Source of the DNA: Mesostigma viride
Taxonomy: Eukaryota; Streptophyta; Mesostigmatophyceae; Mesostigmatales; Mesostigmataceae
Assembly (NCBI GenBank): GCA_009746045.1
Contig: RPFO01002272.1
Coordinates: forward strand, 125,001-189,000
Direction: 5' to 3'
Length of the DNA stretch: 64,000 nt
Part shown: piece by piece, positions 1-64,000 of the stretch
Layout: each line of letters begins with the position of its first letter
How positions within the stretch are numbered: position 1 is the stretch's first letter
Notes under the pieces: generated by a model
The model's input: the letters and a program-made list of their open reading frames with translations, nothing else
What the model was told of the DNA's origin: nothing
The model's database searches: none
Position numbers and translations under genes: made by a program

Positions 1-736
1 CTTGTTAGAAGAGACAGCCCCCTTGGGCCACGCGGCATGCCAACCTGACATCATTATGTTCATCGTGTGATGATGCGTGGCGTTAGGTATGGAGTAAGGC
101 ACTTGGCTTTCGGACTAAGGCACCCATGTGGACCAAACCTGCGTCGTTTGCGTGCCTTTGCCTGCAGCGCACTGTCCCCGCTCAGCAGCGAGCCTGGCAC
201 ATCCGTGCCCGGCGCTGACAATCGCATCCCTGGCAGCCGCACCACCGGCAGCGGCTTTGCGAGCTGCCCCGGTCCCAACAGCGGGGCTGGCGTCGCGCCC
301 GCGCCTGGGCTCAGCCCCCCCCAACGGCCGCCTTACCGACTGTCCCGTGCGCAAGGTAATTGCTTGTTAGAAGAGACAGCCCCCTTGGGCCACGCGGCAT
401 GCCAACCTGACATCATTATGTTCATCGTGTGATGATGCGTGGCGTTAGGTATGGAGTAAAGCACTTGGCTTTCGGACTAAGGCACCCATGTGGACCAAAC
501 CTGCGTCGTTTGCGTGCCTTTGCCTGCAGCGCACTGTCCCCGCTCAGCAGCGAGCCTGGCACATCCGTGCCCGGCGCTGACAATCGCATCCCTGGCAGCC
601 GCACCAGCGGCAGCGGCTTTGCGAGCTGCCCCGGTCCCAACAGCGGGGCTGGCGTCGCGCCCGCGCCGGGGCTCAGCCCCCCCCAACGGCCGCCTTACTG
701 ACTGCCCCGTGCGCAAGGTAATTGCTTGTTAGAAGA
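1..736. repeat. 362-bp tandem duplication
   Basis: The unit that begins CTTGTTAGAAGAGACAGCC at base 1 starts again at 363, and its first bases recur at 725, so the period is 362 bp. The two full copies are nearly identical, with a handful of substitutions. Because the first copy starts at the very edge of the window, the array probably continues to the left. The unit is GC-rich in its middle. Open frames run through it on both strands but are repeated only because the DNA is. I see no protein family in them. Confidence 0.9.
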
Positions 737-1032
737 ATGCGCGCATCATGTGTTGATGCGCCTCTCGATTACATGACCCCATGAAATTAGTTTGGTGTAT
801 AAATATACATATAATTTAATGTTGTATGCATCAAATAAGGGGTTAGTTAGCCTCTCACCGTCTCAAGTAACCCAGTGGGTGAACGGTTAATGGGTCGGCT
901 ACGGTTATTGGGTTGTTTTATAGGGTCCCGAGGTTAAGGTTGATAAACGTTGCTCGAACTCATTCCATGTTGTTTGCTGTCTCACTTAGTCTTGTTCACA
1001 CACTACACTTGCTATTGTGTCTCATTGCACAG
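737..1032. other. Non-coding stretch upstream of the zinc-finger fragment
   Basis: Moderately AT-rich sequence with no recognisable gene. It ends in a good splice-acceptor context (TCATTGCACAG at 1022-1032), so part of it may be an intron leading into the following zinc-finger reading frame. Confidence 0.4.
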
Positions 1033-1078
1033 GGACGCTCCACGGGACATAGGAGGGGATTGCGATCTTGCCAAGAAT

Positions 1079-1564
1079 ATGCCGACGGGGCCTTGGGAAT
1101 CCTGGGTCGCCGCTCGTGCCGCAATTCAATCATGGGCTGATCATGGTGAGCATGGAGCCTTCGCGTTATGCGCCCGCTACGTGGCTCAGAGCAGAACAGA
1201 GCGCCGGGAATTCTGGTGCGATGGTTGCGGTGTAGCTAATCATCAAGGCAAAAAACAGACAACATCCAAGAAGACGAATTGTGAGTGGCGAGTTGTGATT
1301 GCAAAGCGGAAGGATGGGATGTTTTATGTCACAAAATACCCATTGCCCGTGACAAGCCTAAAGCCAGGGCACCTTCCCACTGGCCACAATCATGAGCTAA
1401 GACGTCCCGGGACCATTGCTGCTCTCTTGGACCCCATGCTTCGAAAGCTGCCTGATGAGGTGAAGGCAAGGATATTGTTGTGCAGGAAGAGCGGGGTCGA
1501 CCTGCCAACAATCCTGACAATGATCGATAAGGAATTTGGGGAAAACCGCACGAGCATGAATTAA
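1079..1564 (+). pseudogene. FAR1/WRKY-GCM1-type zinc-finger fragment, probable Mutator-like transposase N-terminus
   Basis: The open frame from about 1033 to the TAA at 1562-1564 has the layout of the FAR1/WRKY-GCM1 DNA-binding domain found at the start of Mutator-like (MULE) transposases and FAR1 proteins. A W-x-A-A-R-A-A-I-Q-x-W segment comes first, then a CDGCG pair, a KTNCEWRVVI strand with a third Cys, and an HNHEL motif. After it comes a segment containing LLDPMLRKLP and a helix ending in IDKEFG. The first Met in the domain is at 1079, but an acceptor just before 1033 suggests the real exon starts there. The frame stops about 160 residues in, with no transposase catalytic core in the following DNA. 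I therefore read it as a truncated or decayed element gene. Family assignment is by motif only. Confidence 0.6.
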
Positions 1565-1899
1565 TGGATTAAAATATTTACTCATATAATTTTAACACCT
1601 AAAAAGTGATTTCAGTCGTCGCATGCAATGTTGGGCTACCACCTCTTTTGTTTTGGAATTTTGGCACAGTATCGAGAAAGAGGTAATTCCAAAGTTTGCC
1701 AATGACTGCATGGTCTCGGAGCTAAACCAAGAGTTGTGTGTACGACCCTCATTTGTCGTGGCATGATCCACGTAGGGTCTGAGTACAAGGCTAACCAGGA
1801 CAGTCATAATGCGTACACTCTATGCTCCTAGTACTTGTTGATATTGACATATTCTCCAGATTTCTGGCCTGCGCCGGTAGTCGCTTTGATATTGCATTC
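1565..1899. other. Non-coding sequence after the zinc-finger fragment
   Basis: No gene recognised. A stretch near 1840-1895 resembles the dispersed repeat seen intact near 24.3 kb (it shares CCAGATTTCTGGCCTGCGC). It may be a decayed copy. Confidence 0.35.
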
Positions 1900-2565
1900 A
1901 TTATGCTCACGTGATGCATGTCACGATAATATTATACTGTCTAACGTATTAGTTGCATTGAATTGAAACGTTACTCCGTTGGGAGATCACGTAACACATG
2001 TCCGGTAGTCTGTAATATTAAGGCAGATGGTGCGCAAGGATAGATGGCAAGTAGTGATGAAGGAGACCACCCCCAAGTCTGTGGGGGCTCCGCGTGTGAC
2101 CAAGTATGGCATTCATAGCGATTCGGGCCGCGGTGCCCACACCCCTGTAACTAGGACCTAGATAGCTTATACCATCCATTCCATCCCATGTTCCCCTCCC
2201 ACTGAGGACTTATGCTCACGTGACGCAGTCACGTGTCTATTAATTAATTAATTAATGTCCGGTAGGGGCACCTCGGGTAACCCGCTACGGTCGGCACAGT
2301 GCCACCGGCCGCGGGGCCCACAATCCTGCTACCCGTGCTTAGATAGTTTCTTTCGCATGTCATCCATTCCCTTCATGAGGATACTGCTCACGCAGTCACG
2401 TGGTATTAATTAATTAATTAAATGTCCGTGAGAGGGGGTACATGGTCTATAAGCGTGCTAAGCAACAACCTGCAAATGATGTAAACTTAATAATGCTCAC
2501 GTGATGTTTGTTAATTATAATATTGATAATTGTCTCTTGTTCACGTGGTGCAGTCACGTTCTTAT
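1900..2565. repeat. Cluster of CACGTG-bearing modules with (TTAA) tracts
   Basis: Five modules carry CTCACGTGA or close variants, usually followed within about 10 bases by GTCACG(TG) and then, in several, a TTAATTAATTAA tract and ATGTCCG. They lie near 1907, 2213, 2387, 2493 and 2537. The palindromic core CACGTG is the plant G-box/E-box hexamer. The modules look like diverged repeats of one unit rather than independent sites, so I annotate a repeat and not a promoter. Confidence 0.55.
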
Positions 2566-2915
2566 CGCACGCAATTGATAGCACTGTTACGAGTTAACCC
2601 ACCTCTATGTGAGAACCTGTACGTCTCCACCGTTGGCACTCGAATGGTACCTATCACCACTAAAGATGATTTAGAGGAATCGTTCGCGACAGCTAGATTG
2701 CAATGAAGCTTGATACATGTTCAGCTGCAATAAAACACATTTCCCAATTAACACAAGCAACAGCTATTGTGTGGGTCGACAACAACCAACTAACTATGAG
2801 CCCAACTCGAACGTATCGACGTTGGCTAGACTGCCATTATTGTTCTCACGACAGACCATACATTGAGGTGCTCACAGAACGCTGGCACCAAGGGCAGAGG
2901 ACATACAGGTAAAAA
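2566..2915. other. No gene seen
   Basis: Mixed-composition sequence between the CACGTG modules and the minisatellite. A 69-codon open frame at 2703-2912 has no recognisable feature. Confidence 0.4.
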
Positions 2916-3732
2916 CCATGACATGAGTAGGAACGGGCATGGCATGACTAGGAACGTGTACAGCATGACTAGGAACGGGTATGGCATGACTAGGAAGTAG
3001 GAACAGGTATGGCATGACTAGGAAAGAGCATGGCATGACTAGGAACGGGCATGGCATGACTAGGAACGGGTGTGGCATGACTAGGAACGTGTACAACATG
3101 ACTAGGAACGGGTATGGCATGACTAGGAATGAGTATGTCATGACTCGGAACGGGTATGGCATGACTCGGAACGACCATGGCATGACTAGGAACGGGTACA
3201 GCATGACTAGGAACGGGTATGGCATGACTAGGAATGAGTATGTCATGACTCGGAACGGGTATGGCATGACTCGGAACGACCATGGCATGACTAGGAACGG
3301 GTATGGCATGACTAGGAACGGGTGTGGCATGACTAGGAGCGTGTACAGCATGACTAGGAACGGGTATGGCATGACTAGGAACGGGTATGGCATGACTAGG
3401 AACGGGTATGGCATGACTAGGAACGGGCATGGCATGACTAGGAACGGGTGTGGCATGACTAGGAACGGGCATGGCATGACTAGGAACGGCCATGGCATGA
3501 CTAGGAACGGGCATGGCATGACTAGGAACGGGTATGGCATGACTAGGAACGGGTATGGCATGACTAGGAACGGGTATGGCATGACTAGGAACGGGCATGG
3601 CATGACTAGTAACGAGTATGGCATGACTAGGAACGGGCATGGCATGACTAGGAACGGGTATGGCATGACTCGGAACGACCATGGCATGACTAGGAACGGC
3701 CATGGCATGACTAGGAACGGGTATGGCATGAC
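2916..3732 (+). repeat. 21-bp minisatellite
   Basis: About 39 tandem units of GGCATGACTAGGAACGGGTA-type sequence, period 21 bp, with variants (CTCGG for TAGG, GACCAT for GGGTAT). Since 21 is a multiple of three, every frame stays open for long distances on both strands. The plus-strand reading is a 7-residue MTRNGYG repeat. This is a by-product of the period and not evidence of a protein. Confidence 0.95.
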
Positions 3733-4175
3733 GTGGCCCACGCGCATGTGCGCCCATAATGGCCCCCATGGATGATGCTTTCAGTATTTAGCCGCGCCCA
3801 GCCTACAATGGGACCTCCCATGGATGATGCATTAAGAATTTAGCCATGCGATGCCTATGCAGGGAGTTACTCTCTGCTGAGATGCCATGTGTACACCAGC
3901 TATAGCCTAGCCACATACCCTCCACCCCATATGTCATGCAGGCCTTCTAGGCCCTCTCCTCAAGCCCCCCCTGGGTGCCTGTGCTTGTTAAGGAGGCATG
4001 AACCATCATGGCGGTGCAGGTGCACCTTGTGCACCCAGAGCAGGTGACAGTTGTACATCCTCCACCTGCAGGTTGTAGCCCTGATTGTATTACAAACCCA
4101 TAGATGCCCCTTTCTCAGGGCTATGTGTTACATATGCTCCCAACGGAGCTATCATTTTAATTAATTAATTAATTA
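3733..4175 (+). mobile_element. ~440-bp dispersed repeat, copy A, inserted in the minisatellite
   Basis: Starts GTGGCCCACGCGCATGTGCG and ends with TTAATTAATTAATTAA. The same sequence occurs inverted at 19633-21615 (copy B) and partly at 44374-44566 (copy C). The 21-bp minisatellite stops at its left edge and resumes at its right edge (4176), so the repeat appears to have inserted into the array. ATGGCATGAC flanks both sides, which could be a 9-10-bp target duplication, but the array repeats these bases anyway. One end carries the hairpin GCTCCCAACGGAGC (4136-4149). No open frame of note. The length and lack of coding capacity fit a non-autonomous element of unknown class. Confidence 0.65.
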
Positions 4176-4284
4176 ATGGCATGACTAGGAACGGGAGTGA
4201 CATGACTAGGAACGACCATGGCATGACTCGGAACGACCATGGCATGACTAGGAAGGAGCATGGCATGACTAGGAACGGGTATGG
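4176..4284 (+). repeat. 21-bp minisatellite, right remnant
   Basis: Five further units of the array seen at 2916-3732, including the ATGGCATGACTAGGAA core. They are separated from the main array by the inserted repeat copy A. Confidence 0.9.
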
Positions 4285-6323
4285 CGGCCAAGCACGTGGG
4301 CGGGTTCGTGCTATTCGTACCGTTGATGCTGAAGAGTCACAGGTATCGTTGGAACGGAACGGTCCAGGGGTCGCAGGCGGTTCTTCCCGGGACTGATCTT
4401 CCAGCGCTGCAAGAAAATCACGAACATGTCCCTGGTTGGGTAAAGAAAGCAGGCAAACCCCGACCGGCCGACCGCGTCCCCACCGTGCATGTACCTTGGT
4501 AAGACGTACGTAAGGTTCTGTGGGCTGAACTGACCGCGCTTCAAGAATATGACGATTTGAAGCCACTATGAAGGTATATGCAAACCATGTCGGCGTCATC
4601 CGCTCGACCCCTCTTACTCAGATATAGTTGGATATGCAGCATAAAAAGCAACGGGGAGAAATTGTCAATGACTATGATCCCCCAACTGTGGGTGTTAGGA
4701 AATAGAAAAAGCATGGCAGGCATAGCTTGCGTGCAACATTGGGGGTCGGAAATTCTAGTCGGGGGGGTCAGTGGACTCCAACGTGGACTCGAGACTCAGA
4801 TTGATTGATTATTGAGGGTAAACTGCACGACTACAGGCTCTTTGCGCGCGCCACATGTTAAGTAATCATGCCATCAGCTGCCATTTTGAACGCATCATAA
4901 GGAAACCCGTCGGGTTAAAAACTAAGATCTAAACGGCCATCACCACTCGCATCGACGACGAAATTCGGCTAAGTCCAAAGGCAGCCGATACGATTTACGT
5001 CGTTTGCAGTTTTACGCGCCAGCCTTGCGCACGCTGCCGCGCCGCGCCCAGCCACGATGCACTCCCAGCCTTGCGCACTCCCAGCCTCGCGCACTCCCCA
5101 GCCTTGCGCACGCCAGCCTTGCGCACGCTGCGCCGCGCCCAGCCTTGTGCATCGTCTGAAGAAATCAGTGTCTGATGTTTACAAAAACTCTTTTTTTTTT
5201 ACGTCTGGGCGTCGCCTTTTTTTTTTTGTGCGCGTTTCTGACCGTTGGATCGGCGCTAAGCAACCCAGCTTTTTGGGAGCGCTGGTGGAATCTTCCGTCC
5301 GCCAGCATCCACGACGGATCTATTGTTGTGGTGGTGGTGTTCCCACACGGCAGCGGGAACGATTCCCTCTGGTTAACGGCGGAATCTTCCGTTACAACAC
5401 TTGGCTTCATACACTTAAATGTACCCGGGGATTTAGGGCACCGGCTACAGTCAGTCAGCTGTATGGGCGCGGGAGCGGGAGCGGGATACGGAAAGATTCC
5501 ACCAGGTTCTTGTCAACCGCAGAATCTTCCGTATCGGGACTTACTATGCGTCCGGGGACTCCCTGGGATTCGCCGCTCATGGGCCGCGCAGAATCTATAG
5601 TGGCCGGGGGCCGTATATACATGGAGCCGCGGATTTGAGTACCGGTGGTACTTATCGGGGCAATGTGACGTGGACCAACTAACAAGGGCCCGGATAGTTA
5701 CGAAACCGGAATACCTAAATCCTGTCAGAAGACGTCCCTGGATTCATGTAGACGGATGGCTGCAACGGGATTCTAGCCTTGCATTCACTTAATTGCCGTA
5801 CACCCCTAATAGATTCCAAACTTCCGCACCAGCAAATCTGCCCAAATCTGATTCCTTCTCTGGTGATGACGGATGGACCGGATAGATGCCCAGCTTCGTG
5901 GAATCGCAAACTACAGGTTGATACACAACTGTGGGTTATTCAGGAAGATCCTGGATCCCTGGGTCATGAATCCTCCATCGCAGCGGCAGGCCCAGGGCGG
6001 CGAAGCGTTGAGGACCCGCGACGAGATGCCAGGGTGCAGGCTAAGGTCAAGATTGCGTAACCGTCATTAAGATCTGAAATCTACGGCTGTCGCGCCCCAA
6101 GAACCTGGGATTCACTACGCCCCAACCACCTGGCACTAAACACTACGTTTCCATGTTTCGGAGCTCCAAACCCGAGTAGATCCAGGGTAGATCCGATTCT
6201 TTGAGTGGCGACTTCTAAGTGTGCGAATTCTAAGACTTACAGAGAAGATTCTATCTCTTAGATCACCGAAATCTGTCAAATATCCTTAGATTCCGGTCCG
6301 TGGGCTAAAAAAGTGGACAAGCC
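4285..6323. other. Two kilobases without a recognised gene
   Basis: Open frames of 140-190 codons overlap at 5057-5638, but none shows a known motif or consistent splice structure. A GC-rich block at 5045-5150 repeats CCAGCCTTGCGCAC-like words. From 5280 to 5830 the word GGAATCTTCCGT and decayed relatives recur several times, which suggests an old tandem repeat. Two T runs lie near 5190 and 5217. Confidence 0.45.
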
Positions 6324-6470
6324 GCTTTACTCACTGGACCCTCGTGCGGAAAGCAATTTGTCGCCACTCGGTCTGCTTTTCGCACCACTCGGGCCGCCGG
6401 CCCTCGTGGGCGAAAAGCAGCCCGCGTGGCGACAAATTGCTTTCCGCACTCGGGTCCAGTGAGTAAAGCT
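6324..6470. repeat. 147-bp near-perfect palindrome (long hairpin)
   Basis: The left arm begins near 6324 (GCTTTACTCACTGGACCC) and is mirrored by the right arm ending at 6470 (GGGTCCAGTGAGTAAAGC). The arms are about 70 nt, with few mismatches and a very short GC-rich centre. Transcribed, it would fold into one long stem. It could be a small foldback transposon or a small-RNA precursor. No clear target duplication flanks it. Confidence 0.8.
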
Positions 6471-7015
6471 CTACTTTTCATCGCATTTATCACATCAATC
6501 CGACGCCGCGCCAAAGTGTCCGCGGCAAATCCGGGGTGAAATTGACGAAATTCGGTGCGCGCGGGAGATGTTGAGTGCAAATTTCATTGCGAAGGCTATG
6601 GTGGCGTGAAAATTTACTGTGCACGGATTACGAAGCCATTTTGTACCGGATTTCGCTTGTTCGATCGGCATTGACGTAAGGAAATTTATTCTGCAAAAAA
6701 AAGGTCGGTAAACAGTTTTTTTTTGTGTGTGTGCGAGGGCAAACACGCAGCAGTGGCCAGTTTCGCGCGCCGAGCGCAGCCACCCCTGCGTGTTCAAGGT
6801 AATGGCTAGCACAGATTAGACGCTACTGGTGGGAGGGCACACTTTCGAACGATTCCTGATATCATTTCGAAGAAATCCAGCACAGCGATTCTCTTAATTT
6901 TGCGTTTCCATGTTGCACGCAATTTTCCCGTAAAAGTCAGATTTATAGGAGCGCTGACAGGGGCAAAAATGCATGTCATGGATTTAATCGCTTTTACCCC
7001 TTTTTTTGCAGCTTT
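6471..7015. other. No gene seen
   Basis: Sequence with A- and T-runs near 6697 and 6717. It ends in a pyrimidine tract and TTTTTTTGCAG, a plausible splice acceptor, immediately before the small zinc-ribbon frame. Confidence 0.35.
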
Positions 7016-7138
7016 ATGACTTCCCTTGGGCAGAGCAACATCGTCAGCTGCATAACCTGCGGGCGGGGCTCGCTGCCGACGTCGCTGGTGTGCCCGGGGT
7101 GCGGGAGAACCACCATCTACTGGTTTCTATCGTCGTAA
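7016..7138 (+). CDS. Possible 40-aa zinc-ribbon peptide or terminal exon
   Basis: A short frame from ATG at 7016 to TAA at 7136-7138 reads SCITCGRG, ten or so residues, then VCPGCGRTTIYW. Two CxxC pairs spaced like a zinc ribbon are visible. The frame follows directly on a strong acceptor (pyrimidine run plus GCAG), so it may instead be the last exon of a gene whose upstream exons I cannot find. No family can be named. Confidence 0.3.
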   Translation: MTSLGQSNIVSCITCGRGSLPTSLVCPGCGRTTIYWFLSS

Positions 7139-7493
7139 CCCGCTTTCTTGTCGTAATTAACCGGCGTAGTCTAGTGGTTTAAGCGTCCGGCGACGGGCGA
7201 AACGAACTCTTACCCTGACGCCATGGCCTGAGAAGGCACTCCGAGAAGGACTGGGGCGGGCGGGCTAAATAAAACGCGACAGTGCCCGCACCCCGCCGGC
7301 TCACCCCGGCGAACAAGACAAAGCGCACTGTTCCCCCCCTGGGCCCATCGCTGCCGTCGCCGGGCGGCACGTTGGGGAGGCGGCTCCTTCTCCCTTTTTT
7401 GGTGCCTGTTGCATCATTTTGAACCCCTGGCCAACGGAGGCATGTTCATGAATGAGTGGATGCATGCATGAATGAATGGATGCATGAATCATG
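7139..7493. other. No gene seen
   Basis: Contains TAGTCTAGTGG, which resembles a tRNA A-box, near 7167, but no B-box or cloverleaf. Ends in short direct repeats of ATGAATGGATGCATG before the G-rich block. Confidence 0.4.
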
Positions 7494-8211
7494 GGGGGAG
7501 GGAGGGAGGGAGGGCGGGCGGGAGGGAGGGAGGGAGGGAGGAGGGAGGGAGGGAGGAGGGAGGGAGGGAGGGAGGGAGGGAGGGAGGGAGGAGGGAGGGA
7601 GGGAGGGAGGGAGGGAGGGAGGGAGGGAGGGAGGGAGGGAGGGAGGGAGGGAGGGAGGGAGGGAGGGAGGGAGGGAGGGAGGGAGGAGGGAGGGGAGGGA
7701 GGGAGGGAGGGAGGGAGGGAGGGAGGGAGGGAGGGAGGGAGGGAGGGAGGGGAGGGAGGGAGGGAGGGAGGGAGGGAGGGAGGGAGGGAGGGAGGGAGGG
7801 AGGGAGGAGGGAGGGAGGGAGGGAGGGAGGGAGGGAGGAGGGAGGGAGGGAGGGAGGGAGGGAGGAGGAGGGAGGGAGGGAGGGAGGGAGGGAGGGAGGG
7901 AGGGAGGGAGGGAGGGAGGGAGGGAGGAGGGAGGGAGGGAGGGAGGGAGGGAGGGAGGGAGGGAGGGAGGGAGGGAGGGAGGGAGGGAGGGAGGGAGGGA
8001 GGAGGGAGGGAGGGAGGGAGGGAGGGAGGGAGGGAGGGAGGGAGGGAGGGAGGGAGGGAGGAGGAGGGAGGGAGGGAGGGAGGAGGGAGGGAGGGAGGGA
8101 GGGAGGGAGGGAGGGAGGGAGGGAGGGAGGAGGGAGGGAGGGAGGGAGGAGGGAGGGAGGGAGGAGGGAGGGAGGGAGGGAGGGAGGGAGGGAGGGAGGG
8201 AGGGAGGAAGG
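7494..8211 (+). repeat. (GGGA)n microsatellite, ~720 bp
   Basis: Continuous GGGA repeats with occasional GGA or GGGGA length slips. All G runs are on the plus strand. Every frame is open (Gly-Arg-Glu on plus, Pro-Ser-Leu on minus), giving long spurious reading frames. The runs of three G are suited to G-quadruplex formation. Confidence 0.97.
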
Positions 8212-8219
8212 CATGACTT

Positions 8220-8229
8220 TGTGTGTGTG

Positions 8230-8317
<88 letters not shown>

Positions 8318-8320
8318 TGG
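8220..8320 (+). repeat. (GCGT)n microsatellite
   Basis: About 25 units of GTGC/GCGT following a short GTGTGT lead-in. It joins the (GGGA)n block directly on its left and the (GGGT)n block on its right. Confidence 0.95.
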
Positions 8321-8325
8321 TTATA

Positions 8326-8648
8326 TGGGTGGGTGGGTGGGTGGGTGGGTGGGTGGGTGGGGGTGGGTGGGTGGGTGGGTGGGTGGGTGGGTGGGTGGGT
8401 GGGTGGGTGGGTGGGTGGGTGGGTGGGTGGGTGGGTGGGTGGGTGGGTGGGTGGGTGGGTGGGTGGGTGGGTGGTGTGGTGGGTGGGTGGGTGGGTGGGT
8501 GGTGGGTGGGTGGGTGGTGGGTGGGTGGTGGGTGGGTGGGTGGGTGGGTGGGTGGGTGGGTGGGTGGGTGGGTGGGTGGGTGGGTGGGTGGGTGGGTGGG
8601 TGGGTGGGTGGGTGGGTGGGTGGGTGGGTGGGTGGGTGGGTGGGTGGG
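8326..8648 (+). repeat. (GGGT)n microsatellite, ~320 bp
   Basis: Tandem GGGT with rare GGTG slips, again with all G runs on the plus strand. Third part of a compound G-rich block of about 1.15 kb. Confidence 0.97.
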
Positions 8649-8925
8649 GAAGGTGTGCTTTTTATTATGATGATTAGCTAAGTTACGTGTGTGTTGTTGA
8701 TGTACATGTTGACGTTGTATCATGGGCGTGTGCCCCTAAGTCTGCCTTCCTGCAATATCACATAATATATCATCAAGATGTGTTGTTGGGAACCTGACTA
8801 TATATCCCAAACTGGAATGGTTGACTTGCAACTATGGGAGGAAACCCTTGAAAAACAATTACTAGGAACTGCATTTTTTGTGCAATGTTGCTAGCATCTG
8901 TCACCTATTGGTCATGCAAACAGTC

Positions 8926-9780
8926 TTAATTTCTTGTGGGCAGTTAACATAGATGTTTTTATGAGCTGTGCAAAGTTCTAGGCTTAACTGAGTTCATTGA
9001 TATAGGCACCCATGTGTTGGAACCCTTGGAAAACCAAGAAAAACTGCATTTTGTTTTTTTTTTTGCTAGCATCAGTCACCTATTTGTCATCCAACCAGCC
9101 TGAAACTTTGTGGGCATGCTGCATGGGATGTGTTTAGAACATGTGCAAAGTTCAAGCTCCAACTGAGTTCATTTGGTGTCATTATGTATGCATATGTGTG
9201 ATAAAGCCCTTGGAAAACCATGAAAAACTGCATTTTTGGGGTATTTATGCTAGCATTTGTCACCAATTTGTCGTCCAACCAGCCTGAAACTTTGTGGGCA
9301 TGCTGCATGGGATGTGTTTAGAACATGTGCAAAGTTCCAGCTCCAACTGAGCTCATTTGGTGTCATTATGTATGCATATGTGTGATAAAACCCTTGGAAA
9401 ACCATGAAAAACTGCATTTTTGGGGTATTTATGCTAGCATTTGTCATCCAACCAGCCTGAAACTTTGTGGGCATGCTGCATGGGATGTGTTTAGAACATG
9501 TGCAAAGTTCCAGGCCCAACTGAGTTCATTTGGTGTCATTATGTATGCATATGTGTGATAAAACCCTTAAAAAACCATGAAAAACTGCATTTTTTGGGTA
9601 TTTATGCCAGCATTTGTCACCAATTTGTCATCCAACCAGCCTGAAACTTTGTGGGCATGCTGCATGGGATGTGTTTAGAACATGTGCAAAGTTCCAGGCC
9701 CAACTGAGTTCATTTGATGTCATTATATATGCATACATGCCAGAAAGTGCTGAAAATACGGTATTTTTTGCTAGCAAATG
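8926..9780. repeat. ~185-bp satellite, about five copies
   Basis: Direct repeats with period 175-185 bp. Each holds CCAGCCTGAAACTTTGTGGG, GCTGCATGGGATGTGTTTAG, CAAAGTTCCAG, CTGAGTTCATTTGGTGTC and CATGAAAAACTGCATTTTT. The first copy is diverged and the middle ones are nearly identical. Several key words are shared with the 172-bp satellite in the foldback element (12.0-14.1 and 16.9-18.3 kb), so the two may be distant relatives. Confidence 0.9.
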
Positions 9781-10207
9781 TCACCATGTTACCATGCTGC
9801 CAACTCCCAAAAAATTTTTTGACCACATGGCATCATAAGATATCTGATAAGGAACCTTGGTGCCAAATTTGAGGTCAAACTGACCATTATTCCATCTCCA
9901 AATATTTTCCAGGGGAAGAAAATGGGTTTTCGGATTGATGTGATTTTGTCCTGCAGGCGTAGGATGCGAGCCTGCCGCCTGCTCTGGGTATTCGGGGATG
10001 CTTGCGCAACGCAGAGGCGTAGGAAATCTAGCATGCGTTGTTGGGTGTTGCTAATCTTGCTGCTGAGAGCTGTCGTTCTAGCCCGAGATACCGGCACCAC
10101 CATGTGTCTCAGTCGACTGTTAGGTCGATGCATGGGGGTGGAACGGGACTGTTTAGAGGCTGTCCCCGAAGCCTGTTAGCCGCGAGCCGACGAGGAAGGT
10201 TGTCTAC
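9781..10207. other. No gene seen
   Basis: Transition from the satellite into GC-richer DNA just downstream, on the minus strand, of the L1-type ORF1. If this were a complete LINE, ORF2 should begin here on the minus strand. No reverse-transcriptase or endonuclease frame is present. Confidence 0.5.
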
Positions 10208-11395
10208 CTACTGTCTACCAACAGAGGCAGCACCCTTCTGGCTAGACACCTGACGAGACTCCGCCCCGGGGGTGTTAATCTGAACACCTTTAATCTGCTT
10301 TCCATCAAAGAATGCGGCAAAGGAGCCATCCGGAAGCAGACGCATCTTAACGCGCTTACCCGGTGCCTGGTGCTGCCGAGCCTCCAGGACTGCAGGGCTG
10401 TCCCACACCGCGCTCCTCGCCTTCAGTTGGGCCGGCGTGTAGTCCTCGTCGATGCTGAAGTCGTTAGGCTGGAGGAGACGGCGTGCTCCCAGCACGAGGC
10501 GTTTGTCGTGCATGGAGGCCATGGTGACGACGACCAGGCCCAGTGGGCCGGGCAGCCGAATGGCTCGTTCAATGCTAACACGGTTCTGGAGCTGCAGCTT
10601 CCCCAGAAACGCCGGGCCTCGCAGCGCCTCGGTAAGTGAGTGGGCTGTCTCCTGGGCCTCGCCTTTCTGGAATTTCTTGATTACCATATTGCGTTGGCGT
10701 TGCTGCATTGCATTCTGGGTGACCGCAGCGGTAGCGGCAGACTTGGCCGCCTGTTGAACAATGGTGGTCAGCTGCTTGCCGGTAACGTCGGCAAACGTGG
10801 TTGTTTTGGCGGGGGCTGCCAGGGCTTTCTTCAGCTCCAGCAATTGTGCTGTTGCAGCTGCAGACGCCTCCGTCAGGACCTTAATTTCGCCCTGCACGGT
10901 CGTAAAAGACTGTGCGAGGTCCTGCAGTTGCCCGGTAATATCGGACGCGGGGGGGGCTGGCCCGGCGATGGCTGTCGCCGGCAGCTCGACAAGCGTAGGG
11001 CAGCACGAAATAAGACAGGCAAGCTGACGCTGGTCCGCCTCCCAATCACGCCACTCATCCGAAAAAGTTTCCAAAATCGTGCCTGTGTAAGGGTGGCGAA
11101 TCGGGGCTTCGTTGTCGCTGCGGAGCTTCAGCACGTTGAATACGGCGGCGTCGTTGTAGGCGAGAAAGGTAGCGAGGTTGGCCAGGCTCAAACGCTGTTC
11201 GGGAATGTAGAATGCTGAGGGGATGGCTTCCGGCAAGGAGGTTTCAGTATCTATCGGAGTTGCTTCCGAAGTCTTGGGCCGCTTTTGAGCGGCGTTCTCG
11301 GCGGCGACATGGCTGTCGTTGGCGATTTTGTTTGCAGCAAGCTGGGCATCAGTAGACTCGGCGACAGAAGCTGAAGGCGATGCGGGGGCCTCCAT
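10208..11395 (-). CDS. L1-like retrotransposon ORF1 protein (RNA-binding, gag-like)
   Basis: Intact 395-aa frame. The first ~90 residues are Ala/Ser-rich and disordered with a KRPKT basic patch. A helical segment (RLSLANLATFLAYNDAAVF) follows, then an Ala/Gln/Leu-rich coiled coil at about 155-250. Last comes a globular part (ALRGPAFLGK..VVVTMASMHDKRLVLGARRLL). Its end, DEDYTPAQLKARSAVWDSP..GKRVKMRLL..AFFDGKQI, matches the layout of the C-terminal domain of L1 ORF1 proteins (Transposase_22-like): an RRM-like domain and then a CTD in which 'D-x-(T/S)-P-x-x-x-x-x-R' precedes a strand pair. Such proteins coat the element RNA. Decayed relatives lie at 22.1-24.0 kb. The ORF has no stop or frameshift, which implies recent activity, yet no ORF2 follows it. 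Confidence 0.65.
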   Translation of the reverse strand: MEAPASPSASVAESTDAQLAANKIANDSHVAAENAAQKRPKTSEATPIDTETSLPEAIPSAFYIPEQRLSLANLATFLAYNDAAVFNVLKLRSDNEAPIRHPYTGTILETFSDEWRDWEADQRQLACLISCCPTLVELPATAIAGPAPPASDITGQLQDLAQSFTTVQGEIKVLTEASAAATAQLLELKKALAAPAKTTTFADVTGKQLTTIVQQAAKSAATAAVTQNAMQQRQRNMVIKKFQKGEAQETAHSLTEALRGPAFLGKLQLQNRVSIERAIRLPGPLGLVVVTMASMHDKRLVLGARRLLQPNDFSIDEDYTPAQLKARSAVWDSPAVLEARQHQAPGKRVKMRLLPDGSFAAFFDGKQIKGVQINTPGAESRQVSSQKGAASVGRQ

Positions 11396-11497
11396 ATCTA
11401 CGTTTAATCACTCCTAGACGATGGCAGGGGGCGCCGGTACACGGCTCACGGGCGTGGTGCCGCCATAACGTGCAGAAAATAGTATATATATCACCAA

Positions 11498-11679
11498 AAA
11501 AGGAGTGTTGCCGGCTCCGGGAGGACCGGCTGGACCTGGAGGGCCAGCGGGCCCCATGGTCGGCGCGGACCTGGACGTCATATTGGCGTCAGCGCTTGTC
11601 GGTGGCGCTGACTCGGGCCATGGCGGACATCATGCTCCGCCGTACGCGGGCTGATTTTGCGGTGCAGCAGGGCTATTAG
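11498..11679 (+). pseudogene. LINE ORF2 C-terminal fragment, copy 1
   Basis: The last ~60 codons of a non-LTR retrotransposon ORF2, with the tail RTWTSYWRQRLSVAL, TRAMADIMLRRTRADF and a TAG stop. It is nearly identical to 18718-18899 and followed by the same 3' sequence. Typical 5'-truncated LINE end. Confidence 0.6.
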
Positions 11680-12024
11680 GTTCCTCCCGTTAGGCGTTTC
11701 CATTGGTCTTATCGTAGTATAGAGCTTTGACATGGCTCTGTATATAGGTTTATAGCTGGGCGTTTGCTTTGGTTTGAGTGATTTCACTCTGCTGTAAGTA
11801 ATTATATTTTTAATATATATCACCACTAGACACTCCCGGCCAGTTAGGCTAGAAACACACGCCCTGATCAAGCATGCTGTTTCCGGCCCCACCGTCTAGG
11901 TCATCTAGTCGCTCCACACGTAAGCCAGCCATAATTTCAATGCACAAGGATGAGGGGATTCATAGGTGTTTGCTCAATTTCACAAGTCTTCAAATGAGTA
12001 AAAATAAAATCTTTCAGATCTGAG

Positions 12025-14125
12025 GGTACCTAAAGCTGGACTGTTGCAGGCAGCATGTAGACCATGAAAATAGACCACCCACGAAAATTGGGCTCATTCT
12101 GAGCTCAAATGGTGACATGTGACAGCATACATGTGCAGTTTTTCGTCATTTTCCCCCTTTTCTTACATGAAACAAATATGAATAGTGGACAAATGAACTC
12201 ATTTCAGGCTGGACTGTTGCAGGCAGCATGTAGACCATGAAAATAGACCACCCACAAAAATTGGGCTCATTCTGAGCTCAAATGGTGACATGTGACAGCA
12301 TACATGTGCAGTTTTTCGTCATTTTCCCCCTTTTCTTACATGCAACAAATATGAATAGTGGACAAATGAACTCATATCAGGCTGGATTCTTGCAGGCAGC
12401 ATTAGACCATGAAAATAGACCACCCACAAAAATTGGGCTCATTCTGAGCTCAAATGGTGACATGTGACAGCATACATGTGCAGTTTTTCGTCATTTTCCC
12501 CCTTTTCTTACATGCAACAAATATGAACAGTGAACAAACGAACTCATTTCAGGCTGGATTCTTGCAGGCAGCATTTATACCATGAAAATAGACCACCCAC
12601 GAAAATTGGGCTCATTCTGAGCTCAAATGGTGACATGTGACAGCATACATGTGCAGTTTTTCGTCATTTTCCCCCTTTTCTTACATGAAACAAATATGAA
12701 TAGTGAACAAATGAACTCATATCAGGCTGGATTCTTGCAGGCAGCATTATACCATGAAAATAGACCACCCACGAAAATTGGGCTCATTCTGAGCTCAAAT
12801 GGTGACATTGACAGCATACATGTGCAGTTTTTCGTCATTTTCCCCCTTTTCTTACATGAAACAAATATGAACAGTGAACAAATGAACTCATATCAGGCTG
12901 GTTCTTGCAGGCAGCATCTAGACCATGAAAATAGACCACCCACAAAAATTGGGCTCATTCTGAGCTCAAATGGTGACATTTGACCGCATACATGTGCAGT
13001 TTTTCGTCATTTTCCCCCTTTTCTTACATGAAACAAATATGAATAGTGAACAAATGAACTCATATCAGGCTGGATTCTTGCAGGCAGCATTATACCATGA
13101 AAATAGACCACCCACGAAAATTGGGCTCATTCTGAGCTCAAATGGTGACATGTGACAGCATACATGTGCAGTTTTTCGTCATTTTCCCCCTTTTCTTACA
13201 TGAAACAAATATGAACAGTGAACAAATGAACTCATATCAGGCTGGGTTCTTGCAGGCAGCATGTAGACCATGAAAATAGACCACCCACAAAAATTGGGCT
13301 CATTCTGAGCTCAAATGGTGACATTGACCGCATACATGTGCAGTTTTTCGTCATTTTCCCCCTTTTCTTACATGAAACAAATATGAATAGTGAACAAATG
13401 AACTCATATCAGGCTGGTTCTTGCAGGCAGCATCTAGACCATGAAAATAGACCACCCACAAAAATTGGGCTCATTCTGAGCTCAAATGGTGACATGTGAC
13501 AGCATACATGTGCAGTTTTTCGTCATTTTCCCCCTTTTCTTACATGAAACAAATATGAACAGTGGACAAATGAACTCGTATCAGGCTGGTTCTTGCAGGC
13601 AGCATCTAGACCATGAAAATAGACCACCCACAAAAATTGGGCTCATTCTGAGCTCAAATGGTGACATGTGACAGCATACATGTGCAGTTTTTCGTCATTT
13701 TCCCCCTTTTCTTACATGAAACAAATATGAACAGTGGAACAAATGAACTCGTATCAGGCTGGGTTCTTGCAGGCAGCATCTAGACCATGAAAATAGACCA
13801 CCCACAAAAATTGGGCTCATTCTGAGCTCAAATGGTGACATGTGACAGCATACATGTGCAGTTTTTCGTCATTTCCCCCTTTTCTTACATGAAACAAATA
13901 TGAATAGTGAACAAATGAACTCATATCAGGCTGGATTCTTGCAGGCAGCATCTAGACCATGAAAATAGACCACCCACAAAAATTGGGCTCATTCTGAGCT
14001 CAAATGGTGACATTTGACCGCATACATGTGCAGTTTTTCGTCATTTTCCCCCTTTTCTTACATGAAACAAATATGAACAGTGAACAAATGAACTCATTTC
14101 AGGCTGGATTCTTGCAGGCAGCTCG
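12025..14125 (+). repeat. 172-bp satellite array, left arm
   Basis: Twelve head-to-tail copies, period about 172 bp. Each contains CAGGCTGG, TTGCAGGCAGCAT, GACCATGAAAATAGACCACC, CAAATGGTGACAT, GCATACATGTGCAGTTTTTC and ACATGAAACAAATATGAA. Copies differ by a few percent. The period is close to a nucleosome repeat. Open frames of ~61 codons recur with the period and are not genes. Confidence 0.95.
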
Positions 14126-14226
14126 GTTCTAAAACTGGTTACGATTTGTAGTTACGAGTAAAACTGGTAACTAGAAATAGGTACCAGTACCATCCAAATT
14201 AATTAAGCATGGATACCATTTGTAAT

Positions 14227-15080
14227 AGTCTGAACCTTCACGACCGCCCATGGCAGCTCTCGCGAGCGATTATTCTAGCTCCGCAAAATTATTGCAATCA
14301 GCCAATTTGATCGAATTCACCATCGTCTCGCTCGGGGTTGGCACGCCTCTCCCAATGATGCCTCTCCTGCCTCTTTTGTGGCTCGATCTTCCACCGACTC
14401 AGCGCGGCGTATGAAAGTTCCATTCATGCAGAATTCATTCACCGACCCCCAACACTGACCGTACAGCCAGAACATACGAAAAGGTCTTGCATTCTCAATG
14501 AAAATGGGCTGTAACGGCATTCCATTGAGAATTCCATTCAGAACTCATTCACCGACCCCCAACACTGACCGTACAGCCTGAATTGGGCTGAACATGCGAA
14601 AAGGACTTGCATTCTCAATGAAAATGGGCTGTTGCGGCATTCCATTGAGAATTCCATTGAGAACTCATTCACCGACCCCCAACACTGACCGTACAGCCTG
14701 AACTGGGCTGAACATGCGAAAAGGACTTGCATTCTCAATGAAAATGGGCTGTTGCGGCATTCCATTGAGAATTCCATTGAGAACCATTCACCGACCCCCA
14801 ACACTGACCGTACAGCCTGAACTGGGCTGAACATGCAAAAAGGTCTTGCATTCTCAATGAAAATTGGCTGTTGCGGCATTCCATTGAGAATTCCATTGAG
14901 AACCCATTCACCGACCCCCAACACTGACCGTACAGCCTGAACTGGGCTGAACATGCGAAAAGGACTTGCATTCTCAATGAAAATGGCTGTTGCGGCATTC
15001 CATTGAGAATTCCATTGAGAACCCATGCACCGACCCCCAACACTGACCGTACAACCTGAACTGGGCTGAACATGCGAGAA
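14227..15080 (-). repeat. ~120-bp tandem repeats in the foldback loop
   Basis: After some 200 bp of unique DNA, six copies of a unit carry CCGACCCCCAACACTGACCG, TACAGCCTGAACTGGGCTGA and CATTCTCAATGAAAATGGGC. They lie near 14437, 14548, 14668, 14786, 14905 and 15025. The minus-strand frames through it repeat SVNEFSMEFSMECRN-like segments only because the DNA repeats. Confidence 0.9.
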
Positions 15081-15314
15081 ACGAAGGACCATCCAAAAGT
15101 GAAAAAATTCTGATTCAAACAGTCCGCGGTGTTGTCCGAGCCTCGCATGCAAATGGCATTTGAATGAACAAAGCACAGTGACCGTCGTCTTTGCGCGCGC
15201 GCGGCTGCAGGTGCGTACAGCCTGCCAAGCACTACCGGTAATTACTTTGTGCGCGCACGAACAAAACCAACGTCGCCGGCGATTGTTTACCAAAACGTGC
15301 CTGCATAATATGAT

Positions 15315-15959
15315 ATGGCAATGAGTGAAACTGAGAACCAGAGGGCAAAACGCCTGTGTTATGCAAATACTTTAGGTGTTTGCGTGTTAGATCATGAAGA
15401 TGGGGCAGATAACCAATGTCAGGGGAGATTGACGTGCAGGTGCTTTGTGTACGTCGAAAATATTGTTCATGAACGGATTTTGGCAACGGTGAAGAAATTC
15501 TGGAAGCTACGTAGATGGCATGATAGGTCAGTATGCTGTTCGGTTTTACAATTTCTTTTTCCGCCCAGTAGCTGCGGATATCGCGAGTATGGGTTATGGT
15601 ACGCTTCTGGGCTAATGGGCGACCCGGGCAACAGAGGGACCTGGGCAGTTAGATGGGTCAAAGAGTCTCCATTTTTTCGTCGTGATATCGCAGTCACGCC
15701 TGGCGAAAACCACGGCGAGCGCGAGCCATATTTTACTTTTGCCGCAAGGCTGGGTGCTTCCCGGGCGTCACCGTCCTTTAATATATATTTCTTGAGCTGT
15801 TCCGCGCAGCTGGCGGCCTGGGCGCACGTCAAGAACAAGGTTCCGGATGTCATCCGCAACCGCGTCGTTCTAAATAAGCGTGTCAAGAGTATCGTAGCTT
15901 ATAACTCCCGCAGACTTTATGATTCCGGTTCTTTTCGATGCCCAACGTCGTGGTTGTGA
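15315..15959 (+). CDS. Unrecognised ORF in the foldback loop
   Basis: A 214-codon frame. The segment VENIVHERILATVKKFWKLR has amphipathic, basic character, and a candidate donor (G|GTCAGT) follows at about 15527. Beyond the stop, another open piece (PNVVVVITPMSGELKGSLLG) ends at a candidate donor (AAG|GTAAAC) near 16032. This hints at a multi-exon gene or captured host gene fragments inside the element. I recognise no family, and a shadow frame is also open on the minus strand (15467-15886). Confidence 0.3.
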   Translation: MAMSETENQRAKRLCYANTLGVCVLDHEDGADNQCQGRLTCRCFVYVENIVHERILATVKKFWKLRRWHDRSVCCSVLQFLFPPSSCGYREYGLWYASGLMGDPGNRGTWAVRWVKESPFFRRDIAVTPGENHGEREPYFTFAARLGASRASPSFNIYFLSCSAQLAAWAHVKNKVPDVIRNRVVLNKRVKSIVAYNSRRLYDSGSFRCPTSWL

Positions 15960-16778
15960 TTACGCCTATGTCCGGGGAACTTAAAGGAAGTTTGCTGGGT
16001 AATGCTTTCTTTTCCCGTGTTGTCACTGAAAAGGTAAACGGCCTTGTGTCGTCAAAACAGCAGCAAGCAGAAGTCACTGTGCTTAGAATTGCAATGTGGT
16101 AGTTTGATTTAACACATATACTGCCTTGTTGCTGAAAACTTTTTCAAGGCCTGCTGGGATGTTGCCCATATGTTTCCAACGCTTTAACTCATGTCCAAGT
16201 GAGCTAGACTGGCTTGGAAACTTGAGCTTGTCATGCTTACATTGTGCTTGTATTGCTATTTGTGCCTCTTTGCAGTATCTGCTTTATATATAATTGAAGG
16301 CTTCAGCATCATTGTCGAGCACCGTGGTGGCAGCCAAGCCTCCAATAACGATCATGGACCTAACCTTGCCAAGTATTTGCTTCTTATTATTTCATTCTTT
16401 GGACTGAGCTAGCTTTGAGCTAGCTTTACACCTGCTATTTGGCCTGCACCATGGTCCCTGGCTGCCAGTTACATTTTGTGCCCCCCCCGGCAGGCTGCAG
16501 GGTCTAGGATAGCGAGGGTGTAACGTAGACATGTTGTGGGCACCCTGGGTGCATTTTCAGGACCAGCCTTTACTTTACCTGGCCCTGCCTTCTTTCTGGG
16601 CATATTGTTGACTTGAGTGCTTGTTGGTCACTCGCGTAGCGACCCCCCTGCATTCATAAATCGTAAACCATTATACAATGAGCATATTTCATGGATGTTA
16701 AGCATTGCTACTCTTGAACACATCATACATGAACATGTTTCCATGCCGTACCCATGGATATGTTAAAATGTGTGAGTT
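15960..16778. other. Remainder of the foldback loop, no gene assigned
   Basis: T-rich sequence with alternating TTTGCAG and GT tracts that look intron-like. Contains a C run near 16482. No protein motif found. Confidence 0.4.
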
Positions 16779-16884
16779 ATTACAAATGGTATCCATGCTT
16801 AATTAATTTGGATGGTACTGGTACCTATTTCTAGTTACCAGTTTTACTCGTAACTACAAATCGTAACCAGTTTTAGAACCGAGC

Positions 16885-18270
16885 TGCCTGCAAGAATCCA
16901 GCCTGAAATGAGTTCATTTGTTCACTGTTCATATTTGTTTCATGTAAGAAAAGGGGGAAAATGACGAAAAACTGCACATGTATGCGGTCAAATGTCACCA
17001 TTTGAGCTCAGAATGAGCCCAATTTTTGTGGGTGGTCTATTTTCATGGTCTAGATGCTGCCTGCAAGAATCCAGCCTGATATGAGTTCATTTGTTCACTA
17101 TTCATATTTGTTTCATGTAAGAAAAGGGGGAAAATGACGAAAAACTGCACATGTATGCGGTCACATGTCACCATTTGAGCTCAGAATGAGCCCAATTTTT
17201 GTGGGTGGTCTATTTTCATGGTCTAGATGCTGCCTGCAAGAACCCAGCCTGATATGAGTTCATTTGTTCACTGTTCATATTTGTTTCATGTAAGAAAAGG
17301 GGGAAAATGACGAAAAACTGCACATGTATGCTGTCACATGTCACCATTTGAGCTCAGAATGAGCCCAATTTTTGTGGGTGGTCTATTTTCATGGTCTAGA
17401 TGCTGCCTGCAAGTTTCCAGCCTGATACGAGTTCATTTGTCCACTGTTCATATTTGTTTCATGTAAGAAAAGGGGGAAAATGACGAAAAACTGCACATGT
17501 ATGCTGTCACATGTCACCATTTGAGCTCAGAATGAGCCCAATTTTTGTGGGTGGTCTATTTTCATGGTCTAGATGCTGCCTGCAAGAACCCAGCCTGATA
17601 CGAGTTCATTTGTCCACTGTTCATATTTGTTTCATGTAAGAAAAGGGGGAAAATGACGAAAAACTGCACATGTATGCTGTCACATGTCACCATTTGAGCT
17701 CAGAATGAGCCCAATTTTTGTGGGTGGTCTATTTTCATGGTATAAATGCTGCCTGCAAGAATCCAGCCTGATATGAGTTCATTTGTTCACTATTCATATT
17801 TGTTTCATGTAAGAAAAGGGGGAAAATGACGAAAAACTGCACATGTATGCTGTCACATGTCACCATTTGAGCTCAGAATGAGCCCAATTTTTGTGGGTGG
17901 TCTATTTTCATGGTCTAGATGCTGCCTGCAAGAACCCAGCCTGATACGAGTTCATTTGTTCACTATTCATATTTGTTTCATGTAAGAAAAGGGGGAAAAT
18001 GACGAAAAACTGCACATGTATGCTGTCACATGTCACCATTTGAGCTCAGAATGAGCCCAATTTTTGTGGGTGGTCTATTTTCATGGTCTAGATGCTGCCT
18101 GCAAGAATCCAGCCTGATATGAGTTCATTTGTCCACTGTTCATATTTGTTTCATGTAAGAAAAGGGGGGAAATGACGAAAAACTGCACATGTATGCTGTC
18201 ACATGTCACCATTTGAGCTCAGAATGAGCCCAATTTTTGTGGGTGGTCTATTTTCATGGTCTGAAGGCTG
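16885..18270 (-). repeat. 172-bp satellite array, right arm (inverted)
   Basis: Eight copies of the unit described for the left arm, in opposite orientation (CCAGCCTGATATGAGTTCAT and GGTGGTCTATTTTCATGGTC recur every ~172 bp). The junction with the unique inner segment (GAGCTGCCTGCAAGAATCCAG) mirrors that at 14102-14130. Confidence 0.95.
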
Positions 18271-18396
18271 GATGACCCCTGCTTTATTGACAAATATAAG
18301 GATTTAATCACATGTGGAAAAATTGAGTAAAATTTATGAAATTGAGCAAACACTTATGAATCCCCTCGATACACATTTCCATCACCATTCATCTTC

Positions 18397-18503
18397 ATCA
18401 TCCTGAACGACTCGAAAACGCGGAAAAGATAACGGCAGGCTCGAGCTACCATGGTCCGGATTCTCCCGATTTCTGGCCTGCGCTGGTTGTCTCTTTGATA
18501 TAT
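18397..18503 (+). repeat. Dispersed ~107-bp repeat (CATCCTGAACGACTC..TTTGATA)
   Basis: Nearly identical to 24291-24397 and, from GATAACGG inward, inverted at 24681-24753. It lies inside the right arm of the foldback structure but is absent from the left arm, so it is probably a secondary insertion. Confidence 0.75.
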
Positions 18504-18625
18504 TATAATAATATAATTACTTACAGCAGAGTGAAATCACTCAAACCAAAGCAAACGCCCAGCTATAAACCTCTATACAGAGCCATGTCAAATCTCTATA
18601 CTACGATAAGACCATTATATATATA

Positions 18626-18899
18626 GCTCCTGGCCTACGGCGACGTCGGGCACCATCGTGTGGTGCCCTTTGTCCTGGAGGAGTTTGGTGCCATGGGGCC
18701 CCTGACCTCCGCCTTCTTCAAGGAGTGTTGCCGGCTCCGGGAGGACCGGCTGGACCTGGAGGGCCAGCGGGCCCCATGGTCGGCGCGGACCTGGACGTCA
18801 TATTGGCGTCAGCGCTTGTCGGTGGCGCTGACTCGGGCCATGGCTGACATCATGCTCCGCCGTACGCGGGCTGATTTTGCGGTGCAGCAGGGCTATTAG
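18626..18899 (+). pseudogene. LINE ORF2 C-terminal fragment, copy 2
   Basis: Ninety codons of the C-terminus of a non-LTR retrotransposon polyprotein: LLAYGDVGHHRVVPFVLEEFG, then a short helix, then RTWTSYWRQRLSVALTRAMAD and a TAG stop. The pattern 'VPFV.E.FG.(M/L)G....F' followed by 'W...LSVAL.R' and the end of the ORF is typical of LINE ORF2 tails. Upstream endonuclease and reverse transcriptase are missing, which is the usual 5' truncation. The shared part is nearly identical to copy 1. Confidence 0.6.
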
Positions 18900-18949
18900 G
18901 TTCCTCCCGTTAGGCGTTTCCATTGGTCTTATCGTAGTATATATAGAGC

Positions 18950-19287
18950 CCGTGGTCGGCCCGCACGTGGTCCTCGTATTGGCGGCAGCGTCTGTCACTC
19001 GCCCTCACTCGCACCGTGGCTGATGTGTTATTCCGCCGCACCCGGGCCGACTTTGTCGCGACCCATGCGGTCTAGATTCCTTCCAGGCCTGCATGGTGGG
19101 CCGGCAGCGCTGTTGCTGCGTGTAGTTTTGTGATGTATAGTTAGTTGTACCTTGTGCCGCTGGCGTGATCCTTGGATGTCTGTGTCAGATTACTATTAAT
19201 TTCTTCAGGGTTATTCTCCCAGTTCTCGGGTTTTTCCAAGTATGTTGCATGCCTATCTCACCTCCGTAATCTATCATTCTCAATGAA
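18950..19287 (+). pseudogene. LINE ORF2 C-terminal fragment, diverged copy 3, and 3' UTR
   Basis: Codons 18950-19075 read PWSARTWSSYWRQRLSLALT..ADVLFRRTRADF and end in TAG. This is a clear paralogue of copies 1 and 2 with many substitutions. The DNA to 19287 is a 3' UTR (ATTAATTTCTTC..TCTCACCTCCGTAA..ATTCTCAATGAATATATA) that recurs at 21885-21990. Confidence 0.6.
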
Positions 19288-19632
19288 TATATAGAGCTTT
19301 GACATGGCTCTGTATATAGGTTTATAGCTGGGCGTTTGCTTTGGTTTGAGTGATTTCACTCTGCTGTAAGTAATTATATTTTTAAAATATATATAATAGG
19401 CCCTGGAGGGCCGGCCAGCGGGCCCCATGGTCGGCGCGCGGACATGGACGTCACTATTGGCGTCATGGCGCTTGTCGGTGGCGCTGACTCGGGCCATGGC
19501 TGACATCATGCTCCGCCGTACGCGGGCCCTGATTTAGCGGTGGAGCAGGGTTATTAGGTTCCTCCCGTTAGGAATTTCCATTGGTCTTATTATCGTAGTA
19601 TAGATCTTTGACATGGCTCTGTATATAATTAG
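19288..19632 (+). pseudogene. LINE 3' module and frameshifted ORF2 tail, copy 4
   Basis: The ~110-bp 3' module (GCTTTGACATGGCTCTGTAT to TTATATTTTTAAAATAT) is followed by a fourth, indel-ridden copy of the ORF2 tail (CAGCGGGCCCCATGGTCGGC to GGGTTATTAGGTTCCTCCCG). Confidence 0.6.
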
Positions 19633-20169
19633 TTAATTAATTAAAATCATAGCTCCGTTGGGAGCATATGTAACACATAGCCCTGAGAAAAGGGGCATCT
19701 ATGGGTTTGTAATACAATCAGCCGAGGGCTACAACCGGCCTGCAGGTGGAGGATGTACAACTGTCACCTGCTCTGGGTGCACAAGGTGCACCTGCACCGC
19801 CATGATGGTTCATGCCTCCTTAACCCGGGTTGGCAAATACGGGTACGGGGTATAATACGCGGACCTAAAATACGCGTATTATACGTGGGGGGTGTAAAAT
19901 ACGCGGCGGTAAAATACGCGACAGTTTTTGTGGTCCAATTGTCAGTCACCCAATTAGCACGCTCCTTGACGATGGTCATGCAGTTATTGCAACTGAAATT
20001 TGGTGTATATGCTTATTTATTAACATCTTCCATTAATTTATGCCCTGCAATCCTATCTGATTATGATTTGTTAAATGCTGGGGGGAGCAGGTCTACTGCA
20101 ACGGGAACTGTAAGGAATCAATTAATTAGTTAATTGTAAGGAAAGCCATCCACTATATAATGCATGAGA

Positions 20170-20385
20170 GGACATAAGACACAACTAAGGACCATGCTCT
20201 CAAGGATCCCACAACAAGCTCCATACACATACACACATGTGCACACACATTCATCATTGACAAAATGCACAACAGCAGAGGATATAAGACACAAGGACCT
20301 TGCTCTCAAGGATCCCACAACAAGCTCCATACACATACACACATGTGCACACACATTCATCATTGACAAAATGCACAACAGCATG
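20170..20385 (+). repeat. ~107-bp tandem duplication inside the hAT element
   Basis: Two copies of a unit running from GCTCTCAAGGATCCCACAAC through ACACATGTGCACACACATTC to GACAAAATGCACAACAGCA. It lies exactly where the transposase coding sequence breaks off and may mark the internal deletion. Confidence 0.85.
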
Positions 20386-20941
20386 CAGAGCCACCCAACA
20401 ACTTCCGAGAAGGAGGGGTGACGTGCCCTCCTTTGTACTGGATCATGCCGGCCACCATCTGCTTGAAAGAGGCGCTCTCAGCCGCATTGAAGGCAATGCC
20501 GTTCTCGATAAAAAATTCGGCAGCCAGCAGCTGGACACCTTGTTCGTCGACGGGAACCAGCGATTTGGTGATGCTCAGCTGGCCTTTGCTGGGAACCGAC
20601 GACAAGTCAGCCGGCGCAGCCCCTCCTATCTCCGCCATTGCCCTGTTCAAATTGTGATGCTTCTTGGCGTCTGACTTCTGCAACTTGTTGTTAGCAATCC
20701 TGAGAAACCTGCTCCGGATATTCGGTGGAATTTTGTCGCAGGGTAACATCCCTTCCCCTGCGATTCCGGCAAAGTGTGCACGGACTCGGAATACGCTGAT
20801 TGGCCCCGCCTTGTAGGAGAAGTTCTTGTTGCAAAATGAACAGAACATCCTCGACACATACTGCGTTGTGTTACTAACAGCATCTGTGACTGCTTCTTTC
20901 TTCTCGACAACGAAATCCCATTCAGGCCCTTTCTTCGGCAT
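20360..20941 (-). pseudogene. hAT transposase, N-terminal part only
   Basis: The frame from MPKKGPEWDF to a stop at 20360 is 193 codons. It begins with a BED-type zinc finger: FCSFCNKNF, a basic segment, then RAHFAGIAGEGMLPC, matching the 'C..C...R...HLAGI.G.G..PC' pattern of plant hAT transposases. Next comes the conserved FFIENGIAFNAAESASFKQM block and PPSRKLLG, where intact hAT proteins continue into the RNase-H-like catalytic domain and hATC dimerisation domain. Here the homology ends and the last ~10 residues come from repeat DNA. The gene is 3'-deleted. An in-frame ATG at 20968 would add nine residues. Confidence 0.85.
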
Positions 20942-21634
20942 GGCTGCAAATCGAAAATGGCTGCACACTATCGCACAGTCGCACTGGCCTCGTCGTCGCT
21001 ATATTGCATTACACCGTCAGTAGCACATGCAGCTGGCATTTGCTGGCATTATGCGTTTTGTACCTAGTCCTAGCTGTCTCCTACCGGCCAAAGATTTTGC
21101 AAGGCTTGCGCTTTATGGAAAGAACTGTACGCATCTACTTCTAGTAGTAAAAATCTCAAATGTGCAGTGAACGCGCCGCGCCCAGAACCTGGGCACCGCG
21201 CCAGTGCCCGCTGCCCGCTGGTACCCCCCAAAAATTCTAAGTCCAAACCGCGTATTCTGAAGTAAAGTACGCGTATATACGGCGGAGGCCTTCAGTGTAC
21301 GTTTTCCCGTATTTTTGCGGCTCCGTACGGCGTACTGACCAACCCGGTCCTTAACAAGCACAGGCACCCAGGGGGGGCTTGAGGAGAGGGCCTAGAAGGC
21401 CTGCATGACATATGGGGTGGAGGGTATGTGGCTAGGCTATAGCTGGTGTACACATGGCATCTCAGCAGAGAGTAACTCCCTGCATAGGCATCGCATGGCT
21501 AAATTCTTAATGCATCATCCATGGGAGGTCCCATTGTAGGCTGGGCGCGGCTAAATACTGAAAGCATCATCCATGGGGGCCCGATTATGGGCGCACATGC
21601 GCGTGCATGGGCCACTTGCAAAGGCTAAGCCTAT

Positions 21635-21787
21635 CTAATATACACTACTGGTATATTCCCTATAGTCTGGGGTGGCAGGAGGGGCCTGCCAGGGCTTGTG
21701 GTCAACGTGGAGGACCGCCCCCCTCCAGTATACCGGCTTCCCCCCTGCACGCTGCCGGAGCTGAAGGTAGGTCGGCCATAGCTCTGT
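21635..21787 (-). pseudogene. LINE ORF1 C-terminal scrap
   Basis: A minus-strand frame reads GGKPVYWRGAVLHVDHKPW. It resembles the end of the ORF1 copies at 22.1-24 kb (KPKVYYWRGGDLMINH). Too short to classify alone. Confidence 0.4.
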
Positions 21788-21995
21788 ATATAGGTTTATT
21801 GCTGGGCCGGCGTTTGCTTTGGTTTTCAAGTGATTTCACTCTGCTGCAAGTAATTATATTTTTAATATATATAATAGGTGCATGGTGTATATTAATTTCT
21901 TCTGGGTTCTAGCTTCTTCTTTTCGGGTTTTTCCTTATGTTGCATGCCAATCTCACCTCCGTAAATTATCATTCTCAATGAATATATATAGGTGA
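21788..21995 (+). repeat. LINE 3' module, copy 5
   Basis: CTGTATATAGGTTTATTGCT to AATTATATTTTTAATATATA, then the ATTAATTTCTTC..CACCTCCGTAA..ATTCTCAATGAATATATA 3' UTR, as at 19190-19400. Confidence 0.7.
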
Positions 21996-22089
21996 AGTAT
22001 AGAACTGCGCATGCGTGCGTGCCACCGCCTTCGCCGCCTTCTCGACCACCCATGCATGTCGGGACAAGGCGGCTCCCCCACCAGTCATG

Positions 22090-22377
22090 CTTACCTTCCT
22101 CTCCCCTCAGTGAGGACGTACAAGAGGCGGTTCCTAGCTCTCTCGACTCTCGTCACAAGAGGTTGCACGACCTCATTCCCCTGAACGCTGGATGACGATC
22201 GACCTGATCGACCCCCGCTCAGCAGCAGCATGCAGCGACGCGACCTGTGGCCGGAATACCTCCGCCACAAGCAGGATCCCTGCCCAAAAGCCCAAGGTAT
22301 ACTACTGGAGGGGCGGGGACCTGATGATCAACCATGCACCAGATGTGCATGGGCGCCCGGCCCCCGCGGGCTACTAG
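22090..22377 (+). pseudogene. LINE ORF1 C-terminal domain remnant (plus)
   Basis: Frameshifted coding remnant. The piece LSSSMQRRDLWPEYLRHKQDP matches the 'P.Q..RR..LWPE' start of an L1-type ORF1 C-terminal domain. After a frame change it ends KPKVYYWRGGDLMINH, then a stop at 22375-22377. Related to the intact ORF1 at 10208-11395 in layout, not in close sequence. Confidence 0.45.
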
Positions 22378-23050
22378 ATTAGTTAGCCCTTGTAATCATA
22401 ATTGGTAATCACTGTCGCCATGGATGGCAGCCGATGCCTAGAATGTTCCACGTCACTCAGGGCACGTGCACCGCTAACGCATGGTACTATACACAACCGT
22501 CAACCAGCCTTAGCCTTAACTTAGCCCCACATTAATTAATTAAACACGTGCTCCCGTTGGGGAGTCACGGTCTCACGGAGCACCGAAGTGCTTTTAATCC
22601 CTGTGTGTGCACAACAGGAGAAAGGGCAGAGACCCCCAGTCTCCTTCATGCCAAAGGTATTGCCACAGCTGCATGCGGGCGCGCTAGCTAAACGGACACG
22701 CTAACGCCGGCAGTCTGTGGGTGCAATAAGACCCATGTATGTGAGCATGGCATTACACGAGCGTGGGCAAGTAATCTGATCGAAGCCAGGACGTAGCATG
22801 GCTGTACAAGGGCTAAGCTAAGGCTATGGCTGGTTGTGTACCGTGCGTTAGCGGTGCACGTGACTAGGTATGGTGGCACAACTAGGCAAACATTCTAAGC
22901 ATATGGCTGCCATGGCGGCAGTGACTACCAATGAAGTCAAGCTAGGGCTATACAAGCTATTCTAGCCCGCTGGGGGCGTCCACATCAAGATAATTTGTGG
23001 TTGATCATCAGGTCCCCGCCCCTCCAGTACACCTTGGGCTTCTGGGGGTC
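22288..23050. repeat. Imperfect ~240-bp inverted repeat around a ~280-bp spacer
   Basis: The left arm is about 22288-22530: CCCAAGGTATACTACTGGAG, then GTAATCACTGTCGCCATGG, CACGTGCACCGCTAACGC, then CTTAGCCTTAACTTAGCCC. It is mirrored at about 22805-23050 (GGGCTAAGCTAAGGC, GCGTTAGCGGTGCACGTG, CCATGGCGGCAGTGACTACC, CTCCAGTACACCTTGGGC). Both arms start in an ORF1 3' end, so this is an inverted pair of LINE 3' ends. The spacer holds a (TTAA) tract and the CTCCCGTTGGGGAG hairpin (22551-22564). Confidence 0.65.
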
Positions 23051-24030
23051 CTGACGTGGCACCCGCGCAGTTCTACCTCACCTACCAGGCCCATGAGGGT
23101 AAGGAGCTGGTCCACTTGCATGATCAAGCTCATCGGCAAGGGTGGTTGATGGGTCTCCCCTGGCTTTTTAAGGAAACGACGCAGCACCACTGGGCACTAG
23201 CGGCGAGCGCGGTCGGTGGCCTCCAGTTGTTTTGTCTGGCGAAGCTGTCTTCAAGCTCCTGCAGTTTCGTACTATAGCGATGGCGTCAGTGGTCGAGGCG
23301 GTCGCTAGCTGACCGCAGCAGGTCCGCGTAGGAGTGCGGCGAGAGGCTCATCATCGGCCGCCCGGGTGGGCTGGGCTGCGATGGTGGCCGTCTGCGCTGA
23401 AATCGCTGGGACCTGCGCGGCCAGGGCGTTGGTTTGGGCGGTGATGGCTTCAAGCTTCTTGACGAGCAGGCCGCACTTCGGCCGGCTCCACCTGATTAAT
23501 TACCGGCGAGAGACAAGTGCCGCCTGCGCCTCAGATATGCCTGCACTGAAGTCTGCAGCGCCCTGAACTGAGCTAGGTTGGAGCTAGCTTGTGGACGACC
23601 TTGGTTTCCACATTGGAGACCCCCGGGCCTCAAACCGCACGTGTTGAGCGTCGTGTTCAACGAGGGCAGCTTCTCGGCCAACGGCCAGCTAGGTCACGTG
23701 CTCCTCCAGCACTCCAGCACCAGTTGCTCGGATCGATGTCCTCATGGCAGAGGGAGGGAGCCGATGTGGCTGCCGGCTGCGCAGGCCGGGCTGGCTTGCG
23801 GAGCTTAGCGACGAGGTCGTCGTTAGTGAGCTGGAAGAAGCTGTACAGCGAGGCGAAGTTTGAGCTCTGGCCGGGCGAGGAACCGGCTCTGACCTCTTCA
23901 GGTTTTTGGCAAGGCTGGGCCCACAGGGCCCGCGGAGCTTGCTTTCCTGTGCGTAGAACTGGACTATCTCGGCGCATTCGTCCTTGGTCAGGGCCAGCCA
24001 GTGGCAGAAAGGAAAGAGTTCGTGACCAGT
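22985..24030 (-). pseudogene. Decayed LINE ORF1 copy (minus)
   Basis: Read on the minus strand with several frameshifts and stops. SNFASLYSFFQLTNDDLVAK near 23860 parallels LANLATFLAYNDAAVF of the intact ORF1. A Ser/Arg/Leu helical stretch near 23300 stands where the coiled coil should be. QKPKVYWRGGDLMINH ends the frame near 23000. The order N-terminal helix, coiled coil, WRG end is conserved, so I take it as one dead ORF1 copy. Confidence 0.4.
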
Positions 24031-24321
24031 CTAGGTACTGTCGCCATTTGTTTTATCGTAGCAGGGTTTCTTGGGCTCTGGCGAGGCGCTTGGCGATGGG
24101 TTTGCTGGTGATGGGTTTGTGGGCCCAGACGGCTGGCCCGGGCAAGGACAATGGCTAGTGGGTTGGGCTGGGAGCCGGAAAGCTCCTTTTCCAAACCTCG
24201 TTTTGCTTTAGGAGTCTGTCATAGCTGCTTGTCACGTGCGTAACTTTTTCGATACTGCGTTCCAGCCGCAACCAATTATACTGGCAAGTGTCATCCTGAA
24301 CGACTCCTGAACACGCGGACA

Positions 24322-24753
24322 AGATAACGGCAGGCTCGAGCTACCATGGTCCGGATTCTCCCGATTTCTGGCCTGCGCTGGTTGTCTCCTTGATACTGGC
24401 AAGTGTGTCTGAAAAAGGCGCATCGAATGCAAGTGATCTGTCTGAATTCGGGGCTCAGACGCAAAAGATCTGATCTCCGGACGCCGTCAGCCATACGCCG
24501 TCAGCCATTTGGATGGCAGTTTGCTACATTCTGCTTGCCTAGCTCGAAAAAAAAACAGCATGCATGCCTAGCGCGCTCGTATGCCTACGCGTCGATCCGG
24601 CCTAATATAGTATACTGCAGGAGGGCGCACGTGCGCAGATCTCGACCTGCGCAGGCATGCGTGCCACTGACTGAGTCATATATCAAAGAGACAACCAGCG
24701 CAGGCCAGAAATCGGGAGAATCCGGACCATGGTAGCTCGAGCCTGCCGTTATC
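24322..24753. mobile_element. Small element with 73-bp inverted repeats (MITE-like)
   Basis: GATAACGGCAGGCTCGAGCT to GGTTGTCTCCTTGATA at 24322-24394 is repeated inverted at 24681-24753 with one substitution, enclosing 286 bp with no gene. The same terminal sequence is found singly at 18430-18503. Pieces of its inner end (TATCAA-GAGACAACCAGC) occur near 1870, 50158 and 57752. The size and arms fit a non-autonomous DNA transposon. I could not define a target duplication. Confidence 0.65.
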
Positions 24754-25270
24754 TATATATGAATATTAACATCCATGCATGCACGTCATGCGTCATGCAT
24801 GCATGCAAAGTAGTGCGCAATAAATGGCAGCTGAAGCATGCATGTGCAGTCCGTCAACGCTAACAAATCAAGTACTTGAAAAACATATAGGTAGCACAAG
24901 TGGGATTAAATATATCGCCCTATATTTATACTACTACATTTCTGGAATAAATAAGAACAGATTTCTGGATAGTTTAGCCAATTACCGGCCAAGTCTTGGC
25001 CAGGTACCCCAGGCCGTATTATGGGTCTTTGCTGAGGCCGCGTCTGGGCCGTAGATATCACAAATAGTAGAGAATGGGCATCCACCCAGTACCGGTCTGT
25101 CTGCCTTGGCGACCCACGTCAGTTTAATGAACATGTGACCTGGCCAGGTGCCTTCCATGGCAACGAGAGAAGGGGGTGATCCCTGGCCCCTTATTGCGGT
25201 GCATCAACCAGGGGTGAAAGGTACCTACGAGTTCACAAGGTTCATACCCCGTGTCTCGTCTATTGGAGGC
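24754..25270. other. No gene seen
   Basis: AT-richer DNA with GCATGCATGC-type runs near 24775-24810. Nothing recognisable before the ATGA microsatellite. Confidence 0.4.
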
Positions 25271-25271
25271 G

Positions 25272-25436
25272 CATGAATGAATGAATGAATGAATGAATGA
25301 ATGAATGAATGAATGAATGAATGAATGAATGAATGAATGAATGAATGAATGAATGAATGAATGAATGAATGAATGAATGAATGAATGAATGAATGAATGA
25401 ATGAATGAATGAATGAATGAGTGAATGAATGAATGG
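25272..25436 (+). repeat. (AATG)n microsatellite
   Basis: About 41 uninterrupted ATGA units, with one GTGA variant near the right end. It lies about 100 bp past the 3' end of the sialidase-family gene. Confidence 0.97.
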
Positions 25437-25533
25437 ATGTATGGAAGAGACTGCGCCTCCTACAAAGTCCGCCAAACTTCACATATGTTAGCCCCATACA
25501 GCTTTAGCGGTCGCACATCCAGATATCTGTATC

Positions 25534-28500
25534 TCACATGGCTTCACCCAACAGGCCATAGGTGGGCAGTACCCCCTCGTCCGGTGCAACGGACGTCCGG
25601 CGAGGGAGACTAGCGGGCGGCCGGGGCTTTGCCGACTTTTTCACACCCTGCGGGGGTGCCTTTGTCGGCGGCGGCAGGACCGGGATGTTCTTGGGCGGGC
25701 CAGCCCTCGCCCTCAACTCTGCCATCGAGATGGAAAAGTAGGCAATGCGCATGCGGTGCCATGTGTACGAGAGGCTGATGCCCTCATTCCCCGCGTCCCT
25801 GGGTCCCGGCCACGCGATGATGGCCGGGTAGGCAAACTCGTGCCGCTTCTCGTGCCACTTTGTCTTCAACCCCGCCACCAGCTCGCTCTCGACATCCAAC
25901 GCGCGCGGCCAGGTCTCTCCATTGTCGTCGCTGAGGCTAAGCCGCAGCGGCGCACGACCCTGCTCATATGTGACCGGGTTATGGGCCAAGACCAGCGTGC
26001 CGGACGCCGGAAGACGGACGGCGTCGATCCCCGAGTTGTTGTTGGGGAGCTTGGTGCGGCGCGGCTGGCTCCACGTGCGCCCGCCATCGGCCGAGTCGGT
26101 GCGCCAGATGCACGCGTCGGGCCCCTTGTTCTTTGTGCGCAGGAACGCGTGCACGTGGCCCGGCGCCGACTCCCATAACGTGGGCTGGTTGATCCCTAAG
26201 TGCTGCCGCACGTCCCACGAGGTCGGACGCAAGTATTCTGAGTGTTTCCAGGTGGCCCCTCGGTCGGTCGAGAGGTCAATGAAGCCCATCCCTTGCTCGG
26301 CGCCCTTCTTGCGAGGGGCAATGCTGCCACCCGCGAGCCATGTCCCGTCGGATAGGACAATCGGCTTGTTCTTGACAGGGCCGCGCCCGCCGTCGCCCGT
26401 GGACCCTGGCACGAGCTCCCAGGGCGCCTCCCAGGTCTCGCCATGGTCGCGCGAACGCGTCACAAGCGTGCGCCAGACGGGGATGTCCTTGCCAACCTGC
26501 CCGGGGCGGCCGCGGCAGCAGCGCACACGTTGGGTGGTAGGGGCACCACAGCAAAGGGTAAGCGAGGGGCTGTAAGAATGAAAATCTGGCAAGCGCGGCG
26601 AGATTTCAGTGGAAGGAAGGGAATGGCAAAGGGGGGGAGAACGGGGGGAGTAGGGGCTTAGGGAGGGGGGGGAGGAGGGGTGTAGAGGCGTAGGGGCGTA
26701 GGGGCATAGGGGCGTAGGGGCGTAGGGGCGTAGGGGCGTAGGGGCGTAGGGGCGTAGGGGCGTAGGGGCGTAGGGGCGTAGGGGCGTAGGGGCGTAGGGG
26801 CGTAGGGGCGTAGGGGCGTAGGGGCGTAGGGGCGCAGGGGAGTAGGGGATTAGGGCAGTAGGAGAGGATGGGAGGGGGGGAGGGGGCAGTAGCAGAGACA
26901 GGCAGCCTCTGATTGTCCTAGGCCCACTTCAGATTGTTAGTACACGAATAATCTCCGTTCTTCTCAATAAGAAAACAGACCAGCCCTTCTCTGGCAGCAA
27001 TCCGTGCCACATCCCCACAAGGCACAAATGGTGAGCTGCCGCGGTCCATGTGGTAGCCTTTGCTCCCCAACCCCGTTCGGCTTACCTTGATGCTTACCTG
27101 GATTTGCTGCTGCATGTCTTGGTCTGAGAATTCCCAGGGGCACAGCGACAGGCGGTCTAAGAACATCCGACCTGCCAGCAATGCTCATGCCCACTGCCAT
27201 TGAACCGCACGTACATGCATCCGCATACCGCTGTTCCACTGACCTTTGCTCCACTAGCAACCAAACCCGACCTTTAAGCACAGGAGCATACCTTGAAGAA
27301 CAGTAGCACGGACGCGCAGTTGAACATAATGCTGCCGTCCTCTGCCACCCCCTCCTGCTCCTCCTCGCAGAAGAGCACAGGGTTCCAGTGCGCAACGTTG
27401 GACACTTTGATGGTGCGCGCCACGCGCCAGCGGGCGTTCGGCCGGTTGGTCAAGTCCAGGCCCTGGTTTGGGGGAGGGTCTACGTTCACCTCATAGAGCT
27501 TGCGGATGCCTGTCCAGATGGTGACATCTGGCGAGCCCTCCTGCGTGGCGTGGGCGTGGGCCGAAAGGCCAGGCCAGCAGTTGGTAGTTGCAGGGAGCAA
27601 GGGGGGGACGGAGGGGGTTCATGGCATGTCCTGACAGGGCTCGCATGCTGTGACAGTAGGCAGCAGGTCCTTGTGCCAAGTAGTAGTGATGCTGTCAGGT
27701 CAGACGGTGCGGACATAAATTCTGAGCAGAAGCCAACGTGTTTGCAGTTTGCAGGCAATGGGTGTGGCTGCGGAGCCCTCGTGAAGCATAGAGACCTACA
27801 GCACAGAGACCTACAGCATTGAGACCTATAGCATAGAGGTCTAGAGCCTAGAGACCTACAGCACAGAGACCTACATCATAGAGACCTACAGCATAGAGAC
27901 CTACAGCATAGACACCTACAGCATAGACACCTACAGCATAGAGACCTACATCATAAAGACCTACAGCATAGAGACCTACAGCATAGAGACCTACAGCATA
28001 GAAACCTACAGCATAGAGACCTACAGCATAGAGACCTACAGCATAGAGACCTACAGCATAGAGACCTACAGCATAGAGACCTACAGCATAGAGACCTACA
28101 GCATAGAGACCTACAGCATAGAGACCAACACCATAGAGACCTACAGCCTAGAGACCTACAGCATAGAGACCTACAGCATAGAGACCTACAGCATAGAGAC
28201 CTACAGCACAGAGACCTACAACACAAAGACCTACAGCATAGACACCTACAGCCTAGACACCTACAGCCTAGAGACCTACAGCATAGAGACCTACAGCATA
28301 GAGACCTACAGCATAGAGACCTACAACATAGAGACCTACAGCCTAGAGACCTACAGCCTAGAGACCTACAGCATAGAGACCTACAGCATAGAGACCTACA
28401 ACATAGAGACCTACAGCATAGAGACCTACAGCACAGAGACCTACAGCATAGAGACCTACAGCATAGAGACCTACAACATAGAAAATATACAGAAAGCGAT

Positions 28501-30632
28501 ACCACGGCACATGTTTAGGAATGGCTTTCTTGACCAATGTCGAGGCACCCCACCTTGACAGTGCCATAATCAAGTCTAACCCCACCATGCGAGGAGTAAC
28601 CAAATTTACCCCCACCATGCTAGGGGCAATCAGGTCTACCTCCACCATGCACCACCGGCGCGGAGCCTGGCTGACAGTGCCATGCACGCCACATTGGCTG
28701 GCGTGTGTTCCCTTCCACCGACACCTGTGGGATCATGTCATGACAACTGTTCTACTCGGTGATGACACACATGCTACTGCGTGCTGATGCCACACAAGCC
28801 ATTACGGCGGTGATGGCTGTGTCGGCAGCGAATGGTGCGCGTGTGCGACCGGCAGGAACAATGGGTGGTGCAAGCCGGCTGGCCGGCAAGCAGGCAGGTA
28901 GACTGGTAGGCGGGTGGGCGGGTGGGCGGGTGGGCGGGTGGGCGGGTGGGCGGGTGGGCGGGTGGGCGGGTGGGCGGGTGGGCGGGTGGGCGGGTGGGCG
29001 GGTGGGCGGGTGGGGGTGGGCGGGTGGGCAGGTGGGCGGGTGGGCGGGTAGGCGGGTAGGCGGGTAGGCGGGTGGGCGGGTGGGCGGGTGGGCGGGTGGG
29101 CGGGTGGGCGGGTGGGCGGGTGGGCGGGTGGGCGGGTGGGCGGGTGGGCGGGTGGGCGGGTGGGCGGGTGGGCGGGTGGGCGGGTGGGCGGGTGGGCGGG
29201 TGGGCGGGTGGGCGGGTGGGCGGGTGGGCGGGTGGGCGGGTGGGCGGGTGGGCGGGTGGGCGGGTGGGCGGGTGGGCGGGTGGGCGGGTGGGCGGGTGGG
29301 CGGGTGGGCGGGTGGGCGGGTGGGCGGGTGGGCGGGTGGGCGGGTGGGCGGGTGGGCGGGTGGGCGGGTGGGCGGGTGGGCGGGTGGGCGGGTGGGCGGG
29401 TGGGCGGGTGGGCGGGTGGGCGGGTGGGCGGGTGGGCGGGTGGGCGGGTGGGCGGGTGGGCGGGTGGGCGGGTGGGCGGGTGGGCGGGTGGGCGGGTGGG
29501 CGGGTGGGCGGGTGGGCGGGTGGGCGGTGGGTGGGTGGGCGGGTGGGCGGGTGGGCGGGTGGGCGGGTGGGTGGGTGGGCAGGTAGGTGGGTAGGCGGGT
29601 AGGCGGGTAGGCAGGTAGGCAGGTAGGCAGGCAGGTTGGCAGGCTGCGGGCTGTGTGTGGGGCAATAGGTGGGAGGGCGAGTTGGTGCATGGCAGTTTCG
29701 AGGTGGCTGGTAAGGTGGGTGGGTTGGTGCAGGGACCAGGTGGTAGACAGTGCTCCCGTTATTGGACCTCGCAGCTGCTGTAGTTAGAGTTGCTTACTTG
29801 CCACTGCTGTTCTGAGGTGGCAGCCAAGAAAAATGATGCTCATGACGTTTCTGTCTTGATCCGAAAATTCTATGAACAATAAAGGCAGGAGCAAGAGGCT
29901 ATAAGCTTTAGGGCAGACCAAACGGATGGCTCGGCACTAACTGGAACCCAAAATGGTCTATAGAGGCAAGCGGAGAGACCAATTAAAAATAGAGGCCGCT
30001 CGTCAGCTGGGCACAACTGCTCCCTAAGGAAGAGTTTCGCGATAAGACACATCATATCATTAAGCATGTTGTTCTGGCTAAGATCAGAATTCGGCGAGTG
30101 CGGTTTCATGGCAGCGGCCTTCTGTAAACCAACTAGGCTGGTCATGGCCTCATGGGTGTCCCCTCGGATGCCCCACGGAGGTCTAGGTCTGCAGCATGCC
30201 AGCATTGCTTACCTTTCGGCCAGCAAACCAGGCAACTAGAACGGTCGCAGGATCAAGGTGCAGCAACGTGGTGGCGTGACACTCCGGTGGTAGAACTTCA
30301 AACTCGAGAATCGTGGCTTTCGCTTTGTTTGCGTTCCAGGTGCCACCGAAAAGAAATTCAGGCCAAGTAAATTTCTTTTTATCGTGCTTTGGATGAGGGT
30401 CGAAGTGAATAAGCAGGCGTCGGTTGCTACGGCTTGTGTCATAATTCTTGACAGGTCCCACCAGGTCGGGTCGGGCAGCAGAACTTGCTGGATCAATGCT
30501 GCGCATTTCCGCCACGGGACTTGGGAGGATGGCAGAGCTCGCTCGAAGGCATAGCATGAAATAAGTTGAAAGTGCTACAATTCCCGCATATCCCCTAGCA
30601 TTCGGCTTTTCGCACTGCATGGTGCTATGCAA
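25534..30632 (-). CDS. Sialidase/neuraminidase-family protein (BNR_2, four Asp-boxes), 3 exons
   Basis: Exons 30632-30213, 27540-27292 and 26496-25534 join in phase 0 with canonical GT-AG ends (AAG|GTAAGC, CAG|GAGGGC, AAG|GTATGC, CAG|GTTGGC), giving 543 aa. Residues ~14-36 are hydrophobic and could be a signal peptide or anchor, so the protein may be secretory. HATTLLHLDPATVLVAWFAG and EGSPDVTIW are the family's N-terminal signature. Four S-x-D-x-G-x-T-W Asp-boxes stand at about 238-245, 299-306, 358-365 and 412-419. FAYPAII and SYTWHRMRIAYF close the six-bladed propeller, and a Pro/Lys-rich tail of ~65 residues follows. Relatives hydrolyse or bind terminal sugars. The substrate cannot be told from sequence: sialic acid is uncommon in green algae. 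ATG at 30632 is the first Met (a second is at 30620). Both introns are loaded with minisatellites. Confidence 0.88.
26680..26850 (+). repeat. 8-bp minisatellite GGGGCGTA in sialidase intron 2
   Basis: About 20 units of GGGGCGTA, with GGGGCATA and GGGGCGCA variants at the edges. G-rich on the plus strand, hence C-rich in the pre-mRNA of the minus-strand gene. Confidence 0.95.
27786..28481 (+). repeat. 15-bp minisatellite GAGACCTACAGCATA in sialidase intron 1
   Basis: Roughly 46 tandem units with scattered single-base variants (CACAG, CCTAG, ACATAG). The 15-bp period keeps frames open (CRSLCCRSL on the minus strand), which is not coding. Confidence 0.95.
28907..29640 (+). repeat. 8-bp minisatellite GGGCGGGT in sialidase intron 1
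   Basis: About 85 units, almost perfect in the centre and degenerating to AGGCAGGT at the right edge. It lies in the same intron as the 15-bp array. All G runs are on the plus strand. Confidence 0.97.
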
Positions 30633-31680
30633 ATTGTGACATTGCTATTCTGCCAGGCCGCGATGTGCAGATCCCGGTGCTCGTCGGCAAGCCAATTCGC
30701 ACGGAATTTCCGCAGCCTGTGTAAATGCACCGTTGATGGCGATAGTACTGCTAAACGCAATCCAAAGATCTCTCCTCAAGCTTGTTTGGCATTCGGGTAG
30801 CGGCGAATTCTACATCATAATTTATTCCGCGAGTTATGAAGGTTTTTACGGTGCGCACTGTCCGAAATGAACTTTCACGTGACGCCAAGGTCAGGAAACT
30901 CATACAGTACACCTCTGGCTTTACGCAGTCAGGGAGTCCATCCTGGATTTACGTGCCCGGGCGTGGCCCGACCAGAAATCGAACTGGGACACGGCCAGGC
31001 CAATGTTGGACGTAATACAGTACAGTACATAATCGGGTTGCGCCGCGCTGGCCTGCCAAGGAGGATCGTGGCACCCGAGTGCTTGCAGCCTGCAGGTGAC
31101 AGTTTTACCGATCAGGAATCCCGGAAACGAATGCTCAGGAGTCAGAATGATTCAATTTTACTACTGTACAGCTACTGTAGGGTCGCTTTCGAGATCCCGA
31201 GCAAGCATCGTTGTATACCAGGGAGTTAAACTCAAGCTAGAACTTGTCGAAGATACCGATGCGAGACGGTCGGGTATTTTGTTATGCGACGCTGAGCCAC
31301 CAGTCTGCTTGTCCTGCTTGTCCTGCGTACGGACGTGCAACGAAGCAATTCGTGGAGCGCCGCAAGCCGACCCTACCCGGCCCTTACCCAACTAACTGGA
31401 AAAAGGTCGTCACCGAAATCCATAACGTTCGGTGTGATGCCTTTCGCACCTCTTTCGCGTCGTTGAACGTGAACGTAGGGCGTGGGACGTAGGACGCCAA
31501 TCTAAGCCTGTTGAAGTCGGGAATTTCGTTAATTTCTAGGTTGGTGGCATCTCGATTGGACGCCTGGACGATTTCGTTGTTTGTATCGTGACGAAATATA
31601 TAGAATACATTTTTTGAGGCAAACTGTGAGGAGTCTAAGATTTTGATCGACTGCTGGTTATTCGGTCTGTGCAGGCAGCC
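30633..31680. promoter_or_regulatory. Divergent promoter region between the sialidase gene and HDS
   Basis: The 1,048 bp between the two start codons must hold both promoters and 5' leaders. An AATATATAGAAT TATA-like stretch at about 31597 lies ~85 bp before the HDS ATG and is a reasonable core-promoter candidate. I see no conserved gene or repeat here. The site call is inference. Confidence 0.4.
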
Positions 31681-42491
<10,811 letters not shown>

Positions 42492-43509
42492 GTGCGAGCA
42501 GGCCTGTTTGCAGCAAGGAGTTGTGGTGCACATGCCGGCGGTTGTCTGCTGGCTGCTGGGAGGCGTGGTCATTGACAAAGGCGTCCAAACTGGGCACCCT
42601 GCCACCTTGGACAAATGGGATTGGCTCCAACAGCATTTGCATGGCGCTGGATTAGTTTCCTTTACACAGGGCAGCCCTCGATTCCTAGATGATCATCTTG
42701 GCACCGGGCACCCTGGCTTTTGACCTGATGTAGATGTATTGGGGAGTTCTTCTCGGTTCTCACGACGTGCTCTCTACTGATGCACAGCTATTGGCATTAG
42801 GTATTAGCCAGGGGGGAGCTGCGGTCTTTAGATTTTCGAAGTATACACATGTATGTGACATGCCTGCATGTGCTCTTGTTTTTTTGATGGTCTCTGCCTT
42901 GAATGAGTGTCATATGTCCCACAGCTGTTCCTGGCATGCATCATACATTTGATCGGGGTGCGCTACAAGTTTTGGATCTTTTGCTAATAACATTATTTAG
43001 CCATGTGTTTTCGATGATTATGAAGCCAACTTCAGTGCACATACAACTATTATTTGAGACAACTATTCCTGGACGCATGGCGTTCCAACGCCGTGGAATT
43101 AATTACGTTATTAAACACGTGCTCCCGTCGGGGAGTCACGGAGTAGTAACCCCAATGGATGGATCGATGGACAAACAATTCTACCGGTTCTATTCTATCT
43201 ATCTAATGCCTGAACTAACAAACCAAGGTACATGCCACGTAGAAAGCCAAGCGCTAGCGGTCATGCCGGATTTTCTTTTCACGGTGGGTGATGCTCCTCT
43301 TCCCCGCTGAGGTGGGATCGGTGTTCTCTACCTCCTGGGCCCAGATGGCCTGGTTGTGCGTCTTTGTCCATATCACGGAGAGGCCGGAGCCCCGAATGTC
43401 CGCTTCCAGCTGCTCCTTGAACGGGTGGCAGCAGCCCGGCGGGTCAGATTGCTGGGCCCGTCCCATGCACGTAAGGAGGTGCCTACCTGGCTGTGCGCCG
43501 GGACGCAGC
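42492..43509. other. HDS 3' region and intergenic DNA
   Basis: No gene recognised. Near 43098-43138 is ATTAATTACGTTATTAAACA followed by GTGCTCCCGTCGGGGAGTCAC. This matches 22531-22568 and is another copy of the TTAA-plus-hairpin terminus. A minus-strand frame (43254-43538) ends in an open stretch containing GCCHPFKEQLEADIRGSGLS, whose origin I cannot tell. Confidence 0.45.
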
Positions 43510-44286
43510 CCCGCTGAGGAGGGGGGACATCCAGCCAAAACAACACACTCACTCGTGTGTCCGGCGCGGCATCTCCGGACGTGAAGCGGACTCCAAAAAC
43601 GGGAAAAAATGTGTCCGGCGGCAGAATTTTTGCGACGGAGTGTACTCCAGTCGAAATTTTTAGGGCGGCGCGAAGAAAAATTTTGTGGAGCTAACTCCTC
43701 CCGCCGGTCCGGCGCCTGGTTTTAGGAAAGGAGTGCGCTCTGGTGATCCCACTAGCTCGGTCAGGCGTTTGATTTCAAGTGCAGGAGTCCGCTTTGGCCC
43801 TGCTGTACTTACAACTTACGCTGAGAACTTACCAAGTATTGGTTGATTCTAGGAAGACGTATCAACTTTCAGGCAGGCGTCAGGTTGTTGTTGTTGATTC
43901 TGACACCGGACCTGGCGTCAGGCAATAGGCATCGAATTTCCGCCGGCTTGACGTCATTGTTGAGTTGCAGACCACCGTTGCACCAACAACCAGCCTGAAG
44001 CCGGAGCACTGCAGTACAAAATCATTAATATTCTACTTGGAGAATATGCTAATACTATCGCTTACTAAGAGCTTCTACTAAGAGATTTTACAAAAAGTGC
44101 CACGTGTCGTACAAGCCACGTAGCACGTAGCACACTCCCAAGTCGATCCGGCGCAGCCTTTTGACTGACAGAGTGCACTCCACCATTTTTCACTTTGGCT
44201 GGGGCCGGGCGGCGCGGTAGGCCGGCCAAACTCTGGCGTACGCTCATGTACGATTTTAGGGGGGGATGTCCCCCCTCCTCCCCGCT
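43510..44286. mobile_element. 765-bp DNA transposon with 17-bp TIRs and 6-bp target duplication
   Basis: GAGGAGGGGGGACATCC at 43516-43532 is repeated as its exact reverse complement at 44264-44280. Immediately outside, CCCGCT occurs at 43510-43515 and again at 44281-44286, as expected of a target-site duplication. The 765-bp element has no transposase frame. Its interior includes repeated GTGTCCGGCG and GAGTG(C/T)ACTCC words on both sides. The superfamily cannot be named from this. The inverted ends are exact, so it may be young. Confidence 0.8.
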
Positions 44287-44373
44287 GTTGGGCCCCGCGA
44301 CGTGTCTAGCTGGTTAGTGCGAGCCTTGGAAGCTAGTGCGCGACCAGCTGTACACGATAATCTATGTACGCTA

Positions 44374-44566
44374 TATACCTTCCACCCCATATGTCATGCA
44401 GGCCTTCTAGGCCCTCTCCCCAAGCCGCCCTGTGTGAGCTCGATTAGGAGGCATGAACCATCATATGGCGGTGCAGGTGCACCTTGTGCACCCAGAGCAG
44501 ATGATAGTTGTACATCAGGTACACCTGCAGGTTGTCGCCCTGATTGTATTACAAACCCATAGATGC
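44374..44566 (+). mobile_element. ~440-bp dispersed repeat, copy C (partial)
   Basis: Matches the middle of copy A, from CTTCCACCCCATATGTCATG to ATTACAAACCCATAGATG, with scattered changes and small indels. Both termini are missing. Confidence 0.8.
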
Positions 44567-44750
44567 GCATGTGCGCCCACGCGGTATGCCATGAGCCACT
44601 GCGTAGCCACGAGCCACGAGGTAGCCATGGCTGACGGCGGAGCTCATAACTTTCACGTTTGAGCCCCGATTTCAGCTGTGAATATCACTATCGGTTCGTC
44701 TTTCTAAGACGCACATGCTGATATAATTTTCCGAATCTATTACGCAATAT

Positions 44751-45132
44751 ATGACGAGCAAACGTTCCTCAACGCAATTACGCAGTTTACCGGATGCCCT
44801 CGGCCATGAAAATACGTCTGCAGCTCAGGCTGCAGCTTCGCCCTCAAGTCCGGCAGGCAGCGGTGACACTAGTCGCGCACTGGTGGTCGCCCCGAACCCT
44901 CCCGGGCTCACTGCATCGCCATGCATCGGCATCGCCTGACCCTAAACGCACCCGCTCAGCCGACAAAACAGGAGGGTCTTCACGCCCCTCAGAACCGCAC
45001 TTACGGCCCCAACCTTTCAAGGTCGATGATCACGACTGGACCAACATGTCTCCGGCCGATGCTATGCACTGCATCTTCTACGGGGACTACGCCTCGCTTT
45101 ACGACCTGTGTATGTCATTGCAGCTGCAATGA
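44751..45132 (+). pseudogene. Frameshifted LINE ORF1-like N-terminal fragment
   Basis: Starts MTSKRSSTQLRSLPDALG. The Ala/Ser/Pro-rich disordered reading changes frame near 44930, continues SASPDPKRTRSADKTGGSS, and ends in MHCIFYGDYASLYDLCMSLQ before a stop. The order of basic KR(P/T)(K/R) patch and then a helical 'F..DYA.LY.L' segment resembles the N-terminus of the ORF1 at 10208-11395. Assignment is tentative. Confidence 0.35.
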
Positions 45133-46529
45133 AAAAAAACAAAACGTGTATCATCCATGAGATTATGCTGCGCGGGCAGCACGGTAGCGGTATCACGTTC
45201 AAAACGCTGGCAAGCGCCACCCCACCGATCTTGGCCCATCGGTTACTCGACCCATGCTCTAGGTGCTTGCTTACAGCATTAGCTAGGTCCAGGTAGCCGC
45301 ATATGCTGTCGCCAAGCTGGGACTTCTTCTGTAACCATAAAAAAATGCCGCCATCAAATGAGGTGCACGGTTCAGAGGCAAAGAATGGTGTTCAAGGATG
45401 GAAAGCACATTACCCTTGCAGCGTCACATCCGGACCGAGGCATTGAGGCACCTAGTAATGGACTAAGCTCTCGTGGAGAATGGGGATGCTTGCGTCCCTC
45501 CCCGGATCCTCGGTGCCCCAACATGTCCGGTTGTACACGGCATAACAGAGCATGCCACCACACACGAATGCTGAGGTCGGGCAGCCGAGGTCCGAGAATC
45601 GCCGTCGCATAATAGATGCTCTCTGCATGGTCTGACAGATAAGTGCCGCCTTCATCCTGCTTCGTGCAAGTTCTTTTTAAACCGTCGCCTTCCATCGCAC
45701 GTAAGAATGCATTTTCTAACCGAGTCGTTCAATAGGTCGTCTCGTAAAAGGATTAGTAAGCGGAAGAAGTGGCTTACCAGTTACCACTTGAAAAGTCGAA
45801 GTAAGCGAACCGACCGATGAAACGCGACTTGAAAGGCGGTCACAGGCCTCAATGGAATAGTCGACGCCGGAACTTGAGCGTCCAGGAAAGTAGGTATTTA
45901 TGTCAACTTAACGCTTTCGGTACCGAAATTCATCCTTCTGACATGGGAGATTGTTTGCATACAGGTCTTGCTAGCTAGTCGGTTTAACCTTTCACCAATC
46001 ACCATCGATATGGATGATGGATCGACGTGTTGAGTTTATTCTTTAGGTATTCCTTGAGGTATTCGTTTGTTCCCGTTCTGGTGGTCCGACAGAATTATTT
46101 ATTATGGATCCAAAGGCTGGTCCTTACTCTGGTAAGTCTGGTTGCCCTTCTTCTGGTCGCCGTTCCTGCTTGGGTACGGAAACCTGCACTGGCACAGCGC
46201 AAACGGCTTGGCGCTGTATCTATCAGGGACCACGCCAAGCTTTCAGGTGTGCGCATCATCCCACTTTCCGCTCCCTCGGCATGCCAGTGATGCCACAGTG
46301 CGACGTCTCATGCCGAAATGGCGAATGCTGCTGCCATCAGTGCCATGCGTGAGAAAGGGGCATTGGGCTGTCATAAACGGGGTGGGAGCGGGTCTGCGTA
46401 CGCAAGGGCTACTACGCGAGGCGGAGAGGCTTCCTGCTTCTGCCCTCAATCCGGAAAGCAGCGTGGGATTTGTAGACGGACAAAGCGGCTTTCGCTTAAC
46501 TCAGTCGGGAGTGCCACGTTCTCTACAGA
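45133..46529. other. Upstream region of QCR6, no gene recognised
   Basis: Nothing identifiable in either strand to about 46.0 kb. The last few hundred bases probably contain the QCR6 promoter and 5' leader. An attractive first exon at 46104 (ATGGATCCAAAG, donor G|GTAAGT) leaves the wrong phase for the next exon. Confidence 0.4.
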
Positions 46530-49263
46530 ATGTATGTATGCTGAATGCTCTTGCACCTAGCGTACTATACCTGCTATGTTGGACATAAAATAGAGAGTTA
46601 GAATTCACAGCTGAAAGGCGAAGTATCTGCGTGCTTTCTTACCTTATATCTTTTGGTTACATGTTTCTTTCGACAGGGCTGAGGACGAGCCTGCCAGAGT
46701 GAAGGACGATGCGGAGGAGGCCTGCAAGCCAAGCTGCGTCGCGAAGCTTCTGAAATACGAGGTATTCTCGTCGGGGCGGCAACGGTGTTTCCTCCCTGAG
46801 TGCATGCTTCTACCCGCTATTTTACGTGTTGATTCTACACTCCAATATTCCGAATTGCTACCGTTGAGGAACTTGATCATTCTAAGTATTGTCATGCTTT
46901 CGTCGGTGTGCTATTCCAGGCATGCGCCGAGCGGATCAAGAAGAGCAATAATCCCGAGGCACACTGTACAGGGCAGTACTTCGACTTCTACACCTGCATT
47001 GACAAATGCGTAAGTCTGCTGCTGTGCTGGTGCATGCTATTTGTGCATGGGAATGAGGCGGTCAAATCTCAAGTGTTATACCCGATCCGGACAACCCCTT
47101 CGGATGGCCAGAAGCAGTAAGAATTTTGCTGCCGCCTGTTTGACGGGGTAAGGAGGTTTAGGGTGGAACCAAGGTGGAGTTAGTTGCGCCATTAATCGTG
47201 CTGGGTTGGCCCACAGTTGCGCAGACATGGGTGTTTGATGTCGTGCACGTCTATCAGTTTCTGGGAATGTTGTTGCTGCTGGTAGGAGAGAGGCATGTCG
47301 GGCTGTGCGTTGCCTCGCCAGGTGTATGCCGTGGAATGTTTCGATGTTGTTTACTCAGCAATGACATGGTTTCTCTACAAGGCAGGCACACAGTTTGCAT
47401 GCATGGCGGTCGCGGCGGTCATGAGCCTCTGCGATGCTTCTAAAATGGAATAAAACACGTCCAGGCAGTTGAGCCATTGTGTATAGGTGTAATACGTGCT
47501 GTCTGTGTGCCTCCCATCCAGCCACCCACAAGTCAGTTTTTCTGCAAAAGGTGTGGGGGGATTCAGACGGTCCGGACGAGGCCGCGAAAGGGGGGGGGGG
47601 GGGGGGGGTTGTCTGGGGGGGGTCTGGGGGGGTCTCCCCCCCCCCCCCCGGATGCTGGCGAATTTTTTCTGGGCAAAACAAAATGGCAATAGGATTTCTA
47701 TCATGGTTTTGATGCGTCCTTTAGCATTCTTACAGATCTGGGTTGCAGCGCCTCTTTTGAGAAAACCCAGGCAAAACCAGGTAGCTGATGGCCCTAGGCA
47801 TTAAAGCCTCAGCTAAGTACCAAACACGTTTATGCATTATGCATCCATTTGCAGCCAAGCTATCAAGCACCAACAAGACAAAATGAGGAAGATAACGGGC
47901 TAGCTGACTGTTGAATGTGGGCAGGCCAAACTGTACATCCATTACGTAACATAGTAATGGTTTAGAAACAAATAAAGTGGGGGTATACAGCATAGCAAAG
48001 CAACAGATTCTGCAAACTCATAACAAAGCTTAGCAGTCGCTGATAAAATACCAACCCCTGAATCCATTTGTGAAAGCTTTTTGAAGCCGTTTGTCCCTGG
48101 CCGTTGACGCCCACTTGCCCAGCGAACTCCTACGGCCCCTGGCTCTTTTCTATATTTCACCCCCAGCATTTTGCGTGTGTCCCTTTTTCCACAGACAACT
48201 AAGCATTACTCCTTGCGAATACATCGGCTCCATGCTGTTTTCGTAATCCACAGTGCTGCAACCCCCCGTTCCTCCTTATCGGAATCCAAAACTACTTCTC
48301 GGATTGACTGACAGCAGGGATGGAATTGACAGCTTTAACATGGCTTCGAACAGCCTCCTTTTCTTTCTCTGCATTAGCATGCAGGCAGAAGTTTCGTTAC
48401 ATTAACCATCGGCAGCATCCAGTTAGCAAACATGCATTCAGCTGCTCGCTTTTCCTTGAAGATCCGCAGTTCCGGTTAAATTCTTGCACGGCCTGGCGTC
48501 CCCAGTTCAGGCAGTTCTATCAGGTATACCTCCGCCCTCCGGTCGCTAAAAAGCTTCTGAAAATGCTTGCAGAACCATGCACGTCCCAAGATTTACTATC
48601 CATTTTCTAGCGCAATATTAGCCCAGTATATCACCGTAATCAGACTTGCTTTAGCGGCGTCGCTGCCATTTCTCGCAGCCTTTTTTCATGCATGGGGGAA
48701 AGCCGGCATGACATTCGCATGGCTGCCCAGGGCCTCCTGACAAACATTACAAGTGTCCCTACGGACGGACACCAAGAAAGGAATGTACCGAGTATCCACC
48801 AATTTGCTACGGGACAAACGAAGGTATCAAGCGGCACGACATGGAATCTTGCTTAGAATCCGTATGTAGGGCCCAGCGCCGCGCGGTGGCAGCCAGCAGC
48901 CCAGCTTGCTGCCTGCCGGCTGCAAAACTCGGCCTAGTCAGTGGCGGGGCCCCTCGGACACCAACCGGACGTGTCCGGACGGCTGCACACAGTGTCCGGA
49001 TTCGGCCGTTAGCAGAAACACTGCCACAAGTATCTCCCTCCCTCCCCTCTCCTCCCATGCTCATTTTCTCCCTCCCCCTCCCTACGTTCGAAACTTTCCC
49101 CCTAGCCCCTTCAGTTATCCCTGGCCCTAGCCAGCGCATTTGGCCGCCTCCCCCCAATGTCCCTCTCTCTGTTTTTTTCCTCATTCCCTACATGGTTCAC
49201 ATGTTATTCTTTCGTCCTTGCCCTGCGCAGGCTGCTCCCAAGATCTTTGCCCAGCTCAAGTAA
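46530..49263 (+). CDS. QCR6: Cytochrome bc1 complex hinge subunit (QCR6/UCRH)
   Basis: Small acidic subunit of mitochondrial complex III that sits next to cytochrome c1 on the intermembrane side. Exons 46677-46761, 46920-47009 and 49231-49263 are secure: DEPARVKDDAEEACKPSC, a CAERIKKSNN segment, HCTGQYFDFYTCIDKC, then AAPKIFAQLK and TAA. The paired cysteines (CKPSC and CIDKC) and HCTGQYFD are the family hallmarks. Exon 46677 opens with a lone G before GCT GAG, needing two bases from upstream. A good donor, GAAT|GTATGT at 46532, supplies AT, so splicing would create ATG GCT GAG and a protein of 69 aa, the plant length. Other AT|GT donors upstream cannot be excluded. Introns are 145 (proposed), 158 and 2,221 bp. 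An AATAAA lies at 49754. Confidence 0.85.
47588..47650. repeat. Poly-G and poly-C runs in QCR6 intron 3
   Basis: A run of about 21 G is followed by two shorter G runs separated by GTCT, then about 14 C. The G and C blocks could pair. Homopolymers this long are unreliable in most assemblies, so the exact length should not be trusted. Confidence 0.8.
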
Positions 49264-50418
49264 GCGGGCATGGGCACGATTGCCTTTTGCCACCCGAGGC
49301 TCCCCACTCATTGCCGCGGCCAGTACCAGCTGCTAATAGCCGTTTCCCACGTTAGTGGGTATCGGCTGATAGTCCCATGATGGCGCGTGATCAAACGTTG
49401 GCTGCGCACCGCTAGGGTGATGAAGGGTGGCCAACCTGGTCGGCGCATCCACTATGTTCCTTCATCACAGACGGCACATATCTTTGCATAGGTAGCCCCT
49501 TTGGCGGTAGCACATGCAGGGCCATTGCCCGTTGAAGTGGTGATGAATATGTGGTGACATGGTGACAAGCAAGTTTCCCCAGCTACCAAATCGTCGGGGG
49601 ACATTTGTCCTTGGCCGGTGTATGAACCTTAGGGCCGGGAGGTTGCCTGGATTTGTATTGCCTCTGCTTAGCAGTTTCGTTGGGGCCATACACTCTGAGT
49701 GAACTGCATACATGTCCCCTCGGCCTTGTAAGAAAATTGTTTATCTTATGATAAATAAATGAAGCAGCGAACCGACACGGTTATTTATAACTATGGACTC
49801 TGTGACATGCCCCCGCGTGTGGCGCGCAAGTATACACATGCACATGGTACTAATTAGTTTCTAACATGATCTGATCCACAATGTTTGTATACACAAGAGC
49901 CTGACAAGAGCATGCATGATATACACGTGGAAGAAGGAATTCCGGCGCTGCACCGATATGGACACAGACAATGTTGCATATGGCGGCCATGTGACACATG
50001 TGTCGCGTCTGATGCGCGAACTAGAGGGAAAGTGGAGGGTTCTGTCCCTGTCCACAAGCAGGCAGAAGACAGACTATGTATGAAGACGCAGGTATCCCCA
50101 GTAGACGTGGGAACTCAGCCCCTAGCTACATATGCGAAACAGACATAAACACGCTGGTTGTCTCCTTGATAGACACAGCAGAGTCAGGCGTATATACTTT
50201 TTTGTGTGTGTGGATGTTCCAGAAATCCCATTTCATCAGGCACTCCTCACTTGGTAAACCAGATAGGAATATATTTCCTAATGTGACCTTGAGCGTAAAG
50301 CCAGCCACAACCAATAAACAGGGGGTAACTGCCAGGTCTCGGGGGCACAGGTGCCCCTGGACGGCTGCCCACAACAGATCCTTGCCACCCAAGCTAACCC
50401 CAAGCAAAGCCGCACCAC
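49264..50418. other. Convergent intergenic region between QCR6 and the coiled-coil gene
   Basis: Holds the QCR6 3' UTR (AATAAA at 49754) and, from the right, the 3' UTR of the minus-strand coiled-coil gene. GTTGTCTCCTTGATAGACAC at 50158-50177 is a scrap of the MITE-like terminus seen at 24379-24394. No gene seen. Confidence 0.5.
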
Positions 50419-53400
50419 CTATGCATTCACCCCTGTCCGCAGCAAGGACTCCAATTCCGAGTCCGAAAAGTCGCTCCACCCAAACAGGTTCTCGTCCCAC
50501 CCATCCGGGGGGTCCCGAACATACCCATTCCCTGAGTCCAACGACCCAGCATCCTCGTCCTCCGGCCACCACACGCCCAGTGTGCCCGTCCCTGGCTTCT
50601 CCCCTGGGAGTCGCCGCAGGCCCGGCCCCCACCCCTGCGCATTCACCCCGCCGATTCCTTCCTCCAGCCCCTGCTTCCACTCCTCCTTGACGCGCGCGCG
50701 CAGCTTGCTCTGTTGCGCGGCCACGATGCGAGCCAGCGCCTCCCGGTACCGCCTTTGATAGAAGTCTCGCTCGGCCACGGCTGCGTCTTTCTCCCGAACG
50801 AGCTGGCCGAGGCCCCCGCCCTCGGCAAGCCCCACTTTGGCCAGCGCTTCGTTGACGGATGCTAGCTCCTTCTTGGCCGTGCTCACGCGCGCCCGCATCT
50901 TGGCCACTTTTTCCTCCAGCACGCGCTTGCGTTGCTCCGAGGCACGGATGCGGTCCGACCAAGTGATGAACCGAGCGCGACCCAGGGGCTGGTCCGAGCC
51001 CCCCCCCCCGTTACTGGGGCCGCTTGGCGCACCTCCCTCGTGTCCCTGGCGGCCGTCCGCGTCCTTCCCTGGGTGACGCGGGCTGGAACCAGGGGAACCG
51101 GGAGACCCGCTCCCTCCTCCCCCAGCGGCAGCCGCGGCGGCTTGCTGTTGCCATTGGGCGAGCAGGCTGGGTTGTTCGGCAGCTTGTGCTTGCGCTGCCT
51201 TGGCCGCGATGCCTGCGTTGCGCATCACCGAGACGAGGTGCATGCGGCGGTTCTTCTTGGACAGGCCGGAGACCTTGCGCGCAATGTCACTGGCGCACGG
51301 GGCATGGGGCAGCAAGAAAATCCGTTCTCTTGTCCTTGTTTAGAATACAGATAGGGATCGAAGGCCAACTTGTGGCATGCTGACGCGGCTGGCAAGACGG
51401 GTGTGGCGATCAGTTGCTGTCCACTAGGGTGGGCAGTTGAGAGGTTATTTTATATCCAGTATTTAGGTCTGGAATTGCACGATCAAATGCTCTGTTTGCT
51501 GGACCCAACAATACGTAATTTTCTGGCACTAAGCAGCTACTCTGTTCTCTACTTTAGGTACGCCAGAATATGCTATAGCTGATCAGTGGCAAGGGCTCCA
51601 CATAGGATCTCAGCATTCAAATGCTCACGGTCCAACAGCTGCTGCCCGCACAAGCCAGCTGGGCATCAGCCCATGGGGTATGCAAGAAAAAACTTTCCAG
51701 CCCCATGTCATGTACGACTAATTCTATGATGCCACAGACCTTCACGGGTTGCTACAGTGATAAAGTTTTGTGTACCTCGCCACAGGGCCCTACAGCTAAA
51801 AAATGCAGGCACTTAAGCCGTTTGAATTCTTAAAAGACAGGTACCAGCCTCCTACCACCACTATTCCTCAAGCAAAAACTCCGCGTGCTGCCTAGGTCCA
51901 GCCCGTCGTTGCTGCCCTCGCGCCTCAAACCTCATGCCCCATCCCCTCAAGAACGCATCCGTGGTGCCGCGGCAGGGAATGACAGCAAGAGCCGACTAAA
52001 CCTTGGACTACAAACTAAACCTTGGACTATGACCTCTTCCGCCAATGGTGTGGCCTCGCAGAGGCTCGAACACAGATGGGGCAATGAAGGCCACTATGGC
52101 AGCGAGAGTGGGCATGGCGAGACACAACAGATAAGGGCAGCATGCAAAATTAACAAGGAGACGGGATCCGAACCCCTCCTCCCCCCCCCCAAAAAAAAGG
52201 AAGTCGTCGGTGGTGGGTCCCTGCCTGCCTGGGGCGCACCTGATGTCTTCGGTCGCCTCTTTGAGGTCTTCCATCGCTCGGATGTACGTGCTGGCAGATG
52301 TCACACAGGGGAGGAAAGGGGCAGGCGGCAGCAACAGCCCAAGCATGTTTTCGGGAAAGGCAAGGGTGCAGGGGGGAGCAGCAGCCGAAGCACGTGCACA
52401 GGGGGGTTGGGATATGAGCGTAGTCACTGTGACATTCCACGACGATGCAGCTAGGTAAGCGAGCGTTTCAACTTTTATGCCCCATGCTGTGGCTACAATG
52501 TCCGGGACTTTGAAATTGAATGGTACACTCACTCAGTGATTAGTGGGCATGAAGACGAGGAGCCACGAGTCACGCACGTCTGCTCAAGTGCAGGCGCCAG
52601 GTGAGATGCTCTCCTGTGTTGTCAGGACTTGCATGTCACATTCAATTCACAAGCCCAGTATGCGACGATCGAACCCCAATCGATCTCCGCACATTAAAAC
52701 GATGCTGTGCCGATCTGAACAGCCAACCACGCATGCGTGTTTGTCTCATCGATGCTATCTTCCCCTCGGCTCCTAAAAACAGACACGAGCCAAGCCTAAA
52801 AACAGTCGTGAGCTGCACTATATGCCACGAGAGCCCCCATCCACACTGATAAATATTTTCTAGGCCATACTAAGAACCAAGCATGGGGTTATAAAGGGTG
52901 GTTCCAGTGCAAGGTCCCTCTGCTCTATAAATAGAAAAACCCTCAGGGGGGTAATTCGAGTGTGTGATGTGACACCCTTGCATGAATGATGGACCCCTTT
53001 TTCAATCAGCTAACCCTGGGATTGGTTTTGTAGTCACATTTGATGGCTACAATGGTATCCTGGCACTACTGCTTTTAAATGCCCCAGGGACCCGTCAGGT
53101 AGTGCAAAAAATGTCTGCTTTTTTCCATACAGACAGCTATGTACCAGGGTACCCCTAAATGACCCCCTTGGCGATAAAACCCTTCCAGTGTGATGCTCAG
53201 TTAGGCCACAAACTCATGGCAATTTTCGACCATGAGGTTGATCTGGTGGTCGAAAATCTGCATGAGGACGGTTTAGGGGTTAAGGCCACCCCCGTCTCTA
53301 TTTGAAAATGGTCCCTACCAGCATAGAACCGAGAAAAACCCTGTCCCTTGGACTGCAACATACAGCTTGACCGCCTGCACGAGTTCATTAACAGGCCACA

Positions 53401-56400
53401 CAATTTACAGATTAACCGTACAAACACGTAACAGATCACCGTGCACAGTCTGTACAGAGTAACTTTCCACACATAACCGCCTGAGGGTCCCCACACTCTA
53501 CCAATGACTCGACCGCACACGTACAGCTTGACGGTCCCGTATTTCTCCTTGGCGGTCGCCACGTTTTGGCGCGCGGCCTCGCTGGCAGCCACAAGCTCCG
53601 CCACCTCCCACTGCTTGCGGCTGAGCTCCTCCTCCAGCTCTGCGATGTTGTTATGCGTGGCTGCCAACTGGGCCTCCAGACGCGCCAGCTCCTGCAGGTA
53701 GTCAGGGGGGCAGAGAGGAACACCCGAGAGCTCCTTCACCACACAACGTATCTTCTTACAACTCTAGGAACTTCAATAGCGGATATAACCTTTCACATCA
53801 CTAATGAGCACCTTCTTAACAGTATCATCCTTGGCATGACCTCATCACACACAACGAAAGTTGCTCTACCCGCCGCCCACCGCCCGCTGTCTCCCCGCAC
53901 TTCAGTGACAGATGTGCATAGACAGGCATTCATCACACACCACACACGACACAGTGAAGCACGGCTAAGAGGGGACAAAGCGTTGCACACCACGAGCGTG
54001 CTGCCAGCCTTGAGGTGTTTGTTTATGGTACGAGACCCAACATGAACCCCGCCATGGCGCAATGACAAGACCGAGTGGGCATGGTCACTTGGCCAGTGGT
54101 GGCACTGCCCCCACCTTTCCCCCCACCCAAAGGCGCGTTTCGCATGTCGGCCCTACCCAGACAAGAATAAATCTTATCTTGTAACTGCTGTACAGTCTTA
54201 TCTTGTAACTACTGTAAGGTCTTATCTTGTAACTGCTGCACAGTAATCTAACTAATTAACAAAAGATCCATTCATGTGTGGTCTGATGGTGATGGAGTAA
54301 ATCTGGCGTGAACATAGCAGCGCCACATCTGACATGCACAGTGTACATGTCAATCAGACAGCTGTCCTGTCATAGATTCTCAGTTGACATGTCAACTGAG
54401 AAATAATTATGAGAGATGACATAGACAGATCAGTCAGCTGCCTATAAGGATCCACTTGGCATAGGTATTAATCCCTGATTACTAAAACTGGCCATAACTT
54501 TCTCATTGATAGGCCAAATCCAACGGGATAAAAAACAGTGGCTCATGTACAAGAACCTCTATCTATCTAGCCAGGTCAGGTGGGTACAAATACAAGGACC
54601 AGGAGGGGTGCCCCACTCAGTGTTGGGTACACCGGGTCCTCCGGCACTTCCCGGGGACTGTGGACGACGGGAAAACATGCAGCGCCAGCCAAATTGCGGA
54701 ACTCCTTCCGCGCCAATGTGGGGGCGACGACTGAGCACCACAACATCAGGACTGAACACCACAATACAGCCCAATATGGCTTGCGCTCGGCCCGCCGGCC
54801 CGGCGCGTAGGTTCAGCAGGCTCCAGCCTGCTCCAGCCGGCTCTTCATGCTGCAGTGGCTGGGCTGGCAATTACATGACCGGACCCTGACCGGACATTAG
54901 TTTTGCGAAGTGCACCAGCTACCACAAGGCTCCACAAGATCTGGTCGCTCCTCCCGTTCATACTGGCCGACGACCGACATCTGTCTAGTAAAATTCGGAA
55001 GTCCTTCCGGCCAGCCACTTGACGACGACTGTAACTCGGAACTCCTTCCTATCCTCCAACTGGACGACGGAATCCATTTTGGGCGGACCAACAGGCACCT
55101 TCCCATCCAAAAGCGGGACGACGGGGACGACACCGGAACGAGCAAAATGGCTGATGGGGCACCCCTCCTCAAGGACCATGTCCTTGACACATGGCAGCCT
55201 GTCATACTGGCCGCCTTATACGTGGATTGAGAAGTCGACGTTGCGTCAACAGACGCGCAATCACTATCGGGTGGCGTTCAATGCCGACGTGGTCGCCGCT
55301 CCCCTCGGCAAGATTCCGGAGGTCATGACTAAGCACGGCTATAACGCGTTGCGGCGGCATCGCGCGCAGCAGGGATTCAAGTGGTCTCCTTGGAGATTCG
55401 TCGGAGATTGCTGAGGTGAATTAGTGTGTTTTGACAACTATCAAGGTGTTGTCCGTGTGAGGCAACAACGAGAAGAACTGGCTTACTGCTCCGCTTGCGA
55501 ACAGGGATCGGGACGTAAGTTAGTCTCCATGCTTTGCTGCAGACTAAGTCTCAAAGGTAATGTGAATACAACGCATGAATAAGCCTTGCAAACCTACGTT
55601 GGTATGTGAATATAAATACCACGTGGGCTATGCAGACAGGACGGTTAGTCGAGTCTCATATGTTTCCCTAGATTGGTACGATGGTACTTTGGGTACTGGG
55701 GTACGTGACAGATGTCAGTACCCAGTATACGTAGGTTCCTGTCATTGGACGGTAGTAGAGTATCCTAGATAGGGAACATACATCAGTGTGGAATGATCTG
55801 TGAATACACGACGATGTGACTATAGACTGCTACCTGTCACCGTGCGGCCTCGGGCCAACGGTCTGCACCCAACGGTCACTGGCGGCGCAGCCAGTGGAAG
55901 ACATGTGTTGATAAAGGGTAAACCTATTTTCTAATAAGCAAGCAATTCATTGCCATCTGCATTCGTGCTCTCAAGGATTCTACGACGTCGTGCATTCCTT
56001 GCATAACATCACTTGAATTTAACTCGCTTCCGCATCTTACTTTCTAGAATGTCGAACACCAACAACAAGATCGTGAAAAAGCTTAACTACGATAACAACG
56101 ATGATGGGGATCGTCAGCCCCGGGATAACAGGAGGCCAGCTGGTGATGCGGCGCCTTTGACAAAGCAAAAAAAGCAGAAAAAGCATAACAAACGCCAGGC
56201 GGAGGGTCCGGCTTCCGCAAGGAAGTCCGCTGAAGAACACCCCTCCCCTGAGCAACAAAAACAGCACGTGGAGGATCCGGCTCCTGAAAAGGAGCCCGGC
56301 ACAGAACCCTCCTCCCCTGCTGCGGCTACGACCATCGCCAACGATGAGCCGGGGACAAGAACCCCAGGCGGCGCGGGCGCATTGCCGGCCCCTGTGTCCT

Positions 56401-59400
56401 CGGCGGAGGTCACGTTAATATTCCAAGTCGGAGGGAAGAATGTAATAGACCCATCCGGAGCCACAGACGGAACCTGTCTGGGCCCAGCGAGCTCCCGCAG
56501 AGTGATCGTTGGGGCATCGCTACTTTCTGGCCTCAGAGTCGCCGACCTATCACCCAGCTGTAGCTTCCGATATCACGCAGCTCCGGGTTCCCCATGAAAC
56601 CCCTCCACCCCCACCCCCACCCCCCGCCCCCTGCCCACCTCAGGATTCCTCATGTCAACCCATGCCCCCGCCCCTCCTATCTTAGGGTCCCTCATCCACC
56701 TTTTAAGCTCCCACTCTCGCCCACCTCTAACCATTACCTATCACCCACCTCTAACCATTAGCTACCACCCACGTCTAACCATCAACTTTCACCCGCCTAC
56801 CACCATCAACTGTCACCCACCTCCGGGTTCCACATATCGCGGTCCTGCTGCAGCTTCTTGCGGCGCGCCAGCTCGTGCTCGTGCCGCGTGGCGATCTCGT
56901 TGATCTCTGCTTGCAGCCGTGCCTTGGTGCCGTCCATCTCCCTGGACCATGCCAGGGACCACTTTGGTCCCTCGCTCAGGATGTTGATGGACACCTGCAC
57001 GCCACGCGTACGTGTTCGGGGAGGAGACATGACGGGGTGAACGACATACATGACAGCAGCGACCATAGGCTCAATGAGCCATTCTTTTTATTAATAACAG
57101 TAACAAATAATCACAATCTTAATACTGATAATAATCAACCGTCGAACCGTGGCTGTCATGACAGCACCACACCGAGGTAAACAAACATCCACCTGCCATC
57201 CACCAATCATGCACCGTGTCATGCATGGTGGATCTAGGACTTGGCAACCCAAGAAGGGTCGCCCTCACGAAGCCTAGTGAACTGGTCATGATCACTGTAA
57301 TGATCACCATCAGACGAGCGGCCGCCCTCGCGAAGCCTAGTTGTTAGAACAACAACCCATCCACTCGGCCAACCCGAAACAAAGCGCCAGGAACGGTTAC
57401 CAAGCATCTCTGCCAGCAACCAAAGCACCAACGGGAGCACTATATAGATGCCGGCGCCACCATAGTGTCCTCGACGCAATCATGCCGGCACCATGGAAGC
57501 GGGACATGCACGTGTAAATCGGCAAGAAGAAAAAAAAACTCCCGTAGTGATTAATGAAATGCCTACTGCTACATACCCTCCTATAGTGATTAATGAAATG
57601 CCTACTACTATATACCCTCCTATAATGATTGATGAAATGCCTACTGCTATATACCCTCCTGTAGTGATTAATGAAATGCCTACTACTATATACCTATCGT
57701 ATATATATCGTATATATATCGTAGCAGTGCACCACACATCCCTATCTATCAAGGAGACAACCAGCACCGCCTATCTATACCAGCGCCGCGAAAGACACCC
57801 CTACATACAGCGGCACTGTGCCGGGGACATCTGCCAGCACCGCAAAAGGCACCCCTACATACGCCAGCCTCCAGACAAGATGGCCCCCTCACCTGAAACT
57901 CGTCCCCCATCTCTGTGGCCGCCCTTATGCTCTTCTCCGCCTGCTTGACAATCTCGGCGCGCCCCTCCTCGATCTCTCTCGCCTGGCGCATGTCCATCTC
58001 TTCCAGCTCGTCCTTGAGCCTCCGCACCTCCCCACACAGCACACGCACACACTCCTGCACGGGCACGGGGACCATGCGACCGCCATCCTTACCCCCACTA
58101 GAACCTGCCCCTGCCCCGCCTCGCGATGTGCCCGCACGGTCTGCGCTGCTGGCCTCTCGCGTGTCTGCTGTCCCACGCACCGTGGACGACGCGGTGTGCA
58201 ACCGCTCCCGCGACAGGTGCGCCATCAGCGGCGGCGTGCGATCCTCTCCGTCCATCGACCTGTACCGGGTGCCACGTGCCGCGCGCGAGGGTGGGGTATG
58301 CTTGCGATCGGTCATGCCGCCTTTACTGGCGTGACCGTCAGGGCTCGGGCTATCCGATGGGCTACTATCGGCCGTGGAGCCCCCTGCCTTTGTGCCTCCC
58401 CTTCCCCCCTTGCGCCCCCTGTGGCTTGCGTGAGCATCCGCACCGTCCGCTTGGGCACCCGCCGGGCTGTCTTCGCTGGAATCGAATCTCCCGAAGCCTG
58501 GCGTGGTTGCGCCGCTGCCACGCTGAGACGGCGACTCTGCCAAGCCGACCGATACCCGAGAGGGGGGCGATGGCGACGCCGACTCCCCGTCCCCGCTGCT
58601 CCATGGGAAGGCCTCCCCATCCCGTAGAATGTCCCCGAGCGGCAGCGGGGGGATGTCGAGGGACTCGGCACTGGACATGGTTGCCAGGCGGGACACCACG
58701 CTGTCGTACGACCGTCGGCGCAACTCGCGGGCCCCCGCAGGCCGCGGGTCGCCCCGAGCCACGCCCTCAAGCTCCGCGGGGCCATCCAGCCCGCGGCGGC
58801 TCGCCAGGGTCGCACCCGCCACGTCCGATGGGTCCATGGGTGCTGGCGCCTGCGGTACCGACGCAGCACGAGCATCCAACGCGGCGCGCTTCTGCCTGAT
58901 CAGCTCCTCCAGCTCGGGCGCCTGCCAGATGGGGGCGGCTCGCTCCTGCGAGAGCACGCCGGCACGCCGTGCCGCGTGCAAGCTGTCACTGGGATCCCTA
59001 GCGTCCGAGGCCGCGTGGTGCTGCGTGCTGGGCGTCCTTCGTCGCAGGGCCGGCGCGTTATAGGCCTGGCTGATGGACCGCGAGAAGCCCCGCGTGGCCG
59101 TCTCGCCGACATCGCCCTGGGAGGAGGAACCCCGCGAGGACAAGGCGTCGCGCGGGCCGTAACCTCCAAGTGAGGACGAGCTCGACGCGGTGACCAGGAG
59201 CTGTTCTTGGGATTTTTGGCTCACGAGCGCGCGCTCTCGCGCGGCTAGCGCCTGCTCCTCCTCCCTGCAGGGGGGTGCACCAAGGGGCCGGATGAGGAGC
59301 AAGGAGGGGATGAATGGGTCCATGGAGGTTGGTAGGTATCCAGACATGTATATTCGTGAATAGATGCTTTGGTGTCAGGGGATGGATGTTTGGGTTCAAA

Positions 59401-60920
59401 GCTGATTACACTGTGTGGTACTTGAAGTTGGTGAACTGAAATGGATCAGTTGAGCTTAGTCGATTGAGAGTGGGTGATTGAGAAAGATCAAAAGAGACTA
59501 AATTACCAGTTGGTTGATTGAGATTGGTTAATGGAATGAGAGGTGCCAAGGGTAAAACTGTTGGGAGGGCATATCAGGAGTAGAGGAAAAGTGAGCGGGG
59601 AAGGGAAGGAGGGGATTCTAGGCGGGGTGACAGAGAAGAGGGAGGGGAGGGAAGTGGGATTGATGAGCAGAAGTGAATAAGAGAGTGAGGGAGACATGGG
59701 TGCGGGGATGCGCGATGGGATAGGGAGGGAGGAAGGAAGGCCGAAAAACTCATTCCCGGATGACCCTGCAGGGCTGAGAATGCAAGGTCTGGCTAAGGTG
59801 CCGAGTTGAAAGGCACGCGATGTCGATTAGGTGGCCACACTCGCCATCTTCCCAACAAGGTTCATCCATGCCCTATCGTTCCCGTGGCACAAATCACCAC
59901 ATACAAGTCCCTGCACGTAGTTTTCAACAGTACATTCCAGTGCTGCCTACCGCCTCCATTTCCTCCCATGCCCCCTCCACCTGGTACTTCCCCACCGGAT
60001 CCCGAAACCCATACACCCTGATATGCTAGGGGGCAAAGCCTGCACACGGGTTAGGCAGGCTAGGGATGATCTGAACGACTGAGCATGTGTGGTCCACCAT
60101 TTCGCTGCCAGAGAAGCGTTCGCACGGGGCTGGGTCACCATGACATGCGTGTCCATCAGCACCCTAGAAAGGGCATGTGCATCCGCTGGCACCCTGGGAA
60201 CTAGATGTCCAACCCCTAACCCTTATGGCATGCCAGCATGCGCGCAGGCCAGGCCACTCACTTGAGCTTGCGCTGCTTCTCAGTCACATGCCTCGCCCTC
60301 CGCTCCAGGCTCTCCACTGCTCGGCTGAGGTCCGTATCATCCACAGCGACCCCCGTGCGCATCATCTCCACAGGGAGCCTGGACGATATGCTGGTGTGGC
60401 GACAGATGCTCGTGCGCGGGGAGCGCGCGGGGAAGCCCGCGGGCATGATGCCACCAAACCGGTGGGCCAACGGGTTCCTGTCTCTGGAGTTCTTCTCGAG
60501 CAGCTCGAGGGCACGGGCCAGATCCTCGCTGCCCGTGCCGCCCGCGCGCCCCGACAAGCTGACACGATGGGACACGCTCGTGCGCGGCGAACGCATCGGG
60601 CTTCCTGGAATGGCGACGCTACCCAGCCTGTGGGCGAGGGGGTTTCTGTCCCTCGTGTACCCCGTTGGAGAGAGGCTAACTCCCGATGCCAGAAATCCTT
60701 CCATGTCGTCGCCTCCATGGTCTCGACTTGAGTGAGATGGCGGCGATAGCGCTTCAGCAGTAGGCGAAGCATTCTCATGAAGACCACTTTGTAGGGATAT
60801 CAAGTTTGCCACGGCAGCACCTGCATTGGCGACTACACTGCCTCTTCTCGGTCTCCTGGCATCCATGTCAATTTGATGGACATGAAACCAGACGATGTGA
60901 CCTGAAACTTCCCTAGTCAC
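50419..60920 (-). CDS. Unidentified 1,099-aa coiled-coil protein, 6 exons
   Basis: Exons 60920-60262, 59264-57893, 56994-56821, 53691-53519, 52290-52240 and 51289-50419 join with GT-AG ends and matching phases. The protein begins with a disordered Ser/Arg-rich part containing two copies of a ~57-residue repeat (about 90-145 and 146-207; RDRNPLAHR..RSPRTS..DLxRAxExLE). A coiled coil runs through the exon 1/2 junction (EKQRKLKEEEQALAARERAL), then ~350 low-complexity residues. Long coiled coils fill ~620-870: LKDELEEMDMRQAREIEEGR, EINEIATRHEHELARRKKLQ, ELARLEAQLAATHNNIAELE, TYIRAMEDLKEATEDIS. The last exon has KVSGLSKKNRRM, more coiled coil and an acidic end. This could be a cytoskeletal, basal-body or vesicle-tether protein, but I recognise no family. 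The acceptor phases strongly support the model; ATG 60920 is the first Met. Confidence 0.75.
54180..55020. repeat. Short repeats and a 26-bp perfect palindrome in a coiled-coil-gene intron
   Basis: Inside intron 3 (53692-56820) of the coiled-coil gene. Three ~28-bp copies of TCTTATCTTGTAACTGCTG lie at 54172-54245. TTCTCAGTTGACATGTCAAC (54377 onward) is the start of a perfect palindrome ending at 54402. At 54690-55090 the word GGAACTCCTTCC and relatives recur with GGACGACG. Nothing coding recognised. Confidence 0.6.
55021..56048. other. Intronic DNA with weak open frames
   Basis: A plus-strand frame to 55414 ends in ALRRHRAQQGFKWSPWRFVG. Farther on there are near-palindromic words such as GGTACTGGGGTACGTGACAG at about 55694. 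It could belong, with the next ORF, to an inserted element on the opposite strand to the host gene, but no known domain is visible. Confidence 0.3.
56049..56597 (+). CDS. Hypothetical basic, disordered ORF antisense within an intron
   Basis: A 182-codon frame starts MSNTNNKIVKKLNYDNNDDG; an in-frame ATG at 56013 adds 12 residues. It has a strongly basic KQKKQKKHNKRQ stretch like a nuclear localisation signal, then Glu/Pro/Ala-rich sequence. Composition resembles the disordered N-terminus of retroelement ORF1 or gag proteins, but nothing more specific. It lies on the strand opposite to the host coiled-coil gene, just past exon 3, so it is probably part of an insertion. It may equally be fortuitous. 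Confidence 0.3.
   Translation: MSNTNNKIVKKLNYDNNDDGDRQPRDNRRPAGDAAPLTKQKKQKKHNKRQAEGPASARKSAEEHPSPEQQKQHVEDPAPEKEPGTEPSSPAAATTIANDEPGTRTPGGAGALPAPVSSAEVTLIFQVGGKNVIDPSGATDGTCLGPASSRRVIVGASLLSGLRVADLSPSCSFRYHAAPGSP
57542..57697 (+). repeat. 39-bp tandem repeat in coiled-coil-gene intron 2
   Basis: Four copies of GTAGTGATTAATGAAATGCC followed by TACTGCTATATACCCTCCT, differing at a few positions. A CTATCAAGGAGACAACCAGC scrap of the MITE-like terminus follows at 57751. Confidence 0.9.
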
Positions 60921-63651
<2,731 letters not shown>

Positions 63652-64000
63652 GTGTGTGCCGCGCCTCTGGGAGCTTGCTGTCTCTAGCCGCCGTCCCTGC
63701 ACCTCGGCTAGCCTTGTATTGTAGCCTGAATTTCTGGAGCTTGTTTTGTACTTCCCATTTCTCCGTCCCTGCACTCGGTTGAAGCATGTCTTTGCCCCCA
63801 GTCCTGGGATCATGTACCTTGACTGACGCTTTATGTATCGCATCATGCCTGTACGTGAGGTGGCATGGTTGGGCGCCATGAGCGTGGGCTGGCATGGGGC
63901 TGACTGGTCTAGCGCGTGTCATGGTTTGCCAGGGGGGGGTGGGGGGAAAAGCAAGCGTGTGAATGGGTAAAGTGGGCAGTTTGTTGGCGGGGTCGACTCT
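63652..64000 (+). other. Phosphatase intron 3, running off the window
   Basis: Sequence after the exon 3 donor. No further exon recognised before base 64000, so the next exon lies to the right. Confidence 0.6.

Follow-up and report, generated by a model that had tools for sequence, protein, structure and literature searches.

A 64-kb window of Mesostigma viride contig RPFO01002272.1 (the whole stretch of DNA analysed) contains two satellite arrays that face each other in opposite orientation, raising the question of whether these arrays are the arms of a mobile element and, if so, which protein moves it. A sequence-only reading had proposed a foldback-type mobile element at 11704..18613, in which a 12-copy array of 172-bp units and its 8-copy mirror image face each other across mirrored inner junctions and a loop of about 2.55 kb. 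These internal parts are all present (Table 1), the arms being separated by 2,550 nt, but the proposed extent missed the true ends, which lie at two terminal inverted repeats (TIRs) identical at 32 of 34 positions. The element is thus a 6,416-bp DNA transposon at 11952-18367 with termini that read GAGGGG, composed of 34-bp TIRs, unrelated spacers, inward-facing arrays, a 105-bp inner inverted repeat and a 2,550-bp loop. With a probability of roughly 85%, we interpret it as a non-autonomous member of a recently active, cut-and-paste family of DNA transposons, of which longer sister copies encoding a DUF7869 protein are the autonomous members.

Table 1. Parts of the transposon copy and of its insertion site, in positions of the 64-kb window.
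Feature	Positions	Strand	Basis
Left half of 265-bp dispersed repeat (target, not element)	11820..11951	.	empty-site reconstruction
Left target-site duplication, GAT	11949..11951	.	flank comparison, empty site
34-bp TIR, "G-end"	11952..11985	+	mirror alignment; core matched genome-wide
G-end subterminal spacer	11986..12034	+	unrelated to other end, common to other copies
Left-arm satellite array, 12.1 x 172 bp	12035..14122	+	tandem-repeat detection
Inner inverted repeat, 105 bp, left	14123..14227	+	self-alignment; genome matches
Loop	14228..16777	+	partial match to internal segment of autonomous copies
120-bp direct repeats in loop, 5.1 copies	14470..15077	+	matching repeats in autonomous copies
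Inner inverted repeat, 105 bp, right; identical to left one	16778..16882	-	self-alignment
Right-arm satellite array, 8.0 x 173 bp, opposite orientation	16883..18262	-	tandem-repeat detection
A-end: remainder of outermost partial satellite unit and subterminal spacer	18263..18333	-	alignment
34-bp TIR, "A-end"	18334..18367	-	mirror alignment
Right target-site duplication, GAT	18368..18370	.	flank comparison, empty site
Right half of same 265-bp dispersed repeat (target, not element)	18371..18503	.	empty-site reconstruction

Dispersed shared TIRs, a target duplication of fixed 3-bp length and empty sites identify the window element as a DNA transposon with TIRs, and bear out the earlier suggestion that it is mobile. 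At up to 3 mismatches, the 20-nt TIR core is matched nowhere else in the window and not at all in 100 shuffles. With the same tolerance, the terminal core matches the 440-Mb genome 149 times in forward and 145 times in reverse orientation, against 0 + 0 for a control with the pattern reversed. Among the first 100 of these 294 matches, 80 make 40 inward-facing pairs that are 4,892-32,639 bp apart (35 with an A-end and a G-end, five with two A-ends) and 20 are unpaired. Besides the window copy with its GAT, 14 of 15 pairs tested are flanked by a 3-bp target duplication (CGG, ATG, AAG, CGT, CGA, ACA, AAA, AAG, AAC, TTT, CTA, CCC, CTG and GTA), the pair on C224 being the sole exception. For this test, 22 of 30 TIR loci (L022-L051) were used as 11 locus pairs; L022 and L050, which have no listed partner, were left out, as was L051, which belongs to the C224 pair and was read from L062 and L063, while L031-L035 form a nest of copies from which the nested copy alone was used. 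One copy has inserted into the satellite of another copy, and its empty site, undisturbed satellite with one AAA, is found in C1 and C1391. The same order of arms and loop recurs on many contigs with different flanks, as the sequence-only reading expected of a mobile element, and each of the 40 candidates scored, out of 128, matched the inner junction (14126-14226) exactly.

The window copy has inserted into an approximately 265-bp dispersed repeat. When the flanks of the copy are fused around one GAT, every one of the 40 places scored, out of 497 candidates, matches the resulting empty site at 120/120 bases. A longer flank join of 542 bases was found at full length at none of 40 scored places (1,784 candidates), indicating that the mirrored outer modules (11704-11820 and 18498-18614), previously counted as parts of the element, are separate repeats adjoining the target repeat, foreign to the transposon and outside the pre-insertion site. 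The outer module recurs in the window at 19290-19392 and 21777-21872. By eye, the modules read as copies of another dispersed repeat, possibly the 3' tail of a LINE: window frame 18627-18896 starts with LLAYGDVGHHRVVPFVLEEFGAMGPLTSA, the final residues of a reverse transcriptase-like frame in C1391, and the C1391 tail that follows this frame resembles window frame 11581-11895.

Copies longer than that of the window carry a candidate transposase gene. C1 (9,397 bp, target duplication CGG) and C1391 (15.0 kb between ends) are 99.9% identical over 4,506 bp, and both have window-type ends, inward-facing satellites, a segment matching the loop and a three-part open region. The central frame of this region spans 753 codons and contains DUF7869 (PF25273, E 2.3e-14), in the frame that follows, a Tudor-like domain (PF21743) scores below threshold at E 4.7e-4, and a second long frame spans 671 codons in C1391 and 535 in C1. 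To the eye, two internal frames of C1391 look like inserted retroelements. Searching the genome with the DUF7869 frame returned at least 84 matches (76 scored of 712 candidates); at no fewer than 14 places, all 573 query residues matched at 100% (rounded) without stops, in frames of 753 codons at 12 places, 923 at one and 694 at one. Five of these 14 places are on contigs with listed TIR matches: the frames of C1, C1389 and C1391 lie inside inward-facing TIR pairs, that at C2:4787987 is enclosed by the outer ends of a copy with others nested in it, and for that of C446 one TIR match is listed, at a distance of 6.4 kb.

The DUF7869 protein is probably the DDE/D transposase of the family, with moderate support from conserved acidic residues and a predicted transposase/integrase-like core. 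An acidic triad occurs in the right order across about 7 lineages (D204 in 11/11, D297 and D336/D338 in 12/12) in an alignment drawn from 12 fetched loci without L083, where the frame is broken into two short pieces. The predicted core aligns best with the mariner/SETMAR transposase domain and with retroviral integrases; fold families absent from the VIA-align list were not counted as evidence, and neither Pfam nor phmmer against PDB detected mariner or integrase sequence similarity. DUF7869 is the sole Pfam family above cut-off in the candidate and 11 paralogs, among which zn-ribbon_14, OSTMP1 and Las1 appear as sub-threshold matches. Divergent DUF7869 relatives (36-57% identity) are numerous, and a PF25273 search, with 150 of 275 candidates scored, gave at least 150 matches in this genome; 14 control genomes gave none. 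Two copies of a sister DUF7869 family, L093 and L094, are 99.1% identical over 1,128 bp and then diverge inside a palindromic stretch.

It could be argued that DUF7869 is a passenger and that another transposase moves the family, given that the structural support for catalysis is moderate and that the second long frame, which has no Pfam match in C1391, is also on offer. This is unlikely, as a passenger would not readily account for a frame kept free of stops at 14 near-identical places, for its many divergent relatives in the genome, or for conserved acidic residues combined with a transposase/integrase-like core. We prefer the reading in which the DUF7869 protein would bind and cut at the 34-bp ends, with insertion at a 3-bp stagger producing the 3-bp target duplication. 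Because the window copy lacks the DUF7869 gene, it would have been moved in trans by the protein of its autonomous sisters.

The sequence-only reading matched the locus to FB and Galileo elements; the foldback-type architecture stands, but membership fails on the 3-bp duplications and the DUF7869 protein. FB target duplications are about 9 bp long, and a 3-bp duplication places the family outside FB/Mutator and Galileo/P as defined. Within the accessible portions of the source papers, known foldback elements do share with the window family a short terminal part, tandem-repeat arm, inner domain and loop (PMC4079207, PMC3573991, PMC3169594), and its Foldback-like long inverted ends of tandem repeats are evident. 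Tetris of Drosophila virilis, as far as its description is accessible, is likewise non-autonomous, with a terminal domain, ~220-bp tandem repeats of variable number that also form satellite arrays, an inner domain and a middle part that does not seem to code for protein; unlike the window family, with 3-bp duplications and a candidate transposase, it makes duplications of 8-10 bp and its transposase-coding partner was not found (PMC4079207). Galileo, a Drosophila element of the P superfamily, is described as having similarly long, internally repetitive ends of unequal repeat number, but 7-bp duplications and a P-type transposase with a THAP domain (PMC3573991, PMC3688188). The Mutator/Foldback element Tm1 of root-knot nematodes has, in the sections available, composite ends with different motifs at each terminus, varying numbers of tandem repeats, coding and non-coding copies and no target consensus, yet differs in its mostly 9-bp duplications, repeats of about 14 bp and a Phantom/Mutator-like transposase; the same text states that foldback-type elements are not necessarily related (PMC3169594). 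True membership of FB/Mutator or Galileo/P is very improbable despite the shared architecture, given duplications of 3 bp rather than 7 to 10 bp and Pfam scans of the candidate transposase and its 11 paralogs that found neither a Mutator (E <= 0.1) nor a P-element family. Neither a THAP nor a P-type Pfam match was found in the scanned frames.

Other superfamilies fit in part. Mariner resembles the family in the predicted DUF7869 core but targets TA, in contrast to the varied 3-bp duplications seen here. CACTA/EnSpm termini read CACTR; the GAGGGG termini of the window family led us to reject this placement. Zator shares the 3-bp duplication, the one feature by which it was compared, and PIF/Harbinger and its relatives (PHIS) make duplications of 0-4 bp, which allows for 3 bp, according to the accessible part of the source (PMC10045372). 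No Harbinger-type DDE Pfam match was found in the candidate and 11 paralogs. Our best reading is that a DUF7869 transposon acquired foldback arms independently, and there is a fair chance that its transposase comes from an undescribed superfamily. More tentatively, and with doubt outweighing confidence, DUF7869 may be the catalytic domain of an unrecognised eukaryotic DDE/D superfamily with 3-bp duplications, whose foldback arms have an origin separate from those of Mutator and P elements.

The loop ties the window copy to its autonomous relatives. Its positions 1-36 and 110-1197 (14228-14263 and 14337-15424) have counterparts in an internal segment of C1 and C1391, and about five 120-bp repeats lie in it, as first reported. 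Capture of host DNA, suggested earlier, does not hold for the ~1.1 kb that matches autonomous copies; the other 1.35 kb was found in neither of the two autonomous copies read. Over 1,671 bp, the loop of the window copy has five identical counterparts elsewhere in the genome, which points to recent activity of the family. The open frame noted in the loop exists (15309-15956) but is probably not a gene, because it spans ~15424, where similarity to the autonomous copies ends, has no Pfam match and gives chance-level PDB hits (E 0.33 and 0.74). As a captured gene it was rejected, with no viral-contig relative found either. Three reverse frames of 15041-16780 have no Pfam match, and Rfam and tRNA scans of the window gave no match.

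The arms themselves bear on whether the structure is real. Inverted near-identical arms are the classic shape of an assembly artefact, and over their innermost 356 nt (13872-14227 and 16778-17133) the arms here are 100% complementary; an inverted chimera is nonetheless scarcely credible, since the arms are unequal in copy number (12.1 vs 8.0) and differ by about 2-4%, and many contigs show the same layout between different flanking sequences. The alternative raised by the sequence-only reading, that a satellite array was duplicated in inverted orientation on the chromosome, would explain the identical innermost 356 nt but can be dismissed, as it is refuted outright by the exact empty sites and is at odds with the 294 dispersed end matches, the 3-bp duplications and the array-to-TIR spacers, where the two sides are unrelated before being mirrored again over 34 bp, a break expected of a transposon with short TIRs and not of a duplication.

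With units numbered from the inside outwards, the innermost complete units of the two arms are identical (L2 = R2), a single alignment column separates L5 from R5 and likewise L3 from R7, and other unit pairs differ more. The arms thus have subtypes in common, a pattern that fits either one ancestral arm followed by independent expansion or recurrent conversion between arms. By analogy with Galileo, some of whose arm repeats provide extra transposase (THAP) binding sites (in the accessible text of PMC3688188), the inverted arrays, which are subterminal parts of both ends, may offer multiple transposase binding sites. In a comparison of TIR and inner repeat with the satellite unit, no sequence motif in the arrays rose above shuffles to back this role, and derivation of either repeat from a piece of the unit, as in Tetris, was rejected on the same result. 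The right loop part reached p 0.025 in this comparison.

The 17-base junction gave 13 single matches in prokaryote genomes (257 Gb), within what chance gives (about 30 estimated); junction, satellite and TIR patterns had 0 matches in viral contigs, where a DUF7869 alignment gave 27 stretches, none confirmed, and a plasmid and phage search gave no match. Literature searches whose scope excluded subscription papers and Repbase, so that absence is no proof, returned no paper on "DUF7869" and, among the papers listed, no green-algal foldback element, and "foldback" is absent from the accessible text of a Chlamydomonas comparative-genomics paper (PMC8226300). The mover is unknown for some foldback elements, such as Tetris, and here a probable autonomous partner is in the same genome. 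Because a single genome holds non-autonomous copies, autonomous ones that look intact and exact empty sites, all of near-identical sequence, the role of repetitive foldback arms becomes directly testable. The family is also a case of a transposon carrying satellite DNA as its ends, and it suggests a DDE/D transposase function for DUF7869, an unnamed domain.

Strict-core units per arm vary among copies, with 12 and 8 in the window, 3 and 4 in C1, and 6 and 9 in C258. We hypothesize that arrays grow, shrink and homogenise by unequal exchange and by gene conversion between arms. C258 is one of at least three copies of exactly 6,649 bp, and its interior is flipped relative to its ends when compared with the window copy, which is what recombination between inverted arms would produce. 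C1106 apparently contains three direct junction-plus-loop units at a spacing of 2,889 bp.

Copies of the element family differ in structure. At locus L031, the A-end abuts sequence from the 120-bp loop repeat, an arrangement that looks like an internal-deletion derivative, and the copy at C1106:6107842-6121784 appears to carry the inner junction and loop as three direct repeats spaced 2,889 bp apart. A second long frame accompanies the DUF7869 frame in the autonomous copies; in L060 it spans 671 codons, is glutamine-rich and had no match in Pfam, and in C1 it spans 535 codons.

Several fetched loci bear a palindromic hairpin insert (TGTGCCTGGCAAGCCAAAAA...), which occupies the putative first intron of the candidate transposase gene in all eight loci from L064 to L071, with a length that varies among them. 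The insert was not found in the 64-kb window and also lies close to a sister DUF7869 family (L093); it could be read as an intron-borne MITE or as introner-like.

Within the window, the element inserted into a dispersed repeat of ~265 bp, probably a MITE or SINE, whose central 120 bp was exact in 40 of 40 scored places (497 candidates in the genome). The dispersed module flanking this target, which contains a short hairpin (GAGTGATTTCACTC), is probably a LINE 3' tail.

Judged by alignment, the 184-bp tandem array is distantly related to the 172-bp satellite (score 47; best among 200 shuffles, 17). It gave 155 matches in 40 scored places (475 candidate places), and comparison of three loci revealed that its neighbourhood is also shared beyond the array itself. 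The ~464-bp element has sequence kinship with window positions 18398-18503 and 1851-1892.

Features of the window and of fetched loci (positions are in the window unless a locus is named)
Feature	Position	Strand	Details
Simple-sequence arrays	7496-8648; 28905-29628		long; (GGGA)n, (GTGG)n, (GGTGGGCG)n
184-bp tandem array	8842-9735
Coding-like stretches	11500-11721; 18720-18941; 19399-19627		upstream of dispersed module
Dispersed module	11704-11820; 18498-18614; 19290-19392; 21777-21872	both	four sites
Target repeat	11820-11951; 18371-18503		~265 bp
~464-bp element	24291-24754		inverted ends 74 bp, 98.6% identical
352-codon frame	25534-26592	(-)	sialidase-type BNR repeats, PF13088, E 2.7e-42
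Second long frame	L060:1697-3709	(-), opposite strand	autonomous copy
Hairpin insert	L072 from 5557; L060; L064-L071; L093
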